From: Carboxylicivirga linearis
Lineage (GTDB): Bacteria; Bacteroidota; Bacteroidia; Bacteroidales; Marinilabiliaceae
NCBI RefSeq assembly: GCF_018271995.1
Contig: NZ_JAGUCO010000001.1
Coordinates: forward strand, 310,001 to 374,000
DNA: 64,000 bases
Reading direction: 5' to 3'
Shown: in pieces, positions 1-64,000 of the stretch
Layout: each line of letters begins with the position of its first letter
Position numbering within the stretch: position 1 is the stretch's first letter
The notes under the pieces: model-generated
What the model saw: only the letters and a program-made list of their open reading frames with translations
Database searches by the model: none
What the model was told of the DNA's origin: nothing
Made by a program: the position numbers and the translations under genes

Positions 1-1
1 T

Positions 2-196
2 CTTAAAAAAGATACTGTGATGAGGCCTGAAAATGTAAAAGAATCTTTAGCTGGAACTGATGTTGAAGAGTGGGATTTTAATTTTAATTATTCTCATGTC
101 ACACCATTTCCACTACTTACTAATAAATTGGTAACTCAGGTCAACGAGGCTTTTGACAAGTTGATGGTTAAAGCCGCTTTGCTTTTTACAATTTAA
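2..196 (+). CDS. C-terminal 64 residues of an unidentified protein (cut by window start)
   Basis: An open frame enters from the left edge in frame 2 and ends at a TAA at 194-196. The visible tail ends VKAALLFTI and shows no motif I recognise, no membrane helix and no sorting signal. It is followed within about 25 bases by a strong hairpin, so it is the last gene of a plus-strand transcription unit and converges on the transketolase gene. The family cannot be called from this fragment. Confidence 0.55.
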   Translation, partial: LKKDTVMRPENVKESLAGTDVEEWDFNFNYSHVTPFPLLTNKLVTQVNEAFDKLMVKAALLFTI

Positions 197-220
197 TATC
201 GGGATTGATCTGAAGAAAAA

Positions 221-254
221 AAGGAGCTGACTTAACGAAGTCAGCTCCTTTTTT
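221..254. terminator. Bidirectional intrinsic terminator
   Basis: A perfect 12-bp inverted repeat (221-232 with 239-250) has a 6-base loop. It is followed by a T run on the plus strand and preceded by an A run that becomes a T run on the minus strand. It lies between two convergent genes, so it can end both the partial gene and tkt. Confidence 0.9.
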
Positions 255-270
255 GCCATTATATTATCTA

Positions 271-2295
271 CTAACCAAGTATTTCGGTTACTTGCTTAAA
301 TACATTGTCGCCTGTAAAGCCGAATTCTTTATCAAGAACAGTATAAGGGGCTGAATAACCAAAGTGATTTAGTCCCCAAACTTTGCCATTAGCGCCAACT
401 AATCCTTCCAGTGTAACAGCTAAACCGGCTGTCATACCAAAGCGTTTTACATTGACTGGCAATATTTCATTCTGATAAGCCTCATCCTGAGTTCGGAAAA
501 GTCCCTCGGAAATAACCGAAACCACATTAACCTTCAATCCTTTTTGATCGCGAAGTAATTTAGCTCCTTCAACTAAAGTACTTACTTCTGAACCTGATGC
601 TAACAATACAATGTCAGGCTGATCGGCATCTTTTTCAACAATATAAGCTCCTTTTTTAGCTTGCAATGCTGTTTGGTAAGATCCATTTGGAAGCTGAGTA
701 ATGTTCTGACGAGATAGAATTAATGCAGTTGGTGTTTGAGTATTCTCCAAAGCCATCTGCCAGGCAACTGTAGTTTCATCGGCATCAGCAGGACGAACGA
801 CCAACATGCTGTTTTGCCCGTGATGGTTTTGTAACTTCTCCATCAAACGTATTTGCGCTTCCTGTTCTATTGGTTGGTGTGTAGGACCATCTTCCCCAAC
901 ACGGAATGCATCGTGAGTCCAAACGTATTTAACAGGTAATTGCATTAATCCAGCCATACGAGCAGCCGGCTTCATGTAATCAGAGAATACAAAGAAAGTT
1001 CCGCAAACAGGAATTACACCACCATGAAGTGCCATACCATTAGCAACGGCTCCCATGGTTAACTCGGCAACTCCAATTTGAAGAAATGCTCCTGAGAAAT
1101 CTCCTTTTTTAAAGATGGTTGTTTTCTTAAGAAATCCATCTGTTTTATCTGAGTTAGCTAAATCGGCCGACATCACAATCATATTTTCAACCTGATCGGC
1201 AAAGGCAGCTAATGCAGCAGCTGAGGCAGCACGTGTAGCTGAATTTGCTTTTTGCTCAATGGCTGCGTAATCAACTTCAGGAGCCTCACCAGATACATAT
1301 TTGGCTAATTTTTCAGCTAATTCAGGGTTTGCTTTTTCCCACTCTGCTTGTTCTGCTTTTTTAGCAGCAGCCTCTTTAGCTTTCTCTTCATTAACTTTAG
1401 CATAGGCCTCAGCAACTTCAGGGAATATCTGGAATGGATTTTCAGGATCAGCACCCAGATTTTTTATTGAGTCAGCAAATGAAGCACCTGCCGCACTTAA
1501 AGGTTGCCCATGAGTAGAAACCATTTTTTCAAAAGAAGCACCATCTTCTTTTACAGCTCCTTTACCCATAATGGTTTTACCAATAATAAGGAATGGTTTT
1601 TCTGTTTCAGCGTTGGCAGCATCTAAAGCTTTTCGAATCTCATCATGGTCGTTGCCGTCAATGGTCATGGTTGCCCATCCCCAGGCTTCATATTTTGCAG
1701 CGGTATCCTCAATGGTAACATCGTTGGTTGTTGTTGATAACTGAATGTCGTTTGAATCATAGAACATTACCAGATTGCTAAGACCTAAATTACCAGCAAT
1801 ACGACCAGTACCTTGAGAAATTTCTTCCTGAATACCACCATCAGAAATGAAGGTATACGTTTTGTGACTCATCCATTCTCCGAAACGAGCAGTTAAGAAG
1901 CGTTCAGCAATGGCAGCACCCAAAGCCATGGTATGACCTTGGCCTAATGGGCCAGAGGTGTTTTCAACTCCACGTTCAACATCTACTTCAGGGTGTCCGG
2001 GAGTTGGACTTCCCCATTGTCTGAAGTTGGAAAGTTCTTCCATAGAATAAGTACCTGTCAATGCTAATATTGAATATAGCATAGGTGACATGTGACCAGG
2101 ATCTAAGAAAAAACGATCGCGGTTAAACCATTTGCGGTCGCTTGGATCATAATTTAAATACTCAGAAAACAGCACATGAATAAAATCTGCTCCTCCCATG
2201 GCACCTCCGGGGTGTCCTGATTTGGCTTTTTCAACCATTGCTGCTGATAATACTCTGATGTTGTCAGCTGCTTTTTTCGAAATGTTTTTGTCCAT
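271..2295 (-). CDS. tkt: Transketolase
   Basis: Thiamine-diphosphate enzyme of the non-oxidative pentose phosphate pathway, moving two-carbon ketol units between sugar phosphates in the cytoplasm. At 674 residues it has the usual full length. Visible hallmarks are SGHPGG (residues 26-31) with H28, DPGHMSP around H68, GPLGQG (115-120) and the ThDP/metal-binding stretch beginning SDGGIQEE. The pyrimidine-binding and C-terminal domains follow an Ala/Glu/Lys-rich linker. It starts at ATG 2295. The gene stands alone, with a long hairpin in its leader at 2345-2387 and a shared terminator downstream at 221-254. Family assignment is secure; the leader structure is the only unusual point. Confidence 0.96.
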   Translation of the reverse strand: MDKNISKKAADNIRVLSAAMVEKAKSGHPGGAMGGADFIHVLFSEYLNYDPSDRKWFNRDRFFLDPGHMSPMLYSILALTGTYSMEELSNFRQWGSPTPGHPEVDVERGVENTSGPLGQGHTMALGAAIAERFLTARFGEWMSHKTYTFISDGGIQEEISQGTGRIAGNLGLSNLVMFYDSNDIQLSTTTNDVTIEDTAAKYEAWGWATMTIDGNDHDEIRKALDAANAETEKPFLIIGKTIMGKGAVKEDGASFEKMVSTHGQPLSAAGASFADSIKNLGADPENPFQIFPEVAEAYAKVNEEKAKEAAAKKAEQAEWEKANPELAEKLAKYVSGEAPEVDYAAIEQKANSATRAASAAALAAFADQVENMIVMSADLANSDKTDGFLKKTTIFKKGDFSGAFLQIGVAELTMGAVANGMALHGGVIPVCGTFFVFSDYMKPAARMAGLMQLPVKYVWTHDAFRVGEDGPTHQPIEQEAQIRLMEKLQNHHGQNSMLVVRPADADETTVAWQMALENTQTPTALILSRQNITQLPNGSYQTALQAKKGAYIVEKDADQPDIVLLASGSEVSTLVEGAKLLRDQKGLKVNVVSVISEGLFRTQDEAYQNEILPVNVKRFGMTAGLAVTLEGLVGANGKVWGLNHFGYSAPYTVLDKEFGFTGDNVFKQVTEILG

Positions 2296-2344
2296 TACAG
2301 TTTTAGATTAATGATTTCACCTTACCTTCAGGTAGATGGAACTT

Positions 2345-2387
2345 GCTGAAAAATGCTTCCTTATGAGAAAGGGAGCATTTTATCAGC
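2345..2387 (-). promoter_or_regulatory. Long hairpin in the tkt 5' leader
   Basis: On the minus strand, 2383-2387 and 2374-2381 pair with 2345-2349 and 2350-2357 (13 bp with one bulged base). The stem continues after one mismatch through CCTT/AAGG to a 6-base loop. It lies about 50-90 nt upstream of the tkt ATG. The T run sits inside the stem rather than after it, so it looks like a leader structure more than an ordinary terminator. Confidence 0.55.
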
Positions 2388-2553
2388 TTGTTTCTAATGT
2401 TGAATTAACTAAACAACAATAGATCAGTCTTCAAACCGTTTGTAAAAATACATTTTTTTCAGAGTAACTTAAATTTTCAGAGGCTTGTTTTTGATTCTTT
2501 ATGTATTTGGAAAAGTTTCACTTAAGGGATTCTGCATCTGACAAGCAAAAGAT

Positions 2554-2561
2554 TAACTTTG
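2554..2561 (+). promoter_or_regulatory. Bacteroidota -7 box for pdxB
   Basis: TAACTTTG matches TAnnTTTG and sits 18 bases before the pdxB ATG. The expected -33 TTTG is only weakly matched (TTCTG near 2530), so the call rests mainly on the -7 element and its position. Confidence 0.4.
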
Positions 2562-2579
2562 TAAGCATAACTAAAGAAT

Positions 2580-3713
2580 ATGAAAATAATAGCTGACGAT
2601 AAAATACCCTTCTTAAATGGGGTGTTTGAAAATATCTGTGAAATAAACTATCTGCCTGGTGCGCAAATTACAAATGAAGTTCTTAAAGATGCTGATGCAT
2701 TAATCACACGTACACGCACCAAATGCAATCAAAATAGTCTGCAAGGAAGCTGTGTGAAAATGATTGCCTCTGCAACTATTGGCTTTGATCATATTGATAC
2801 TAAGTATTGCGAGGATAACGATATAAAATGGACCAATGCACCTGGTTGTAATGCGGAATCGGTGAAACAATATATAGCATCCGTTTTTGGGATGCTGGTG
2901 ATTGAAAAAGGATGGATTCTGAAGGGTAAAAAAATTGCAGTTGTTGGAGTTGGTAATGTGGGAAGCAGAATTGCAAAACTTTCAGAAGCGTTAGGTATGC
3001 ATGTTTATAAAGTAGATCCACCCAGGGCACGAGCAGAAAAAGATGAGCAGTTTTATGAATTAAAAGAAATAGTTGGTGACATGGATATCGTTACTTTTCA
3101 TACGCCACTAAACAAGGAAGGCGATGATAAGACCTATCATTTATGCAACGATGAACTACTTTCGATGATGAAAGAAACAACATTGGTAATTAATTCATCA
3201 AGAGGAGAAGTAATTGATGGCAATGCTCTGAAGAAAGCCTTAGCTGAAGAACAAATGGCTGCTGCAGTTTTGGATGTATGGGAAAAAGAGCCTGAAATTG
3301 ATAAAGAGTTAATGAATAAGGTTTGGCTTGCAACTCCTCATATTGCCGGATATTCGTTAGATGGCAAAGCTAATGGAACCATGATGAGTGTTCAGGCTAT
3401 TAGTCGTGAATTTAATTTAGGACTTGATGATTGGGAGCCAAATAATATACCTCTTCCTAAAAAGAATGCAATTGATATTGATTGCACTTTCTTAAGCGAT
3501 GAGCAGGTACTAGCGAATACTTTTGTTCAAACTTACGCTATTAAGGAGGATGATATTAGGTTGCGGATGAAGACGAATGAGTTTGAAAAACAAAGAGGAA
3601 ATTATCCGATTAGAAGAGAGTTTAAAGCCTTTGAAGTTAATCTTCACAAAGGTAATGATGAACAGATAAGTTTACTTAAATCGGTAGGATTCGAGAATGT
3701 TACCAGAACGTAA
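2580..3713 (+). CDS. pdxB: 4-phosphoerythronate dehydrogenase
   Basis: NAD-dependent D-2-hydroxyacid dehydrogenase that oxidises 4-phospho-D-erythronate in the DXP-dependent route to pyridoxal phosphate. The 377 residues fit PdxB: a Rossmann core with GVGNVGS (123-129), the catalytic triad visible as R208 (SSRGE), E237 (WEKEPE) and H254 (TPHIAGYS), and the extra C-terminal domain that separates PdxB from other hydroxyacid dehydrogenases. The start is ATG 2580. It diverges from tkt and stands alone; the hairpin that follows reads better as the terminator of the opposite gene. Substrate assignment follows from the family, not from neighbours. Confidence 0.93.
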   Translation: MKIIADDKIPFLNGVFENICEINYLPGAQITNEVLKDADALITRTRTKCNQNSLQGSCVKMIASATIGFDHIDTKYCEDNDIKWTNAPGCNAESVKQYIASVFGMLVIEKGWILKGKKIAVVGVGNVGSRIAKLSEALGMHVYKVDPPRARAEKDEQFYELKEIVGDMDIVTFHTPLNKEGDDKTYHLCNDELLSMMKETTLVINSSRGEVIDGNALKKALAEEQMAAAVLDVWEKEPEIDKELMNKVWLATPHIAGYSLDGKANGTMMSVQAISREFNLGLDDWEPNNIPLPKKNAIDIDCTFLSDEQVLANTFVQTYAIKEDDIRLRMKTNEFEKQRGNYPIRREFKAFEVNLHKGNDEQISLLKSVGFENVTRT

Positions 3714-3715
3714 AT

Positions 3716-3751
3716 AATTAAAAACTCCCCATACCTGGTTGGATGGGGAGT
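3716..3751 (-). terminator. Terminator of the cDPGS-like gene
   Basis: A 9-bp perfect inverted repeat pairs 3724-3732 with 3743-3751 around a 10-base loop. On the minus strand it is followed by a T-rich tail, while the plus-strand side has no T run, so it mainly ends the minus-strand gene at 3771. Confidence 0.75.
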
Positions 3752-3770
3752 CAATCAGAAATCCAAATAA

Positions 3771-5117
3771 TTACAACTTCACTCCAGTCAGATGTTTCTG
3801 AATAATAAATTCTTTCAATTGTTCTTTTAGTGTTGGGAAACCAATTTCCTGTAGATCGTAATGTACCCTTGTATTGGGTTTATTAATTTTAATAATTCTG
3901 TTCAAGTCAATTGGTGTACCAATTATTACAGAATCACATGGTACAGCATCAATCGTTGCCTGTAGGTCTTTAATCTGTTCATCGCCATAACCCATTGCAG
4001 GAAGTAGAGCTCCGATATTAGGATATGTTTTATATGTTTCAACTAATTTACCTTTAGCATAAGATCGTGGATCAATAATTTCTGAGGCACCGTATTTTTT
4101 AGCTGCCACTGTTCCGGCTCCAATCTTCATCTCACCATGTGTTAGAGTGGGGCCGTCTTCAATTACCAGTACTTTTTTCCCTTTTATAACTGAAATGTCA
4201 TCTACCATAATTGGTGAAGCTCCATCAATAACCACAGCCTTAGGATTAGCCATTTCAATATTGGCTCTAAGTTGATTGATATTTTCAGGTGATGCGCTAT
4301 CTATTTTGTTGATGATAATAATATCTGCCATTCGCAGATTAACCTCGCCCGGATAATAGCTTAATTCGTGGTTAACACGATGAGGATCTGTAACTGTTAT
4401 CGAAAGATCTGGTTGATAGAAAGAAAAATCGTTGTTGCCACCATCCCATAAAATAACATCACATCCATCCGGATCATTTTCAGCCTCCTCAAGTATAGCC
4501 TCATAATCAACCCCTGAATAAATAACATTGCCACGAACAACATGTGGTTCGTATTCTTCCATTTCTTCAATGGTACATTTATGAAAGCTTAAATCTTCAA
4601 TGCTGGCAAAGCGTTGTATTCGTTGTCGAACCAAATCACCATAAGGCATGGGATGACGAACGGCCACTACTCTGAGTCCTTCTTGCATTAATAGTTCAAT
4701 AATCTTTCTTGAAGTCTGACTCTTGCCACATCCGGTGCGGGTTGCACAAACCGAAATAACAGGTTTGTTACTCTTTATCATGGTGTCATTGGGACCTAAT
4801 AACATAAATGAAGCGCCTGCTGCATTTACCCGGGCCGATACTTCCATTACCCTTTTGTATGGCACGTCGCTGTATGAAAATACGCAGGTGTTAATTTCAT
4901 ATTCCTGAATCAATTTTTCCAGATCCTGTTCTGCATAAATAGGAATGCCGTCCGGATAATTTGGACCGGCTAATTCAGTAGGATACTTTCTTCCATCTAT
5001 ATCGGGTATTTGAGCCGCAGTAAAGGCAACCACCGAAAACTCGTTATTATGCCTGAAATAAGTGTTGAAGTTGTGGAAATCTCTTCCTGCAGCTCCGATA
5101 ATAATGACTCGTTTCAT
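3771..5117 (-). CDS. Cyclic 2,3-diphosphoglycerate synthetase-like P-loop protein
   Basis: The 448-residue protein begins with a Rossmann-like segment (MKRVIIIGAAGRDFHNF) and then a P-loop NTPase module with Walker A TRTGCGKSQTSR. A Walker-B-like VILWDGGNNDF and a nucleotide-specificity-like INKID follow. This matches the family annotated as cyclic 2,3-diphosphoglycerate synthetase, characterised in thermophilic methanogens, where the product is an osmolyte and thermoprotectant. In mesophilic Bacteroidota its product is unknown, so the family name should not be taken as function. It is monocistronic, starts at ATG 5117, has its own terminator at 3716-3751 and carries an unusual leader with competing hairpins (5139-5181). 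A GTPase or chaperone-like role is an alternative. Confidence 0.75.
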   Translation of the reverse strand: MKRVIIIGAAGRDFHNFNTYFRHNNEFSVVAFTAAQIPDIDGRKYPTELAGPNYPDGIPIYAEQDLEKLIQEYEINTCVFSYSDVPYKRVMEVSARVNAAGASFMLLGPNDTMIKSNKPVISVCATRTGCGKSQTSRKIIELLMQEGLRVVAVRHPMPYGDLVRQRIQRFASIEDLSFHKCTIEEMEEYEPHVVRGNVIYSGVDYEAILEEAENDPDGCDVILWDGGNNDFSFYQPDLSITVTDPHRVNHELSYYPGEVNLRMADIIIINKIDSASPENINQLRANIEMANPKAVVIDGASPIMVDDISVIKGKKVLVIEDGPTLTHGEMKIGAGTVAAKKYGASEIIDPRSYAKGKLVETYKTYPNIGALLPAMGYGDEQIKDLQATIDAVPCDSVIIGTPIDLNRIIKINKPNTRVHYDLQEIGFPTLKEQLKEFIIQKHLTGVKL

Positions 5118-5138
5118 ACGCGTTGTTTTAGGATGAAG

Positions 5139-5181
5139 GGGCTATCCTCAAAAAATTATAGGGTATCTTTGGCGATAGCCC
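5139..5181 (-). promoter_or_regulatory. Leader with mutually exclusive hairpins before the cDPGS-like gene
   Basis: On the minus strand GGGCTATC (5174-5181) can pair either with GATACCC (5161-5167, one bulge), giving a hairpin followed by a run of six T (5150-5155), or with GATAGCCC (5139-5146, perfect 8 bp). The first form resembles a terminator and the second would undo it. Such geometry is typical of attenuators or riboswitch expression platforms. The ligand and the upstream promoter were not identified. Confidence 0.4.
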
Positions 5182-5360
5182 ATACAATTTGTTAATTGGT
5201 TTGTTATACTACAGATCGGTGTTCAATCGTTCTGATTTCTTTAAAAGGTATATTAAATTTAAGGCTTATGTTATTAATATACACGTTTATTGAAGGTGTT
5301 AAGAAACAGGTTTTTAGTATTGGATATCGAATGTGGTTTTATTATCTTTAGTAGTTTTGT

Positions 5361-5948
5361 ATGAATTTTTTGGCACACTTATATCTTTCCGGCGATAATC
5401 CTTTAATTCAAATAGGAAACTTTATTGGTGATCATGTAAAAGGACGTAATTATCTTAGGTATTCATCAGAAATACAACAAGGTATATTACTTCATAGAAA
5501 GATTGATTCATATACCGATACACATCCTCTTGTAAAGCAGAGTAGCAAACGTTTATATGAAAAGTATGGTCGTTATTCAGGCATTATAATAGATGTGTTT
5601 TACGATCATTATTTAGGGAAGAACTGGATGCTTTTTTCTGATGTCAAGTTGTCGAAATATGTTTCTCGGGTTCATAAAACCTTGTTAAGTAATTATTTTA
5701 AGTTGCCCAGGGAGGTTAAAAGTTTTCTTCCTTTTATGGTTAAAAGTCGTAGGTTGGAGACCTATGCTACGGTGGAAGGAATACATCGCAGCTTGCAGAT
5801 TATGTCTAATTATTCTTCTTTACCAGCTCATGCCGATTGGGCAATAGAACAAATGCGCCAATTTGATAAGGAGTTTAATGAGGAATTTTTAGCCTTTTTT
5901 AATGAGGTGAAGCAAATGGCCGAACAAGAGTTGCTTAGGCTAGCGTAG
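5361..5948 (+). CDS. acpH: Acyl carrier protein phosphodiesterase (AcpH family, DUF479)
   Basis: The family removes the 4'-phosphopantetheine arm from holo-ACP in the cytoplasm. The 195-residue length and the N-terminal MNFLAHLYLSGDN are typical. The HD-like metal residues are spread over GNFIGDHVKG (about 18-27), LHRKIDSYTDTHP (about 44-56) and DVFYDHYLG. The start at ATG 5361 is supported because the conserved N-terminus begins there. A TAGTTTTG box ends one base before this ATG, too close to serve as its promoter in the usual geometry. The gene converges on prmC and their ends overlap by 14 bases without an obvious terminator. Confidence 0.88.
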   Translation: MNFLAHLYLSGDNPLIQIGNFIGDHVKGRNYLRYSSEIQQGILLHRKIDSYTDTHPLVKQSSKRLYEKYGRYSGIIIDVFYDHYLGKNWMLFSDVKLSKYVSRVHKTLLSNYFKLPREVKSFLPFMVKSRRLETYATVEGIHRSLQIMSNYSSLPAHADWAIEQMRQFDKEFNEEFLAFFNEVKQMAEQELLRLA

Positions 5949-6789
5949 CCTTCATCATTCGGGCTTTACCCTGTAAATCTTTTCGGCATTCAATGTCAAT
6001 GTATCCCATATCTTTCAATAGATTAGTCATTTCTTGCTCTAAATATTCATTGATCTCGAAAAATAGAGAGCCTTTATTAACTAAAGCCTTTTTCCCCAGT
6101 TGAGCAATGGTTCGGTAAAAAATTAAAGGATCATTATCTTCTACAAATAGGGCCAGATGAGGTTCGTGCTTCAGAACATTGTCTTCCATCAGTTTTTTCT
6201 CGAGATTACGCACATACGGAGGATTGCTAACTATGCATGTAAATGGTAAATTAACTGATGAGCATTGCAATACATCCACCTTTTTAAAGTTAACATCAAG
6301 TTGCAGGTTTTTGCCATTCTGCCTTGCTATTTGTAATGCTTCATCAGAAATATCCCAGGCTTCCACATCAGAATCAGGCAGGTTATTTTTTAAAGCAAGA
6401 GGAATACATCCACTACCGGTGCCAATATCAAGAATGCGTGATTTATTTGTTTGTGAATCATTCAAAATCCAATGAACCAACTCTTCTGTTTCTGATCTTG
6501 GTATCAGTACGGCAGGAGAAACATTTAAAACCAAATCATAGAATTCAGTATGTCCCAAAATATATTGTAATGGTTCTGATTGAGCTAACCGTTTAATTAT
6601 TTCTTCAAGCTTTGTTGCCTGATCTTCTTTTAAACAGTCATCATTCAAAAGAAGTAATTGTGTTGGTGTTACATTTAAAACATCCTGTAAAATCAGTTTG
6701 CTAAACTGAGTTATTTCGTGCTCAGGGTAAATGTTTTTGAGCCGGGTTGTTAGTAATGTCTTAAAATGTTGAATTCCTGAAAGAGCCAT
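5935..6789 (-). CDS. prmC: Peptide chain release factor N5-glutamine methyltransferase
   Basis: SAM-dependent enzyme that methylates the GGQ glutamine of release factors RF1 and RF2. It has the N-terminal helical domain, the SAM-binding ILDIGTGSGCIPLAL and the catalytic NPPYV motif. I place the start at ATG 6789 (284 residues). A longer frame to 6810 begins with TTG and would run into a perfect -7 box (TACATTTG, 6808-6815 on the minus strand). The gene is divergent from ribD, with only about 36 bases between the two ATGs, and its 3' end overlaps acpH by 14 bases. Confidence 0.93.
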   Translation of the reverse strand: MALSGIQHFKTLLTTRLKNIYPEHEITQFSKLILQDVLNVTPTQLLLLNDDCLKEDQATKLEEIIKRLAQSEPLQYILGHTEFYDLVLNVSPAVLIPRSETEELVHWILNDSQTNKSRILDIGTGSGCIPLALKNNLPDSDVEAWDISDEALQIARQNGKNLQLDVNFKKVDVLQCSSVNLPFTCIVSNPPYVRNLEKKLMEDNVLKHEPHLALFVEDNDPLIFYRTIAQLGKKALVNKGSLFFEINEYLEQEMTNLLKDMGYIDIECRKDLQGKARMMKATLA

Positions 6790-6807
6790 TTTTTGTATCT
6801 TGTGGCG

Positions 6808-6815
6808 CAAATGTA
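6808..6815 (-). promoter_or_regulatory. -7 box for prmC
   Basis: The minus strand reads TACATTTG, an exact TAnnTTTG. It lies 18 bases upstream of the prmC ATG at 6789. A possible -33 TTG on the minus strand (6839-6841) would fall inside the start of ribD with a spacer of 23, longer than ideal. Confidence 0.4.
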
Positions 6816-6825
6816 CAAAACCGCA

Positions 6826-7887
6826 ATGAATACACTTTCAATACACGAAAAATATATGCAACGTTGTTTGCAATTAGCCCAAATGGCCGAGGGACATACT
6901 TATTCAAACCCTTTGGTTGGAAGTGTAATTGTTCATGAAGGAAGGATCATTGGTGAGGGATATCATCGAAAAGCAGGAGAGCCTCATGCAGAGGTGAATG
7001 CAGTTGCTTCGGTAAAAGATAAATCGTTATTATCTGGATCTACTTTATATGTTAATTTAGAACCATGTGCACATTACGGTAAAACACCTCCCTGTTCCAA
7101 GTTGATTATTGATAATAAAATACCTCATGTAGTTATAGGTTGTATCGATGATTTCTCGGAAGTAGCAGGTAAGGGAGTAGAAATGATGGAAAAGGCGGGT
7201 GTGAAGGTCGAATATGGAATCCTGGAAAAAGAAAGCCGTGAGTTAAACCGGCGATTTTTCACCTTTCATAATAAAAAAAGACCCTATGTTATCTTAAAGT
7301 GGGCACAGACCTTAGATGGATTTCTGGATATTGACAGGGATAGTAGCTTGTTTGGTCAGCCTACCTGGATTACCAATGCCTGGGCACGCAGGGCTGTGCA
7401 TAAGCAGCGAAGAACAGAACAAGCTATTTTGGTAGGAACCTATACCGCATTGAAAGATAACCCTTCTTTAACAGTTAGAGATTGGGTTGGTCCACAACCT
7501 TTACGAATTGTAATTGACAGAAAGTGTCAGCTTACTTCAGAATATCATTTAATGGATAACTCTTGTCCAACTATTGTTATCAATAGCCTGAAGGATGATA
7601 AGGGGTGGTTGATTGAATTTATAAAAGCAGATTTTGATCAGAATCTACCTGAACAAATATTGCAAATACTTTGGGAGAAAGGAATTCAATCAGTTATTAT
7701 AGAAGGTGGACATGCAACATTAGATTCATTTATTATGCATAACCTTTGGGACGAGGCGCACAAATACATTGGAAATACCTTTTTTGAAAGCGGAGTAAAA
7801 GCTCCGGTGGTGCATGGAAAAATTGTTGAACAGAGCGTTTTTGGTGATAGTCGCCTGTTTGTGTATCGCAATAATATTGTATTTTAG
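6826..7887 (+). CDS. ribD: Bifunctional diaminohydroxyphosphoribosylaminopyrimidine deaminase / 5-amino-6-(5-phosphoribosylamino)uracil reductase
   Basis: Catalyses the second and third steps of riboflavin synthesis. The N-terminal cytidine-deaminase-like domain shows the zinc site HAEVNA and EPCAHYGKTPPC. The C-terminal RibD reductase domain follows, with KWAQTLDG and the conserved IIEGG near the end. I chose ATG 6826 (MNTLSIHEKYMQRCLQ, 353 residues); an in-frame ATG at 6811 is possible and an upstream TTG at 6793 is unlikely. It diverges from prmC, and cls follows 40 bases downstream on the same strand. No other rib gene is nearby and no FMN riboswitch was seen. Confidence 0.93.
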   Translation: MNTLSIHEKYMQRCLQLAQMAEGHTYSNPLVGSVIVHEGRIIGEGYHRKAGEPHAEVNAVASVKDKSLLSGSTLYVNLEPCAHYGKTPPCSKLIIDNKIPHVVIGCIDDFSEVAGKGVEMMEKAGVKVEYGILEKESRELNRRFFTFHNKKRPYVILKWAQTLDGFLDIDRDSSLFGQPTWITNAWARRAVHKQRRTEQAILVGTYTALKDNPSLTVRDWVGPQPLRIVIDRKCQLTSEYHLMDNSCPTIVINSLKDDKGWLIEFIKADFDQNLPEQILQILWEKGIQSVIIEGGHATLDSFIMHNLWDEAHKYIGNTFFESGVKAPVVHGKIVEQSVFGDSRLFVYRNNIVF

Positions 7888-7927
7888 CTTTCCATAATTC
7901 AATATCTAATTCGAATCTATATTTTAT

Positions 7928-9391
7928 ATGGATTTTATCGACTCCATATCGCCAACACTAATTACCATTGTAAAAGTTGCTTACTTTTTCTCAATGCTGG
8001 TGATTATTGTTTTAATTATGCAAGAAAACCGAAGCCCGTTAAAGGCTATTTCGTGGATGTTGGTTTTGCTATTACTCCCTGGATTAGGAATTATCTTTTA
8101 CATTTTTTTTGGTCAGAATCTTAGAAAAGAAAAAATAATTGCCCGTAAAGGGTTAAAGAATCATGATCTGATCACTGCCATTGCACATTCACAAAGTCAT
8201 AAACTGGCAGAAGGTGAAATGAATGAACATCCTGAGTTGGGAACCAATATGAGGTTGGTGCAGTTACTTCTGAATAATTCATCATCGATTGTTACTATCG
8301 GTAATAGAGTTAAAGTTCTGAATAATGGGCGTCAAACATTTGATGCTATTATTGATGCATTAAAAAAGGCTGAAAAATTTATCCATCTGGAGTTTTATAT
8401 TTTTGATTTAGATAACATTGGTAATCAGATATTACAAATTCTAAAAGATAAAGCTAAGGCGGGTGTTGAGGTCAGGTTTCTGGTTGATGACGTGGGAAGT
8501 TGGGAGTTGAAGAAAGATTTCTTTGAGAAACTGAAGAAAGATGGAATTGAAGCTTATAGCTTTTTGCAGGTTCGATTTCCAACCTTTACTGCAAAGGTAA
8601 ATTACCGAAACCATCGAAAGATAGTGGTTGTGGATGGGGAAATAGGATTTGTGGGAGGTTTGAATGTGGCCGATCGGTATATTGAAGGTAGTCCCAATTA
8701 TGGCATTTGGCGGGATATGCATCTGCAGGTGCAAGGTGATGCGGTAAATGCTTTACAATCTGTGTTTCTGATTGATTGGTTTTTTGTGAGTCAGAAAGAT
8801 ATTGCTGAGCAGTATTATTTTCCTCCTAAGGAGCCCATTGGAGATAAGGTGATGCAAGTTGTAGCGAGTGGTCCTGATACTGATTGGCCGGGTATTATGA
8901 TGGGATTGTATCAGGCAATTTCATTGGCTCAGAAGTATGTGTACATAACAACACCTTATTTTATGCCCACCGAAAGTGTGTTACTTGCTTTAAAAGCTGC
9001 AGCTTTAGGTGGAGTAGACGTTCGCATATTAATTCCTGAAAAGAGTGATGCCTATTTCACTGCTTTGTGTACCAAATCGTATATCAAAGAAATGATCGAG
9101 TCCGAGGTCAAATTCTATTTTTATCAACCCGGATTTTTACATAGTAAAATGTTGGTGATAGATGATGAGATTTGTATTATTGGTACTGCAAATATGGATT
9201 TTAGGAGTTTTGAACAAAACTTTGAGGTCAATGCCTTTATCTACAATCAAGATACAGCTAAAGAAGTGAGGGAGTATTTTATGGAAGATTTAATGGAATC
9301 GCATAAAGTAATTCTGGAACAGTGGCGTAAGCGACCATTGTGGGCAAAAACCAAAGAGTCATTTGCCCGTTTGTTTAGTCCCTTATTATAA
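7928..9391 (+). CDS. cls: Cardiolipin synthase
   Basis: Membrane enzyme that condenses two phosphatidylglycerols into cardiolipin. The 487 residues have the ClsA layout: two N-terminal membrane helices (about residues 13-34 and 42-60), then two phospholipase-D modules with HKD motifs HRKIVVVD followed by GFVGGLN, and HSKMLVID followed by IIGTANMDFRS. The start is ATG 7928. It lies 40 bases after ribD and converges on the SDR gene, with a 6-base overlap of the two stop regions. No terminator was seen between them. Confidence 0.93.
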   Translation: MDFIDSISPTLITIVKVAYFFSMLVIIVLIMQENRSPLKAISWMLVLLLLPGLGIIFYIFFGQNLRKEKIIARKGLKNHDLITAIAHSQSHKLAEGEMNEHPELGTNMRLVQLLLNNSSSIVTIGNRVKVLNNGRQTFDAIIDALKKAEKFIHLEFYIFDLDNIGNQILQILKDKAKAGVEVRFLVDDVGSWELKKDFFEKLKKDGIEAYSFLQVRFPTFTAKVNYRNHRKIVVVDGEIGFVGGLNVADRYIEGSPNYGIWRDMHLQVQGDAVNALQSVFLIDWFFVSQKDIAEQYYFPPKEPIGDKVMQVVASGPDTDWPGIMMGLYQAISLAQKYVYITTPYFMPTESVLLALKAAALGGVDVRILIPEKSDAYFTALCTKSYIKEMIESEVKFYFYQPGFLHSKMLVIDDEICIIGTANMDFRSFEQNFEVNAFIYNQDTAKEVREYFMEDLMESHKVILEQWRKRPLWAKTKESFARLFSPLL

Positions 9392-10159
9392 GGTTGATTT
9401 TACTGCGCCACCTTCAAGTGCATAAACCTGACCAGTTACAAATTCTGCCATAGGAGATAATAACCAAGAGGCCAAGCTGCCTAGATGCATGGGATTACCA
9501 AATTGTTTTGCAGGAATAGACTCCAGAAAGCCTTGTTTCACAATCTCAAAGTCTTCACCTGTTATTTGACTTTTCTTTTCAATTAAACGGTTAATGGCTG
9601 AAGTATCATGCGACCCAGGTGCAATCATATTAAAATTGATATTCTGGCCACTTACTTCCTGAGATATGGTTTTCATCATTCCAACCACCGAGAGGCGCAA
9701 GGAAGTACTCAAAACCAGATTTTCAATGGGTTGTTTTACCGATGAACTCTCAATAAAAACAAATCTACCATACTGCTTGCTTTTAAAATGAGGCAGTAAT
9801 TTGTGCGTTAACTCAACTTTCCAGCGAAGTAAGTTTCGGTAGGCCTCATCCCAATCCGATAAACGGGTTTCTTCAAAAGACATGGCCGGTGGTCCTCCGG
9901 CATTCATCAATACACCATCAATATTTTGCTGTTTAGCTAAGGTAACTGCTGCATTGATGGTTTCTGATGAGGTGATATTCCCAGCTAATGGGATAAATGA
10001 CTTTTTATACTTTTTTTGAAGCTCAAATAAACCTTCCTGTTTGCGTGCAACTCCAATAACCTTTGCTCCTTCTTTAATTAAAGCTTCTGTCGTAGCTTTC
10101 CCGAAGCCAGCTGTACATCCTCCAACAAGAAACGTTTGATTTTTTATTCCAAGATCCAT
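9386..10159 (-). CDS. Short-chain dehydrogenase/reductase-like protein lacking the catalytic Tyr-Lys
   Basis: The 257-residue Rossmann protein has the nucleotide loop GGCTAGFG (13-20), NAGG at 86-89 and the SSS serines (138-140). Where YxxxK is expected it reads LVLSTSLR (148-155), so the catalytic tyrosine and lysine are absent. This matches an atypical subgroup of BKR-like SDR proteins with an imperfect cofactor motif and no tetrad. A classical keto-reductase activity is therefore doubtful. It starts at ATG 10159, one base after an 11-bp inverted repeat that would bury its ribosome site. It lies 60 bases downstream of the GldA-like gene on the same strand. Confidence 0.8.
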   Translation of the reverse strand: MDLGIKNQTFLVGGCTAGFGKATTEALIKEGAKVIGVARKQEGLFELQKKYKKSFIPLAGNITSSETINAAVTLAKQQNIDGVLMNAGGPPAMSFEETRLSDWDEAYRNLLRWKVELTHKLLPHFKSKQYGRFVFIESSSVKQPIENLVLSTSLRLSVVGMMKTISQEVSGQNINFNMIAPGSHDTSAINRLIEKKSQITGEDFEIVKQGFLESIPAKQFGNPMHLGSLASWLLSPMAEFVTGQVYALEGGAVKSTL

Positions 10160-10160
10160 T

Positions 10161-10208
10161 CTGAAAACTTTCCTTTAACTACAATTAATAGCCGTATAAA
10201 GTTTTCAG
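10161..10208 (-). promoter_or_regulatory. Inverted repeat covering the SDR ribosome-binding site
   Basis: Perfect 11-bp arms (10161-10171 and 10198-10208) are separated by 26 bases and end one base before the SDR ATG on the minus strand. The AAAGGA ribosome-site candidate lies at the 3' arm. There is no T run, so it is more likely translational control or transcript protection than a terminator. Confidence 0.4.
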
Positions 10209-10219
10209 AAACTAATTGA

Positions 10220-11128
10220 TTATTGGGTTAGTTGATGAAATAATCCTTCTAACCCAAGCTCTTTTCGGGTCATGCCTAAAATGATCAGTTGATTATTTAC
10301 AGCAAATTGAAATATAGCTGGTCGTACATCTTTTTTTGGATCCGATTTTATTTGGTAATGGTTTACTGCAATTTGTTCAACAAGTTTAATTCCTTCTATT
10401 TTTTCAAGGTCGGATGTGTTACATTCCTTATCTAATTCAACCTGAATAATAACTTCAGTTTCACCTTTCAACTCATTGAGTTCAGATGCCGGCGAATCAG
10501 CTACAATTTTACCTCTGTTCAATATGATTACACGCTCGCATATTGCTTCAACTTCCTGCATAATATGCGTACTCAACATTACTGTTTTTTCCTTACCAAT
10601 ATTGGTGATGAGGTTTCGAATTTCCAGAATCTGATTAGGATCCAATCCTGTTGTAGGTTCATCCAGAATTAATACTTCAGGATCATGAATTAATGCCTGA
10701 GCCAGTCCCACTCTCTGTCGATAGCCTTTTGACAAACTGCCAATTACCTTATGTTGTTCTCTTTCCAAACCAGTCAAGGTAATCATCTCCTCAACTTTTT
10801 GTTTGATGTTTGGCAATTTATATATTCCACCTACCATTTGAAGGTATTCCTTTACATACATATCGAGGTACAAAGGATTGTGCTCAGGTAAATAACCAAT
10901 TTTACGTCGATATTCTTTTGTGATATCAGAATTGCTATGACCACAAACATCAACACTGCCTTCCGATTGTGTTAATAAGCCGGTAATGATCTTCATCATG
11001 GTTGATTTTCCTGCACCGTTAGGCCCTAAAAAACCAACAATTTCACCGCTTTTTATATCGAATGAAACCTGGTCTAAAGCCTTTTGCTGACCAAATTTTT
11101 TCTCAATACCTTTAACTACTATCGACAT
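10220..11128 (-). CDS. ABC transporter ATP-binding subunit, GldA-like
   Basis: The 302-residue cytoplasmic ATPase has Walker A GPNGAGKST, signature SLSKGYRQRVGLAQ, Walker B VLILDEPTTGLD and the switch STHIMQEVE. The stretch PEHNPLYLDMYVKEYL strongly resembles GldA of gliding Bacteroidota. GldA works with the membrane proteins GldF and GldG, and neither is adjacent here, so the permease partner must lie elsewhere or be different. The C-terminal about 90 residues form the accessory domain usual for this ABC-2 class. It starts at ATG 11128. I leave the symbol empty because gliding cannot be shown from this window. Confidence 0.85.
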   Translation of the reverse strand: MSIVVKGIEKKFGQQKALDQVSFDIKSGEIVGFLGPNGAGKSTMMKIITGLLTQSEGSVDVCGHSNSDITKEYRRKIGYLPEHNPLYLDMYVKEYLQMVGGIYKLPNIKQKVEEMITLTGLEREQHKVIGSLSKGYRQRVGLAQALIHDPEVLILDEPTTGLDPNQILEIRNLITNIGKEKTVMLSTHIMQEVEAICERVIILNRGKIVADSPASELNELKGETEVIIQVELDKECNTSDLEKIEGIKLVEQIAVNHYQIKSDPKKDVRPAIFQFAVNNQLIILGMTRKELGLEGLFHQLTQ

Positions 11129-11201
11129 ACTTTGTTATTTATGGGCAATAAAGTTATAAAAAAGTAACAAGCATCATTAAGCAATGCTAATTGCTTTGTA
11201 T

Positions 11202-11209
11202 TACTTTTG
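11202..11209 (+). promoter_or_regulatory. -7 box for ispG
   Basis: TACTTTTG matches TAnnTTTG exactly, 34 bases before the ispG ATG. No convincing -33 TTTG was found at the expected distance. Confidence 0.4.
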
Positions 11210-11243
11210 TTTTGCTTTTAATTAATGAGATAAAATATCAATC

Positions 11244-13091
11244 ATGTTGGAAGAACCATTATACTGCGAAGATCTGTTTAATTACCGTAGAAATACAACA
11301 CTTGAAGTGAGAGTTGGAAATACCACCATTGGAGGAAATGCTTCCATACGTATTCAATCGATGACAACAACCAACACCATGGATACAGAAGCTACGGCTG
11401 AACAAGTGATGAGTATTTTGGATGAAGGAGCGGATATTGTTAGAATTACAACGCAAGGAAGGCGTGAAGCTTATAATCTTGAAAATATCAAACAGATTAT
11501 AGGCGATAAAGGTTATAAGGCTCCTATTGTGGCTGATATTCATTTTAATCCTAATGCTGCTGAGATAGCAGCAGAAAAGGTGGAAAAGGTGCGTATTAAT
11601 CCTGGAAATTTTGCCGGAGGAGCTAAAAAATTCAACCTGATTGATTATACCGACGAAGAATATGCAAAGGAGTTGGCGGGAGCAAAGTCAAAATTAAAAC
11701 CCTTCCTCAGTATTTGTAAAGAAAACAATACAGCCATCAGAATAGGAACCAATCATGGGTCCTTGTCCGACCGAATAATGAGTCGTTTCGGAGATACCCC
11801 ACAAGGTATGGTTGAATCATGTTTAGAATACCTTCGGATGTGTCGCGAGTTAGATTTTAACGATATTGTTTTAAGTATCAAAGCCAGCAATACGCGCATT
11901 ATGGTGCATACGGTTCGTTTGTTGGTAGCCAGTATGAAGAAAGAAAACATGAACTATCCTCTTCATTTAGGGGTGACAGAGGCAGGAAGTGAGGATGAAG
12001 GAAGGATAAAGTCAGCTGTTGGGTCTGGTGCTTTACTTGCTGATGGTTTGGGAGATACCATTCGGGTTTCATTAACCGAAGATCCAGAGAAAGAGGTGCC
12101 GGTTGCTAAAAAGCTGGTTGATTATATTACTAATAGAGTAGGACATGAAATCATACCTTCTGTAAAAGTGAGTTCCTATACACCTTTTGAATACAATAAG
12201 CGAAAGACGCATTCTGTATTAAATATTGGTGATGAGAATATTGCGATTGTAATAGGAGAAAAGGATAATGAGCAGAAAGTTGATTATTTGTTAATTGATA
12301 ATATTAATGAAATAGATCAGTCGCGCTCTTTCATTATTCCATTTTCGAAGTGGACAGAGGATTTGGGTAATCAGGTTTACCCAATGATGGCAGTTTCTGA
12401 ATTTATAGACAACAGTAACTTAAATGTTCCTCTTTTTGTAAGGTTATCGTTACCTGAATTAAATGATTCTGTGATTGAGAAGCTGAAGCAAAATAAAAAT
12501 GTGGTGATTATGGTGTATTCAAACCATAAGAACATCCCGGTTGAGCAACGAGCATTGATTTTTAAGCTCGATACTCTTGGATTGACTCATCCCATTATTA
12601 TTTCAAATGATTACAGTGAGAATGAACTGGAAGACTTGCAAATTAAATCTGCAGCAGACTGCGGTTTGTTGTTAATTGATGGCTTTGCAGATGGTTTGTT
12701 AATCAGGAATAAAGGAGCAGTTGAACAGATGGAGTTAACTAATATTGCATTTGGTATTTTGCAGGCTTCGCGTGTACGATTTACCAAAACCGAATTTATC
12801 TCATGCCCTGGTTGTGGTCGTACCCTATTCTCATTGCAGGATACAACTAAAATGATTAAAAGTAAGACCTCGCATTTAAAAGGATTGAAAATTGGAGTGA
12901 TGGGTTGTATTGTTAACGGTGTAGGAGAAATGGCTGATGCTGACTATGGATATATTGGATCGGGACCCGGAACGGTTAGTTTATTCAAAAATCGTGAGTT
13001 GGTTAAGAGAAATTTGCCTGGTGAAAAAGCTGTTGATGAGTTAATAAAATTGATAAAAGAAAACGGAGACTGGGTGGATCCCAAAGGGTGA
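11244..13091 (+). CDS. ispG: (E)-4-hydroxy-3-methylbut-2-enyl-diphosphate synthase, long form
   Basis: [4Fe-4S] enzyme that reductively opens methylerythritol cyclodiphosphate in the MEP isoprenoid pathway. At 615 residues it is the long form, with an extra domain between the TIM barrel and the iron-sulfur domain, as in Bacteroidota, Chlamydia and plants. The cluster ligands are visible as C521, C524 (CPGCGR) and C555 (GCIVNGVGE), with E562 as fourth ligand. It starts at ATG 11244, diverging from the GldA-like gene. It supplies precursors for the carotenoid operon at 19-23 kb but is not cotranscribed with it. Confidence 0.95.
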   Translation: MLEEPLYCEDLFNYRRNTTLEVRVGNTTIGGNASIRIQSMTTTNTMDTEATAEQVMSILDEGADIVRITTQGRREAYNLENIKQIIGDKGYKAPIVADIHFNPNAAEIAAEKVEKVRINPGNFAGGAKKFNLIDYTDEEYAKELAGAKSKLKPFLSICKENNTAIRIGTNHGSLSDRIMSRFGDTPQGMVESCLEYLRMCRELDFNDIVLSIKASNTRIMVHTVRLLVASMKKENMNYPLHLGVTEAGSEDEGRIKSAVGSGALLADGLGDTIRVSLTEDPEKEVPVAKKLVDYITNRVGHEIIPSVKVSSYTPFEYNKRKTHSVLNIGDENIAIVIGEKDNEQKVDYLLIDNINEIDQSRSFIIPFSKWTEDLGNQVYPMMAVSEFIDNSNLNVPLFVRLSLPELNDSVIEKLKQNKNVVIMVYSNHKNIPVEQRALIFKLDTLGLTHPIIISNDYSENELEDLQIKSAADCGLLLIDGFADGLLIRNKGAVEQMELTNIAFGILQASRVRFTKTEFISCPGCGRTLFSLQDTTKMIKSKTSHLKGLKIGVMGCIVNGVGEMADADYGYIGSGPGTVSLFKNRELVKRNLPGEKAVDELIKLIKENGDWVDPKG

Positions 13092-13218
13092 AAAAAACAT
13101 TTTGTCAAAAAAAGAACATAGATCATGGATTTTTTACCTGTTCTGAGAATGAAAATTTTGCATTGGTAATTATGTTTTTTAAATTGCTTTCCCAAAAAAT
13201 AATCTAGATCAAGCCTAC

Positions 13219-14004
13219 ATGAAAAAAATACTTTTTGCTTGTTTAGCCACTGTTGTTTCACTAAGTAGCGTTTTTGCCGGTGAGATGGTGCTGAGAGGTA
13301 CTTTCCAGGGAGAAAACCTCTATGTAAAGAATCCTTTTGCAGCTTCAGGGGTAGGTTTTTGCGTGTACGAGGTAACTGTTAACGGGCAAACAACCACGGA
13401 TGAAATTAACTCTAGTGCTTTTGAAGTTGATTTAACCGTTTTTGAATTTACTATCGGGCAACCTATAACGGTAGGTATTAAGTATAAAGAAGACTGTGCC
13501 CCTAAGGTACTCAATCCTGAAGTACTCAATTCCAGAGCTTCGTTTGAGGTTGTTGATTTAAAATTAACAGAAGATAAAATTAGCTGGACTGCTAAAAATG
13601 AGGCAGGTGCATTACCTTATATTATAGAACAATACCGTTGGAATAAATGGGTAAAAGTAGGCGAGATTAACGGAAAGGGTACAGCATCAGAAAACACATA
13701 CGAAGCAGAAGTACGGGAACATACTGGTGAAAATAAGTTTAGATTAAAACAAGTAGATTACCGTAAAAAACCTCGTTACTCAGATGAGGTTACTATTGTA
13801 TCGACTAAACCAGAAGTTAGCTTTTCGCCCAGTAGAGTGGATGATGTATTAACGTTTAGTGCACCAACTTTATACGAAATATATGATGAGTATGGTGGAA
13901 TTGTGTTCAAAGGTTATTCAACCGAAGTAAATGTGGCTTCTCTGGAAAAAGGTAAATATTATATCAATTACGATAATAAAATGGAACAGTTTACTAAAAA
14001 GTAG
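13219..14004 (+). CDS. Secreted protein of unknown function with a type IX-like C-terminal tail
   Basis: The 261 residues begin with a clear signal peptide (about residues 1-20, KKILFACLATVVSLSSVFA). The middle is a beta-rich region with two cysteines (C48 and a later C in KEDC). The last about 60 residues contain YEIYDEYGGIVFKG and a LEKGKYYI-like strand, closely resembling a type A T9SS sorting domain but without the usual YPNP start. It is monocistronic between ispG and asnS, with a good terminator behind. It looks like a Bacteroidota-specific exported protein; I cannot name a function. Confidence 0.75.
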   Translation: MKKILFACLATVVSLSSVFAGEMVLRGTFQGENLYVKNPFAASGVGFCVYEVTVNGQTTTDEINSSAFEVDLTVFEFTIGQPITVGIKYKEDCAPKVLNPEVLNSRASFEVVDLKLTEDKISWTAKNEAGALPYIIEQYRWNKWVKVGEINGKGTASENTYEAEVREHTGENKFRLKQVDYRKKPRYSDEVTIVSTKPEVSFSPSRVDDVLTFSAPTLYEIYDEYGGIVFKGYSTEVNVASLEKGKYYINYDNKMEQFTKK

Positions 14005-14026
14005 ATGGTTTACATGCAAGAAATAG

Positions 14027-14057
14027 AGGTGATCATTGAAATGGTCACCTTTTTTTA
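14027..14057 (+). terminator. Terminator of the secreted protein gene
   Basis: A 10-bp stem (14027-14036 with 14041-14050, one G-T wobble) has a TGAA loop and is followed by about seven T. Confidence 0.85.
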
Positions 14058-14131
14058 TGAGTATTTGAAAGATAATTGATGTTTATTATTGCATTTACCT
14101 ATCAACTTTACATACAATAAAAACAAATCAT

Positions 14132-14139
14132 TAATTTTG
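14132..14139 (+). promoter_or_regulatory. -7 box for asnS
   Basis: TAATTTTG matches TAnnTTTG exactly, 32 bases before the asnS ATG. A TTTA at 14107-14110 gives a near-match -33 element with a 21-base spacer. Confidence 0.45.
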
Positions 14140-14171
14140 CATTTCCTGATATAAAATATTAAGAATAAAAT

Positions 14172-15620
14172 ATGGAACAATTACGTCGAACTAAGATTAC
14201 CGATCTGTTGAAATCAACCGAAACAGGTCATACAGTAAATGTGAAAGGTTGGGTTAGGACCAAGCGAGGAAATAAACAAGTAAATTTTATTGCTTTAAAT
14301 GACGGAACTTGTATCCATAATCTGCAAATAGTTGTTGATGTACCTAATTTTGATGAGGCGTTATTAAAACGAATCACAACAGGTGCTGCCATATCTATTA
14401 ATGGTGAGGTTTGCGAATCAACCGGTAGTGGACAAGCTGTTGAGGTTTTAGCCAAAGAAATTGTTGTTATGGGCGAATGTGATCCGGATAAGTACCCACT
14501 TCAGCCTAAAAAACATAGTCTTGAGTTTCTTAGAGAAATAGCTCATTTACGTTTTCGTACTAATACTTTCGGTGCCATTGCACGCGTGCGTCATGCGATG
14601 ATCTTTGCCGTTCATGAGTTTTACACGAAGAAAGGATTTCTTAATATTCATACGCCTATCATTACCGCTTCAGATGCTGAAGGTGCAGGTGAGATGTTTA
14701 AGGTAACTACTCTTGATTATGAAAATCTTCCCCGTACCGAAGAAGGACAAATTAATTATAAAGAAGACTTTTTTGGAAAAGCAACCAACCTAACTGTTTC
14801 TGGTCAGTTAGAAGGAGAGTTGGCTGCACTGGCATTGGGTGAGGTTTATACTTTCGGTCCAACTTTCCGGGCAGAGAACTCAAATACATCGCGTCACCTG
14901 GCTGAATTCTGGATGATTGAGCCTGAAATGGCCTTTTATGACCTGGATGATAATATGGATTTGGCTGAGGAGTTCTTGAAATACCTTATCAAATATGCAT
15001 TGGATAATTGTATGGATGATTTGAAGTTTTTAAGTAGCCGTTTGCAAGAGGAAGAGAAGAATAAAAAGGCTGATGAACGTACAATGGAGTTAATTGAGAA
15101 GCTTCAATTTGTGTTATCAAATGATTTTATTCGATTGCCTTATTCTGATGCCATTGATATTCTTAAAAATTCGAAGCCAAATAAGAAAGGGAAATTCAAA
15201 TACCCAATTGATGGTTTTGGAAGCGATCTTCAATCTGAGCATGAGCGCTATTTGGTAGAGAAACATTTTAAGAAGCCAGTTATTTTAACTGACTATCCAA
15301 AAGATATCAAAGCCTTTTATATGAAGCAAAATGATGATGGAAGGACAGTTCGTGCAATGGATGTGTTATTCCCTCAAATTGGTGAGATTATCGGAGGATC
15401 ACAGCGAGAGGAAGATTTGGACAAACTAACTGCACGTATGAAGGAAATGGATATTCCTGCTGAAGAGATGTGGTGGTATTTAGATACTCGTCGCTTTGGA
15501 TCTGTTGTTCACAGTGGATTTGGTTTAGGATTTGAGCGATTAATGTTATTTGTTACAGGTATGGGTAACATCAGAGATGTTATTCCTTTCCCTCGAACTC
15601 CCAAAACAGCAGAGTTTTAA
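14172..15620 (+). CDS. asnS: Asparagine--tRNA ligase
   Basis: Class IIb aminoacyl-tRNA synthetase charging tRNA-Asn. The 482 residues comprise an N-terminal OB-fold anticodon-binding domain (about 15-110) and the catalytic core, with class II motif 2 [20 protein letters not shown] and motif 3 [15 protein letters not shown]. The insertion after residue 280 is normal for bacterial AsnRS. It starts at ATG 14172, with its own promoter box and a strong terminator, so it is a single-gene unit. Asn rather than Asp specificity is read from the overall AsnS pattern and is secure at family level. Confidence 0.95.
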
Positions 15621-15638
15621 AATACAAAATAAAGAGCT

Positions 15639-15671
15639 AAATGCCGGTTATTTTTTAACCGGCATTTTTAT
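15639..15671 (+). terminator. Terminator of asnS
   Basis: The 12-bp stem (15639-15650 with 15656-15667) surrounds a T-rich loop and is followed by a T tract. Confidence 0.88.
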
Positions 15672-15728
15672 TTATGCTATAAATAGTTAAAATATCGTGG
15701 GTATCTGTCGGTTTTGATGAATAAATTT

Positions 15729-15736
15729 TAATTTTG
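15729..15736 (+). promoter_or_regulatory. -7 box for rpoN
   Basis: TAATTTTG fits TAnnTTTG, 83 bases upstream of the rpoN ATG. The nearest TTTG (15713-15716) is only 12 bases away, shorter than usual, so the -33 element is uncertain. Confidence 0.38.
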
Positions 15737-15818
15737 TTGAAAGTTGTTCAGGGATTGTTCTTTCTTCTGTATTCGGACTATATAGCCGTACCAACTGTGT
15801 TGAAAAAAGATTAAGGGG

Positions 15819-17267
15819 ATGTTAAAACAGAATTTACAACAAAAGCTTCTTCAAAAGTTATCACCATTACAAATTCAGGTGATAAAGCTGCTTGAGATAC
15901 CTACGGCTCAACTTGAGCAACGTATAAAAAAAGAGATAGAAGAAAATCCCATACTAGAGTTAGATCGAGAACAGCCTGATCCGGATAGTGATGATCAGGA
16001 TACAAGAGAGCCGGAGAATGAGCGGGATGAGATGTCGATAGACGACTACATCAGCGATGAAGATATACCTGCGTATAAGCTACAACAACGTAATTTTTCG
16101 AAAGACGATAAACACGAAGATATTCCTTTCTCTAACGGAACCACTTTTCACGAACATCTGATTGCCCAATTAGGATTACGTAGACTAACTGAACGTCAGC
16201 ATGAGATTGCAGAATATATTATTGGCAATATCGATGAAGATGGATATTTGCGTCGCGAAGTGGATGAGATTATTGATGATTTAGCTTTCTCGCAAAATAT
16301 TGAAGTGGATGAAAGGGAAGCGCTTGATGTATTGGAGATTGTTCAGGATTTTGATCCGGCTGGAGTAGCTGCACGTGATCTACAAGAATGCTTATTATTA
16401 CAAATTGGCCGCAAAGACCGAACAATACCTGACGTAGAAAATGCCTTTCAGGTACTGAAATATCATTTCGAAGAATTTACGCGTAAACACTACGATAAAA
16501 TTACGAAGCGTCTTCACATTGATGAAGAAGAGTTGAAGGATGCCCTTGCTGAGGTTTTAAAATTAAATCCAAAGCCAGGAAGCTCGTACAGTAATACGAT
16601 GACAAAAACGGTACAGCACATCATTCCTGATTTTATTTTGGATGTTGAGGATGAGAAGTTTCAATTGAGTCTAAACAATAGAAATGTTCCTGAACTTCGC
16701 ATTAGTAACACTTATTCCGACATGTTGGAAGACTACAGTGCCAACAAAAAAAATCAGACGGAGGAAAAGAAAAATGCTGTGATGTTTGTTAAGCAAAAGC
16801 TTGACTCGGCAAAGTGGTTTATTGATGCAATAAAGCAACGTCAAAATACATTGATGACAGTGATGGAAGCGATTCTTGATTATCAGAAAGAATACTTCAT
16901 AGAAGGTGATGAAACAAAATTGCGTCCTATGATTCTGAAAGATATTGCAGATGTTACAAATTTAGATATCTCTACGATATCAAGAGTTTCGAATAGTAAG
17001 TATATACAAACACACTTTGGCATTTTTGCTCTTAAGTACTTTTTCTCTGAAGGTATGCAGACCGACTCGGGTGAAGAGGTTAGTACCAGAGAGATTAAAA
17101 AGATATTGGAAGAATGTATAGCTAATGAAGATAAGCGTAAGCCTTTGACTGATGATAAGTTAGCCAATATTTTAAAAGAAAAATCATATAATATCGCACG
17201 TCGTACAGTTGCTAAATACAGAGAGCAATTGGGAATTCCGGTAGCGCGACTTCGTAAAGAGCTATAG
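15819..17267 (+). CDS. rpoN: RNA polymerase sigma-54 factor
   Basis: Alternative sigma factor that needs AAA+ activators to open promoters. The 482 residues show the Q/L-rich region I (LQQKLLQKLSPLQIQVIKLL), an acidic region II (about 45-80), the core-binding domain and the C-terminal RpoN box ARRTVAKYRE (460-469), which reads the -24 element. It starts at ATG 15819, preceded by AAGGGG. The PAP2-like gene begins 6 bases after its stop, so they form one unit. No enhancer-binding activator gene was found in the window. Confidence 0.95.
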   Translation: MLKQNLQQKLLQKLSPLQIQVIKLLEIPTAQLEQRIKKEIEENPILELDREQPDPDSDDQDTREPENERDEMSIDDYISDEDIPAYKLQQRNFSKDDKHEDIPFSNGTTFHEHLIAQLGLRRLTERQHEIAEYIIGNIDEDGYLRREVDEIIDDLAFSQNIEVDEREALDVLEIVQDFDPAGVAARDLQECLLLQIGRKDRTIPDVENAFQVLKYHFEEFTRKHYDKITKRLHIDEEELKDALAEVLKLNPKPGSSYSNTMTKTVQHIIPDFILDVEDEKFQLSLNNRNVPELRISNTYSDMLEDYSANKKNQTEEKKNAVMFVKQKLDSAKWFIDAIKQRQNTLMTVMEAILDYQKEYFIEGDETKLRPMILKDIADVTNLDISTISRVSNSKYIQTHFGIFALKYFFSEGMQTDSGEEVSTREIKKILEECIANEDKRKPLTDDKLANILKEKSYNIARRTVAKYREQLGIPVARLRKEL

Positions 17268-17273
17268 GTAATA

Positions 17274-17879
17274 ATGAAGACCTTTTCCAAAGTTATTTCA
17301 ACTGTTTTTCATCCTTTATTAATTCCTACAATAGGGCTGATACTTATTTTTAATGTAGGTGGGCATTTTGCATATATGCCTTTTGAGCATAAACGAATAG
17401 TTTATCTTATCGTATTTTTAAGTACGAGTATCTTACCTCTTAGTTTGATTCCTCTTTTTTTACTGTTAGGAATAATTAAGAGTGTATATATGAAAGAAAG
17501 GAAAGAAAGACTCTTACCTGTTGCTTTTACCGGCTTGTTTTATCTTCTGGGATATTATTTTTTGGTGAGGTTTCCTGTGGTACCTTATTTTATTCAGGGA
17601 TTTATGCTGGCTACCTTAATTACCATTTTAGTGACTATGTTTATAACATTCTTTTGGAAGATTAGTATGCATATGATTGGTATAGGCGGATTGGCAGGTG
17701 CGCTGTTTGCTTTGTCCCAACGGTTTGGTCTTGATATCTGGCTTATCTTTTCAGCGGTAGTGATTATTTCCGGATTAGTTGGAACTTCTCGTTTATATCT
17801 GAACGCTCACACTCCGCTTCAGGTACATGTTGGTTTTTTTCTTGGATTTATTGTGGTTTTCTTCGGAATACTTTTATAA
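17274..17879 (+). CDS. PAP2-superfamily-like integral membrane protein
   Basis: The 201-residue polytopic membrane protein has about six helices. The C-terminal half holds a phosphatase-like pattern: KISMHMIGIGG at the position of the PSGH motif and GTSRLYLNAHTPLQVHVG, resembling the SR-(x)n-H catalytic motif of PAP2 phosphatases. The first motif (KxxxxxxRP) is only partly present as KERKERLLP, so activity on lipid phosphates is plausible but unproven. It starts at ATG 17274, 6 bases after rpoN, and converges on the kinase gene with an 8-base gap. Confidence 0.7.
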   Translation: MKTFSKVISTVFHPLLIPTIGLILIFNVGGHFAYMPFEHKRIVYLIVFLSTSILPLSLIPLFLLLGIIKSVYMKERKERLLPVAFTGLFYLLGYYFLVRFPVVPYFIQGFMLATLITILVTMFITFFWKISMHMIGIGGLAGALFALSQRFGLDIWLIFSAVVIISGLVGTSRLYLNAHTPLQVHVGFFLGFIVVFFGILL

Positions 17880-17887
17880 TTATTCGA

Positions 17888-18820
17888 TTAAAATCCCATT
17901 CTGCGTAATAACTTAAGCCACCATGATGGTTCATTCTTAATTATCTCAAGATAATCATTTAATGGTTTAATCATTTCGTCACAGGTCTGGTACCTATTAT
18001 TCATACCCTCTATAAGTATTGAATCAATAGTATCGTAATCAAGCATGCGTGGTGGTTTGGGAAACGAAGCTTTATAAGATGCTTTTTGAATAATCAAGAA
18101 AAAATCATCCCGCATAGTGGGTCTTTTTTTGATTGGATAAGTTAATTGCAGATGTAATAGCATTTCAGGATTGCAATCGCAATACGGGGCGCTTCCCGAT
18201 ATCATTTCGTATAAGAGAATTCCAATAGCTGATATATCACTTGATGGATTTAACAGATGTAAACGGTTTAATAATTGTTCAGGAGGACTATAAATTAGAG
18301 TAAAACGGTTTCTGAAACCCTTTTCAACCGGGAAGCAAAGTGATTGTTCCAAATCGATAAGCAGGAGTTTATCCGGGTCCCATTGTGTTGGTAATTCACC
18401 TTCTTTATGTCTGATGATGATATTAGCCGGTTTAAGATCCAGATGAAGTATTTGCGCTTGATGAAGTACATCAACTGCCTTTAGAAGAGCAATGGTAAGT
18501 TTTATGAAAAACTGTTCGGTTACCTTATGGTATAAAGATCTGGTTTCAATTATAGATTTTAAGCTAGTTCCTGAATGGTATTCTCTTATAACATACATCT
18601 CATTGTCTTCGTTAATAAGTTCCAATGATTTTGCAATAGCCGGATGATTAATAGACGAGAATTTCTCAAACGATTTTAAATAGGCTTGGTTGTTATGTTT
18701 AATCTTTTTAAGGCATACCGGAAGCTGATCGATATTTCGTACGCCAATATGAATGCGATTTTCCTGCTCAGCTTGAAATGTATAACTTCCTGATGAACCG
18801 TTTATGTTTAATTCTTTCAT
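17888..18820 (-). CDS. Divergent Hanks-type serine/threonine protein kinase
   Basis: The 310-residue soluble kinase-fold protein has a glycine-rich start (GSSGSYTF, 8-15), a lysine in CLKKIK (K38/K39) and the catalytic loop HLDLKPAN (126-133), with D128, K130 and N133 intact. The metal-binding DFG is replaced by DLE (156-158), keeping the aspartate. An SPPEQ motif stands for APE. There is no sensor domain or membrane anchor. The intact catalytic loop suggests an active kinase, but the lost phenylalanine and glycine could affect regulation. It starts at ATG 18820, with a good -7 box upstream. Its substrate is unknown. Confidence 0.82.
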   Translation of the reverse strand: MKELNINGSSGSYTFQAEQENRIHIGVRNIDQLPVCLKKIKHNNQAYLKSFEKFSSINHPAIAKSLELINEDNEMYVIREYHSGTSLKSIIETRSLYHKVTEQFFIKLTIALLKAVDVLHQAQILHLDLKPANIIIRHKEGELPTQWDPDKLLLIDLEQSLCFPVEKGFRNRFTLIYSPPEQLLNRLHLLNPSSDISAIGILLYEMISGSAPYCDCNPEMLLHLQLTYPIKKRPTMRDDFFLIIQKASYKASFPKPPRMLDYDTIDSILIEGMNNRYQTCDEMIKPLNDYLEIIKNEPSWWLKLLRRMGF

Positions 18821-18852
18821 AAATAATAGTTAGCATGACAATTAACAAAACC

Positions 18853-18860
18853 CAAATTTA
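18853..18860 (-). promoter_or_regulatory. -7 box for the kinase gene
   Basis: The minus strand reads TAAATTTG, an exact TAnnTTTG, 32 bases before the ATG. A TTTTG lies 15 bases further upstream, a short spacer. Confidence 0.42.
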
Positions 18861-18974
18861 AATTCCAAGCAAACACAAAATGTTGTTTTGGATGTTGATG
18901 AAATATGAATAGAGGATGAACTTATCTTTTATTTATATGTTTAAAGATTACAAGATAAAATTAAACATTCATTT

Positions 18975-20447
18975 ATGTCCGCTACATCTAAAAAAGTAAT
19001 TATTGTTGGAGCTGGTTTTTCATCCCTTTCAGCCGCCTGTTATTTGTCACAAGAAGGATATGATGTTACTGTATTCGAAAAAAACAGCTATTCAGGGGGG
19101 AGAGCTCAACAATTAAAAAAGGATGGATTTACATTTGATATGGGGCCAACCTTTTATTGGATGCCGAATGTATTTGAATCATTTTTTAATGATTTTAATT
19201 TTTCATCAGAAAATTTCTATCAACTCGACAGACTTGACCCTGCTTATGAGGTCTATTTTGCAGATAGCTCTGTTAAGATTGCCAATAATTTTGAATCGAT
19301 AAAACAGACTTTTGAAGAACTTGAGCCTAACAGTGGTAAATCCCTTCAGAAGTTTATTAATGAAGCGGAGGATAATTATAAGATAGCCATTAAAGATTTG
19401 GTATATCAACCTGGGCAAAGTATTTGGGAAATAATAACTCCCCAAACAGCTAAAAAACTGGGTTCTTTCGTTACTACTATTTCTCAGTCAGTTCGTAAAG
19501 TCGTAAAAAGTGCAGAGTTAAGAAAGATAATGGAGTTTCCGGTTTTATTCCTGGGGGCTAAGCCGTCTAATACTCCTGCATTCTATAATTTTATGAATTA
19601 TGCCGATTTTAAATTGGGTACCTGGCATCCTAAAGGTGGAATGTATGAGGTTGCTCAGGCTTTGCATAAGTTGGCTTTAAAATTGGGCGTTACCATACAT
19701 CATAATAGCAGGGTTGAGCAGATAGTTGTAAATAATGGAATATCCAGAGGTGCAATTATTAATGGTAAGGAATATAAATGTGATGTTCTATTGAGTGGCG
19801 CTGATTATCAATTTACCGAGCAATTATTACCTGAAAGCTATCGACAGTACTCAGAAAAATACTGGGATAAAAAGACGTTTGCGCCATCAGCCTTGTTATT
19901 TTATGTGGCATTTGATAAGAAATTAAAGAATCTGTCGCATCATACCTTATTTTTCGATGTAGATTTTGAGCGTCATGCGAAAGAAATATACGAAACTAAA
20001 CAATGGCCCGAAGATCCTTTGTTTTACGCTAGTTTTCCTAGTATAACTGATGCAAGTGCAGCGCCTGAAGGTAAGGAGGCTGGAATTTTTTTAGTGCCTT
20101 TAGCTGCAGGTCTTTCAGACTCAGAAGAACAAAGACAGAAGATATTCGATAAAATTATTTCCAGAGCCGAACGATTAACTAAACAAAAGTTGAAAGAACA
20201 TGTTCTATTTAAAGAGTCATATGGTGTAAATGACTTTATATCTGATTACAACTCATATAAAGGAAATGCTTATGGACTTGCAAATACGCTGTTGCAAACA
20301 CATGTTCTGAGACCCAAATTGCAAAGCAAGAAAGTGAAAAATTTGTATTTCACCGGGCAGCTAACCGTTCCAGGACCGGGAATTCCGCCTTCATTAATTT
20401 CCGGTAAAGTGGTCAGTTCATTAATCAAAAAATACCATAAATCATGA
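18975..20447 (+). CDS. crtI: Phytoene desaturase (CrtI type)
   Basis: FAD-dependent desaturase converting phytoene towards lycopene. The 490 residues have the N-terminal dinucleotide site VIIVGAGFSSLSAACYL, the adjacent EKNSYSGGRAQ and the C-terminal carotenoid desaturase signature LYFTGQLTVPGPGIPPSL. It is the first gene of a five-gene operon. Its stop overlaps the crtB start by 4 bases (ATGA). The start is ATG 18975; the upstream region has near-matches to the -7 box but no clear promoter. The number of desaturation steps cannot be read from sequence; the lycopene cyclase downstream argues for lycopene. Confidence 0.95.
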   Translation: MSATSKKVIIVGAGFSSLSAACYLSQEGYDVTVFEKNSYSGGRAQQLKKDGFTFDMGPTFYWMPNVFESFFNDFNFSSENFYQLDRLDPAYEVYFADSSVKIANNFESIKQTFEELEPNSGKSLQKFINEAEDNYKIAIKDLVYQPGQSIWEIITPQTAKKLGSFVTTISQSVRKVVKSAELRKIMEFPVLFLGAKPSNTPAFYNFMNYADFKLGTWHPKGGMYEVAQALHKLALKLGVTIHHNSRVEQIVVNNGISRGAIINGKEYKCDVLLSGADYQFTEQLLPESYRQYSEKYWDKKTFAPSALLFYVAFDKKLKNLSHHTLFFDVDFERHAKEIYETKQWPEDPLFYASFPSITDASAAPEGKEAGIFLVPLAAGLSDSEEQRQKIFDKIISRAERLTKQKLKEHVLFKESYGVNDFISDYNSYKGNAYGLANTLLQTHVLRPKLQSKKVKNLYFTGQLTVPGPGIPPSLISGKVVSSLIKKYHKS

Positions 20448-21280
20448 AACAGTTATTTGATACATCAAGCTATAGCTGTAGCAGGTTGGTTACCAAAACC
20501 TACAGTACGTCTTTTTCAAAGGCAATAACACTTCTGGCTCCATCAGTCAGACCAGCTATTTATGCTATTTATGGCTTTGTTCGTTATGCCGATGAAATAG
20601 TGGATTCTTTTCATTCTTATAATCAGGAAGAATTGCTTAAAGAATTTGAACAGAATTATTACAAAGCCTTGGAGCGAAAAATTAGTTTAAATCCCATTTT
20701 AAATGCCTTTCAGGAGATTGTGCATAGTTACAAACTATACGATTTAGTCGATTCATTTATGCATAGCATGAAAATGGATTTACACAAAAATAGTTATCAA
20801 TCAGTAGAAGAATATAAAGATTACATTTATGGTTCGGCGGATGTGGTTGGATTGATGTGTTTAAAAGTGTTTGTTAGAGGCAATGAGAAACGCTATACTG
20901 AGTTAGAGCCGTATGCAAGGCGGTTGGGTTCAGCATTTCAGAAGGTGAATTTCTTACGCGATTTTAAAGATGATACTGAAACTCTAGGAAGATCTTATTT
21001 TCCAAACCTTCAGAGTTATAATCTGGATGATTCAGTAAAGCGAGAAATAATTAAAGACATTGAAGATGATTTTGCTGAGGCTTATAAAGGTATTGTTAAA
21101 CTGCCTATTGAAGGTCGATTAGGGGTTTATCTGGCCTACAGATATTATATGCGTTTGTTACGGGAGCTAAAATTAGCCGATAGTAAAAAAATATTGAAAG
21201 AGCGCATAAGAGTGAATAATTTCCTTAAGCTGGAGATACTATTGAAATCGTACGTAAGATATAAGCTTAATATACTATAA
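20444..21280 (+). CDS. crtB: Phytoene synthase
   Basis: Condenses two geranylgeranyl diphosphates to phytoene. The 278 residues belong to the trans-isoprenyl diphosphate (squalene/phytoene) synthase family and show both aspartate-rich motifs: DEIVD (within RYADEIVDS) and DFKDD (within NFLRDFKDD). The ATG overlaps the crtI stop (ATGA), which indicates translational coupling. The next gene starts at the base after its stop. No separate GGPP synthase gene is in the window, so substrate must come from elsewhere. Confidence 0.95.
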   Translation: MKQLFDTSSYSCSRLVTKTYSTSFSKAITLLAPSVRPAIYAIYGFVRYADEIVDSFHSYNQEELLKEFEQNYYKALERKISLNPILNAFQEIVHSYKLYDLVDSFMHSMKMDLHKNSYQSVEEYKDYIYGSADVVGLMCLKVFVRGNEKRYTELEPYARRLGSAFQKVNFLRDFKDDTETLGRSYFPNLQSYNLDDSVKREIIKDIEDDFAEAYKGIVKLPIEGRLGVYLAYRYYMRLLRELKLADSKKILKERIRVNNFLKLEILLKSYVRYKLNIL

Positions 21281-21718
21281 ATGAATGTATTTGTTTTCAT
21301 TGGTTTGTTGTTGGTTTCATTCTCTGAGGAAGACTCAATAAGAATGCAATACCATCATGTAAATAGCAAGGAATCATTGGAGACATTTATTTCTATTATT
21401 GAAAAATCGGACCTTCCTGTATCTGAGGTATATCTTGCTTCGGCATACATGCAAATGGCTAAATATGTTTTCTCGCCATATAGCAAGCTTAAATACTTTA
21501 ATAAGGGAAAAGACATGCTTGAAGTGTTTATATCTAAAAATCCGAATAATATCGATGGTAAATACGTACGCTATCTGGTGCAAAGTAACGCACCTTCTTT
21601 TCTCGGGTATTCTTCCGATATGGTGTCTGACAAAATCTTTATAAGAGAAAATATTAATGAGGCAGATATTGGAGTGTCTCTTAAGAAAATGATGCTTGAT
21701 AATTTAAGTAATGAATAA
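21281..21718 (+). CDS. Unknown small exported protein inside the carotenoid operon
   Basis: The 145-residue protein has an N-terminal hydrophobic stretch (about residues 2-14), probably a signal peptide or anchor. A helical region follows with a repeat-like SEVYLASAYMQMAKY, suggestive of tetratricopeptide-type helices. The start codon directly abuts the crtB stop and the crtZ ATG comes 6 bases after its stop, so it is cotranscribed and probably translationally coupled with the pigment enzymes. It has no residues of a known carotenoid enzyme. A role in enzyme assembly or pigment transfer in the envelope is a guess from position only. Confidence 0.72.
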   Translation: MNVFVFIGLLLVSFSEEDSIRMQYHHVNSKESLETFISIIEKSDLPVSEVYLASAYMQMAKYVFSPYSKLKYFNKGKDMLEVFISKNPNNIDGKYVRYLVQSNAPSFLGYSSDMVSDKIFIRENINEADIGVSLKKMMLDNLSNE

Positions 21719-21724
21719 AAAGAG

Positions 21725-22204
21725 ATGGTTATGGTACTTTTCTATATTCTAATTGTAATAGCAACGTTTGTTGTAATGGAGGGTATTACATGGTTTACAC
21801 ACAAATATGTTATGCACGGATTTTTATGGGTATTGCATGAAGATCACCATGATTTAGTTAATGAAACTACCTTTGAAAAAAACGATGCCTTCTTCATTAT
21901 TTTTGCCACACCAAGTATTTTGCTGTTTTACTATGGTATTAATCCAGCATTGAATTTTATGTTCTTCATTGGTTTAGGAATCTTCTTTTATGGTATGGCT
22001 TACTTTCTTGTACATGATGTATTTATTCATCATCGGTTTAATTGGTTGAATAATGTTAGTCATCCATATATGCGAGGTTTATGGCTGGCGCATAAGAGTC
22101 ATCATAAAGGGGGCAAGTGCTTTGGTATGTTATATGTTCCCTACAAGTTTATTAAGGAAGCAAAGTCTATGACGGATAAGGAACTTAAAGGCAGTTTGAT
22201 TTGA
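21725..22204 (+). CDS. crtZ: Beta-carotene 3-hydroxylase (fatty acid hydroxylase superfamily)
   Basis: Di-iron membrane hydroxylase expected to turn beta-carotene into zeaxanthin. The 159-residue protein has four membrane segments and the expected histidine clusters: HKYVMH, HEDHH, HDVFIHH and HKSHH. The start is ATG 21725, with a second ATG at 21731 possible. Its TGA overlaps the TTG start of the lycopene cyclase by 4 bases. Together with crtI, crtB and the cyclase it predicts zeaxanthin as end product; no ketolase or 2,2'-hydroxylase gene is seen. Confidence 0.92.
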   Translation: MVMVLFYILIVIATFVVMEGITWFTHKYVMHGFLWVLHEDHHDLVNETTFEKNDAFFIIFATPSILLFYYGINPALNFMFFIGLGIFFYGMAYFLVHDVFIHHRFNWLNNVSHPYMRGLWLAHKSHHKGGKCFGMLYVPYKFIKEAKSMTDKELKGSLI

Positions 22205-22902
22205 GTTTCCAGAATTATACATATTTGTTGGTTGATTTATTTTGTATTCTAGTACCATTTATTGCCAGTTTTTACCCTAAACATTCTTTTTATAAAGAAT
22301 GGAAATATTTTCTGCCAGCTAATCTTGCTGTTGCATTTTTCTTCTTAATTTGGGATTATTTATTTACAGAAGCTGGTATTTGGGGATTTAATCCTGACTA
22401 TTTAACGGGTATATATTTGGGCAACCTACCCATTGAGGAGATCTTATTTTTTATATGTATTCCATATGCCGTTGTTTTTACCTATTTCGCAATACAATAT
22501 CTCTTTGCTAAGAATTGGTTAACACCAAAGGTTCACTTTATAACTGGATTGTTGGTTGTAGTATTTATTTCTATTGGCCTGTATTTTTATAATAGACTTT
22601 ATACCACAATAACATTAATATCAACAGGCATTTATCTCTTAGTTTTGCTTGTTAAGCGGAAAGATATCAGCTGGATTTATTTTTCTTATCTGTTAATAAT
22701 TCCCTTTTTTTTAGCGAGTAATGGGGTTCTAACAGGTTCCTGGATTGATGAACCAATTGTGTGGTATAATAATGCTGAAAATATGGGATTGAGAATAGGT
22801 ACGATTCCCATAGAAGATAGTGTTTATGGCTTTTTGTTAGTTTTAATGAATATTCAGCTCTATGAATTTATTAAAAAAGGCAAAAAAAAGACCGTTGAGT
22901 AA
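22201..22902 (+). CDS. Lycopene cyclase (CrtYcd/CarR membrane type), TTG start
   Basis: Integral membrane cyclase closing lycopene ends to beta-ionone rings. The 233 residues contain two tandem lycopene-cyclase domains, each with a characteristic motif: NLPIEEILFF (first) and TIPIEDSVYG (second). The fused layout equals actinobacterial CrtYc plus CrtYd. The frame has no ATG before a position deep in the second domain. In-frame stops just upstream and the conserved N-terminus (NYTYLLVDLF) place the start at TTG 22201, overlapping the crtZ stop as TTGA. A bidirectional terminator follows, and its loop contains this gene's stop codon. Confidence 0.92.
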   Translation: MSFQNYTYLLVDLFCILVPFIASFYPKHSFYKEWKYFLPANLAVAFFFLIWDYLFTEAGIWGFNPDYLTGIYLGNLPIEEILFFICIPYAVVFTYFAIQYLFAKNWLTPKVHFITGLLVVVFISIGLYFYNRLYTTITLISTGIYLLVLLVKRKDISWIYFSYLLIIPFFLASNGVLTGSWIDEPIVWYNNAENMGLRIGTIPIEDSVYGFLLVLMNIQLYEFIKKGKKKTVE

Positions 22903-22915
22903 CTCAACGGCCTTC
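22882..22915. terminator. Bidirectional terminator after the carotenoid operon
   Basis: An 8-9 bp stem (22892-22900 with 22902-22910) is flanked by an A8 tract on the left, giving eight T on the minus strand, and a weaker T-rich tail on the right. The cyclase TAA is in the loop. Confidence 0.82.
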
Positions 22916-22935
22916 TTCTATATCTTCAATTAAGT

Positions 22936-23379
22936 TTATTGTATCTGTTTAACCAGCGACATCACAGCTTTGGCACAACCTTCTTGTCCTCCTTTAAATG
23001 AGAATGATAGATTGTAAACACCTGCTTTTCTACAAACAAAGCTAAATTCATCAAAAGTTTTCCCATTGTATAAGTTACTGGCAAGAACTCTGGTTGCTTC
23101 TTTATCTTTCAATTGCATCACTACCTTATCGATGTTTGATGCACCGTTTGCAACATTGAATTTATATTGTGTATTACTGTTTAAGAAGATAGAAAATTTA
23201 ACGTATCCTGTTTTAACATCTTTCTTCTCTTTAATTAACTCAACAGTAAAATCTTTGATATACTGACTGCTTCCCATTTCCTTAAGGGCCTGCTTCAATA
23301 AGTCATCCCCACATTGAGCATGGCTGGTAAAAACAAAAGCTGTTAAAAGAAATAGTAGACTATATAATGACTTCTTCAT
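22936..23379 (-). CDS. Small secreted protein of unknown function
   Basis: The 147-residue protein starts with a signal peptide (about residues 1-21, ending TSHAQ). The mature part has cysteines at C23 (QCGDD), in FVCRKAG and in EGCAKA. The strand-rich middle (GYVKFSIFLNSNTQY, VYNLSFSFKGG) suggests a small beta-sandwich. It has a well-formed promoter of its own (23417-23446) and shares a terminator with the carotenoid operon, so it is probably a separate unit from the transporter genes upstream. No family or function is recognised. Location is periplasm or surface. Confidence 0.72.
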   Translation of the reverse strand: MKKSLYSLLFLLTAFVFTSHAQCGDDLLKQALKEMGSSQYIKDFTVELIKEKKDVKTGYVKFSIFLNSNTQYKFNVANGASNIDKVVMQLKDKEATRVLASNLYNGKTFDEFSFVCRKAGVYNLSFSFKGGQEGCAKAVMSLVKQIQ

Positions 23380-23416
23380 ATTCGTATATTTATGTGAATC
23401 AGAAAAATTAATGTGA

Positions 23417-23446
23417 CAAAAATAAGCTTTTTAAAGATTATTCAAA
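23417..23446 (-). promoter_or_regulatory. Promoter for the small secreted protein gene
   Basis: On the minus strand TTTG (23443-23446) and TATTTTTG (23417-23424) are separated by 18 bases, a near-ideal Bacteroidota promoter. It overlaps the very end of the upstream lipoprotein gene. Confidence 0.68.
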
Positions 23447-24361
23447 TTATGACACAATGAATTCACGTAGAGCATTAATTTCTGCAATGATGGCACTAAC
23501 TTGTTCTGGCGTAATATCAACGTGGCTAATCTCATCTTGTACGATAACTAATTTGCCGTCTTGCTCAATAGTTTTTGGATCACCAATTTCTGTAGTAATC
23601 GTTACACCTTTATATGACGCCTTTAATTTGGCTAATTGCTCAGCTAATTCAGAGAAACTAGGTTGTTTGTTATAGTTCTGAAGAATGATCTCCAAAATAT
23701 TGATAATGTCTTTTTGTTCGGCTATACGCTTGATTAAGCCTTCGTTGTTGGTTTGCTCAACAACTTTTCCAGCAATGTACAAGCCTTCAATCCATGCTCC
23801 GGTAACAATCAATGAAGAAACATTACTACGGTTCTGACTACGTAGGTATGAATCCATTTTATTGAAACTTGAAATTGAAATCTGCATCAATGAATCAAGA
23901 TTGTTGCTGTTAGTGGCTAATCTTTTTAGCGAATTAAAATCGAAAAACTGACCTACTTTAATTCCTTCAGCTAATGATTTAATTGAAACCAAATAATCAA
24001 TTACAATGGTGTTTTTGTCAAATGTGTTGATGTAACCTAAATCAGCACTGTATACACCTAGATTTAAAGCTCTTTTAAAGCTGGTATTGTAATTGTCAAT
24101 TTGATTAGTGCTGTTTAATATTTTCTGTGAGAATTCTACTCCAGTTGATTTAATCAATGAGGCCATTTCAACAGGCGACGAGATATTTTGAATCACATCA
24201 CTCATTACCTCTTCTGAAAGCTCAAGTGGTGCTGCATTAGCTAATGAATCATTAAAAGTCAATTCGTCAGATGACGATTTCTTATTCGATGATCCTCCAC
24301 AAGCAGTCATTAAAAATACACCTGCTAGTGTAAGGGTTAAGTAAGTGAATTTTTTTAACAT
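23447..24361 (-). CDS. Lipoprotein of unknown function downstream of the TerB-ABCG transporter
   Basis: From ATG 24361 the product is 304 residues with a signal peptide and lipobox MTAC (lipid-modified Cys at 20), followed by a Ser/Lys-rich linker. The rest is helical, with FKRALNLGVYSADLGY and ISISSFNKMDSYLR and no catalytic motif. An ATG at 24382 is an alternative start; a longer frame begins with TTG. It follows the transporter by 56 bases and is probably its cotranscribed partner on the periplasmic side or outer membrane. Role unknown; substrate delivery or sensing for the transporter is inference from position. Confidence 0.78.
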   Translation of the reverse strand: MLKKFTYLTLTLAGVFLMTACGGSSNKKSSSDELTFNDSLANAAPLELSEEVMSDVIQNISSPVEMASLIKSTGVEFSQKILNSTNQIDNYNTSFKRALNLGVYSADLGYINTFDKNTIVIDYLVSIKSLAEGIKVGQFFDFNSLKRLATNSNNLDSLMQISISSFNKMDSYLRSQNRSNVSSLIVTGAWIEGLYIAGKVVEQTNNEGLIKRIAEQKDIINILEIILQNYNKQPSFSELAEQLAKLKASYKGVTITTEIGDPKTIEQDGKLVIVQDEISHVDITPEQVSAIIAEINALREFIVS

Positions 24362-24417
24362 ATTTATAAATTTTAAATTCATTTTAGGTTTGTTATACAC
24401 TGTAGACCTTGAAAAGG

Positions 24418-27400
24418 TTACTTTTTGAAGAGTTTTAATTCTCCCAGATAATCTAAAGATTTCTTTAACCAATCAAAGTATAACGCAATATACATAACAA
24501 TGGTCAATAACCAAACGATGGAAATATTAAACCATAGTGTATCGAAATATTTACCTGCAAAATGTTTTTGTGGGGCAAAAAAGTGAGTTCTGAAGTCTAA
24601 AATATTCTCAGGTTCAGGCATTTGGTAAATTGGGTCCACAACCTGTACTAGTTTATTGCCATCTCTCAAGATTTTATTCTTATCAAAGGTTTTTCGAACA
24701 ATATCGGCAATACTTTCATTCATGTAATCGTCTTTTATGCGATTGAATTTTTCCTTATTGTTCTTCAGATTTTGAGTAATGAATAAATCAATTTTATTAT
24801 TGGCCTCAAAAAACTGACTGCTATAATGGCTTTTAAGAGTTTTTAGATATGTTTCTACCTCTGATGCCAATTCAGGAGTAAAGCCTTGTGGATTTATTTG
24901 ATCTAATTTATCAAATCCTATTGTTGGAACTCGTTTTAGTTCTTTGGATATTTCGTTGTGTAAAAGGTCTAAATCGGCAATAAAGGCTTTGTCTTCGTTG
25001 TCTGATGATAATTGAAAATGCTGTCTGCAATTGTTTAGTATTTCCTCTAATTCAGGAATGTAATAAACCTGTTTAAAGTCCGATTTACTATTTACTAATT
25101 CAGTATCAAAAATATTTTTTCTGTAGTTGTTGTGCTTGTATTGATGTACCATTAAACCTTCATATATGTATCTTGAAGGCATTACTTCAGCAACTATTGG
25201 TACTTTGTCAATACTTGTAAAATCCTTATTTAATTTATCAAAAGTAAACATTGCGCCACCCAATACCATCTGAGGAATCATAACCAGTGGGATTAAGATG
25301 TATATAGTTACAATTGAATTAAATGAAGCAGACAAAATGAGGCCTAAAATATTAGCGAAGGCTGAGATAGAAAATAGTGCCAGCCAAAACTCAAATGTCA
25401 TCCCTTTGATACCTAGAATAAAGTTACCAACTACCACAAATAGTACCATTTGAATAGCCGAAATTGTAAATAGGATCAAGATTTTGGAAACCAGATAACT
25501 CGATCGGCTTAGATTCAAGAACGACTCTCGCTTAAGAATTTTAGCATCCTTAAATATTTCTTCCGCACTCACAATCAAACCAAAAAACAGCGCAACAATA
25601 ATTCCCATGAAAAAATAGGGAGGTATATTGTCGTTTTCTCGAAAGATATAAACGTTCGATTCCGGATCTACAATGTAATGAATTAGGTATGCCAGTATAA
25701 ATCCTAATAAAGGAGCTTCCAATAAATTCAGTAAAATATATTGTTTGTTACTAACCTTCGCAAAGAAGTCTCTGATGGTATATATCTTAAACTGATTAAG
25801 CCATGAAGGAATATTCAATGATTTTGGAGGAGCTGAATTTACCTGATCTACCGTTGGTATCTCAATATTCTCTTTGTAATGCTCATGCCACTCTTCCGGT
25901 TTTGTTTTTCGCTTATTGGTGTAATTTCCGTATTCATCAATAACATTGGCGTCAATAATATTGAAGATTTGTTCTGGATTTAAATTACCACAAACAGCAC
26001 ATTCTCCTTGATCACTATTGATTTGCGCATCTAGGCGTTTAAAGTAGATAAGCGATTCGCTTGGGTTACCATAGAATACAGGATAGCCACCTGTGTCTAG
26101 AATATACATCTTATCAAACATCTTATAGATGTCGGATGATGGCTGATGAATAACTACAAAAATGAGTTTGCCTTTAAGTGCCAACTCACGAAGTAGGTTC
26201 ATCACATTCTCAGAGTCACGTGAAGAAAGACCGGATGTTGGTTCGTCAACAAACAATATTCCCGGTTCTCGAATTAATTCCAGAGCAATATTTAGCCTTT
26301 TTCGTTGACCACCACTTATCATTTTATTCAAGGGCGAACCTACCTTAAGATGGCGACGTTCATATAAACCCAGATTGATAAGCGTATTGTCAACCAACTC
26401 CTTTATCTCATCTTCTTTTTTATCTTTAAAACAGAGTTTGGCATTGTAGTATAGGTTATCAAAAACAGATAACTCTTCAATTAGAAGATCATCTTGTGGA
26501 ATATAACCAATAACACCTTCAACATTATCTCTGTCTTTATGAAGGTTGTATCCGTTAATCAAGACTTCACCTTCAGTAGGAGATTCAATACCAGAAAGTA
26601 CATTAAGCAGAGTGGTTTTACCAGCTCCACTTGCTCCCATTATTCCGATTAACTTCCCTTGTTCCTCTGAGATGTTAACATCGCGTAGACCAATTCCACC
26701 TGATTTAAACTGATACTTAACATCTTTAACTTCATATGAAATTTTAGAACCTGTAGAATCAGATAGAAAGTGCGAAACCACATCGGTATAGTATACCGGA
26801 GGTCCTTTGGGAAGTTTAATGAAACTACCTTTAGAAAATAGGTAGATTCTACGGTTACTAATCAGCAAGCTATTCAAAAATATTTCTTGCTGACCAGTAT
26901 ATCTTAGGAAGTATAATCCAGCACTTTTAATCCTTAGAATAATTACATTACCATCAAGTGTTCCGCACTGAATATGTTTGGCATTTGTAAAATTCTGCTC
27001 ACTGTCATTAACAATCATTGTATTTGCCAAATCTAGCTTTGACAGATCGTCGTTGACAGTGTAGGATTCAATTGCATCTATTTCTTCCTTTGGTAGTTTA
27101 AAAACATCTGCAACAGTGTTGATAATAGCCATCCGTTGGTCAGTGAACTTACGGTCGGCGTTTACCAATTCGTACAAACGTAAAAGAACAACTACCTTCT
27201 GTTCTTTATTTAGTTTCTTATTAATCTTTTTACATATCCCCAGAATCTTCACAGAATCCTTCATAGAGGTTAGTTTGACCTTGCCTTCTGGCTCGTCCTT
27301 ACCTAACTTCGAATCCTTTGAAAACTTTAAAAAAAGAGAGAAATATTCCTCTACAGCATCTGAACTCAGCTGTTGCTTTAGAAATGTTTTTACATATTCA

Positions 27401-27483
27401 GTCTCATTCGCTTCAACTCCGCCATCTTGTTTGGCAATCAAACCAAACAATTGCATCAGTGCTCTTAGAATTTCTTCACTCAT
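24418..27483 (-). CDS. TerB-like domain fused to an ABCG-type ABC transporter
   Basis: The 1021-residue fusion begins with a helical region (1-140) with two acidic, TerB-like segments (KQDGGVEANE and VNADRKFTDQ). A beta-rich stretch (about 165-250) follows that may be FHA-like, but I cannot confirm binding residues. The ABC domain has Walker A GASGAGKT (283-290), signature ISGGQRK (389-395), Walker B ILFVDE (409-414) and the H-loop VIHQPSSD. Five helices, a long extracytoplasmic loop of about 160 residues and a last helix near the C-terminus give the ABCG (ABC2) layout. It starts at ATG 27483, 31 bases after the SiaC-like gene. Substrate unknown. Confidence 0.88.
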   Translation of the reverse strand: MSEEILRALMQLFGLIAKQDGGVEANETEYVKTFLKQQLSSDAVEEYFSLFLKFSKDSKLGKDEPEGKVKLTSMKDSVKILGICKKINKKLNKEQKVVVLLRLYELVNADRKFTDQRMAIINTVADVFKLPKEEIDAIESYTVNDDLSKLDLANTMIVNDSEQNFTNAKHIQCGTLDGNVIILRIKSAGLYFLRYTGQQEIFLNSLLISNRRIYLFSKGSFIKLPKGPPVYYTDVVSHFLSDSTGSKISYEVKDVKYQFKSGGIGLRDVNISEEQGKLIGIMGASGAGKTTLLNVLSGIESPTEGEVLINGYNLHKDRDNVEGVIGYIPQDDLLIEELSVFDNLYYNAKLCFKDKKEDEIKELVDNTLINLGLYERRHLKVGSPLNKMISGGQRKRLNIALELIREPGILFVDEPTSGLSSRDSENVMNLLRELALKGKLIFVVIHQPSSDIYKMFDKMYILDTGGYPVFYGNPSESLIYFKRLDAQINSDQGECAVCGNLNPEQIFNIIDANVIDEYGNYTNKRKTKPEEWHEHYKENIEIPTVDQVNSAPPKSLNIPSWLNQFKIYTIRDFFAKVSNKQYILLNLLEAPLLGFILAYLIHYIVDPESNVYIFRENDNIPPYFFMGIIVALFFGLIVSAEEIFKDAKILKRESFLNLSRSSYLVSKILILFTISAIQMVLFVVVGNFILGIKGMTFEFWLALFSISAFANILGLILSASFNSIVTIYILIPLVMIPQMVLGGAMFTFDKLNKDFTSIDKVPIVAEVMPSRYIYEGLMVHQYKHNNYRKNIFDTELVNSKSDFKQVYYIPELEEILNNCRQHFQLSSDNEDKAFIADLDLLHNEISKELKRVPTIGFDKLDQINPQGFTPELASEVETYLKTLKSHYSSQFFEANNKIDLFITQNLKNNKEKFNRIKDDYMNESIADIVRKTFDKNKILRDGNKLVQVVDPIYQMPEPENILDFRTHFFAPQKHFAGKYFDTLWFNISIVWLLTIVMYIALYFDWLKKSLDYLGELKLFKK

Positions 27484-27514
27484 TGTTTAAATGTAGGGGT
27501 GTTTTGTTTTTTAA

Positions 27515-27895
27515 TTAGTCGGTGTAAGCAATGTATTCAAATGGAATTTCAACGATGTCAGCATATTCCTCACCAGCTTCCAACATATCTTCTTCCTCTT
27601 CGTGGTAATGCCAGTTGATTAATACTTCATGACCATTTTCAACAATTTCTTCAAATTTTAAAAGTATATCAAGGATAACTTTCGAAGAAGCTGTATTGAA
27701 ATATTCTAATTTAAAATTAAATTCAGTTTTTTCACATGGAGCTTCTGCATATGAATCAATCCATTCAAGAATAGGTTCATAGAACATATTTACATCCTCT
27801 GGAAGAGATCGGCCTGAAATTTCAAATTTAGCGTTGTCTTTATCAAGAATTACATTGGGGGTATCATCAGTCCCCTTAATGTTTATAAGTTCCAT
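27515..27895 (-). CDS. SiaC-family regulatory phosphoprotein (DUF1987)
   Basis: The 126-residue acidic protein matches the SiaC family. In Pseudomonas, SiaC is a threonine-phosphorylated switch protein set by kinase SiaB and phosphatase SiaA, and it acts on diguanylate cyclase SiaD. The phospho-site context is visible here as YFNTASSK with the threonine at residue 68. The gene lies 11 bases after the SiaB-like kinase and 31 bases before the transporter. No SiaA-type PP2C or SiaD-type GGDEF gene is in the window, so the output differs from the Pseudomonas system; the transporter is the obvious candidate. Confidence 0.88.
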   Translation of the reverse strand: MELINIKGTDDTPNVILDKDNAKFEISGRSLPEDVNMFYEPILEWIDSYAEAPCEKTEFNFKLEYFNTASSKVILDILLKFEEIVENGHEVLINWHYHEEEEDMLEAGEEYADIVEIPFEYIAYTD

Positions 27896-27906
27896 ATATG
27901 TATTAT

Positions 27907-28476
27907 TTAAGTACGTTTAATAGTTGATGTTAAAATAAAAAAGCTAACTTCTTCATTCAGCTCTTTGAACTGAAATCCAAGTTTACTACCTGTTTTCTTG
28001 GCGATATCGATAAATCCTAAACCGGCACCTCCTTTTTCAGAAATTCGGCCTTCACGCATTTGTTGTTTGTAAAGGTCTGATAACCCCTTTTTATCAAGGC
28101 TGTTTACGTGCTCAAGATTTTTCTTTAAGTCATCTACTTTTTCGTTTTTGATGACGTTGCCGGTAATGATGTTATAGCTTTCTTCACCATGACTAACCAT
28201 TACGATTCCTCTTCGATCTTCATCTTCATCAGATAATGAATCGGCATGTTTACTAATGTTCTGAAGGCATTCCACCATAACATTAAATACTTTGCGCTGA
28301 ACAGTGTTCGACTCTTCAGATTTTGCCAGATTTTTTTCTGTTAATGATGTGAAGGTTTTCGTAATTTCTTGAGTCACTTCACCTTCGTAAACCAAATTAA
28401 TCTCATTGGTTTTCATGCTTTTGTACATCTGGTAGGCAAAGTCCAGAAAACCTTGATTTTCACTTTTTTTATCCAT
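27907..28476 (-). CDS. SiaB-family protein kinase (GHKL-like fold, DUF6272)
   Basis: The 189-residue soluble protein has GHKL ATPase features: an N-box-like ECLQNISKHAD (N73) and a glycine-rich lid GGAGLGFIDIA (149-159). The family includes Pseudomonas SiaB, which phosphorylates SiaC on threonine. It is the first gene of a four-gene unit, siaB-siaC-transporter-lipoprotein, preceded by a strong promoter at 28542-28572. It has no sensor domain, so an upstream signal or the phosphatase partner must come from elsewhere. Anti-sigma-like kinases share the fold, but the SiaC neighbour supports this assignment. Confidence 0.86.
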   Translation of the reverse strand: MDKKSENQGFLDFAYQMYKSMKTNEINLVYEGEVTQEITKTFTSLTEKNLAKSEESNTVQRKVFNVMVECLQNISKHADSLSDEDEDRRGIVMVSHGEESYNIITGNVIKNEKVDDLKKNLEHVNSLDKKGLSDLYKQQMREGRISEKGGAGLGFIDIAKKTGSKLGFQFKELNEEVSFFILTSTIKRT

Positions 28477-28838
28477 GTCTACATGTGTATTATACTGTCT
28501 ATAAAGGTTCTTAATTCTACCTATGCTTTACCTCTCAAAAGCAAAAATAGAAAGAACCATATATATACCCAATCATTCATTTCTAATATTAGCATTTAAA
28601 TATGCTAATAATTTTCCGATTAAATGGTGAAATTTGGGGTTTAAGTCCAAAATATCAACCTATTGCGTTCGTTGCTACATAAAAATATGTAGGTATCGAA
28701 TTGCTCTTACGGGAAAAATGATGAATAGTTCGATCTTTTTCGGCTATTATAAGGGTTTTAAGGGTAAAAGTATGGTTTTCGGGGTTGAAATTTTTCTTTC
28801 CGCATTAATACCTTTACTCTTATGTACTTAAATACAGA
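28477..28838. other. Intergenic region between the Sia-type operon and the TerB gene
   Basis: This 362-base stretch holds the promoter at 28542-28572. The remainder (about 28580-28830) shows no credible gene: a 65-codon plus-strand frame at 28634-28831 needs a TTG start, is rich in rare combinations and has no family features. A short palindrome at 28835-28850 overlaps the TerB stop codon and could be a weak terminator for that minus-strand unit. Confidence 0.5.
28542..28572 (-). promoter_or_regulatory. Promoter of the siaB-siaC-transporter operon
   Basis: On the minus strand TTG (28570-28572) and TATTTTTG (28542-28549) are spaced by 20 bases, close to the Bacteroidota consensus, about 65 bases before the siaB-like ATG. 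Confidence 0.65.
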
Positions 28839-29213
28839 TTATTCAATCTGTTTAATGTCTTTTTTAAATCGATCTGTTAATTCATGAATAAAACGATCGA
28901 TCACTTTTTGTTCATCCTCATTGATGCCGTTGCTCGAATGCGCTACTTCTTCCATCACATCTACCATCATTTGGTATTCAGGATCAGGTCCGTTGTCCTG
29001 GCAGATGTTTAAAACCTTTTGATACAAATCTTCCACATTGCTCTGATGTAGCCGTTCGTAATCAAACGACCATTCTATATCTTTACCTGCCGGATGTTTT
29101 TGCAAAGCATTGTGCAAAACTTCAATTTCTTCAGGTTGAATAATGCCGTCTGCCATTGCCACCACATAAAGCATTTCACCAAATGCATCGTAAAGTCTGC
29201 TTTTAACACTCAT
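28839..29213 (-). CDS. TerB-like domain protein
   Basis: The 124-residue all-helical cytoplasmic protein has the TerB signature in MADGIIQPEEIEVL and a mirrored acidic helix pair GINEDEQKVIDRF. TerB-like domains occur in tellurite operons but also stand-alone or fused as metal-binding adaptor modules. No other ter gene is present, so tellurite resistance is not implied. It follows the isoaspartyl peptidase gene by 12 bases. Its upstream neighbourhood relation to a transporter that itself carries a TerB-like domain is notable. Start ATG 29213. Confidence 0.82.
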   Translation of the reverse strand: MSVKSRLYDAFGEMLYVVAMADGIIQPEEIEVLHNALQKHPAGKDIEWSFDYERLHQSNVEDLYQKVLNICQDNGPDPEYQMMVDVMEEVAHSSNGINEDEQKVIDRFIHELTDRFKKDIKQIE

Positions 29214-29225
29214 AATTTTTTAATA

Positions 29226-30191
29226 TTAGTCTTTAAAAATAGCTACTCCTTTTTCACCTTTAGAATTGGCCCAAGCTCTAAACATACCGGAGGAATTCAT
29301 CTCCAATACCAGATTTCCTTTTTGATCTACTGCTATCACTCCGCCATTACCAGCTTTACTGTTAAGTTTACCATTTACAACAAGGTTTGCAGCTTTGGCA
29401 AGACTTAATTCTTTGTATTCCATCAAGGCCGAAATATCGTGAGCCACCGTATAACGAATAAAATATTCACCATGGCCGGTTGCTGAAACGGCACACGTTT
29501 TATTATTGGCGTATGTTCCAGCACCAATAATCGGCACATCTCCAACTCTGCCATATCTTTTGTTGGTCATGCCGCCAGTTGATGTGGCGGCAGCCAGATT
29601 TCCTTCTACATCCATAACCACGCAGCCTACTGTTCCGTTTTTTTCTGATTTTTGCAGAACACGTTGCAGGCTTTTCCATCTTTTATCAGTATAAAAGTAA
29701 CTACTGTCAACTATTTCAATGCCATTTTCAGCAGCAAACTTGGAGGCTCCTTTTCCAACCATCATAACATGAGGTGATTGATCCATTACTGCCCGGGCAG
29801 CCCTAATAGGATTTTTAATATCTCCCACTCCCGCAATGGTTCCAGCATTCAAATTTCTACCGTCCATGATGGCTGCATCTAATTCATTTCTTCCATTGTG
29901 CGTAAATACAGCTCCTTTACCGGCATTAAAAAGAGGGTTGTCTTCAAGTACAGTTACTACCTTCTCAACTACATCTACTGCTTTTGCTCCTTCTTGCAGC
30001 ATTGATGATCCTGTTTCAAGGGCTTCTTGTAAAGCATGGTTATATTCTTGAACTAGCTTTTCATCAATTAAATCTCTCGTAATATTTCCAGCTCCTCCAT
30101 GTATTGCAATTGCCCATTTAGTTTTTTCTACTTTGGGTCCGCAAGACAACAGCAAAGTTAAAAAGAGAAGAAGTAACGAATATTTAGCCAT
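29226..30191 (-). CDS. Isoaspartyl peptidase/L-asparaginase (Ntn hydrolase), lipoprotein
   Basis: The 321-residue plant-type asparaginase is autocleaved to expose a catalytic threonine. T187 in NGTVGC is the expected nucleophile, HGGAGN (31-36) lies in the alpha subunit, and GTYANN and ATGHGEYFIR follow in the beta subunit. It removes isoaspartyl residues from peptides or hydrolyses asparagine. A signal peptide ending in LLSC (Cys17) makes it a lipoprotein, unlike the cytoplasmic E. coli enzyme, so it should act on exported or scavenged peptides. It is the first gene of a two-gene unit with the TerB protein. Start ATG 30191. Confidence 0.9.
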   Translation of the reverse strand: MAKYSLLLLFLTLLLSCGPKVEKTKWAIAIHGGAGNITRDLIDEKLVQEYNHALQEALETGSSMLQEGAKAVDVVEKVVTVLEDNPLFNAGKGAVFTHNGRNELDAAIMDGRNLNAGTIAGVGDIKNPIRAARAVMDQSPHVMMVGKGASKFAAENGIEIVDSSYFYTDKRWKSLQRVLQKSEKNGTVGCVVMDVEGNLAAATSTGGMTNKRYGRVGDVPIIGAGTYANNKTCAVSATGHGEYFIRYTVAHDISALMEYKELSLAKAANLVVNGKLNSKAGNGGVIAVDQKGNLVLEMNSSGMFRAWANSKGEKGVAIFKD

Positions 30192-30222
30192 AATAAAATA
30201 GGATTGTATTTTTAGGTAGTAT

Positions 30223-30230
30223 CAAAAATA
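30223..30230 (-). promoter_or_regulatory. -7 box for the asparaginase-TerB unit
   Basis: The minus strand reads TATTTTTG, an exact TAnnTTTG, 31 bases before the ATG. No clear -33 TTG at the proper spacing. Confidence 0.42.
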
Positions 30231-30364
30231 GTAAATTACGCTGTTGATTAAAGAAAAAATTGATTCCGGTTTATTCCATTCGAAACTTATAATTAACCTA
30301 TTCGTTCATAAATTCACAAGATAGAAAGATATAAAAAATATTTTTACAATATAAATCAGTAATA

Positions 30365-31099
30365 ATGAATACGATCCAGTTCCTAAATCTTGTTTTGATT
30401 GTATTAGCTGCCTCTTTTGGATTAAGTTATTTCTGGAGTTTTTATACCCATAAATTATTTAAACCTTTTGTTTGGCTAGATGATCAAAAAAAGGATTTGC
30501 TAACTAAACTGACTTTAAAACAGGAAAAAGCAGATAAAGATAAAATTCGTTTTTACAGTCATTGGTTACAATTAAAGCGAATTAAAGCGAAAAATATAGA
30601 AGGTGATTTAGCAGAATTAGGTGTTTATAAAGGCGAAACTGCTAAGTTGATTCATCATATGATGCCAGATAGGGCGCTATATTTATTTGATAGTTTTAGT
30701 GGGTTACCCAAACAAGTAATCAGAGAAGATTGTGATGGTACAGTACGACCTCAGACAGTAAAGTTTGATAATACAACACCCGGTGAAGTGCTTCAATACA
30801 TTGGAGGAAATCAAAATGTTGAAATAAAAGAAGGTGTTTTCCCAGAAACAGCAATAGGTTTAGAAAATAATAAGTTTGCTTTCGTACATATTGATGCCGA
30901 TTTATATCAATCAACAGTCGACGCCTTACATTTCTTTTATCAACGTCTTACTCCTGAAGGTTGTATTATTGTACACGATTATAACCACAATTGGGAAGGG
31001 GTTAAGAAAGCTGTTGATGAATTTGAAGCCACTATCCCTGAGTGTTTTATTGCATTGCCTGATATGTATGGCTCAGTTGTATTAATTAAAAACAAATAA
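30365..31099 (+). CDS. TylF/MycF-family methyltransferase with N-terminal membrane anchor
   Basis: The 244 residues begin with a membrane helix (about 8-27). A SAM-dependent O-methyltransferase fold follows: the SAM-loop motif LAELGVYKGETA, LFDSFSGLP, and the metal/catalytic residues in HIDADLYQST and IVHDYNHN. Characterised relatives methylate deoxysugars on macrolides. In Bacteroidota similar enzymes often modify surface glycans, so the anchored form could act on a lipid-linked sugar at the inner face of the membrane. That target is inference. The patatin gene follows after 6 bases on the same strand. Confidence 0.82.
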   Translation: MNTIQFLNLVLIVLAASFGLSYFWSFYTHKLFKPFVWLDDQKKDLLTKLTLKQEKADKDKIRFYSHWLQLKRIKAKNIEGDLAELGVYKGETAKLIHHMMPDRALYLFDSFSGLPKQVIREDCDGTVRPQTVKFDNTTPGEVLQYIGGNQNVEIKEGVFPETAIGLENNKFAFVHIDADLYQSTVDALHFFYQRLTPEGCIIVHDYNHNWEGVKKAVDEFEATIPECFIALPDMYGSVVLIKNK

Positions 31100-31105
31100 A
31101 ATTAA

Positions 31106-33382
31106 ATGACCAAACCCTTTCTACTTATATTTTTCACATTGTTTTGCCTTCATTTATCAGGGCAAGAAAAGGAAACTGTTGCCACTCGCCCAAAAGTAGG
31201 TTTGGTACTTAGCGGAGGAGGAGCAAAAGGCTTGGCGCATATTGGCGTTATTAAAGTGCTGGAAGAAGCCGGAATTAAACCTGATTATATAAGTGGCACC
31301 AGTATGGGAAGTATAATTGGTGGTTTGTATGCTTGTGGTTATAGCCCGCAAGAAATGGACTCCATTGTAAGAAATATTGATTGGTCTGTTATTTTAAGTG
31401 ATATGGTGCCCCTAACCGATGTGGTGCCAATTGAAAAGGGTGACTATAATAGATTTCAATTGGAGTTTGATATTAGCAGGAACGGTTTACGAATGCCTTC
31501 TGGTATGGTTAGGGGACAACGAATATCAGAACTTCTTTCAGAACTTACCTGGCATGTATCAGATATCGAAAGTTTTGATGATCTCCCTATCCCCTACAGA
31601 TGTGTGGCTGCAGATTTAATCCGAGGCCAGACACATGTGTTTGATAGTGGCGATATGATGCTGGCTATGCGATCAAGTATGGCTATCCCAACTGTTTTTA
31701 CTCCTGTTTTACTCGACTCGATGTACCTTGTGGATGGTGGCGTTTTGGATAATTTTCCAGTTAAGACTGCTCTTAATATGGGTGCTGACATTATTATTGG
31801 TGTAAATGTGGGAAATGAGGATCTGCCAACGATGGAAGACTTAAACAGTATTACAAAAGTATTACTTAACTCGGCCATGATTGGAAGTAATCAGGCAGTA
31901 ATGGAATCTATTGGTAGCTGTCATTATCTGATTACTCCAAAGCTCGATCCATTCACAGCTTCCAGCTTCTTTGATGGTATTGCTATCATGGAAAGAGGAG
32001 AAACTGCAGCCCGGCTTCAATTTGATGCTTTTAAACAATTAGCCGATTCGTTAAATGCAATTTCACCAAATCCAACTCCGAATGAGATTAAAAAAGAAAG
32101 CAAAATACTGGTTAGTAAAATCAGTATACTTAATAGAAAGGATATCTCTAAAAGCTATTTCTATAGTAATCTTGGTTTTAGTGCTGGTGACTCTATTTCA
32201 GTAGATGATATTAACAGTGGTATGCGTCGGTTAATTGGAACACGCTTTTATGATAAGATAACTTACCAGATTGATAACGCAGACGGTGAATATCATTTAA
32301 TATTCAATACAACAGAAGCCACTAAGGCAAAAGCCAAGTTTTCGCTTCGGTACGATAATGAGCTAAAAGCGGGTATTGTTGCCAATGTTACTTTACGAAA
32401 CTTAGTTTCAAAAAACAGTCGTTTGAGTTTGACAACAGATATTTCAGAGGATCCAAGACTCTCAACCAACTTAATCACGTACCTGGGAGATAAGCAAAAG
32501 GTCGGCTATTTAACCGACTTTTATTTAGAAAGCACTCCTTTGCCCATTTATAGAGAAGATGCTAATAAATACGGAACATTTAACTACTATACAACGCGCG
32601 CATCATTGGGGGCCTCCTTTACCTTAAAGCGAAGATCGATGCTGGCCATTAAGGCGAACTGGAAAGAAGTAAGAATAACTGAGAGAAGTGGTATTCCTGA
32701 ACTTTTTGAATATGGGATAGAACGGTTCGGTAATGGATTTTTTAGAGCTCAGGCTCTGTTAGATGTTAACACCTTAAATAAGCGCTTTTTTGCTACTCAT
32801 GGTCATTTGATTAGAATTGGCATTAATTCAAATATAAAAAGTTACGAGTTATATAAAGGGTTGGAAGAAAATCGTGTTTTAGTTGAACCGTATATAAATG
32901 TTCCTTCTAAATTTTATTTATCAGGAACCGCAACCTTTCAACAGCATTTTCCTGTGTCAGAAGATATCCATTTTGCTACACAGTTAACAGGGGGGGGCTT
33001 CTTTCACGATGCACCATTTCTCGAGCAATTTTATATTGGAGGTAACATGTATAATCAGGGAGTGGAAGGTGTTTCTTTTGCCGGTTTGAATTTCAGAGAA
33101 AAAATCGTTGAGAATTTCTTGTTGGCCCGTTCAGAATTTAACTATAAGATTGGTAAGTTTCTTTTTGGTAATGTAACTGTAAATGCTATTTACGCCACTG
33201 ATTATGGAAATAGTCAGTTCAATTCAGCTAACTATGTTATGAATCCAGGTGAATTTATCCTGGGTGGAAGTGCCGGACTGGCTATCAACAGTGTAATTGG
33301 ACCAATAACTTTTGGTGTTGGAACGAATGCCTCAGATTATAAATTAAGAGGTTATTTAAGTATTGGTTATCCTTTTAAATAA
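31106..33382 (+). CDS. Patatin-like phospholipase fused to a BamA-type outer-membrane barrel
   Basis: The 758-residue exported protein has a signal peptide (about 1-19). The patatin domain shows the oxyanion loop GGGAKG, nucleophile S66 in GTSMG and the aspartate in VDGGVLDNFPV. A POTRA-like segment follows (about 330-400), and a C-terminal Omp85-type barrel contains the alternating strands and GYPFK end expected for barrel insertion. The layout equals PlpD-type type Vd proteins. The lipase may be released outside or act on the outer leaflet. It starts at ATG 31106 and ends at a good terminator. Its substrate is not known. Confidence 0.9.
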   Translation: MTKPFLLIFFTLFCLHLSGQEKETVATRPKVGLVLSGGGAKGLAHIGVIKVLEEAGIKPDYISGTSMGSIIGGLYACGYSPQEMDSIVRNIDWSVILSDMVPLTDVVPIEKGDYNRFQLEFDISRNGLRMPSGMVRGQRISELLSELTWHVSDIESFDDLPIPYRCVAADLIRGQTHVFDSGDMMLAMRSSMAIPTVFTPVLLDSMYLVDGGVLDNFPVKTALNMGADIIIGVNVGNEDLPTMEDLNSITKVLLNSAMIGSNQAVMESIGSCHYLITPKLDPFTASSFFDGIAIMERGETAARLQFDAFKQLADSLNAISPNPTPNEIKKESKILVSKISILNRKDISKSYFYSNLGFSAGDSISVDDINSGMRRLIGTRFYDKITYQIDNADGEYHLIFNTTEATKAKAKFSLRYDNELKAGIVANVTLRNLVSKNSRLSLTTDISEDPRLSTNLITYLGDKQKVGYLTDFYLESTPLPIYREDANKYGTFNYYTTRASLGASFTLKRRSMLAIKANWKEVRITERSGIPELFEYGIERFGNGFFRAQALLDVNTLNKRFFATHGHLIRIGINSNIKSYELYKGLEENRVLVEPYINVPSKFYLSGTATFQQHFPVSEDIHFATQLTGGGFFHDAPFLEQFYIGGNMYNQGVEGVSFAGLNFREKIVENFLLARSEFNYKIGKFLFGNVTVNAIYATDYGNSQFNSANYVMNPGEFILGGSAGLAINSVIGPITFGVGTNASDYKLRGYLSIGYPFK

Positions 33383-33386
33383 AAGA

Positions 33387-33444
33387 ACGAACCCACTAAT
33401 AGCAGCTTTCGTTAGAAGTGTTTGCTATTAATGGGAGCGTTTTT
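33387..33444 (+). terminator. Terminator of the tylF-patatin unit
   Basis: A 13-position stem (33392-33404 with 33423-33435, one mismatch) has flanking AACG/CGTT pairs and is followed by five T. Confidence 0.7.
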
Positions 33445-33459
33445 CTGAATTTTAATTTT

Positions 33460-33693
33460 TTACTTCAGGCCATATTTTAAGGCAATCTGATCTAATGTCA
33501 TTAAAGAGTTCGGTAATAAATCAGATGGGCAAACTCCAAACTTAACTTTTGATTGGTAGCGCTTGCATTTTGAATATTGAGGCTCACCTCCCGAGCAATA
33601 CTGCATCTGATAAGATTTTGTGGTCATTTTACGGTCCTTGAGGACACCATTAAAAATTGGGCATTTCTCAACATTTGGACAATTGTTGTTCAT
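33460..33693 (-). CDS. Small cysteine-rich protein
   Basis: The 77-residue protein has five cysteines (C5, C11, C33, C43, C54) in the pattern NCPNVEKCPIF, YCSGGE, KCKRY and VCPSDL. This spacing suggests a metal or iron-sulfur site. There is no signal peptide and no known family comes to mind; similar small proteins occur in Bacteroidota. It starts at ATG 33693 and converges on the patatin gene. The intergenic region on its 5' side (33694-33843) shows no clear promoter. Confidence 0.62.
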   Translation of the reverse strand: MNNNCPNVEKCPIFNGVLKDRKMTTKSYQMQYCSGGEPQYSKCKRYQSKVKFGVCPSDLLPNSLMTLDQIALKYGLK

Positions 33694-33843
33694 ACTTAGG
33701 TTGGTTAATTCCTACTCATCTGGCTTTTCGGTTACGCCCCGTTTAGCTGGTTTCTGGACTCCAGATTTACTAAAAGTAGTTAATAAAGAAATATTTATCT
33801 AATTATTAACTAATTTAGATTCAATCCACAGATTTATATAAAC

Positions 33844-33874
33844 AAAAAAAGCTGCAAAGAATACTCTCTGCAGC
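33844..33874 (-). terminator. Terminator of the ATP synthase operon
   Basis: The stem 33851-33856 with 33869-33874, with extra AGA/TCT pairs inside, is followed on the minus strand by seven T. It sits 22 bases after the atpG stop. Confidence 0.8.
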
Positions 33875-33895
33875 CTAAAATATTTTGTTATAGAA

Positions 33896-34777
33896 TTATT
33901 TTTTCAAAGCTTCGGCTCCGCCCACAATTTCGAGTATTTCAGTTGTAATAGCTCCTTGACGGGCTTTGTTGTAAGCTAATTGTAAATCGGAAAGCATCTC
34001 GGTTGCATTATCAGTAGCTTTGTGCATCGAAGTCATTCTGGCTCCATGTTCCGATGCCATTGACTCGAGTATTACCCTATAGAACATCGTTTGTAATGCA
34101 TTTGGAATAACTTTTTTAATGAAAGAAACATTGTCTGGCTCTATAATATAATCAACCTCAGATGTGTAATCTTCATTTATTTCTGGCAATTGCAACGGCA
34201 AAAACTGATATGATCTGACAATTTGCACAGCGGCATTCTTAAACTCGTTGTAAATAAGTACTATATTGTCATAAGTGCCATTCTGGAAGGCGTCCATTAC
34301 TTCTTTAGCAATATCTTTAACAGCTTCAAATGTTAAATGGCTATATAAGTCATTAAAGTCTTTTGTTACAGGATAACCATGAGACTTCAGAAGTTTTTGT
34401 GCCTGCTTACCGATTGCAAAAATATCAAGGGTCCCTTGCTTAAACTGTTGTGCGAATTTTGTTCGAATAACCTTTTCCGTTTCCTTTATAACATTGCTGT
34501 TAAATGCTCCACATAACCCACGGTTTGAAGATACAACAACTAGCAGCACCTTTTCAGGATCTCGTTGAGAGGACCATTCAAATTCAACACCTTCATCAAG
34601 CGACTGACTAAGATCAAATATAATTCCTGCCAAACGATCAACATAAGGGCGGATATGCGAAATGTCATCCTGTGCTTTCTTAAACTTAGCTGCCGATACC
34701 ATTTTCATGGCACTGGTAACCTGTCTTGTTGTTTTAACAGAATTTATCCTGATTCGTATATCCTTTAAATTTGGCAT
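33896..34777 (-). CDS. atpG: F1F0 ATP synthase gamma subunit
   Basis: Central rotor stalk of the F1 head. The 293 residues have the conserved N-terminal coiled-coil helix (MPNLKDIRIRINSVKTTRQVTSAMKMVSAAK region, 1-31), the SNRGLCGAFN motif and the C-terminal helix rich in ATEMLSDLQLAYNKARQ. It is the last gene of the operon, 38 bases after atpA. The beta and epsilon genes that usually accompany it in other bacteria are missing here. Start ATG 34777. Confidence 0.96.
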   Translation of the reverse strand: MPNLKDIRIRINSVKTTRQVTSAMKMVSAAKFKKAQDDISHIRPYVDRLAGIIFDLSQSLDEGVEFEWSSQRDPEKVLLVVVSSNRGLCGAFNSNVIKETEKVIRTKFAQQFKQGTLDIFAIGKQAQKLLKSHGYPVTKDFNDLYSHLTFEAVKDIAKEVMDAFQNGTYDNIVLIYNEFKNAAVQIVRSYQFLPLQLPEINEDYTSEVDYIIEPDNVSFIKKVIPNALQTMFYRVILESMASEHGARMTSMHKATDNATEMLSDLQLAYNKARQGAITTEILEIVGGAEALKK

Positions 34778-34815
34778 AAGTACCTATCTATTTTTTAAGT
34801 TTTACCAAAAGGCTA

Positions 34816-36396
34816 TTATTCCTTTATTACCTGTGCTACTACATCAGCAGCAATCTCTTCTATTTTTTTTGTAATATCATCACTGTATGCTCCTTTCTCA
34901 AGGTCTTCAATCAATTGAGCATGGCCTAAATCCAATGATTCTATGAATTCTTTTTCCCATTCTTTGATTTTTTCAGCCGGAACATTTCTAAGTAATCCTT
35001 TTGTACCACAATAAATAATAGCTACTTGATGACCAACTCTGGTTGGGTTATACTGTGGTTGTTTTAGAAGTTCAACGTTTTTACGCCCTTTGTCTAAAAC
35101 TAACATTGTGGCCGGATCAAGATCAGAACCAAATTTTGCAAAAGCTTCCAGTTCCCTATACTGAGCCTGATCAAGTTTTAATGTACCGGCAACCTTTTTC
35201 ATGGGTTTGATTTGTGCGCTACCACCCACACGAGATACTGAAATACCAACATTGATAGCAGGTCGTACACCAGAAAGGAACAAATCGCTTTCAAGAAAAA
35301 TCTGTCCGTCGGTAATGGAAATTACATTGGTTGGAATATATGCTGATACATCACCTGCCTGTGTTTCAATAATGGGTAATGCCGTTAATGAACCACCTCC
35401 TTTTACAATGGGTTTTAATGATTCAGGTAAATCGTTCATCTGAGAAGCAATCTCATCTGACTCAATGATTTTAGCAGCACGTTCTAACAAACGACTATGT
35501 AAATAGAACACATCACCTGGATAAGCTTCTCGGCCTGGTGGTCGACGAAGCAACAAACTAACTTCGCGGTACGATACTGCCTGCTTTGACAAATCGTCAT
35601 ATACAATTAAAGCTGATCGGCCGGTATCACGAAAGAACTCACCGATTGCCGTACCTGCAAATGGAGCATAAAATTGCATAGCCGATGGATCTGCAGCTGG
35701 CGCCGAAACAACCACTGTATATTCCATTGCTCCATGTTTCTGAAGCGTGTTAACAATTTGTGCTACTGTACTTCCTTTTTGCCCGATAGCAACATAAATA
35801 CAATATACTGGTTCGTCTGCTTCGTAAAAAGAGCGTTGATTAATGATGGTATCAATTGCAATGGCTGTTTTTCCGGTTTGTCGGTCACCAATGATTAATT
35901 CTCGCTGACCTCTACCAATTGGAGTCATTGCATCTACAGCCCTTAGGCCCGTTTGAAGGGGTTCTTTTACCGGTTGACGATAAATTACCTGTGGGGCTTT
36001 TCTTTCTAAAGGCATTTCATAAGTATCACCGCTAATTGGACCCTTTCCATCAATGGGTTCGCCAATTGCATTGATTACACGCCCTAACATTCCCTCGCCA
36101 GCTCTGATGGAAGCAATGCGTCCGGTACGTTTCACTAAATCACCTTCTTTTACATCCTGCGAAGAGCCAAATAAAACAATACCTACATTGTCTTGCTCAA
36201 GATTTAGTACTACACCCATGCATGAATCCAGCTCAACCAATTCGTTAGATTTTACATTGGTTAGACCAAAAACACGGGCAATACCGTCACCCACTTGCAA
36301 AACAGTTCCCACTTCTTCCAAATCAGTGGCTGTTTGAAAGCCCGCAATCTGTTTTTTTAATAAATCCGATACTTCTGCCGGTTTTATCGTATCCAT
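34816..36396 (-). CDS. atpA: F1F0 ATP synthase alpha subunit
   Basis: Non-catalytic nucleotide-binding subunit of F1. The 526 residues include the P-loop GDRQTGKTA, the [17 protein letters not shown] region and the alpha-type signature [13 protein letters not shown]. It is preceded by atpH with a 22-base gap. Start ATG 36396. Sequence is ordinary for the family. Confidence 0.97.
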
Positions 36397-36418
36397 CGAA
36401 AATTAATTTAGTTTACGT

Positions 36419-36955
36419 TTAACTGAGTAATTGCTTCTTCATATTCTTTAACTTCGAACTCAGGCTGGCATCTGCCATTTTACCATCTATGGTAAGTTTG
36501 AATCCCCCTAATAATTCAGGATTTACTTTTAGAGTAATTTCAACAGGAGCATTAAACTGTTTCTGAAGGAACTTATTTAATGTTTCTAATTGTAGTTGAT
36601 CCATTTCTACGGCAGTGTATAGTGTTACAGATTTAATGCCTTTTTCTTGTTTATACAAGCTAATGAATCCTCTGTTTATATCTTCAAGTAAAGATTCCCT
36701 ATTATTAGTAATCAACAAATCAATAAACGACATGGTTGATGATTCAACTTTATTTTCTAATACAGAGTGTAAAGCTTCTTTTTTTTGTTGAGGCTTAATA
36801 ACAGGGCTGATTAATAATTCCATGAATCCTTCAGCTTCGTTACAATAACCTTGCAATAAGCGAATGTCGTTATTAACCTGTTCAAGGTTTTCTTGCTCAT
36901 ATGCTAACCTAAACAAAGCTTTTGCATACCTATTGGCTATTAAACTCCTATTCAT
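36419..36955 (-). CDS. atpH: F1F0 ATP synthase delta subunit
   Basis: Peripheral stalk protein joining F1 to the b subunits. The 178 residues begin with the family pattern RYAKALFRLAYE and end with the conserved LLGGFKLTIDGKMADASLSSKLKNMK region. The gene is in the expected b-delta-alpha order, 24 bases after atpF. Start ATG 36955. Confidence 0.95.
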   Translation of the reverse strand: MNRSLIANRYAKALFRLAYEQENLEQVNNDIRLLQGYCNEAEGFMELLISPVIKPQQKKEALHSVLENKVESSTMSFIDLLITNNRESLLEDINRGFISLYKQEKGIKSVTLYTAVEMDQLQLETLNKFLQKQFNAPVEITLKVNPELLGGFKLTIDGKMADASLSSKLKNMKKQLLS

Positions 36956-36979
36956 ATTTACTCTGTAATTACCCCGATT

Positions 36980-37474
36980 CTAGTTAAAGTTTACTTCTTG
37001 CAGATACCTTTCAATAATGGCTTTCTGCTTATCGGTAGATTCCAATTCCTGTTCTAATAACTTCCCAGCTATGTCAACAGACAGTTCAGCTACCTGTTTC
37101 TTCATATCGCGGATAGCTTCACTCTTTTCTCTTTCTAGCAATTGACGTGCTGATTCCAAAATCTTGTCAGCTTCTTCCTGAGCTTTGTTTTTGGCATCAT
37201 CCACAATATTTTGCTTTAATTCCCTGGCTTCTTTTATTAAACTATCACGTTCTGATTTTGCCTCGGCAAGAATTTTTTCTTTTTCAACATTTAAATCCTC
37301 AATTTCAGCCTTTGCTTTTGCTGCAGCAGCTAATGAGAATTCAATGGTTTCTTCTCGAGTTTTCAAAGCATGCAAAATAGGTTTCCATGCAAATTTCTTC
37401 AACAAGAAAACTAAAATGCCAAACGTAATGGCTGTCCAAAAGATTAAACCGGGATCAGGCGTTAATAATCCCAT
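36980..37474 (-). CDS. atpF: F1F0 ATP synthase b subunit
   Basis: The 164-residue protein has one N-terminal membrane helix (about 8-26) followed by a long Ala/Glu/Lys-rich coiled coil that forms the peripheral stalk. Only one b-type gene is present, so the stalk is a homodimer. It follows atpE by 11 bases. Start ATG 37474. Confidence 0.94.
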   Translation of the reverse strand: MGLLTPDPGLIFWTAITFGILVFLLKKFAWKPILHALKTREETIEFSLAAAAKAKAEIEDLNVEKEKILAEAKSERDSLIKEARELKQNIVDDAKNKAQEEADKILESARQLLEREKSEAIRDMKKQVAELSVDIAGKLLEQELESTDKQKAIIERYLQEVNFN

Positions 37475-37485
37475 AATGCTTTTGT

Positions 37486-37695
37486 TTATCCTTTCATCAA
37501 GGCAACAACAATAGCAAATAGCGCTACACCTTCAATAAGTGCTGCTGCAATAATCATTGCTGTTTGAATCTTTGAACTAATTTCGGGTTGACGAGCCATC
37601 GATTCTAAAGCACTTGAAGCTAGTCTACTAATACCATAAGCGGCTCCGATAATTATCAAACCTAATCCTATTGCTGTCAATGACAAACCTTCCAT
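37486..37695 (-). CDS. atpE: F1F0 ATP synthase c subunit
   Basis: The 69-residue proteolipid of two helices forms the rotor ring. The ion-binding carboxylate is E54 in ALIEGVAL. The Na+-type partners (a Gln in helix 1 and Ser/Thr after the Glu) are absent, so coupling should be to protons. The loop reads ARQPE, as is standard. Helix 1 lacks several of the usual glycines: GISRLASSALE replaces the common GIGxxGG pattern. Start ATG 37695. Confidence 0.95.
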   Translation of the reverse strand: MEGLSLTAIGLGLIIIGAAYGISRLASSALESMARQPEISSKIQTAMIIAAALIEGVALFAIVVALMKG

Positions 37696-37726
37696 ATTCT
37701 AAATTTTTAAATGACTATATAACTAA

Positions 37727-38806
37727 TTAATGTTCTTCTTCATGTACGGCCATGCCAATAAATAATGCCGAAAGCAATGTAAATATATAAGCCTGTAAAG
37801 CTGCCACTAGCAACTCAAGCATAAACATCATTAACGACATTAAAATAGATACAGGCGCAATGGCCAATGATTTCATAACAAAAATGAGTGAAAACAAACT
37901 CAAAATTATGATGTGTCCTGCAGTGATGTTAGCCATCAAACGAATCATCAATGCAAAGGGCTTTGTTAAAATTCCAATGAATTCAATCGCCGACAGAAGA
38001 ATGCGTATTGGAGCAGGTACTCCCGGCATCCAAAAAATATGCTGCCAATAACTTTTGGTGCCACTGAAATTAGTAACTAAAAAGGTTATTAATGCCAACA
38101 GCATGGTAACCGATATGTTTCCGGTAAGGTTACTACCTCCAGGGAAAAACGGAACCAGCCCAATAAGGTTATTTATCCAAATGAAGAAAAATACCGTTAA
38201 TAAGTATGGCATGTAGCGTTCATATTTTTCTTTACCAATTTGTGCTATCCCAATGTCTTCTCGTACAAAAAGAATCAGTGGCTCTAAAAACGACTGTAAC
38301 CCTTTGGGAGCCTTTGGCTCAGGTCCATATCTTCGTGCTGCTAAAATAAATAATAACAAAATAATAACAGCACTCATAAACATGGAGGCTACGTTCTTAG
38401 TAATTGAGAAATCCCAAGGTTTTTCGTTTAAAACATCATGATTTTCATCGTAATGTATTGCACCATCTGCGTCTGTTATGTATATCTTTTCGTGATATAA
38501 CTTGTAGTAATCATCTCCTTTGTGCACTAACTCTTCTCCATGGTGAAAAGCGGATGACATAAATACTCTTAATTTTCCATCATGAAAGATTATAATTGGT
38601 AAGGGGATGGCGATATGAACTTCTTCTCCACTTTGCTTAGCATACGAAATAACATGCCATTCATGAGCATCAGCAATATGATGATTTATCATTTCCATGG
38701 CATCAAACTCTTCTTCGATCTCCTCAGAATGCTTATCAGATGCATATGTAACCAATGAGCTAAAGAAGATAGCTATTAGAATTAAAACCTGTTTTGTATG
38801 TCGCAT
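37727..38806 (-). CDS. atpB: F1F0 ATP synthase a subunit with N-terminal extension
   Basis: The 359-residue product from ATG 38806 has a signal-like N-terminus (about 1-22) and an additional extracytoplasmic segment of about 100 residues rich in His/Asp/Glu. The five-helix proton channel domain follows, with the essential arginine in MIRLMANITAGH and a C-terminal ALQAYIFTLLSALFIG. The extended N-terminus is usual for Bacteroidota AtpB. An upstream TTG (38827) was rejected as start because the ATG begins a proper signal peptide. Confidence 0.94.
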   Translation of the reverse strand: MRHTKQVLILIAIFFSSLVTYASDKHSEEIEEEFDAMEMINHHIADAHEWHVISYAKQSGEEVHIAIPLPIIIFHDGKLRVFMSSAFHHGEELVHKGDDYYKLYHEKIYITDADGAIHYDENHDVLNEKPWDFSITKNVASMFMSAVIILLLFILAARRYGPEPKAPKGLQSFLEPLILFVREDIGIAQIGKEKYERYMPYLLTVFFFIWINNLIGLVPFFPGGSNLTGNISVTMLLALITFLVTNFSGTKSYWQHIFWMPGVPAPIRILLSAIEFIGILTKPFALMIRLMANITAGHIIILSLFSLIFVMKSLAIAPVSILMSLMMFMLELLVAALQAYIFTLLSALFIGMAVHEEEH

Positions 38807-38828
38807 TAAGCAGTGTGGAATTTTCAAA

Positions 38829-39218
38829 TTATTGTTTCATTAACTGTACTTTGATGGCTAAATCAGTTACCAACAAAACAAAATACGTTTTAAAGAACAA
38901 AAGTGTTTCTTTTTTGTTTTCTTCATCCATTGGATTTAAAAAAATGAACAGAAAAGCAATCACTAGTCCAGACTTTAAAAGTAACATTACCAAAAAGATA
39001 GGAGCAATCTGTTCGGGTATTTTTTTTTGAGTAAAAATGAACAGAAAATAAAAAAGAAGATAAACACCTCCCAAAAATAAAGAGGATTCTATTATCTTCT
39101 CAGCACCAACTTGCAGATGTTTGTCTGCCAAGTGATTAAGCAGGAAGCTGAAAGCTGCTGCCAATATGTAAATAAGCGTAAACTTTACTATTCTTTTTTT
39201 TGGTTTACTTTTTTGCAT
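38829..39218 (-). CDS. Small membrane protein, AtpI-like position
   Basis: The 129-residue protein has about four membrane helices and a basic N-terminus (QKSKPKKR). It sits just before atpB, where AtpI/AtpZ-type assembly factors normally lie, and overlaps the end of the bactofilin gene by 14 bases. Sequence similarity to AtpI cannot be confirmed by eye. Its location implies a role in building the c-ring or in ion supply. Confidence 0.6.
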   Translation of the reverse strand: MQKSKPKKRIVKFTLIYILAAAFSFLLNHLADKHLQVGAEKIIESSLFLGGVYLLFYFLFIFTQKKIPEQIAPIFLVMLLLKSGLVIAFLFIFLNPMDEENKKETLLFFKTYFVLLVTDLAIKVQLMKQ

Positions 39219-39588
39219 CTGGTTTAGTAGAAACTGAGGCAGGTGTATTACCCGTCATGTCACATGTTCCGGTAAAGATGGCTCCTGGCTCAATAGATAA
39301 TTTACCTGTTTTTACATCACCAGTTAATTTACTGGATGATTTGAGTGATAATAATTCTGAGACTAATATTTTGCCATCAAATGTACCGTATATGTCGCAA
39401 TTGGTACATTTAACTTCTCCATTAACCACTCCGTTTTGTCCAATTAAAACCCTACCTTTTGAAACAACATTGCCTTCAACCGCACCATCAATTTTTATGT
39501 CGCCGTTTGTTTCAATGTCCCCTTTTATCTTAGTCCCGGGTCCAATCATGTTTGGCAACTTGTTTTCGGGTTCAAAATTTTTAGCCAT
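39205..39588 (-). CDS. Bactofilin (polymer-forming cytoskeletal protein)
   Basis: The 127 residues form the right-handed beta-helix of the bactofilin family (DUF583). Regular six-residue turns are visible in GTKIKGDIETNGDIKIDGAVEG and again in IGQNGVVNGEVKCTNCDIYG. These proteins polymerise on the membrane without nucleotide. It is the first gene of the ATP synthase operon, with its own promoter box at 39617-39624. The arrangement bactofilin-small membrane protein-atpB occurs in related Bacteroidota. A functional tie to ATP synthase placement is unproven. Confidence 0.9.
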   Translation of the reverse strand: MAKNFEPENKLPNMIGPGTKIKGDIETNGDIKIDGAVEGNVVSKGRVLIGQNGVVNGEVKCTNCDIYGTFDGKILVSELLSLKSSSKLTGDVKTGKLSIEPGAIFTGTCDMTGNTPASVSTKPDAKK

Positions 39589-39616
39589 TTTTCTAATTCT
39601 AAAATTTAACGTTAAA

Positions 39617-39624
39617 CAAATATA
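39617..39624 (-). promoter_or_regulatory. -7 box of the bactofilin/ATP synthase operon
   Basis: The minus strand reads TATATTTG, an exact TAnnTTTG, 28 bases before the bactofilin ATG. The expected -33 region lacks TTTG. Confidence 0.5.
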
Positions 39625-39654
39625 GATAATTTCTGAGTAAAAAGAACCCCATAA

Positions 39655-41475
39655 TTATAGTTCAATTAGTTCCTTTAGTTTTTGAAGTTGTCTTTCTTTA
39701 TTTACTTGTCTTAGGTTACGGGCTGTATTAGTGTAATAGGTATGGTTTGATATAAATTCAAACTGCATCTTATTCCACTCTTCCAGGTTCATTTCTTTAC
39801 TATGAATGTTTAGTTCACGGTATAAACTCTCAGATACGGGAATGAAGTCTGCGCGTCCCAGATAATCGAGATCAGCGTCTTTCATTATCTTTTCCATGAA
39901 GTTGCGTGGTCTTTTACCAACTTTTGTTACATCAATAAGCTCAATAATCTGCTGAATCTGATAATCGATGTAATTATATTTCGGAAGTATTTCCTTTGCA
40001 AAGGCAATGCTATTGTCCTCGTGATTGTTATACTCGAAAATAAATCCTATGTCATGTAAAAGTGCCGCTGTTTTTAACAGGAGAAGGTCTTCCTCTGAAA
40101 CGTTCTCACTTCTTCCAATTATTTCAATTTGTGTTAGAACATCCTGTGTATGCTTCTTATTGTGATAATGCAGTTCATCCAGTAATTCAGAATCCAATTT
40201 ATTCATTATATGTTCTTCCAAATCACCAAACCTAATATGTTGAAGTTTTATAAAGAATTTGCTATTAGGTTCTATTCCTAATTCATCTTCAGATAGTTCA
40301 GGTTTAATCTTCCTCACATAATACATATCTGTCTCTCCTTTGTATTTAATCGGCATTTTACCCCGATATTCGCAAATAAAAAATTCTTTTATTAATTGAT
40401 AAGTTATACCGGTAACATTTATCATGCCTACGGTGCCTGATGATTCCATTCTGGAGGCTATGTTTACAGTATCTCCCCAAATATCGAAGGATACATTTTT
40501 TCTTCCTATTTCGCCCGAAATTACCGGGCCGGTATGAATACCAACGCGTAATTCCCAATATCCGTATTCGCCACTATGTTTCTTTTTGCTTTCTTCCATA
40601 AATCGCTGCATTTCCAATCCGGCAAGCGCAACTTCAATAGGGTTGGTACGATTTTTATTAGGTAAGCCTCCAGCGCACATGTAGGCATCACCAATAGTTT
40701 TAATTTTTTCGATGTGATATTTTTCAACTACTTCATCAAAATAAATGAAGAAACGGTCTAGTTCATCAATAAGTTTTTCCGGATTGATGTGTTCAACAAT
40801 TTTTGTGAACCCTTGTATATCGGCAAAAAGAACGGTTACTTTTTGATATTTTCTTGAACGGACACGTCCTTGTGATTTAACGGCATTGGCTAATTCTCCA
40901 CTCTTCTCTTGCCCGGCTTTAAATTTCATCCGGTATTCTTTCTTTAATCTTAATTCAACCTGACGAGTTGTAGCCTTAATCTTTTGTCGATAAAAGAAAA
41001 TTAGAAATGTTACCAAAAGAAGAGTGATGGATACAAGAATTATATAACCTGTTAATGTAGCAGTCCAAAAAGGATTATCGACCAAGATGTGCAGCTCCAT
41101 TTCGTTCCCATTTGCCTGTTGTATCTGGAAAATATATTGCCCATCAGCAACATTAAAATAGGTTTGGCCAGATTTTTTTTTCCATTTCGTCCAATTAATA
41201 TTTTTAGGAATTAATCTGTATCGGGTAAGATTCCAATCCTCTTTAGGTTCATTCCAATACAATGAAAATGAATTGCCTGAAATAGTAATTAGACTATCGC
41301 TTGAAGCGTCCAGTGTAAGGTTTTGAGATGAATCCTCAAGCAAAATTTTCAATTGCGGTTTATGGTTTTGCGCCCAAATTCTGCTTGGAAGGATAGCAAG
41401 AAAAAAAAGTAAGGTGAATCCGAAGGAATTAAAAAAAATAAATTTATTTAAACTTTGCACTCTCTTGAACTCCAT
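39655..41475 (-). CDS. Class III adenylate cyclase fused to an HD phosphohydrolase domain
   Basis: The 606-residue membrane protein has a signal/anchor region (about 11-35), an extracytoplasmic beta domain (about 40-135) resembling the Y_Y_Y domain of hybrid sensors and a membrane helix (about 138-161). The catalytic class III cyclase domain (about 208-390) has metal aspartates D219 and D263, the adenine-specifying K259 and D331, and transition-state N338 and R342. A C-terminal HD domain has H474 and D475. The purine-specifying residues point to ATP rather than GTP. One protein may both make and hydrolyse a signal. It diverges from the universal stress gene. Confidence 0.9.
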   Translation of the reverse strand: MEFKRVQSLNKFIFFNSFGFTLLFFLAILPSRIWAQNHKPQLKILLEDSSQNLTLDASSDSLITISGNSFSLYWNEPKEDWNLTRYRLIPKNINWTKWKKKSGQTYFNVADGQYIFQIQQANGNEMELHILVDNPFWTATLTGYIILVSITLLLVTFLIFFYRQKIKATTRQVELRLKKEYRMKFKAGQEKSGELANAVKSQGRVRSRKYQKVTVLFADIQGFTKIVEHINPEKLIDELDRFFIYFDEVVEKYHIEKIKTIGDAYMCAGGLPNKNRTNPIEVALAGLEMQRFMEESKKKHSGEYGYWELRVGIHTGPVISGEIGRKNVSFDIWGDTVNIASRMESSGTVGMINVTGITYQLIKEFFICEYRGKMPIKYKGETDMYYVRKIKPELSEDELGIEPNSKFFIKLQHIRFGDLEEHIMNKLDSELLDELHYHNKKHTQDVLTQIEIIGRSENVSEEDLLLLKTAALLHDIGFIFEYNNHEDNSIAFAKEILPKYNYIDYQIQQIIELIDVTKVGKRPRNFMEKIMKDADLDYLGRADFIPVSESLYRELNIHSKEMNLEEWNKMQFEFISNHTYYTNTARNLRQVNKERQLQKLKELIEL

Positions 41476-41506
41476 TAATATATATAAATAGATTAATTCC
41501 CTCTAC

Positions 41507-41536
41507 TTGCTATTAAATTCAAAAGTACTATATTTA
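41507..41536 (+). promoter_or_regulatory. Promoter of the universal stress protein gene
   Basis: TTG (41507-41509) and TATATTTA (41529-41536, one mismatch to TAnnTTTG) are spaced by 19 bases, 34 bases before the ATG. Confidence 0.45.
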
Positions 41537-41570
41537 TTCCTGAATTGCAGAACATTCATCACACGTTTTT

Positions 41571-42404
41571 ATGGAGACATCAAAAAACACAATTCTTGTT
41601 CCGTTTGATTTTACGGAGATAGCTAATAATGCTGTGGAGCATGCTATATTAGTTAGTAAACAGTTAGATGCAGACATTCTATTATTGCATATTGTTAAGA
41701 AAGATACTATGGTTTCTGAACAAGAAAAGCAATTGATGGAAAGGGCAGAAAGTATAAAAAGTAAATGGGGAGTCTTACCAAAAACACTTGTTAGAGAAGG
41801 TACCATTTTTAAGACTATTAACGAAGTGGTTGAGGAACTTAATTGTTTGCTTGTGGTGATGGGGACTCACGGAATGAAGGGCTTGCAAAAGCTTACAGGA
41901 AGTTGGGCTTTAAAAGTGATAGTTGGCTCTCAGATCCCTTATTTAGTGGTTCAGGCACCGCCAAAACATGATCAGTATAATAAGGTTGTATTCCCAATTG
42001 ATTATAAAACCGAAAACAAGGAAAAGCTTAAGTGGGTTGATTTTATCAATAAAATGTTTGATACGAAAACGCATATATTCGCTACTGCTTCAAAAGAAGG
42101 AATTTTAGATAGCAGAACAAAGGCAAACGTAGTTTTCTCAAAACGTTTTATGGAGGAAAAGAATATTGATTATGAATTAACGCTCTCTGAAGGTGAATCA
42201 TCATTTTCGCAGGAAACAATTCAGTACGCTGAGAAGATTGATGCGGATATGGTATTAATAATGACTACCAGAGATATTTCGTTTCACGATTATGTCTTAG
42301 GTGCATATGAGCAGTATATTATTGCTAATAATAGCCAAATACCGGTTTTAGTTATCAACCCTAGAACAGACTTGATGAAGTATGGGTATGGAGGTTTTGG
42401 TTGA
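41571..42404 (+). CDS. Universal stress protein, two tandem Usp domains
   Basis: The 277 residues comprise two UspA-like alpha/beta domains. The first is complete with the ATP-binding pattern MGTHGMKGLQKLTGSWA. The second (from about residue 145) is more degenerate: its equivalent MTTRDISFHDYVLGAYEQ lacks the glycine motif, so only the first domain is likely to bind nucleotide. It starts at ATG 41571 and ends at a strong terminator. Usual roles are stress survival and adhesion; nothing here narrows this further. Confidence 0.88.
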   Translation: METSKNTILVPFDFTEIANNAVEHAILVSKQLDADILLLHIVKKDTMVSEQEKQLMERAESIKSKWGVLPKTLVREGTIFKTINEVVEELNCLLVVMGTHGMKGLQKLTGSWALKVIVGSQIPYLVVQAPPKHDQYNKVVFPIDYKTENKEKLKWVDFINKMFDTKTHIFATASKEGILDSRTKANVVFSKRFMEEKNIDYELTLSEGESSFSQETIQYAEKIDADMVLIMTTRDISFHDYVLGAYEQYIIANNSQIPVLVINPRTDLMKYGYGGFG

Positions 42405-42427
42405 TAAAATGAGTAATTAAAATATTG

Positions 42428-42466
42428 AAACAGGCGACTTAATTTTTGAGTCGCCTGTTTATTTTT
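42428..42466 (+). terminator. Terminator of the universal stress protein gene
   Basis: A 12-bp perfect stem (42428-42439 with 42449-42460) is followed by a T-rich tail. Confidence 0.9.
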
Positions 42467-42522
42467 GCATTGAAATAAAATAGTTTTACCCTTTTATTCG
42501 TTATTCTTCTATATAAAATCTC

Positions 42523-43101
42523 ATGGAACTAGTTTTTGCTACAAATAATAATAACAAGTTAAAGGAAATACAGGCAGCTGTTGGAGAAAAAATCCAGTTG
42601 AAAAACCTTTCGGATATTAATTGTTTCGATGATATTCCAGAAACAAGGGAAACACTGGAAGGAAATGCTTTGCAGAAGGCAGAATATATCTATGATAAAT
42701 ATAGTATTAATTGCTTTGCAGATGATACCGGGCTTGAAATTGATGCATTAAATGGGGAGCCAGGAGTTTATTCTGCTCGCTATGCAGGACCTCAGAGAGA
42801 AGCTGAAGATAATATGGCAAAAGTGTTGGAATTAATGAAGTCCGAAACCAATCGAAAAGCAAAATTCAGGACTGTTATGGCATTAATAATTGATGACCAG
42901 AAATATCTTTTTGAAGGTGTTGTTGAAGGGCAAATTTTAACAGAAAAAACAGGTAAGGATGGTTTTGGATATGATCCAATATTTCAGCCAGATGGTTATT
43001 CGTTATCATTTGCAGAAATGTCTTTAGCCGATAAAAATAAAATTAGCCATAGAGCAAAGGCTGTTTATAAACTAGTTGAATTTCTTAAGAAGAAACAATG
43101 A
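42523..43101 (+). CDS. rdgB: Non-canonical purine NTP pyrophosphatase (RdgB/HAM1)
   Basis: House-cleaning enzyme that hydrolyses dITP, XTP and similar nucleotides to monophosphates. The 192 residues begin with [12 protein letters not shown] and include [25 protein letters not shown] and the [11 protein letters not shown] and SHRAKA motifs of the family. Its stop overlaps the porZ ATG (ATGA), so the two are translationally coupled; the connection is positional, not obviously functional. Confidence 0.95.
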
Positions 43102-45476
43102 AAAACATTATTGTAATAGGTCTTTTATTACTTGGTTTAACTTCGTCAGTAGAGGCACAATGGAATAATAATTGGCGCGATCATTTTTCATGTAGAGGAA
43201 GTGCTCATGTTGCTGAAAGTGAGAATTATATTATTGCAGCGAACGAAACAGGACTTATTGTTTATGACTATATTAATGGACTGACATCTAAACAGAATAT
43301 TGTTACAGGTTTGAGTGATGTTGATATATCTGCATTTGCAAGTATTGGTGATGATAGATTTATTATAGGTTATGAGAATGGTAATATTGATATTTTCTCA
43401 ATGAATGGGGTTATTAATATTCCGGATTTAAAGAATAAGCAGTTACAAGGGAGTAAACAAATAAATCACTTTGAAAAGGCGGGAGATAAAGTATATTGCA
43501 GTACTGATTTTGGTATACTTGTTATAGATATTCTCAAATTAGAAATAGCAGACACTTATTATTTGGGAATTGAATCTTCAAACCTACTCATTAGTGAATG
43601 TGCTGTACTTGGTAATGACATATATGCAGCCACAGAAAGGGGTTTATTAATGGCAGATCTAAATGACCCATTAATTGCCTATTATCAATCCTGGACAGAT
43701 GTTGGAAATTCATCTGATGAATATGTTGCTGTTACTATTTTGGATGATGATATAGTAGCAGTATCAAAAAATAACAGTAGCCAATACCAGGTTTTTAAAG
43801 GCAAAGAAGATAATTGGCAAATTGTAAAAAGTTCTACTAGGTTTAAGAATATTGAGTCTGGGAATGATTATTTTATAATTGCTGAAACGAATACAATTAG
43901 TAAGTATGATTCAGATATAACTTTGATAGAAACAATTAATAGTTATTCTAATCCAGAAATTGAAGATACTACTATCCGCCTTAATCATTGTTTCTTTTCC
44001 GATCAAAGACAGAGTTATTTAATAGCTGATAATGTTAAAGGGCTTGTGATTAAGGAAGGGGATAATGAGCAATTTATTTTGCCTAACGGGCCTTATTCAA
44101 ATAGTGCTTTTGAAATTCTGTTCTCTCCACATGGGTTATATTCGGTTGCAGGTGCACTCAATTCAGAGTATAACAACACTAATACAATGGCCGAGTACTC
44201 TTTCTTTAGAAATGAAAATTGGACACACTACAAGAATCAGGTTGTTGACAATAACTACTTATGGCGTGATCTGATAAGAATATGTCAAGCTTCTAATGAT
44301 GATGATATTGTATATATGTCGTCATGGGGTGGAGGAATATTTGTAATAAAAGAAGGTGAAGTAATCAATCACTATAATCATTCTAATAGTAATCTTCAGA
44401 ATATTTTTCCAAATGGAAATCAGAACTATGTTAGGATTGGGGGTATTGCTACAGACAGTCAAGGGAATTTATGGATGTCAAATAGTGAAGTGTCAGAAGG
44501 AATAGTTGTGCGCGAGGGTCAAGATACTTCTAAATGGCATTCTTTTACTTATGAAACATTAAATAACCTGCATAGTACAGACAAATTTCTAATATCTAAA
44601 GATGATTATTTATGGGTGATTATTCCGAGGACTGATAGGAAAGGGCTTTTTGTATTAAATACGAACGGAACATTACTAGATGAGTCTGACGATCAATATA
44701 GAGGAGCCTTAAGCAGTTCCGTTGAATCTGATTCCCGAAATGTGGGTCAACTTAAAATTTGGGATGAATCGCCAAAAGAAATTACGAAACAGATATACTG
44801 CATAGCTGAAGATAAAAATGGTTACATCTGGTTAGGTACCGATAAAGGAGTTGTTGTTTATTATCGCCCTTGGGCCATTTTTAGCGAGAACTATCCAATA
44901 GCCAGCAGAATTAAAGTGCCAAGAAATGATGGTACTAATCAGGCAGACTACCTTTTAGAGAACGAAAATGTGACATGCATTGAGGTAGATGGCGCAAATC
45001 GAAAGTGGATTGGAACACAAAACTCTGGATTATTTCTTGTGTCAGATGATGGAATAACCACATATGAAATATTTAATACTGATAATTCGCCATTACCATC
45101 AGATTATGTAAGGGATGTAGCTATTGATCCTCAGAGTGGAGAGGTGTTTATAGCTACCAACAAAGGTATCGTATCATACAAAGGAAAAGCAACGGAAGGA
45201 GAGGGGACTTTAAATTCAGTTTATGCATTTCCAAATCCGGTGAGAGAAGACTTTTCGGGAGAAATTACCATTACGGGTTTGGTTAAGGATAGTAATATTA
45301 AAATTACAACTGTTAGTGGGAAGTTAGTTTATGAAACACGATCGCTAGGAGGCAGAGCTTATTGGAACGGAAGAAATTTTAATGGTGAAAAAGTAAAATC
45401 AGGTGTGTATATTGCTTATATTTCTGCAGAAGATGGAACTGAAGTACAAACAACTAAAATAATGATTGTACGTTAA
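43098..45476 (+). CDS. porZ: Type IX secretion system component PorZ
   Basis: The 792-residue exported protein is expected at the cell surface, where PorZ takes part in the T9SS attachment complex that adds anionic LPS to cargo. A signal peptide (1-20) is followed by the recognisable PorZ N-terminal propeller opening (WRDHFS, then [10 protein letters not shown] and YENGNIDIF). Two-component-regulator-type propeller repeats follow ([12 protein letters not shown]-like stretches). A type A T9SS sorting domain begins AFPNPVRED near residue 710 and ends in IMIVR. The length agrees with PorZ from Porphyromonas. Start ATG 43098. Confidence 0.88.
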
Positions 45477-45496
45477 AGTGAGTTTTTGAGCTTTTG

Positions 45497-45528
45497 TTTG
45501 GCTATCTTCTATAGCTCTTTTAGTTTTG
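45497..45528 (+). promoter_or_regulatory. Promoter of the membrane-anchored propeller gene
   Basis: TTTG (45497-45500) and TAGTTTTG (45521-45528) are spaced by 20 bases, matching the Bacteroidota consensus at both boxes, 41 bases before the ATG. Confidence 0.68.
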
Positions 45529-45569
45529 TAATAACTATTGGGGGTCAAATATTTTGATAATTTAGCTAA

Positions 45570-48296
45570 ATGAGAAAACAGCATTTGTACATTGTTTTTG
45601 CAGTTGCAATCAGCATTTTAATTTACATTCTTTTTCAACTAACTCGTTTAAAAAACTTTGATCATAATGAGAGTTCAATCGGTTTAATTCCTAACAGTGC
45701 CGCTGTTATAATTAAAGCAAAGAATATTGATTACCTTAGAAAACAGATAGTCGAAGAGATTGATTTTTCTGAAGAACTATTTAGCTCCTCAATATTAAAT
45801 CAAGCCTTTGCTCCTTTGTTTGGTATTGATTCTTTAAATCAATCAGAGGAGTTTGCATCGCTTGGACTTTCGAAACATCCTATTTATATATCTCTTCACA
45901 GTCAAGGCAAAAATAGTGTTGAAACACTGTATTTACTAGAGTTACAAAACAAGAAAGAAGCTATTGCTATTCGTGAATATATCGAGAAGTTACCGCCAAC
46001 TAACTGCTCCGTAAACGAAAGAAAGTACAGCTCCTCAAAGATATATGAGATAAAATATAACGAATCGAACAGTGGAATTTTTGTTTGTATAAACGAAGGT
46101 GTAGTTTTTATAAGTGAGTCGGGGTTGTTGCTTGAGACAAGCCTGAGACAAATAGGTTCTGATGATGATTGGACAAGTTCTAAGGAATTTAAAAACGTTA
46201 GTAAAACTGCCGGGGTTGGAGCTAATTGCAATATTTATATTAATTTCCAAACACTACCGGATGTACTCGTGCCCATAGTTAATCCTAAGTTCGAAAGGCG
46301 TTTAAAACAGTTAAGAACGCAATCAGAGTGGGGAGAGTTAGATCTTGAAATTAAAAATGACGGTATACTTTTGAATGGCTTTTTAACAGAAGAGTCTGAA
46401 GGTGTTTATCCCACTTTGTTAAAAGGAACCAAGTCGTCAAAAAAGAATATTCTTCAGTATTTACCCAGCAATACCAATGCATATATTACACTGACTTTTA
46501 AAAGTGGAGAAGAGATAAAAAACAGAATCACTTCTTACTATCAGAAAAACAATAAAGCTTATCCGATTGCAAAAATCGAAAAGAAGAAAAATACTGACTT
46601 TACCAGTCCTTTATTTTCCATTTTATCCGGTGAGATTGCTCTGGCATATGAAGGTACAACCCAATCTGATAAAGGTATTCTGGTATTGTCGTTAAATAGT
46701 CAATCGGAAGGAGAGAAAACTTTAAAGGAACTCCTAAATAAGGCAGGTAGTTCTGCGTCTCCTGCAACCATTTATAAGCCAGATGATGGTTTGAGCTATC
46801 ATATTTATAAAAGCTATGATGATCCTGTCTTTGAAATGTTGTTGGGTTCGTTGTTTTGTGATATTCCAGATAGATATTTTACATTCTATAAAAACCATTT
46901 GATTGTTGCAGAAAAATCTAAGCAGTTAGAGCAGTTTTTGTATAGTAATATTTTAAACAAAACCCTTAAATACAATAAAACACATCAACAGTTTCTCGAT
47001 AATTTTTCATCAAAAGATAATGTCTTTGTTTTTGCTAAAACCGAAGCGTTACCTCATACTACCAATCAATTCTTCCAGCCTCTTTGGAAAGATCTGAAAC
47101 GGAATCAATCAGAGGCACTGTCTAACTTTTATGGGGTTGGTTGTCAGCTGAGTGGTACAGGTAATATGATATATTCAACTATTTATCTTCAGCACTTGCC
47201 CAATAAAACATCAGAACCTCAAACTATCTGGCAAAGTTTATTAGATACACTGGCAATTACAAAACCAACATTGGTTAAAAATCATTATACGAACGAAAAA
47301 GAGGTGGTTATTCAGGATGCCAAATACAACCTGTATCTGATGAGTAACAGTGGCCGGATGTTATGGAAAAAACCTTTGAATGAACCTATCCTTGGAGAAA
47401 TCACTCAGGTAGATTATTATAGAAACAATAAACTGCAATATATTTTTAACACGCCTTCAAAAATTTATATACTCGACCGCAATGGAAATCATGTTGCTAA
47501 TTTTCCGGTAACATTGCCCTCAAAGGCAACTAATGGTTTAACAGTTGTTGACTATGATAACAATGATAACTACCGGATATTTGTAGCTTGCCAAAACAAA
47601 AAGATAAATCTTTACAATAAAAAGGGTAATATCATTACAGGCTGGGATTTTAACGGAGCAGAAGGAATCATTCAGAAGCCTGTTCAGCATTTCAGAAGTA
47701 ACAATAAAGATTACATTGTGGTATCTGATAATCGCAGGAACTACATATTGAATAGAAGAGGTGATATTCGCGTTCCGATTAAAAATGATTTTGTTTCCAA
47801 TATTAATACACCATTCTATCTATTGAATAAAAACAGTTCCAACGACGAATTGGTAACTATTTCTCAGGATGGACAAATCAAGAAGATTAGCCTTAAGACA
47901 GGAGCTGTTTCAAGTACCGGTATTGGAAGTGTTGACACGAACCATAAATTATCCGTATTTTATCAAGGCGGTAAAGAAAATTATGTGATATCAGAACCTC
48001 AAAGGGTAACGATGTTTAATCATCAATTCAAAAAAACGTTTGATAAGAAGTTTGATTCTGAAATCAACTTAAATGTTGATCTCTATCAATTCTCATCTCA
48101 AAACACTAAGTTGGGTGTATCTGAACTGGATGGGAATAAAATATACCTGATCAACAATGATGGTTCTTTGTATAAAGGATTTCCGTTAATTGGCAAATCA
48201 AGGTTTAGTATTGGTTTTTTAAAGTCGTCATCAGTAAAGTTTAACTTAATTGTGGCAGGAGCAAACAATTATTTGTATAACTATAGAGTTGAGTAA
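45570..48296 (+). CDS. Membrane-anchored protein of unknown function with a C-terminal beta-propeller
   Basis: The 908 residues begin with one membrane helix (about 7-24) and no cleavage site, so the bulk is periplasmic. Residues 35-560 resemble DUF3352-type proteins (pattern LIPNSAAVIIKAKN, then LPSNTNAYITLTF). From about residue 600 a propeller follows with repeats such as YNLYLMSNSGRMLW, YILDRNGNHVANFP and NLYNKKGNIITGW. It lies between porZ and an oxidoreductase gene that starts one base after its stop, and has its own promoter. The function is unknown; a role in envelope surveillance or secretion is speculation from position. Confidence 0.72.
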   Translation: MRKQHLYIVFAVAISILIYILFQLTRLKNFDHNESSIGLIPNSAAVIIKAKNIDYLRKQIVEEIDFSEELFSSSILNQAFAPLFGIDSLNQSEEFASLGLSKHPIYISLHSQGKNSVETLYLLELQNKKEAIAIREYIEKLPPTNCSVNERKYSSSKIYEIKYNESNSGIFVCINEGVVFISESGLLLETSLRQIGSDDDWTSSKEFKNVSKTAGVGANCNIYINFQTLPDVLVPIVNPKFERRLKQLRTQSEWGELDLEIKNDGILLNGFLTEESEGVYPTLLKGTKSSKKNILQYLPSNTNAYITLTFKSGEEIKNRITSYYQKNNKAYPIAKIEKKKNTDFTSPLFSILSGEIALAYEGTTQSDKGILVLSLNSQSEGEKTLKELLNKAGSSASPATIYKPDDGLSYHIYKSYDDPVFEMLLGSLFCDIPDRYFTFYKNHLIVAEKSKQLEQFLYSNILNKTLKYNKTHQQFLDNFSSKDNVFVFAKTEALPHTTNQFFQPLWKDLKRNQSEALSNFYGVGCQLSGTGNMIYSTIYLQHLPNKTSEPQTIWQSLLDTLAITKPTLVKNHYTNEKEVVIQDAKYNLYLMSNSGRMLWKKPLNEPILGEITQVDYYRNNKLQYIFNTPSKIYILDRNGNHVANFPVTLPSKATNGLTVVDYDNNDNYRIFVACQNKKINLYNKKGNIITGWDFNGAEGIIQKPVQHFRSNNKDYIVVSDNRRNYILNRRGDIRVPIKNDFVSNINTPFYLLNKNSSNDELVTISQDGQIKKISLKTGAVSSTGIGSVDTNHKLSVFYQGGKENYVISEPQRVTMFNHQFKKTFDKKFDSEINLNVDLYQFSSQNTKLGVSELDGNKIYLINNDGSLYKGFPLIGKSRFSIGFLKSSSVKFNLIVAGANNYLYNYRVE

Positions 48297-48297
48297 T

Positions 48298-49287
48298 ATG
48301 CAAAAATTAAAAATTGGTGTTTTAGGTGCATCTAATCATTTTATTAAACGAGTAGTGCTTCCGGTTATGCAACTTGATAATGTAGAGTTGTATGGTATAG
48401 CATCTCGATCTGATATTAAAGCACAAGAGGTGGCCAAAGAATTTTCTATTGCAAATCATTACGGTAGTTACGAAGCTTTGCTGGCCGATAGTAATATTGA
48501 TGCGGTTTATATTCCGTTACCCAATCATATGCATGCTGAGTGGATTAAGAAATCAGCAGACGCAGGAAAACATATTTTATGCGAGAAACCACTTTGTATG
48601 AATACAGCCGAGGCTGAAGATGTTTTGGAATATACTCAGCGAAAAGGAGTGGCTTTAACAGAGGCATTCATGTATAAATTTCATCCGCAATGGCAGTTCG
48701 TCAGGGATGTAATCAGAACCAATAACATTGGAAAGATAAACTATATACATACTTCTTTTTCATACAATAATCCCTCGCCTAATAACATCAGAAATATTTT
48801 AGAGTATGGAGGTGGTGCAATTAGAGATATTGGATGCTATGCCATATCGGTACCAAGGTTTATTTTGGATAAAGAGCCCGATCAGGTAGTGAGTCATGTA
48901 ACGAAACATCCAGACTTTAAAACCGATATGCTCTCATCGGCTTTACTTGATTTTGGTGGAACTAGAGCGTCGTTACATGTTGGTACTGCTTCTGATGGAT
49001 ATCAAAAAGTGGATATTGTTGGAACAGCCGGAAATATAATTGTTCATCTGCCTTTTAATACCTATTCCGATGTGCCGGCTAAAGTTACTGTTACTACCGG
49101 AATTGGAGTAAGAGAGGTAAGTTTTGATCCTGTGGATCAGTATGGGTTGATGTTTGAAGCCTTTGCCGATTCAATTATCAATAAAAAACCATTACCGTTT
49201 ACTACCGATGATGCCATATTGAATCAAAAAGTAATGGACGCAGTATTCCGCTCAGCCAGCACTAAAGGTTGGGAGTTGGTAGATTAA
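48298..49287 (+). CDS. Gfo/Idh/MocA-family oxidoreductase
   Basis: NAD(P)-dependent dehydrogenase of sugars or related polyols. From ATG 48298 the product is 329 residues: an N-terminal Rossmann domain (KIGVLGASNHF), the family EKPLCMN motif with the catalytic-site lysine (CEKPL), and a C-terminal alpha/beta domain with GGGAIRDIGCYAI. The gene begins one base after the stop of the propeller gene and is probably cotranscribed. Longer upstream frames use an ATT start. The substrate cannot be inferred. Confidence 0.9.
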   Translation: MQKLKIGVLGASNHFIKRVVLPVMQLDNVELYGIASRSDIKAQEVAKEFSIANHYGSYEALLADSNIDAVYIPLPNHMHAEWIKKSADAGKHILCEKPLCMNTAEAEDVLEYTQRKGVALTEAFMYKFHPQWQFVRDVIRTNNIGKINYIHTSFSYNNPSPNNIRNILEYGGGAIRDIGCYAISVPRFILDKEPDQVVSHVTKHPDFKTDMLSSALLDFGGTRASLHVGTASDGYQKVDIVGTAGNIIVHLPFNTYSDVPAKVTVTTGIGVREVSFDPVDQYGLMFEAFADSIINKKPLPFTTDDAILNQKVMDAVFRSASTKGWELVD

Positions 49288-49407
49288 TAATCGGTTGTTT
49301 TATTGAGATATATAAATCGGTATTAGACTTTTTTACGCTTTGTTAACATCATATTTAAGTTGATGGTTTAATAATTGCTATTTCATGTGCTTGTAAAGCA
49401 ACGATAT

Positions 49408-49959
49408 ATGAAAGCAGATAATCAAATCAACCTACTTGAGTTAACCGATAAGAAGAAGTTTATTCGCCAGGAAGGGGCAACCCATAAAATATCAATCCAT
49501 CGGATAAAGAATAATTCACTTGATACACACTCGTTATACAATAACGGTTTTATTCAATCATTGGGTGATTTTGAGGTAACCTCTAATTACAAAATTATTA
49601 CTACCTATTTATCAGTGCCGGAAGTTCATTTTTACATTGGTATATACGATAATGAAGTAATTGGCACATTCGATTTTGTTATTAGTGCCGATAATCAAAT
49701 TGAGATCAAGAATTTTGGAGTTGGTAATAATCGAAAGCATCAGGATATTGCCGATCAATGGCTGTCAAGAGCAATTGAATATACTTTTCAGCTGAATCCC
49801 AAGCGAATATTTTTATACGTTCCGAAAAGCAGTGGAATGAAAAGACTATTTAAAAAGTGCGGGTTTTCATTTAAAAAACCAGGCCAATCAGGAAAGCTCA
49901 TGCCATCGGGCAAATCAAACTTTGGTATTATCTCTAATTTCCAGATAAACTATAATTAG
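49408..49959 (+). CDS. GNAT-like acetyltransferase-fold protein
   Basis: From ATG 49408 the product has 183 residues. The middle beta strand VHFYIGIYDNEVIGTFDF and the following NFGVGNNRKHQDIADQWLSRAIEYT have the spacing of a GNAT acetyl-CoA site, but the usual R/Q-x-x-G-x-G/A loop reads NNRKHQDIA, so cofactor binding is uncertain. The C-terminal part has KRIFLYVPKSSGMKRLFKKCGF. It lies just upstream of the repeat array. Role unknown. Confidence 0.62.
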   Translation: MKADNQINLLELTDKKKFIRQEGATHKISIHRIKNNSLDTHSLYNNGFIQSLGDFEVTSNYKIITTYLSVPEVHFYIGIYDNEVIGTFDFVISADNQIEIKNFGVGNNRKHQDIADQWLSRAIEYTFQLNPKRIFLYVPKSSGMKRLFKKCGFSFKKPGQSGKLMPSGKSNFGIISNFQINYN

Positions 49960-50010
49960 TAAGCCTGTAGAGGCACTTGGTAAGCCGTTTTAGGCAATTG
50001 TTTTTCATAT

Positions 50011-50220
50011 TTGGCAAATACATTTTTAGTGTTGGCAAATGTATTAATGGCTTTGGCAAATACATTTAAGGTCTTGGCAAATGCGTTGGTGGCTTTGGCA
50101 AATACATTTACCGCTTTGGCAGATGTATTTACGGCCTTGGCAAATGCATTAATGGCTTCGGCATTTGTGTTGATGGCTTTGGCAAATGAATTGGAGCCTT
50201 TGGCAAATACATTATTGTGT
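50011..50220. repeat. Ten tandem 21-bp repeats (minisatellite)
   Basis: Ten units start at 50011, 50032, 50053, 50074, 50095, 50116, 50137, 50158, 50179 and 50200, all exactly 21 bases apart. The core is TTGGCAAATACATTTA with a variable second half. The plus strand reads as a heptad repeat like ALANTFT and the minus strand as FAKAINT-type heptads. Neither strand has a good ATG for the full frame: plus needs TTG, and minus is closed by a stop with no start codon. It sits between two convergent genes. Confidence 0.9.
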
Positions 50221-50238
50221 AAATATTATTAGTAAGGG

Positions 50239-50967
50239 CTAATCAATACTGTTTTGTTCCAGTCGGTTTTTAACTAATTCTTTGTATTGCCGGCCAATGG
50301 GGATGATTTCAGAATTAATTTTAAAACTACCCGAAGTAAAACTATCAATTTTATCAATGGCAATGATGAAGGAACGATGCACCCTTAAAAAGTTGGTTTC
50401 GGGCAGTTTCTCTTCAATATTACTGATGGTATTCATGGTTTTAATAATCTTACCATTATTCATGTTGATAGCCACGTAATTTCTCAAGCTTTCAACATAC
50501 GTAATTTCGCGAAGCAAAATTTTAACCATCATCTTATCTGATTTTACAAAGATAAAAGCCTCGTTGTTTGTTGAGGATTGTGATGATTCGCTAAGTGTAA
50601 TGGGAGATTTTCGTACCTGAAAAAATCGATTGATAGCTTTAACAAAGCGATCGAAAGGAATGGGTTTAATCAGATAATCCAATACTTGCAGTTCAAATCC
50701 TTCCAACGCATATTCCGAGTAGGCTGTGGTCAATATAACCTCAGGTCGGTCTGTTATGTTCTTAAGAAGTTGCAAACCTGTAAGTCCAGGCATTTGTATA
50801 TCTAAAAAAACAAGATCGACCTTATGCTCATTTAAAAACGCCATTGCCTCCATTGCATTTCTACACGATCCTGCTAATTCAAGATAATCTATCCTACTCA
50901 CATATTCTTCCAGCACATCAATAGCCAAATCTTCATCATCCACAATTAAACACTTGATTGTATCCAT
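50239..50967 (-). CDS. LytTR-family response regulator
   Basis: The 242 residues have a receiver domain with the acidic pair DDED near residue 10, the phosphorylatable aspartate in LVFLDIQMPG and the lysine in DYLIKPI. A LytTR DNA-binding domain (about 140-240) follows, with the typical FLRVHRSFIIAIDKI and the PIGRQYKE end. Its ATG lies 4 bases after the sensor kinase stop, so the two form one unit. Its regulon is unknown; the amylase gene upstream is divergent from the operon. Confidence 0.92.
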   Translation of the reverse strand: MDTIKCLIVDDEDLAIDVLEEYVSRIDYLELAGSCRNAMEAMAFLNEHKVDLVFLDIQMPGLTGLQLLKNITDRPEVILTTAYSEYALEGFELQVLDYLIKPIPFDRFVKAINRFFQVRKSPITLSESSQSSTNNEAFIFVKSDKMMVKILLREITYVESLRNYVAINMNNGKIIKTMNTISNIEEKLPETNFLRVHRSFIIAIDKIDSFTSGSFKINSEIIPIGRQYKELVKNRLEQNSID

Positions 50968-50971
50968 CGGC

Positions 50972-52036
50972 TTAGTTTTTCAGGTTCATCTTTAAAATCA
51001 CTAAAAATGATTCATTTTCATCTTCAATCTTCAGCTGGTGTTGATTTGGATACAGAATATCCAGTCGTCGTTTTACATTATGCAGTCCTATTCCACTGGC
51101 TAACTCACTTTTTTCGTTGCCAGAAGGTTTACTGTTTTCAACTTTCAAAATCAGCTCGTGCCCTTTACAGCCTATTTCAATAGCAATCATGGCAATACCC
51201 GAAAAGCCTTTGGTACTGTGCTTAAAACTGTTTTCGATAAAAGGAAGTAAAAGCATAGGTGCTATTCGGTGCGAACTAAAATCGCCCCAAACATTAAAAC
51301 TTAATTCCACACGTTTGCCATAGCGTATCTGTTCCAGTTCAAGATAATTCTTAATGCTCTCCAATTCCTTATCAAGACTTACCTCAGGAGCATTGGTTTC
51401 GTATAACATATATCTTAGCAGTCCCGAAAGTTTCAATACAACTTCCAGCGATTGATCTGATTTTTTTAGAATTAATGAATAAAGACTATTGAGTGTATTA
51501 AACAGAAAATGCGGATGTACCTGGTTTTTCAAAAAAATCAATTCTGCTTCGAGTTTATCATTGATTAGAGCTTGTTCGTGCTGTTTTACTTTGGCCAGAT
51601 AGTCCATAAATTTCACTGTCATGGGTATGGCCAGCACGGCACCAAAATTTACAGCTGCCCTTACCAATTGCGAAATGCTGAGTATACTAACATTATCCCA
51701 CATCGGGAAAAAGTTTTCAACGATGATGTAATAGTCGGTAATGCGTTGAATAAAAGAAGCGATAAAAAGAATAATCAGGAATGAAATAATAAACTTCCAG
51801 ATTTTTCCCTTGTACAAATAGCGCGGAAAAAGAAAATATAAAATGGTGTATACCAACAATATCTTAGCCGGAAGATTGATTATTTCAATCAATATAGTCT
51901 TAGCAAAATTATTGTCGTATGTACCCCATGCAAAAGCAAAGAACACAATAAACAACACCCAGTAACTAATGTGTTGAACCACACGGTTATTTACTATTTG
52001 GGCTATCCATCCCGTATTTGTTTTTACTATTTGCAT
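50972..52036 (-). CDS. LytS-type sensor histidine kinase
   Basis: The 354 residues have four N-terminal membrane helices (about 20-140) and no extracellular sensor domain. A His_kinase module (phosphorylated histidine in QVHPHFLFNTLNSL) and a GHKL ATPase domain with N-box PFIENSFKH and a glycine box GIGLHNVKRRL follow. It is cotranscribed with the LytTR regulator, which it overlaps by no bases but precedes by 4. A good -7 box lies 29 bases upstream. The signal is unknown. Confidence 0.93.
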   Translation of the reverse strand: MQIVKTNTGWIAQIVNNRVVQHISYWVLFIVFFAFAWGTYDNNFAKTILIEIINLPAKILLVYTILYFLFPRYLYKGKIWKFIISFLIILFIASFIQRITDYYIIVENFFPMWDNVSILSISQLVRAAVNFGAVLAIPMTVKFMDYLAKVKQHEQALINDKLEAELIFLKNQVHPHFLFNTLNSLYSLILKKSDQSLEVVLKLSGLLRYMLYETNAPEVSLDKELESIKNYLELEQIRYGKRVELSFNVWGDFSSHRIAPMLLLPFIENSFKHSTKGFSGIAMIAIEIGCKGHELILKVENSKPSGNEKSELASGIGLHNVKRRLDILYPNQHQLKIEDENESFLVILKMNLKN

Positions 52037-52064
52037 TCAAAAAAATGGTTTGGACAGCAAATTA

Positions 52065-52072
52065 CAAACTTA
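52065..52072 (-). promoter_or_regulatory. -7 box of the LytS/LytTR operon
   Basis: The minus strand reads TAAGTTTG, an exact TAnnTTTG, 28 bases before the ATG of the kinase. No clear -33 element. Confidence 0.45.
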
Positions 52073-52319
52073 ATAGCTACAGACCATCCTTTTCAGGACG
52101 AAAACCTTATTGAAAGGTATAGATGGCATGAGGTGTTAACTCGGTTGTTTATAATTGAGTTTGTGTTATTCGTCCATTAAAATTGCAGATGCTGTTCTGG
52201 CCAACTTTATTTGACATTGCAGATAAACTATCGGAAATTAAATTGTTACCTGGTAGTTGGGTGTAAAAAGTACATCAGCTTATTGTCTTCTGACTAAACA
52301 CTAATTAGATATAAATATT

Positions 52320-54185
52320 ATGCAAAAATCAGGTTTTCTTCTGTTGATGATGTTATTTCTTGGATTTAATGTTGTCGCAAAAAATAAAATTGACCGTGTG
52401 GAGCCATCCTTTTGGTGGACGGGCATGAAAAACACCGAACTACAGATAATGGTTTATGGAGAGAATATTTCAGAGCTTCGTCCGGAAATCAATTATCCGG
52501 GGGTTCAACTAGAACGCTCTGTATTGGTTGAATCACCTAATTATCTTTTCCTGTATTTAAACATTGATAAAACTGCTAATGCCGGAACATTTGATATAAA
52601 CTTTACCCGTAAAGGGAAAAAGGTTCTTAGCTATAACTACGAGTTAAAAGAACGACGCGAAGGTTCTGCTCAGCGTAAGGGATACAATACCTCTGATGTT
52701 ATCTACCTGATTACTCCCGATCGTTTCGCCAATGGAAATCCCGAAAACGATAATGTGGAAGGGTTTACAGAGCAAGCCAACCGTAGTGATTTAAATGGTC
52801 GTCATGGTGGCGATTTGGAAGGAATCATCAATCATCTTGATTATATCGATGATATGGGATTTACGGCTTTGTGGCTCAATCCGGTGATGGAAAACAATAT
52901 GACTCGTACTTCTTATCATGGCTATGCTATAACTGACTTTTATAATACTGATGCTCGATATGGTACCAATGATGATTATTTAAGAATGGTTCAGGAAGCC
53001 AAGAAAAGAGGGATCAAAATTATTATTGATATGATTTTGAATCACTGTGGATCGGAGCATTGGTGGATGAGCGATTTACCAACTTCTGATTGGTTAAACT
53101 TTCAGGATGGATGGAAGCCAACCACTCATTTACGCGAAACGAATGTGGATCCTTATGCTTCTGACTACGATAAAAAGATGCATGCCGACGGTTGGTTTGT
53201 AGAGTCGATGCCTGACTTGAATCAACGAAACCCTTTAATGGCCGATTACCTTATTTATAATACTATTTGGTGGATTGAATATGCTGATTTAGATGGCATC
53301 AGAATGGATACTTATCCATACCCCGATAAAGATTTTATGGCTGAATGGACAAAAAGGGTGATGACTGAATATCCGCATTTTAATATGGTGGGTGAAGAAT
53401 GGTCGGTTAATCCGGCAATCGTTTCCTACTGGCAAAAAGGAAAGCACAATACCGATGGATATGTTTCTTGTCTTCCGGGTGTGTTTGACTTTCCCTTGCA
53501 GGAAGCATTGGTGAAAGCAATGAACGAAGATGATAAAAACTGGGGGCAAGGTTTAATTCGATTGTATTCAACTTTGGCTGATGATTTCTTATATGCTGAT
53601 CCTACTCAACTGGTGACTTTCCCCGATAACCACGATATGAGTCGTTTTTATACTCAGATAAATGAAGATTTTGATCTATTTAAAATGGGTATGGCCTACA
53701 TTGCTGTAACCCGTGGAATTCCTCAAATTTACTATGGAACAGAAATATTAATGACGAATCCTAATTCGGATTCTCATGGTGAGATTCGTTCTGACTTTCC
53801 TGGTGGCTGGACTGGCGATGAGGTAAATGCCTTTACCGGACAAAATTTAACTGGCGATGCTAAAGAAGCGCAGGATTTCGTTAAAACGTTATTGAACTGG
53901 CGAAAAGGAAGTAAAGAAGTGCATGAGGGGTACCTAAAGCATTTTGCACCGGCATCAGGTTCTGGTATTTATACGGTTTTTAGATATACCAATGAAAAGG
54001 CTGTTATGCTTGTTATGAATAAGAATGCCGAGAAAAAGCAGATTGATTTAACTCATTATAAAGAAGAGGTGATTGGAAGTGCTGTTTCAGGAACCAATGT
54101 AATTACAGGAGAAAAAGTGTTGTTAGGTGATTCGTCGGTATCCGTTAACGGGCGTTCATTTTTATTGATTGAGATTAAATTATAG
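52320..54185 (+). CDS. GH13 alpha-amylase family protein (neopullulanase/cyclomaltodextrinase-like)
   Basis: The 621-residue secreted or periplasmic glycoside hydrolase acts on alpha-glucans or their oligomers. A signal peptide (about 1-20) is followed by an N-terminal cyclomaltodextrinase-type beta domain (about 22-110). The GH13 barrel has nucleophile D330 (GIRMD), acid/base E359 (VGEEW) and D439 (DNHD). A C-terminal beta domain follows. It resembles SusA-type enzymes, yet no SusC, SusD or SusR homologue lies nearby, so it is not a recognisable polysaccharide utilisation locus. Start ATG 52320. Confidence 0.93.
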   Translation: MQKSGFLLLMMLFLGFNVVAKNKIDRVEPSFWWTGMKNTELQIMVYGENISELRPEINYPGVQLERSVLVESPNYLFLYLNIDKTANAGTFDINFTRKGKKVLSYNYELKERREGSAQRKGYNTSDVIYLITPDRFANGNPENDNVEGFTEQANRSDLNGRHGGDLEGIINHLDYIDDMGFTALWLNPVMENNMTRTSYHGYAITDFYNTDARYGTNDDYLRMVQEAKKRGIKIIIDMILNHCGSEHWWMSDLPTSDWLNFQDGWKPTTHLRETNVDPYASDYDKKMHADGWFVESMPDLNQRNPLMADYLIYNTIWWIEYADLDGIRMDTYPYPDKDFMAEWTKRVMTEYPHFNMVGEEWSVNPAIVSYWQKGKHNTDGYVSCLPGVFDFPLQEALVKAMNEDDKNWGQGLIRLYSTLADDFLYADPTQLVTFPDNHDMSRFYTQINEDFDLFKMGMAYIAVTRGIPQIYYGTEILMTNPNSDSHGEIRSDFPGGWTGDEVNAFTGQNLTGDAKEAQDFVKTLLNWRKGSKEVHEGYLKHFAPASGSGIYTVFRYTNEKAVMLVMNKNAEKKQIDLTHYKEEVIGSAVSGTNVITGEKVLLGDSSVSVNGRSFLLIEIKL

Positions 54186-54220
54186 TAGAAGTTATTTACA
54201 GAGAGATATACCACAAAAAT

Positions 54221-54261
54221 AAAAGCAGTATTAGGCGTTTGTGGCTTAATACTGCTTTTTT
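54221..54261 (+). terminator. Terminator of the amylase gene
   Basis: A 16-bp stem (54221-54236 with 54244-54259, one G-T wobble) is followed by a T-rich tail. Confidence 0.88.
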
Positions 54262-54279
54262 ATTTAACCGTTAATTCTA

Positions 54280-54408
54280 TTAAACAAATATTAGTAATAA
54301 TATCCCAACGATTAATAAAACTCTGGCAATAAGTGAAAAATCTGGTTTTCCAAGTTTCCATTTTATTTTCACATCTATTCTTTCTCTTTTTGTATTGGTT
54401 GCATTCAT
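54280..54408 (-). CDS. Small membrane protein (42 residues)
   Basis: The frame begins at ATG 54408 (MNATNTKRERIDVKIKW) and ends at a TAA at 54280-54282. It has a basic soluble N-terminus and one hydrophobic helix at 29-42 that ends at the C-terminus. A TAGATTTG box lies 43 bases upstream (54452-54459 on the minus strand). It sits alone between two terminators. No homologue or function is known to me; the composition and promoter argue that it is translated, but such a short frame could still be chance. Confidence 0.45.
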   Translation of the reverse strand: MNATNTKRERIDVKIKWKLGKPDFSLIARVLLIVGILLLIFV

Positions 54409-54451
54409 CTTGCCCAAATAATGAGTTTTATTCTTTCCATTGCTGAAATAT

Positions 54452-54459
54452 CAAATCTA
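54452..54459 (-). promoter_or_regulatory. -7 box for the small membrane protein
   Basis: The minus strand reads TAGATTTG, an exact TAnnTTTG, just downstream of the carB terminator. The -33 region is not convincing. Confidence 0.35.
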
Positions 54460-54484
54460 ATGCCAATTTTGAAAGTTCAGTAAA

Positions 54485-54516
54485 ATAAAAAGGGACTGAT
54501 GTTGCTCAGTCCCTTT
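54485..54516 (-). terminator. Terminator of carB
   Basis: The 11-bp stem (54489-54499 with 54506-54516) is followed on the minus strand by a T-rich tail. It lies 26 bases after the carB stop. Confidence 0.85.
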
Positions 54517-54541
54517 GATATAGTGGTAAAAAAATGTATTT

Positions 54542-57500
54542 CTATTTGTACTCTTCCCAGTGTTTGATGCTTATTTGATCTTGTCCAAACTTACAGAATG
54601 AATAGATAAATGCACTTGCTAAACGGGCATTGGTAATCAATGGAATGTTAAAGTCAATTGCATCACGACGAATTTGATATCCATTCTTCAACTCATCTTT
54701 CGATAAGTTTTTAGGAATGTTGATAACCAAATCAATCTTCTTCTCGCGAATTAAATCAATCACATTTGGCTTCTGATCTTGGTTTGGCCAGTATACCAAA
54801 GTGGTTTCAATGCCGTTTTCTTCAAAGAACTTGTGGGTTCCACCTGTTGCGAACAAGTTGTAACCACGCTCTTTCAATAAAGCCGCACTCTTAAGTAATT
54901 CCAGTTTTGAACGAGCAGGACCAGATGAGATTAACACATTCTTCTCTGGTACTCTATATCCAACCGATAGCATCGACTGAAGAACAGCATCGTAGAAGTT
55001 ATCTCCAATACATCCTACTTCACCTGTTGATGACATGTCAACACCTAACACAGGGTCGGCTTTTTGCAGACGGGCAAAAGAAAACTGAGGAGCTTTAATT
55101 CCTACGTAATCCAGTTCGAAAGAACTCTTGGTTAATTTATCAACCTGTAAACCTAACATAGCACGTGTAGCCATATCAATCAAGTTTACCTTTAATACTT
55201 TCGAAACAAACGGAAAGCTTCGTGAAGCACGAAGGTTACACTCAATTACTTTTATATCATTGTCTTTTGCCAAAAGCTGCATGTTGAAAGGACCAGTAAT
55301 ATTTAATCCTTTAGCAATCTCACGAGCAATTCTCTTAACTCTTCTGATGGTTTCAACATACAATTTCTGAGGAGGGAAAACGATGGTTGCATCACCCGAG
55401 TGAACTCCTGCGAACTCAATGTGCTCGCTTATTGCATAAGCTATCACTTCACCTTTATTGGCTACGGCATCAATCTCAATCTCCTTAGCTTCTTCAATAA
55501 ATTCAGAAACAACAACAGGGAATTCTTTTGATACGTTGGCAGCTAAAGTAAGGAAGTGTTCCAATTCATCCTTGTTTGAAACCACATTCATAGCAGCACC
55601 CGAAAGCACGTATGAAGGACGAACCAATACCGGGAATCCAACTTCATCAACAAAAGTAAAGATGTCTTCTATTGAAGTTAATTCGCTCCAACGAGGTTGG
55701 TCAACTCCAAGATCATCCAACAAGCTTGAGAATTTTTGACGATTCTCGGCATTATCTATATCCTCAGGAGAAGTTCCTAAAATAGGTACATTCTGGCGGT
55801 GAAGTTTCATTGCCAGGTTGTTTGGAATCTGACCCCCCACGGAAACAATAACTCCTTTAGGTGTTTCCAGGTCAATAATATCCATCACGCGCTCTTGAGT
55901 CAACTCGTCAAAGTAAAGACGGCTACACATATCGTAATCAGTACTTACCGTTTCGGGGTTGTAGTTAATCATTATAGAGCGGTAATTCTCTTTGTTGATA
56001 GTATTAAGTGCGTTAACACTACACCAGTCAAACTCAACCGAAGAACCAATACGATATGCACCCGATCCTAATACAATAACAGATTTACCATCGTTTTCAT
56101 AATCAATGTCATGAACCGATCCGCTGTAAGTCAAGTACAAGTAATTGATTTGAGCAGGGAACTCACCAGCCATTGTATCAATCTGCTTCACAACTGGTAA
56201 AATGCCATTGGCTTTGCGATACTCACGAACTTTAAGCAGACCATCTTCCATATCTATACCGTCGGTTTTAAGAACCAATCGAGAAACCTGGAAATCGGAG
56301 TAACCCATTTTCTTAGCATTCAAAAGTTCTTCTGTAGGAAGAGACTCTAATGTATTGTGTTTCTCCAATAATTCTTTCTGGTCTGTTATATTTTTAAGCT
56401 TCTCAAGAAACCATTTGTCGATGCGCGTCAACTCATGAATCTCATCAACAGTCATTCCTTCCTGAAGAGCTTCAGAAATGGCGAACACCCTTTGGTCTGT
56501 TGGTTCAGCCAATTCTTCTTTGATGTCTTTATTTTTTAGTGGTTGGTTGGCAACAAAACCGTGCATGCCTTGTCCCACCATACGAAGTCCTTTCTGAATG
56601 GCTTCTTCAAAGCTACGTCCAATAGCCATAATCTCACCCACACTCTTCATGCTGGATCCGATTTGCTTCGAAACGCCCGTAAACTTACCTAAATCCCAGC
56701 GAGGAATTTTACAAACAATATAGTCAAGAGCAGGTTCAAAGAAAGCGGTAGTGGTTTTAGTAACCGAGTTTTTCAACTCATGCAAACTGTAACCTAAACC
56801 TAATTTAGCTGCAATAAATGCCAATGGATAACCGGTAGCTTTTGATGCCAAAGCACTAGAGCGAGATAAACGTGCATTTACCTCAATTACACGATAATCT
56901 TCGGAATATGGATCTAATGCATACTGAACATTACACTCACCAACAATACCAATGTGGCGAATAATTTTTATGGCCAGTTCTCTAAGTTTATGATATTCGG
57001 AATTGGATAAGGTTTGTGATGGAGCTACTACAATACTCTCACCTGTATGAATTCCAAGTGGGTCGAAGTTTTCCATGTTACAAACAGTGATACAGTTATT
57101 ATATGCATCACGTACAACCTCGTACTCAACCTCTTTCCATCCTTTTAATGATTCTTCAACCAAAATCTGGTTTGAATAAGAAAAAGCGTTTTCAGCACGC
57201 TCAACCAGTTCTTCTTTATTCTGGCAGAAGCCTGAACCCATACCTCCCAATGTATAGGCAGCGCGAACAATGATTGGAAAACCAATTTCATCAGATGCTT
57301 TAAGTGCATCTTCAACGTTAGTTACCGCAATACTAATAGGTGTTTTTACATCTATCTCTTTAAGCTTATTAGCGAAAATTTCGCGGTCTTCCGTATCGAT
57401 AATCGATTGAACAGGTGTTCCTAATACTTCTACGTTGTATTTTTCTAAGGTTCCTGCTTCATATAGTTTAGTACCACAATTTAAAGCAGTTTGTCCTCCA

Positions 57501-57763
57501 AAAGCTAAAAGAATACCTTCGGGCTTTTCTTTCTTCATCACTTCTTCAACGAAGTACGGTGTAACAGGTAGATAATAGATTTTATCAGCGATACCTTCTG
57601 AAGTTTGCACGGTTGCAATGTTGGGGTTGATCAACACTGTTTCAATACCTTCTTCTTTTAGGGCTTTTAACGCTTGCGATCCTGAATAATCAAATTCTCC
57701 TGCTTCTCCGATTTTCAGCGCTCCTGAACCCAGTACAACGACCTTCTTGACGTTCTTCTTCAT
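54542..57763 (-). CDS. carB: Carbamoyl-phosphate synthase large subunit
   Basis: Makes carbamoyl phosphate from bicarbonate, ATP and ammonia for arginine and pyrimidine synthesis. The 1073 residues are the full-length duplicated synthetase: two ATP-grasp halves, each starting with a VLGSGALKIGEAGEFDYSG-type motif (the second VLGSGAYRIGSSVEFDW), plus an MGS-like allosteric C-terminal domain containing ATGGTHKFFEENG. It starts at ATG 57763, opposite argR. The small subunit gene carA is not adjacent. Its leader is about 285 bases and carries a terminator-like hairpin. Confidence 0.97.
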   Translation of the reverse strand: MKKNVKKVVVLGSGALKIGEAGEFDYSGSQALKALKEEGIETVLINPNIATVQTSEGIADKIYYLPVTPYFVEEVMKKEKPEGILLAFGGQTALNCGTKLYEAGTLEKYNVEVLGTPVQSIIDTEDREIFANKLKEIDVKTPISIAVTNVEDALKASDEIGFPIIVRAAYTLGGMGSGFCQNKEELVERAENAFSYSNQILVEESLKGWKEVEYEVVRDAYNNCITVCNMENFDPLGIHTGESIVVAPSQTLSNSEYHKLRELAIKIIRHIGIVGECNVQYALDPYSEDYRVIEVNARLSRSSALASKATGYPLAFIAAKLGLGYSLHELKNSVTKTTTAFFEPALDYIVCKIPRWDLGKFTGVSKQIGSSMKSVGEIMAIGRSFEEAIQKGLRMVGQGMHGFVANQPLKNKDIKEELAEPTDQRVFAISEALQEGMTVDEIHELTRIDKWFLEKLKNITDQKELLEKHNTLESLPTEELLNAKKMGYSDFQVSRLVLKTDGIDMEDGLLKVREYRKANGILPVVKQIDTMAGEFPAQINYLYLTYSGSVHDIDYENDGKSVIVLGSGAYRIGSSVEFDWCSVNALNTINKENYRSIMINYNPETVSTDYDMCSRLYFDELTQERVMDIIDLETPKGVIVSVGGQIPNNLAMKLHRQNVPILGTSPEDIDNAENRQKFSSLLDDLGVDQPRWSELTSIEDIFTFVDEVGFPVLVRPSYVLSGAAMNVVSNKDELEHFLTLAANVSKEFPVVVSEFIEEAKEIEIDAVANKGEVIAYAISEHIEFAGVHSGDATIVFPPQKLYVETIRRVKRIAREIAKGLNITGPFNMQLLAKDNDIKVIECNLRASRSFPFVSKVLKVNLIDMATRAMLGLQVDKLTKSSFELDYVGIKAPQFSFARLQKADPVLGVDMSSTGEVGCIGDNFYDAVLQSMLSVGYRVPEKNVLISSGPARSKLELLKSAALLKERGYNLFATGGTHKFFEENGIETTLVYWPNQDQKPNVIDLIREKKIDLVINIPKNLSKDELKNGYQIRRDAIDFNIPLITNARLASAFIYSFCKFGQDQISIKHWEEYK

Positions 57764-57882
57764 TTTACAATGCAGTTTATTGTTTGCTAGCTACTTATTA
57801 TTCTAATTTATTTTAACACTTCCTGTCTATCAATATTTATTTCTACTTCTCAATCTTGATGGAAAAAATTCATTTTTTATAC

Positions 57883-57912
57883 AAAAAAAAGCCTCAAGCT
57901 TAAAATTTGAGG
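57883..57912 (-). terminator. Terminator-like hairpin inside the carB leader
   Basis: On the minus strand CCTCAA (57907-57912) pairs with TTGAGG (57892-57897) over a 9-base loop and is followed by C then eight T (57883-57890). It lies about 120-150 bases before the carB ATG, so it would end transcription before the gene unless it is overcome. That fits attenuation. Confidence 0.5.
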
Positions 57913-58054
57913 TTAATTTTTGATGAATAATAAAGAAAATAGAGAAGATGAATAGAAATGATATGTATGAAAATATCGATAGAGTGCCTGTATTCAGTAG
58001 TGTTAAAGTCACTTGACCACCTTTTTATTATGGTTTTCAATTAAAATTGTCATG

Positions 58055-58062
58055 CAAAAATA
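58055..58062 (-). promoter_or_regulatory. -7 box for the carB leader transcript
   Basis: The minus strand reads TATTTTTG, an exact TAnnTTTG. A -33 element is not clear. If used, it gives a carB leader of about 285 bases that includes the hairpin at 57883-57912. Confidence 0.4.
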
Positions 58063-58084
58063 CATAAATTTTATAAAAAACAGC

Positions 58085-58116
58085 TTTGAAATTAATAATA
58101 AATGAATAAATTTGCA
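58085..58116 (+). promoter_or_regulatory. argR operon promoter with overlapping ARG-box-like operator
   Basis: TTTG (58085-58088) and TAAATTTG (58107-58114) are 18 bases apart, a good Bacteroidota promoter 34 bases before argR. The sequence TGAAT-AAAT-TTGCA (58103-58116) overlaps the -7 box. Its left half matches the classical ARG box TGAAT exactly and its right half matches 3 of 5. It is a plausible autoregulatory operator. Confidence 0.5.
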
Positions 58117-58148
58117 TCGACACCGAATAAATATACATTTAACGAAGA

Positions 58149-58631
58149 ATGAAAATAAAAGCACAAAGATTAATGGCTATTAAACATCTGATTAGCTCGC
58201 GAAAAATTAGTTCGCAGGAAGAGCTGGTTAGTTTGTTGGAAGAGGAAGGTTTTAAGCTTACTCAGGCTACATTATCTCGTGATTTAAAATACCTAAAGGT
58301 TGCTAAGGTACCTGATGTGGAAACAGGATATAAATATGTAATACCTGAGGTTTCACAAAAGGCAGAAAATCCTTTTCCGGTGAATGAAGAATTTCCGGTT
58401 AGTGGAGTTGAATCAATTGAATTTTCTGGTCATATGGCTATTATTAAAACACGACCAGGTTTTGCCAATGGCATTGCGTCGGTAATTGATAGTCATGGAC
58501 CGTACGAAATATTAGGAACCATAGCGGGTGATGATACTATATTGCTTATCAGTCGTGAAGGGGTTAGTAAAACAGACGTAATCAACGCACTGTCGCTGTT
58601 TATGCCAGGTTTAAAAGAAAAAACTTTATAG
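58149..58631 (+). CDS. argR: Arginine repressor
   Basis: Hexameric arginine-responsive regulator. The 160 residues have the N-terminal winged-helix domain, with the recognition element ATLSRDLKYL, and the C-terminal oligomerisation/arginine-binding domain with GTIAGDDTILLI. It is the first gene of the arginine cluster and probably represses its own operon through the ARG-box-like site overlapping its promoter. Start ATG 58149. carB is the divergent neighbour and a likely second target. Confidence 0.95.
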   Translation: MKIKAQRLMAIKHLISSRKISSQEELVSLLEEEGFKLTQATLSRDLKYLKVAKVPDVETGYKYVIPEVSQKAENPFPVNEEFPVSGVESIEFSGHMAIIKTRPGFANGIASVIDSHGPYEILGTIAGDDTILLISREGVSKTDVINALSLFMPGLKEKTL

Positions 58632-58655
58632 AAAAACAGAACAGATAGTAAGACA

Positions 58656-59336
58656 ATGGAGTTCAATATTTTTGTCGCACAAAAAGAACATGCCGCGTAT
58701 GTGGATATTATTCTGGATACCATTGCAGAAGCTGCAAAGGTTAGGGGTACTGGTATTGCCAGACGTAGTCCGGATTATATTCTGAAGAAGATTGAAGAGG
58801 GGAAGGCGATTTTGGCTCTGTACAACGGCGAGTTTGCCGGTTTCTGTTACATCGAAACATGGGGACATGAAAAATTCGTTGCAAACTCAGGTTTGATAGT
58901 GGTTGATGAATATAGAGGAAAGGGATTGGCTAAAGCCATTAAAAGTAAGGCTTTTGATCTATCTAGAAGTCGCTACCCGCAAGCTAAATTGTTTGGTTTA
59001 ACAACCGGATTAGCAGTGATGAAAATTAATTCAGATTTGGGTTACAGACCCGTAACATTTTCGGAATTAACTGATGATGAAATGTTCTGGAAAGGCTGTC
59101 AGACCTGTGTTAATTACGACATATTGTTACGAACCGAACGGAAACACTGCTTATGTACAGGAATGCTTTTTGATCCTGAAAAAATGAAATCTGCTTATGA
59201 TGAAAAGCAGAAATCAAAAAGTATAAAAAGCCGTTGGCAATCGGTTCGCGAATCGGTTATGCATTTGAAAAAAAATAAAAATAATAATAAGGATAACGTT
59301 CTAAGTAAGTTCAAGAGAGCAATGGCTCTTTTATAA
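58656..59336 (+). CDS. GNAT acyltransferase of the arginine cluster (putative N-acylglutamate synthase)
   Basis: The 226-residue GNAT protein contains the acyl-CoA loop VVDEYRGKGLAKAI (about 87-100) and strand elements of the fold. A C-terminal basic tail (from about 180, rich in Lys and Asn) is added. The position between argR and argG matches the Bacteroidota cluster, where a GNAT protein replaces ArgA/ArgJ. From memory, genetics in Bacteroides thetaiotaomicron supports N-succinylglutamate synthase for the corresponding gene; I could not check that. Residues distinguishing succinyl from acetyl donors cannot be read by eye. Start ATG 58656, 24 bases after argR. Confidence 0.78.
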   Translation: MEFNIFVAQKEHAAYVDIILDTIAEAAKVRGTGIARRSPDYILKKIEEGKAILALYNGEFAGFCYIETWGHEKFVANSGLIVVDEYRGKGLAKAIKSKAFDLSRSRYPQAKLFGLTTGLAVMKINSDLGYRPVTFSELTDDEMFWKGCQTCVNYDILLRTERKHCLCTGMLFDPEKMKSAYDEKQKSKSIKSRWQSVRESVMHLKKNKNNNKDNVLSKFKRAMALL

Positions 59337-59366
59337 TTGTGATAAAGGAAAGCTAACAGTAAAAAG

Positions 59367-60584
59367 ATGAAGGATAAAGTAGTATTAGCGTATAGTGGAG
59401 GGTTAGATACATCGTTTTGTGTAAAGTACCTAACCGAAGAAAAACAACTGGATGTATATTCGGCTTTGGCCAATACCGGTGGTTTTTCTGAAAATGAATT
59501 AAAGGATATCGAAAGTAAAGCCTATGAATTAGGTGTAACTGAACATACCGCTTTGGATGTGACCAACCGCTATTATCAGCGCTGTATTCGTTATATGATA
59601 TATGGCAATGTGCTAAAAAATAATACTTATCCTTTATCTGTTAGCTCAGAACGTATTTTTCAGGCATTGGCAATTGTTGAATATGCGCGTAAAATTGGTG
59701 CTAAATATATTGCTCACGGTAGTACCGGAGCGGGTAATGATCAAATTCGATTTGACTTGACTTTTCAGGTGTTAGCTCCTGAAATTAAAGTTATTGCTCC
59801 TATTCGTAATCTACAGCTGTCGCGTGAGCAAGAGATTGACTTCCTGAAAAAGAGAGGCATCAACCGCGATTGGACTAAAATGGAGTATTCCATTAATAAA
59901 GGACTTTGGGGAACCAGTGTGGGTGGTAAAGAAACTTTAACATCTAATCAAACCCTTCCTGATGAAGCATATCCAAGTCAATTGCAGAAAGAGGGTGAAG
60001 AAACCCTTACAATTAATTTCGAAAAAGGAGAGATCACTAAAGTAAATGGTGAAGCATTTACTGATAAAATAGAAGCCATAAAAACCATCGAAGGTTTAGC
60101 TGCATCATACGCTGTTGGACGAGATATGCATGTGGGTGATACTATTGTGGGTATCAAAGGTCGTGTTGGTTTTGAGGCAGCTGCTCCTTTGGTAATTATT
60201 AAGGCACACCATGTTCTTGAGAAGCATACATTAACTAAATGGCAAATGCATTGGAAAGAACAGTTGGGTAACTGGTACGGAATGTTTTTGCACGAGTCGC
60301 AATATCTGGAACCATCCATGCGCGATATTGAGAAATTTCTTGAGAGTACCCAACGTAATGTTACAGGTAAGGTAATTATCAAGTTAAAACCTTATCGATT
60401 TGAAGTAGTTGGAATTGAGTCTGATCATGATTTGATGAGTAGCGTGTTTGGTGAATATGGTGAGATGAACAAGGCATGGACAGCCAGTGATGTAGAAGGG
60501 TTTACAACCATGTTGGCCACACCAATGAAAATTTACAACGCAGTTAATAAAGGAGAGCTTAATTTAGAGGATGCAGAAGATTAA
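59367..60584 (+). CDS. argG: Argininosuccinate synthase
   Basis: Ligates citrulline and aspartate with ATP. The 405 residues show the N-type ATP pyrophosphatase P-loop AYSGGLDTS (8-16) and the synthase patterns AHGSTGAGNDQ and INRDWTKMEYS. It lies in cluster order after the GNAT gene, with a 30-base gap. Its C-terminus overlaps the argC start by 14 bases. Start ATG 59367. Confidence 0.96.
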   Translation: MKDKVVLAYSGGLDTSFCVKYLTEEKQLDVYSALANTGGFSENELKDIESKAYELGVTEHTALDVTNRYYQRCIRYMIYGNVLKNNTYPLSVSSERIFQALAIVEYARKIGAKYIAHGSTGAGNDQIRFDLTFQVLAPEIKVIAPIRNLQLSREQEIDFLKKRGINRDWTKMEYSINKGLWGTSVGGKETLTSNQTLPDEAYPSQLQKEGEETLTINFEKGEITKVNGEAFTDKIEAIKTIEGLAASYAVGRDMHVGDTIVGIKGRVGFEAAAPLVIIKAHHVLEKHTLTKWQMHWKEQLGNWYGMFLHESQYLEPSMRDIEKFLESTQRNVTGKVIIKLKPYRFEVVGIESDHDLMSSVFGEYGEMNKAWTASDVEGFTTMLATPMKIYNAVNKGELNLEDAED

Positions 60585-61542
60585 AGTTGGCATAATAGGT
60601 GGAGCCGGTTATACAGCCGGTGAGTTGATTCGTATACTGGTTCATCATCCGCAGGCAGAAATCAGTTTTATTCAAAGTGCCAGTCAGGCTGGGTTGGATG
60701 TTTGTAGCATTCATGCTGATTTGATTGGCGATATTGAAATGAATTTTGTTGCTGATGTTGATTACGATAAGGCTGATGTATTGTTTTTATGTATGGGGCA
60801 CGGACGTTCAAAGTCTTTTGTAGAAGCCATGCCTGAAACTTACAAAGGCAAGATTATCGATTTAAGTAATGATTTTCGCCTGAATAAAGATGCTGACGGT
60901 TTTGTATATGGTTTACCTGAATGCAATAAAGCCCAAATCGAAAATTCCGATAAAATTGCTAACCCGGGCTGCTTTGCAACAGCTATACAACTGGCTTTGC
61001 TCCCATTGGCTGCCGAAGGACTATTAGACGAAGTGCATATACATGCTGTTACTGGTTCAACGGGAGCAGGTCAGGCACCTTCAGCAACAACGCATTTTAG
61101 CTGGCGTAACAATAATGCATCGGTTTATAAATCATTTTCGCATCAACATTTAGGCGAAATAGGTGAAACCATGGTGCAGTTGCAACCAGCATTTGATAAA
61201 GAAATAAATTTTGTACCCATGCGAGGTAATTTCCCTCGAGGAATTTTAGCATCGGTTTATTTAGATTGCAATTTAAGCGAAGAAGATGCAAAGGAACTTT
61301 ATAAAAAGTACTACGAATCTCATCCGTTTACAATTGTTACTGATAAAAGTCCGGATGTGAAAATGGTAGTAAATACCAATAAAGCAGTGGTACAAGTTAA
61401 AAAGCATAATAATAAAATTCATATCGTCAGCGTGATCGATAACTTGCTCAAAGGGGCATCAGGTCAGGCGGTTCAAAATATGAATATTCTTTTTGGTTTG
61501 GATGAAGTAAAGGGGCTACTCCTCAAACCCGTCGCATTTTAG
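60571..61542 (+). CDS. argC: N-acyl-gamma-glutamyl-phosphate reductase
   Basis: NADPH-dependent reduction of N-acylglutamyl phosphate to the semialdehyde. The 323 residues have the N-terminal cofactor motif GIIGGAGYTAGELIRIL and the catalytic cysteine in NPGCFATA. The gene begins inside the argG 3' end (14-base overlap), indicating translational coupling. In this lineage the acyl group may be succinyl rather than acetyl. No argB or argJ is in the window. Confidence 0.95.
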   Translation: MQKIKVGIIGGAGYTAGELIRILVHHPQAEISFIQSASQAGLDVCSIHADLIGDIEMNFVADVDYDKADVLFLCMGHGRSKSFVEAMPETYKGKIIDLSNDFRLNKDADGFVYGLPECNKAQIENSDKIANPGCFATAIQLALLPLAAEGLLDEVHIHAVTGSTGAGQAPSATTHFSWRNNNASVYKSFSHQHLGEIGETMVQLQPAFDKEINFVPMRGNFPRGILASVYLDCNLSEEDAKELYKKYYESHPFTIVTDKSPDVKMVVNTNKAVVQVKKHNNKIHIVSVIDNLLKGASGQAVQNMNILFGLDEVKGLLLKPVAF

Positions 61543-61591
61543 ACAGGTTTATTTGGTTTAAATTTTTAGGTGTTCATTCTTCTTTGTATAG

Positions 61592-61641
61592 AGTACGACT
61601 CCTTACTTGCCAGTACTGCAGACTAACGAGTCTGTGGTACT
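61592..61641 (+). promoter_or_regulatory. Inverted repeats between argC and argD
   Basis: AGTAC-tg-CAGACT (61612-61624) pairs with AGTCTG-tg-GTACT (61629-61641) around a 4-base loop, with one 2x2 internal mismatch. A nearby AGTAC-GACT (61592-61600) can compete for the 3' half, so two alternative folds exist. There is no T run. It lies in the 165-base gap before argD and may be an RNA-level control element. Confidence 0.35.
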
Positions 61642-61707
61642 ACATCCACACCGTTCCTATTATTTTCCATTAAGTAATACTGTTTATTCAGCATAAAATA
61701 CAGTACT

Positions 61708-62838
61708 ATGAAACTATTCGACGTTTATCCGTTGTTTGATATCACTCCTGTAAAAGGTCAGGATTGCTATGTTTGGGATGATCAAGGTACGAAGTATCTC
61801 GACCTATATGGTGGTCATGCCGTTATTTCTATCGGGCACAGTCATCCTCATTATATTCAGCGTATTTCAGATCAGGTAAATAAAATTGGTTTTTACAGTA
61901 ATTCAGTTCAAAATCCATTGCAAAAAGAATTGGCTGAAAAACTGGGGGAGGCATCTGAAATGCCCGACTATCAATTGTTTTTATGTAATTCTGGTGCCGA
62001 AGCTAACGAGAATGCATTGAAATTAGCTTCATTCAAAACAGGTCGAAGCAAAATAGTTGCATTTGAGAAAGGCTTTCATGGACGAACTTCAGGTGCTGTT
62101 GCTATTACCGACAATCCAAAAATTATTGCACCTTTCAATGCTGATCATCAAAAAGAAATTTTATCACTAAATGATTTGGATTCAGTTGAAAAAGTCCTTT
62201 CAAAAAAGGATGTGGCAGCTGTAATCATTGAAGGAATTCAAGGTATTGGGGGAATTGTTGTACCTGATGCTGACTTTATGGAAGGATTGGAAAAATTATG
62301 TAAGCAATATGGCACCTTATTAATACTAGATGAGATTCAATCTGGATATGGAAGAAGTGGTAAGTTTTTTGCTTTTCAATATACCAACATAAAGCCTGAT
62401 ATGGTTACAATGGCCAAGGGTATGGGAAATGGTTTTCCGGTTGGAGGAGTTCTAATTTCACCGGAAATTGAAGCAAGTTATGGCCTTTTAGGTACCACCT
62501 TTGGAGGAAATCATCTTGCTTGTGCTGCATCCTTAGCTGTTTTAGAAGTAATAAAAGACGAAAAACTCATTGCAAATAGTTTTAATCAAGGAAAAATATT
62601 AAAAGATCAACTTATCAAAATAAATAAGTTTAAGGAAGTTAGAGGAGTTGGATTAATGATTGGGGCTGAACTTAATGATCAGGTTAGCCCTATAAGAATG
62701 GGATTGTTAAGAAAAAATCATATTTTTACTGGCGTTTCCGGCACAAATACTATGAGGTTATTACCTCCTCTTACACTACAGGGGAGTCATGTAGACTATT
62801 TTATGAGTAGTCTGGGTGAAGCTATGGATAGTGGTTAA
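61708..62838 (+). CDS. argD: Acetylornithine/N-succinylornithine aminotransferase
   Basis: PLP enzyme of class III, converting N-acylglutamate semialdehyde to N-acylornithine. The 376 residues include the PLP site with TMAKGMGNGFPVGG (Schiff-base lysine in MAKG), the cofactor aspartate in ILDEIQSGYG and GFHGRT. It follows argC after 165 bases with a possible regulatory hairpin between. The HNH-type gene begins 15 bases after its stop. Whether it prefers succinyl- or acetyl-ornithine cannot be read. Confidence 0.94.
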   Translation: MKLFDVYPLFDITPVKGQDCYVWDDQGTKYLDLYGGHAVISIGHSHPHYIQRISDQVNKIGFYSNSVQNPLQKELAEKLGEASEMPDYQLFLCNSGAEANENALKLASFKTGRSKIVAFEKGFHGRTSGAVAITDNPKIIAPFNADHQKEILSLNDLDSVEKVLSKKDVAAVIIEGIQGIGGIVVPDADFMEGLEKLCKQYGTLLILDEIQSGYGRSGKFFAFQYTNIKPDMVTMAKGMGNGFPVGGVLISPEIEASYGLLGTTFGGNHLACAASLAVLEVIKDEKLIANSFNQGKILKDQLIKINKFKEVRGVGLMIGAELNDQVSPIRMGLLRKNHIFTGVSGTNTMRLLPPLTLQGSHVDYFMSSLGEAMDSG

Positions 62839-62853
62839 CTTTATTAAATTGAA

Positions 62854-63450
62854 ATGATTAAGTCATACTGGAACGAAGAGTGGAAAGAAATACCATTTGA
62901 TGAAGGCGCGTTGAAGAAGCGTTATGCAATTTCAAATTACGGAAGAATAATTAGTTTTATTGATAATATTGACGAAGGCGATCAAATAAAAGGAGGTACG
63001 TTACGGGGGTACCCAACTCTTCCATTACGCCCTTACGGTAAATCAAAAACATACTATATTCATAAGCTTGTAGCCGAGCTTTTTATTCCTAATAATTCAG
63101 ATGACAAACAATCTGTAATTCATAAAGATTACAATAAATCAAATAATTACGTTGAAAACCTACAATGGGCTACTAAGAGCGAAATGTTTGCTCATCAGCA
63201 AGGTAATCCATTAGTATTAGAAGCTAGAGAAAAGCAAAAAGGACGTAAAACTCAACAAGGTCATAAATTATCTGCCACTCAGGTGATGCTTTTAAAGAAG
63301 AAGATTTTGGATCCTAATCGAAAAACTCGCCTGAAACTAATAGCTAAGCAATTTGGTATTAGTGAAATGCAGTTGTATAGGATTAAGTCAGGTGAAAACT
63401 GGTCGCATATTGAAGTAGACGTTGAAGAAGGATGTCGCGACAAGGATTAA
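62854..63450 (+). CDS. NUMOD4/HNH endonuclease-like protein
   Basis: The 198 residues look like a stand-alone homing-endonuclease-type protein. NUMOD4 opens with WNEEWKEIPF and ISNYGRIISF (about 6-35). An HNH module follows: HKLVAELFIPN, then IHKDYNKSNN and ENLQWATK (about 70-110). The C-terminal DNA-binding helix-turn-helix region (LIAKQFGISEMQLYRIKSGENW) ends it. The key histidine and asparagines are present. It lies 15 bases after argD and ahead of proC, in an operon-like position, and neither flanking gene is interrupted. It may be a homing enzyme or a domesticated regulator. Confidence 0.85.
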   Translation: MIKSYWNEEWKEIPFDEGALKKRYAISNYGRIISFIDNIDEGDQIKGGTLRGYPTLPLRPYGKSKTYYIHKLVAELFIPNNSDDKQSVIHKDYNKSNNYVENLQWATKSEMFAHQQGNPLVLEAREKQKGRKTQQGHKLSATQVMLLKKKILDPNRKTRLKLIAKQFGISEMQLYRIKSGENWSHIEVDVEEGCRDKD

Positions 63451-63572
63451 GGTTAACTTAAATTACCCTGATTAATTCATAGCCGATTATTTGGGAGTTT
63501 TGTGTAAATTTATAATCTCTAAAGAGGTTTTCAATTATAAATTAACACTGAGGATTCGCAAATAATCGCAAC

Positions 63573-64000
63573 ATGGAAGTAGCTAAATTAACCATTATTG
63601 GTGGAGGTAACTTAGGTTCTGCAATAGCCAGAGGAATATTAGACAAAGGGTTGTTAAAGCCTTCACAACTAACCATTACAAGACGACGTGTTAAGTTGTT
63701 AGAAAGCTTTGCTGAAAAAGGAGTTGTTATAACAGATGATAATTTGTCTGCAACAACAGGGGCTGATGTCGTTTTTCTGGCCGTAAAGCCTTATCAGATA
63801 GAAGAGGTTATTAAAGAAATTACTTCGAGCTTAACCGATAATACTATAATTATTTCTTTAGCTACTGGTGTTTCTTCGCAAGAAATAGAGCAATACTGTG
63901 GTATGAAATTGCCTATCTTCAGGGCAATGCCCAATACTGCTATTGAGATTGGTGAATCAATGACATGTGTTTCGTCATACAATGCCAATCAAAAACAAGA
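63573..64000 (+). CDS. proC: Pyrroline-5-carboxylate reductase (cut by window end)
   Basis: The first 142 codons run from ATG 63573 off the window. They show the NADPH site TIIGGGNLGSAIARG (residues 7-21) and the family FRAMPNTAIEIGES. In Bacteroidota arginine clusters proC is the usual neighbour after argD. It follows the HNH-type gene by 122 bases without a clear promoter. Its last part lies outside the window. Confidence 0.93.
   Translation, partial: MEVAKLTIIGGGNLGSAIARGILDKGLLKPSQLTITRRRVKLLESFAEKGVVITDDNLSATTGADVVFLAVKPYQIEEVIKEITSSLTDNTIIISLATGVSSQEIEQYCGMKLPIFRAMPNTAIEIGESMTCVSSYNANQKQ

Follow-up and report, generated by a model that had tools for sequence, protein, structure and literature searches.

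The window, a stretch of 64,000 nucleotides from Carboxylicivirga linearis, carries on its minus strand the genes for a SiaB-family kinase, a SiaC-family phosphoprotein, a TerB-ABCG transporter and a lipoprotein, followed by a fifth gene for a small secreted protein (Table 1). The first four genes are separated by gaps of 11, 31 and 56 bases, as a preliminary description of this DNA had reported, but its four-gene set was incomplete: the fifth gene, which begins 67 bases past the lipoprotein gene, belongs to the cassette. A 124-aa TerB-like gene at 28839-29213 was rejected as a member, being matched only in the window among the loci compared. The promoter-like site at 28572 fits TTG-N20-TATTTTTG, which we take to be the Bacteroidota promoter consensus. 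Matches to this consensus numbered 9 in the window versus 5.7 +/- 2.7 in 30 mononucleotide shuffles, so that a cassette promoter at 28572 is plausible but not proven, and the strength previously ascribed to it is unsupported.

Table 1. Features of the SiaB-SiaC/TerB-ABCG cassette, in window coordinates.
Feature	Position	Strand	Basis or remark
Promoter-like site TTG-N20-TATTTTTG	28542..28572	-	match to Bacteroidota promoter consensus
SiaB-family protein kinase	27907..28476	-	189 aa; NF038262 / DUF6272
SiaC-family regulatory phosphoprotein	27515..27895	-	126 aa; PF09345, alignment with Pseudomonas SiaC
Codon of predicted switch residue Thr68 of SiaC	27692..27694	-	sequence
TerB - beta domain - ABCG half-transporter	24418..27483	-	1021 aa; Pfam, model, fold comparison
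TerB domain, residues 8-138	27070..27462	-	PF05099; helices in model
Candidate SiaC docking site, residues 70-89 (KLTSMKDSVKILGICKKINK), around start of helix 74-90	27217..27276	-	comparison of SiaC-linked and unlinked transporters
Beta-rich domain, residues ~155-240; possibly degenerate FHA fold	26764..27021	-	predicted model, hhalign
Nucleotide-binding domain, residues ~249-485	26029..26739	-	Pfam, model, fold comparison
Large helical insert, residues ~792-970, ahead of last membrane helix	24574..25110	-	model, fold comparison
Lipoprotein gene	23447..24361	-	start ATG 24361, or in-frame ATG 24382
Second promoter-like site, ahead of fifth gene	23417..23445	-	match to Bacteroidota promoter consensus
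Fifth cassette gene, small secreted protein	22936..23379	-	family without clear Pfam match

Sequence comparison establishes the families of the two regulatory proteins. SiaB scored 174.9 bits against NCBIfam NF038262 (SiaB_fam_kinase; cut-off 85), matched DUF6272 as well, and carries the catalytic-type Glu69 of a SiaB-family kinase within the motif VECLQN, a residue kept in all 69 aligned SiaB proteins, 2 of which come from convergent pairs. SiaC scored 143.9 bits against PF09345 (cut-off 24.5) and has the phosphorylatable residue 68 of its family: Thr68, predicted earlier to be the switch, aligns with Thr68 of Pseudomonas SiaC and is conserved in 73/73 transporter-linked SiaC proteins. Both proteins fall below the Pseudomonas equivalog cut-offs, SiaB with 91.5 of 225 bits for NF038264 and SiaC with 84.7 of 150 bits for NF038265. 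The predicted partner face of transporter-linked SiaC is conserved within the group and differs from the Pseudomonas one: 73/73 proteins have R at position 29, L at 31, A at 107 and I/L/M at 114, and 72/73 have A at 69, where Pseudomonas SiaC has D, Y, L, D and S, respectively. Within the phylum, SiaC proteins adjacent to GGDEF genes differ from the Pseudomonas protein too, at positions 29, 79, 103, 107 and 114, and retain Y31 and S69; a changed face alone is therefore no sign of a transporter partner.

The transporter matched PF05099 (TerB) with 39.6 bits (cut-off 24.4), together with ABC_tran and ABC2_membrane, and its nucleotide-binding domain precedes the transmembrane domain in one chain with an ABCG fold, the arrangement of an ABCG half-transporter. 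Eukaryotic AtABCG25, ABCG2 and ABCG5 aligned only to residues ~245-1011, with the TerB and beta-rich part outside the match. By analogy with ABCG topology, the large helical insert is probably extracytoplasmic. Comparison of the beta-rich domain with FHA by hhalign gave P 0.0025 (probability 11.7%; controls P 0.39 and 0.62), a weak match confined to the C-terminal half, and a match to the Mek1 FHA domain (E 0.17) was not repeated with a wider alignment. FHA was absent from a PDB profile search of the transporter N-terminus with the wider alignment and from the families listed (25 of 35) for 33 transporter N-termini, and Pfam FHA had no match in the window's own genome. Pfam searches with the families of the lipoprotein and of the fifth gene returned single weak matches only and no clear one; Foldseek of the lipoprotein model gave 229 matches at E <=10, the best at 0.66 and none at <=0.001.

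The window's own transporter served as the query of a scan that favours close relatives. It found 86 relatives, of which 80 were kept; 5 of these (L110-L114), which have only the ABC domains, were removed to leave 75 TerB-ABCG loci, L030-L034 lying outside the analysis. The survey of co-occurrence proposed in the preliminary description bore out the cassette: SiaB-SiaC lies directly upstream of TerB-ABCG in 63/69 assessable loci, the lipoprotein gene downstream in 71/72, and the fifth gene is present in 69/71. One locus (L057) keeps the transporter and none of the cassette neighbours, and lipoprotein homologues also adjoin some TerB-ABCG genes without SiaC. With SiaB-SiaC upstream in so many loci, the arrangement does not reflect chance, and a chance neighbourhood was rejected as its explanation. 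A second SiaB-SiaC/TerB-ABCG pair, in convergent orientation, is found in the window's own genome, and another convergent pair in G045. The association also holds at the level of whole genomes. Across 146 genomes of one related order (that of G049, presumably Cytophagales, judging by the closest relatives with a name), SiaC and TerB-ABCG were present together in 90, the transporter only in 1, SiaC only in 3 and neither in 52 (Fisher 1e-34, uncorrected for kinship), as counted by presence in the same genome rather than by adjacency. In a draw of 296 genomes that includes the window's own (G000), SiaC was found, with G000 set aside and a weak 63-residue match in G236 dropped as a transporter, in 4/4 transporter genomes as against 12/291.

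The phosphatase, reported earlier as missing from the window, lies outside it but is present in the system. In 48/61 assessable loci, the gene immediately upstream of SiaB encodes a sensor PP2C phosphatase, SiaA; the 13 loci without it comprise 11 with transporters 79-93% identical to that of the window and 2 from Sporocytophaga. Looking elsewhere in the genome for a PP2C gene, as had been suggested, located a SiaA orthologue ~100 kb away (G000:C93:234369-236972, equivalent to L183:5369-7972). In a tree that included 13 cassette proteins, this PP2C nests among the cassette SiaA proteins, with support of 100/99 for a group of 5 of them plus the own-genome protein, and the other 7 SpoIIE proteins of the genome fall outside. 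The gene preceding the orthologue matches the first gene of the cassette (1.7e-34), and metal-ligand motifs are present in the orthologue, as judged by eye. SiaA is built of N-terminal hydrophobic segments, GAF, PAS and PP2C domains. The cognate sensor PP2C of a SiaABC module would be supplied here by the orthologue and in most relatives by the cassette SiaA. On sequence grounds the orthologue is the displaced cassette phosphatase, the displacement having been traced in the window's genome. The split between cassette and SiaA in this genome counts against the transporter being the output.

The GAF and PAS domains of the sensor phosphatase also bear on the possibility that the transporter is itself the sensor, its substrate load, perceived with the lipoprotein and the small protein, feeding into SiaB or SiaC. 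ABC transporters of the BceAB type feed into some histidine kinases in this way of working, the lipoprotein and secreted partners are conserved, the model places a large helical insert ahead of the last membrane helix, and the other cassette genes include no obvious effector. Yet a sensor is already present in SiaA, and the cassette would be left without an effector; we regard a sensory transporter as improbable.

No GGDEF protein was found in the window's genome, where the output SiaD of the Pseudomonas SiaABCD system thus has no counterpart, or in any of the 93 genomes with SiaC in the order of G049. A distant GGDEF cyclase, which the preliminary description had named as the target that would overturn its reading, is therefore excluded as the output. 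Other targets of SiaC nevertheless exist, since SiaC genes outnumber TerB-ABCG genes in many genomes and at least 28 occur in each of two. Elsewhere in the phylum, SiaC is encoded next to, or one gene away from, stalk proteins whose C-terminal part is GGDEF, HisKA-HATPase, guanylate cyclase, SpoIIE or unrecognised (12 stalk proteins, chosen by eye out of 20 regions, of which 10 were scanned). Likewise, the target of the cassette SiaC might be encoded elsewhere, a protein bearing the stalk motif KITRISDxTQ being one example, and the transporter be merely co-expressed, a view that the common occurrence of several SiaC genes per genome would favour. We consider it unlikely: SiaB-SiaC and TerB-ABCG are paired in two arrangements, co-directional and convergent, of which the convergent one is unexplained by co-expression alone, the two families co-occur strongly, and the genome lacks GGDEF.

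If SiaC acts on the transporter, residues 70-89, which differ between SiaC-linked and unlinked transporters, are a candidate docking site, although the signs are weak. Val78 occurs in 67/69 SiaC-linked clade members and in 2/2 convergent ones, and its fraction among 42 unlinked paralogues is 0.05. The loci examined included 40 extra ones hand-picked from weaker matches (L225 and L239 being on short contigs), with L250 scored as unlinked despite a SiaB gene ~2.3 kb off. At G186:C4, adjacency was judged from coordinates alone. Val78 is also retained in 8/8 orthologues without an adjacent SiaC, including L098 from a genome without SiaC, and the convergent-pair transporters lack Q19, G22, K89 and R117. 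The SiaC-linked transporters form one clade, so common descent may by itself account for the special residues. The SiaC-binding stalk motif gave no significant profile match to the transporter N-terminus (hhalign E 0.24).

With the genes conserved together and GGDEF absent, the transporter is the most likely output, as first proposed, and we think it rather probable that the locus is a SiaABC-type partner-switching module with an ABCG exporter as output. By analogy with the Pseudomonas pathway, SiaB would phosphorylate SiaC at Thr68, and SiaA, on perceiving its signal, would strip the phosphate; in keeping with the Pseudomonas rule, phosphate on SiaC would block partner binding. Unphosphorylated SiaC may then bind the cytoplasmic N-terminal region (TerB and beta domain) of the dimeric half-transporter, with residues 70-89 as the putative contact site, and binding might turn the transporter on rather than off. 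The transporter would export a substrate, possibly in partnership with two envelope proteins, the lipoprotein and the small secreted protein. SiaC could instead be an anti-anti-sigma factor that changes transcription, the transporter being one target gene. Such a role would fit the structural resemblance of SiaC to anti-sigma factor antagonists noted in excerpts of one report (PMC7647112), but Pseudomonas SiaC binds its effector SiaD directly (PMC8457831, in part), and sigma and anti-sigma families had no match among the cassette genes searched; we hold this to be very improbable.

The exporter module resembles P. aeruginosa SiaABCD in its PP2C SiaA, kinase SiaB, SiaC Thr68 and output gene alongside; there, according to the portions of the two papers drawn on, SiaB and SiaA act on T68 of SiaC (PMC7647112), T68 phosphate blocks binding to SiaD, and DUF1987 proteins have been suggested as common modulators of adjacent proteins (PMC8457831). 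It differs in that the adjacent gene encodes an ABCG transporter rather than a GGDEF cyclase, and in the SiaC partner face. The earlier view that a phosphothreonine-controlled exporter was undescribed is too wide, the precedent being Rv1747/PknF, in which, in the excerpts cited, threonine phosphorylation modulates an FHA-containing ABCG exporter (PMC3908365). Both are ABCG half-transporters with extra regulatory domains and a linked Ser/Thr kinase (in an operon in Rv1747/PknF); Rv1747 is itself phosphorylated by the kinase (PMC3908365), whereas here a separate small phosphoprotein has its own kinase and phosphatase. The window's transporter, unlike Rv1747, has a TerB domain, and FHA is only suspected. 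A further likeness is to MlaFB of MlaFEDB, where an ABC transporter requires a STAS-domain protein with a Thr central in the interface; MlaB, however, binds the nucleotide-binding domain, and MlaFEDB is not an ABCG (PMC7367683, in part). The relationship of SiaC to STAS is one of structure only (PMC8457831, in part).

Neither a complete switch on an exporter nor SiaC with a transporter was found in the literature searched, most subscription journals being outside its scope; the SiaC output described there is a diguanylate cyclase. In the present case the switch is linked to an exporter, in genomes that yielded no GGDEF protein. We put at about even chances a broader picture in which the TerB and FHA-like N-terminus of the ABCG clade would dock a STAS-like phosphoprotein. 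Under that picture, this would be the first ABC transporter known to be controlled by an entire partner-switching circuit, with sensor phosphatase, kinase and phosphoprotein, and it would represent one branch of a larger family that has coupled the one SiaC switch variously to cyclases, histidine kinases, phosphatases and exporters. Whether phosphorylation controls MlaB Thr52 is posed as an open question in print (PMC7367683, in part). A STAS-like regulator that comes with its own kinase and phosphatase beside an ABC transporter bears on that question. Some hosts of the cassette are harmless, culturable isolates, so phosphorylation control of a STAS-like regulator on an ABC transporter is directly testable in them.

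The four genes were confirmed on the minus strand as first placed, separated by 11, 31 and 56 bases, and family searches upheld the SiaB-family kinase and the SiaC-family phosphoprotein, whose predicted switch, Thr68, matches Thr68 of Pseudomonas SiaC in alignment. The transporter protein carries TerB, ABC_tran and ABC2_membrane domains in the same kind of search. A model of the lipoprotein (pLDDT 79.5) had no significant match among solved folds, and the lipoprotein gene is followed by a fifth, encoding a small secreted protein. Carotenoid-biosynthesis-like genes (CrtI-, CrtB-, CrtZ- and lycopene cyclase-like, by reading the sequence only) are also present in the window.

Species genomes were scanned with the window's transporter and 80 loci were retained, 75 being relatives across the whole protein or as far as the contig end. 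SiaB and SiaC lie immediately upstream of TerB-ABCG in 63 of the 69 assessable loci and the lipoprotein immediately downstream in 71/72, which upholds conservation of the four genes together in other genomes; the fifth gene is present in 69/71. Going by assembly titles, the hosts are Marinilabiliaceae and other Bacteroidales, several Cytophagales families and two assemblies titled Chlorobiota. In the six assessable loci with no SiaC immediately beside the transporter, SiaB-SiaC is found ~2 kb upstream (L085), SiaC is elsewhere in the same genome (L057, L089, L092, L097) or SiaC is absent from the genome (L098). One locus, L224, has a tandem of three SiaB genes upstream of a single SiaC and the transporter. 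Four others (L077, L080, L081, L083) hold a second SiaC-SiaB pair ~2.5 kb downstream of the cassette, in which Ser replaces Thr68 of SiaC and the partner SiaB has ~365 aa.

The preliminary description noted that the phosphatase partner is missing from the window, but most relatives examined encode it in the cassette. A gene for a SpoIIE-type (PP2C) protein lies immediately upstream of SiaB in 48 of 61 assessable loci, and in 42 of these 48 the gene before it encodes a small protein from a single family, identified as GAF in the one cassette member scanned (L182). The two SpoIIE-type proteins examined (L048 and L182) also carry GAF and PAS domains (Pfam). The full gene order is GAF-like protein, SiaA, SiaB, SiaC, TerB-ABCG, lipoprotein and small secreted protein. 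The 13 loci lacking SiaA comprise 11 whose transporters share 79-93% identity with that of the window (mostly titled Carboxylicivirga) and two from Sporocytophaga. A search for a PP2C gene elsewhere in the window's genome found eight SpoIIE proteins, one of which, encoded at L183, falls within the cassette SiaA proteins of a tree that included 13 of these (support 100/99 for the group of six that contains it); none of the other seven does. The preceding gene matches the cassette's first gene (1.7e-34), its own GAF match being under the Pfam cut-off. From sequence, therefore, the cassette is split in two in the window's genome. The PP2C domain of the displaced SiaA retains, by eye, the metal-ligand motifs, with the ligands as listed in PMC7647112. 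The displaced pair lies downstream of CheB- and CheR-like genes, named by reading the sequence, and GAF/PAS-like genes found by Pfam search.

Coordinates of the cassette's additional members and of neighbouring or related features
Feature	Position	Strand	Remark
Small secreted protein (fifth gene)	window 22936-23379	-	67 bases past lipoprotein gene
Displaced SiaA orthologue	L183:5369-7972 = G000:C93:234369-236972		~100 kb from window cassette, same contig
Displaced GAF-like protein and SiaA with upstream genes	L183:3-7972		
Carotenoid-biosynthesis-like genes	window 18975-22902	+	
Three SiaB genes in tandem	L224:9887-11674	-	
Second SiaC-SiaB pair	L077, L080, L081, L083, near 12.9-14.8 kb	-	
Third SiaC of window's genome	L007:9580-9960	+	
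Divergent TerB-ABCG group	L029:5886-11436		

Among 296 genomes evenly drawn from the window's phylum, SiaC occurs in 17 and TerB-ABCG in five (a sixth match, a 63-residue fragment, was dropped). All five also have SiaC, with one SiaC adjoining a TerB-ABCG (in G186, from coordinates), and GGDEF was found in none of them; it was found in 12/12 SiaC genomes of this draw that have no transporter, and three of these 12 have a GGDEF gene beside SiaC, stop-broken in one. In the 146 genomes of the order of G049, taken for Cytophagales, TerB-ABCG occurs in 91 and SiaC in 93 (90 both, one transporter only, three SiaC only, 52 neither; Fisher p 1e-34, uncorrected for kinship), and the only genome with GGDEF is one having neither. 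The output of the SiaC module appears to have been exchanged. Within this order, two genomes of family f62 (G348, G394) have at least 28 SiaC genes each, as lower bounds from 28 scored of 54 and 56 candidates, and ten other f62 genomes have between 11 and 21; the switch is greatly expanded in this family.

Elsewhere in the phylum, SiaC adjoins (in one case, one gene away) proteins that have an N-terminal stalk in common, KITRISDxTQxKL; what comes after it is GGDEF, HisKA-HATPase, guanylate cyclase, SpoIIE or no recognised domain (12 proteins, picked by eye from 20 regions; motif noted at L154-L171). The stalk agrees with the SiaD residues in contact with SiaC (K77, R80, I81, S82, D83, Q86; PMC8457831). 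From these motifs, SiaC looks like a switch that can be plugged into many outputs, an idea raised in general terms in the discussion of PMC8457831. In transporter-linked SiaC, Thr68 is invariant (73/73). At the SiaD-binding face, 73/73 have R at position 29, L at 31, A at 107 and I/L/M at 114, and position 69 is A in 72/73; the Pseudomonas residues at these five positions are D, Y, L, D and S, respectively. The face is conserved but different from Pseudomonas. However, cyclase-linked SiaC of the phylum also depart from Pseudomonas at several face positions, keeping Y31 and S69, so the changed face does not prove a transporter partner.

In Pseudomonas, SiaB places a phosphate on Thr68 of SiaC and SiaA removes it (PMC7647112), and the phosphate blocks binding to the effector (PMC8457831). 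By analogy, a signal would reach SiaA, SiaA would dephosphorylate SiaC, and SiaC may then sit on the transporter N-terminus and switch transport, in a presumed direction. A phosphothreonine-controlled exporter had been put forward as undescribed, but such control is not new: Rv1747 of Mycobacterium tuberculosis, an ABCG transporter and probably an exporter, is tuned by threonine phosphorylation by the adjacent kinase PknF (PMC3908365). MlaB is a STAS protein in complex with MlaF, an ABC protein, and has a phosphosite that is suspected but unproven (PMC7367683). Our literature search found no ABC transporter tied to a complete partner-switching circuit, whether of SiaC type or another.

The window's genome holds three SiaC, two SiaB and four TerB-ABCG genes. 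Its other SiaB-SiaC pair (L006) is convergent with a TerB-ABCG gene, 39 bases between, an arrangement also seen in G045, from a different family; the other two TerB-ABCG genes lie near a lipoprotein homologue but near no SiaC. A quick tree of 59 transporters grouped the directly linked members into a single clade (support 100), with 40 unlinked transporters as its sister and the convergent-pair transporters branching outside both. The third SiaC (L007) has no SiaB or transporter match within the 19 kb examined. At L029, a divergent TerB-ABCG precedes genes for a small secreted protein, a response-regulator/kinase-like protein and the lipoprotein, the middle genes named by reading the sequence; this transporter is perhaps coupled to another signalling gene.
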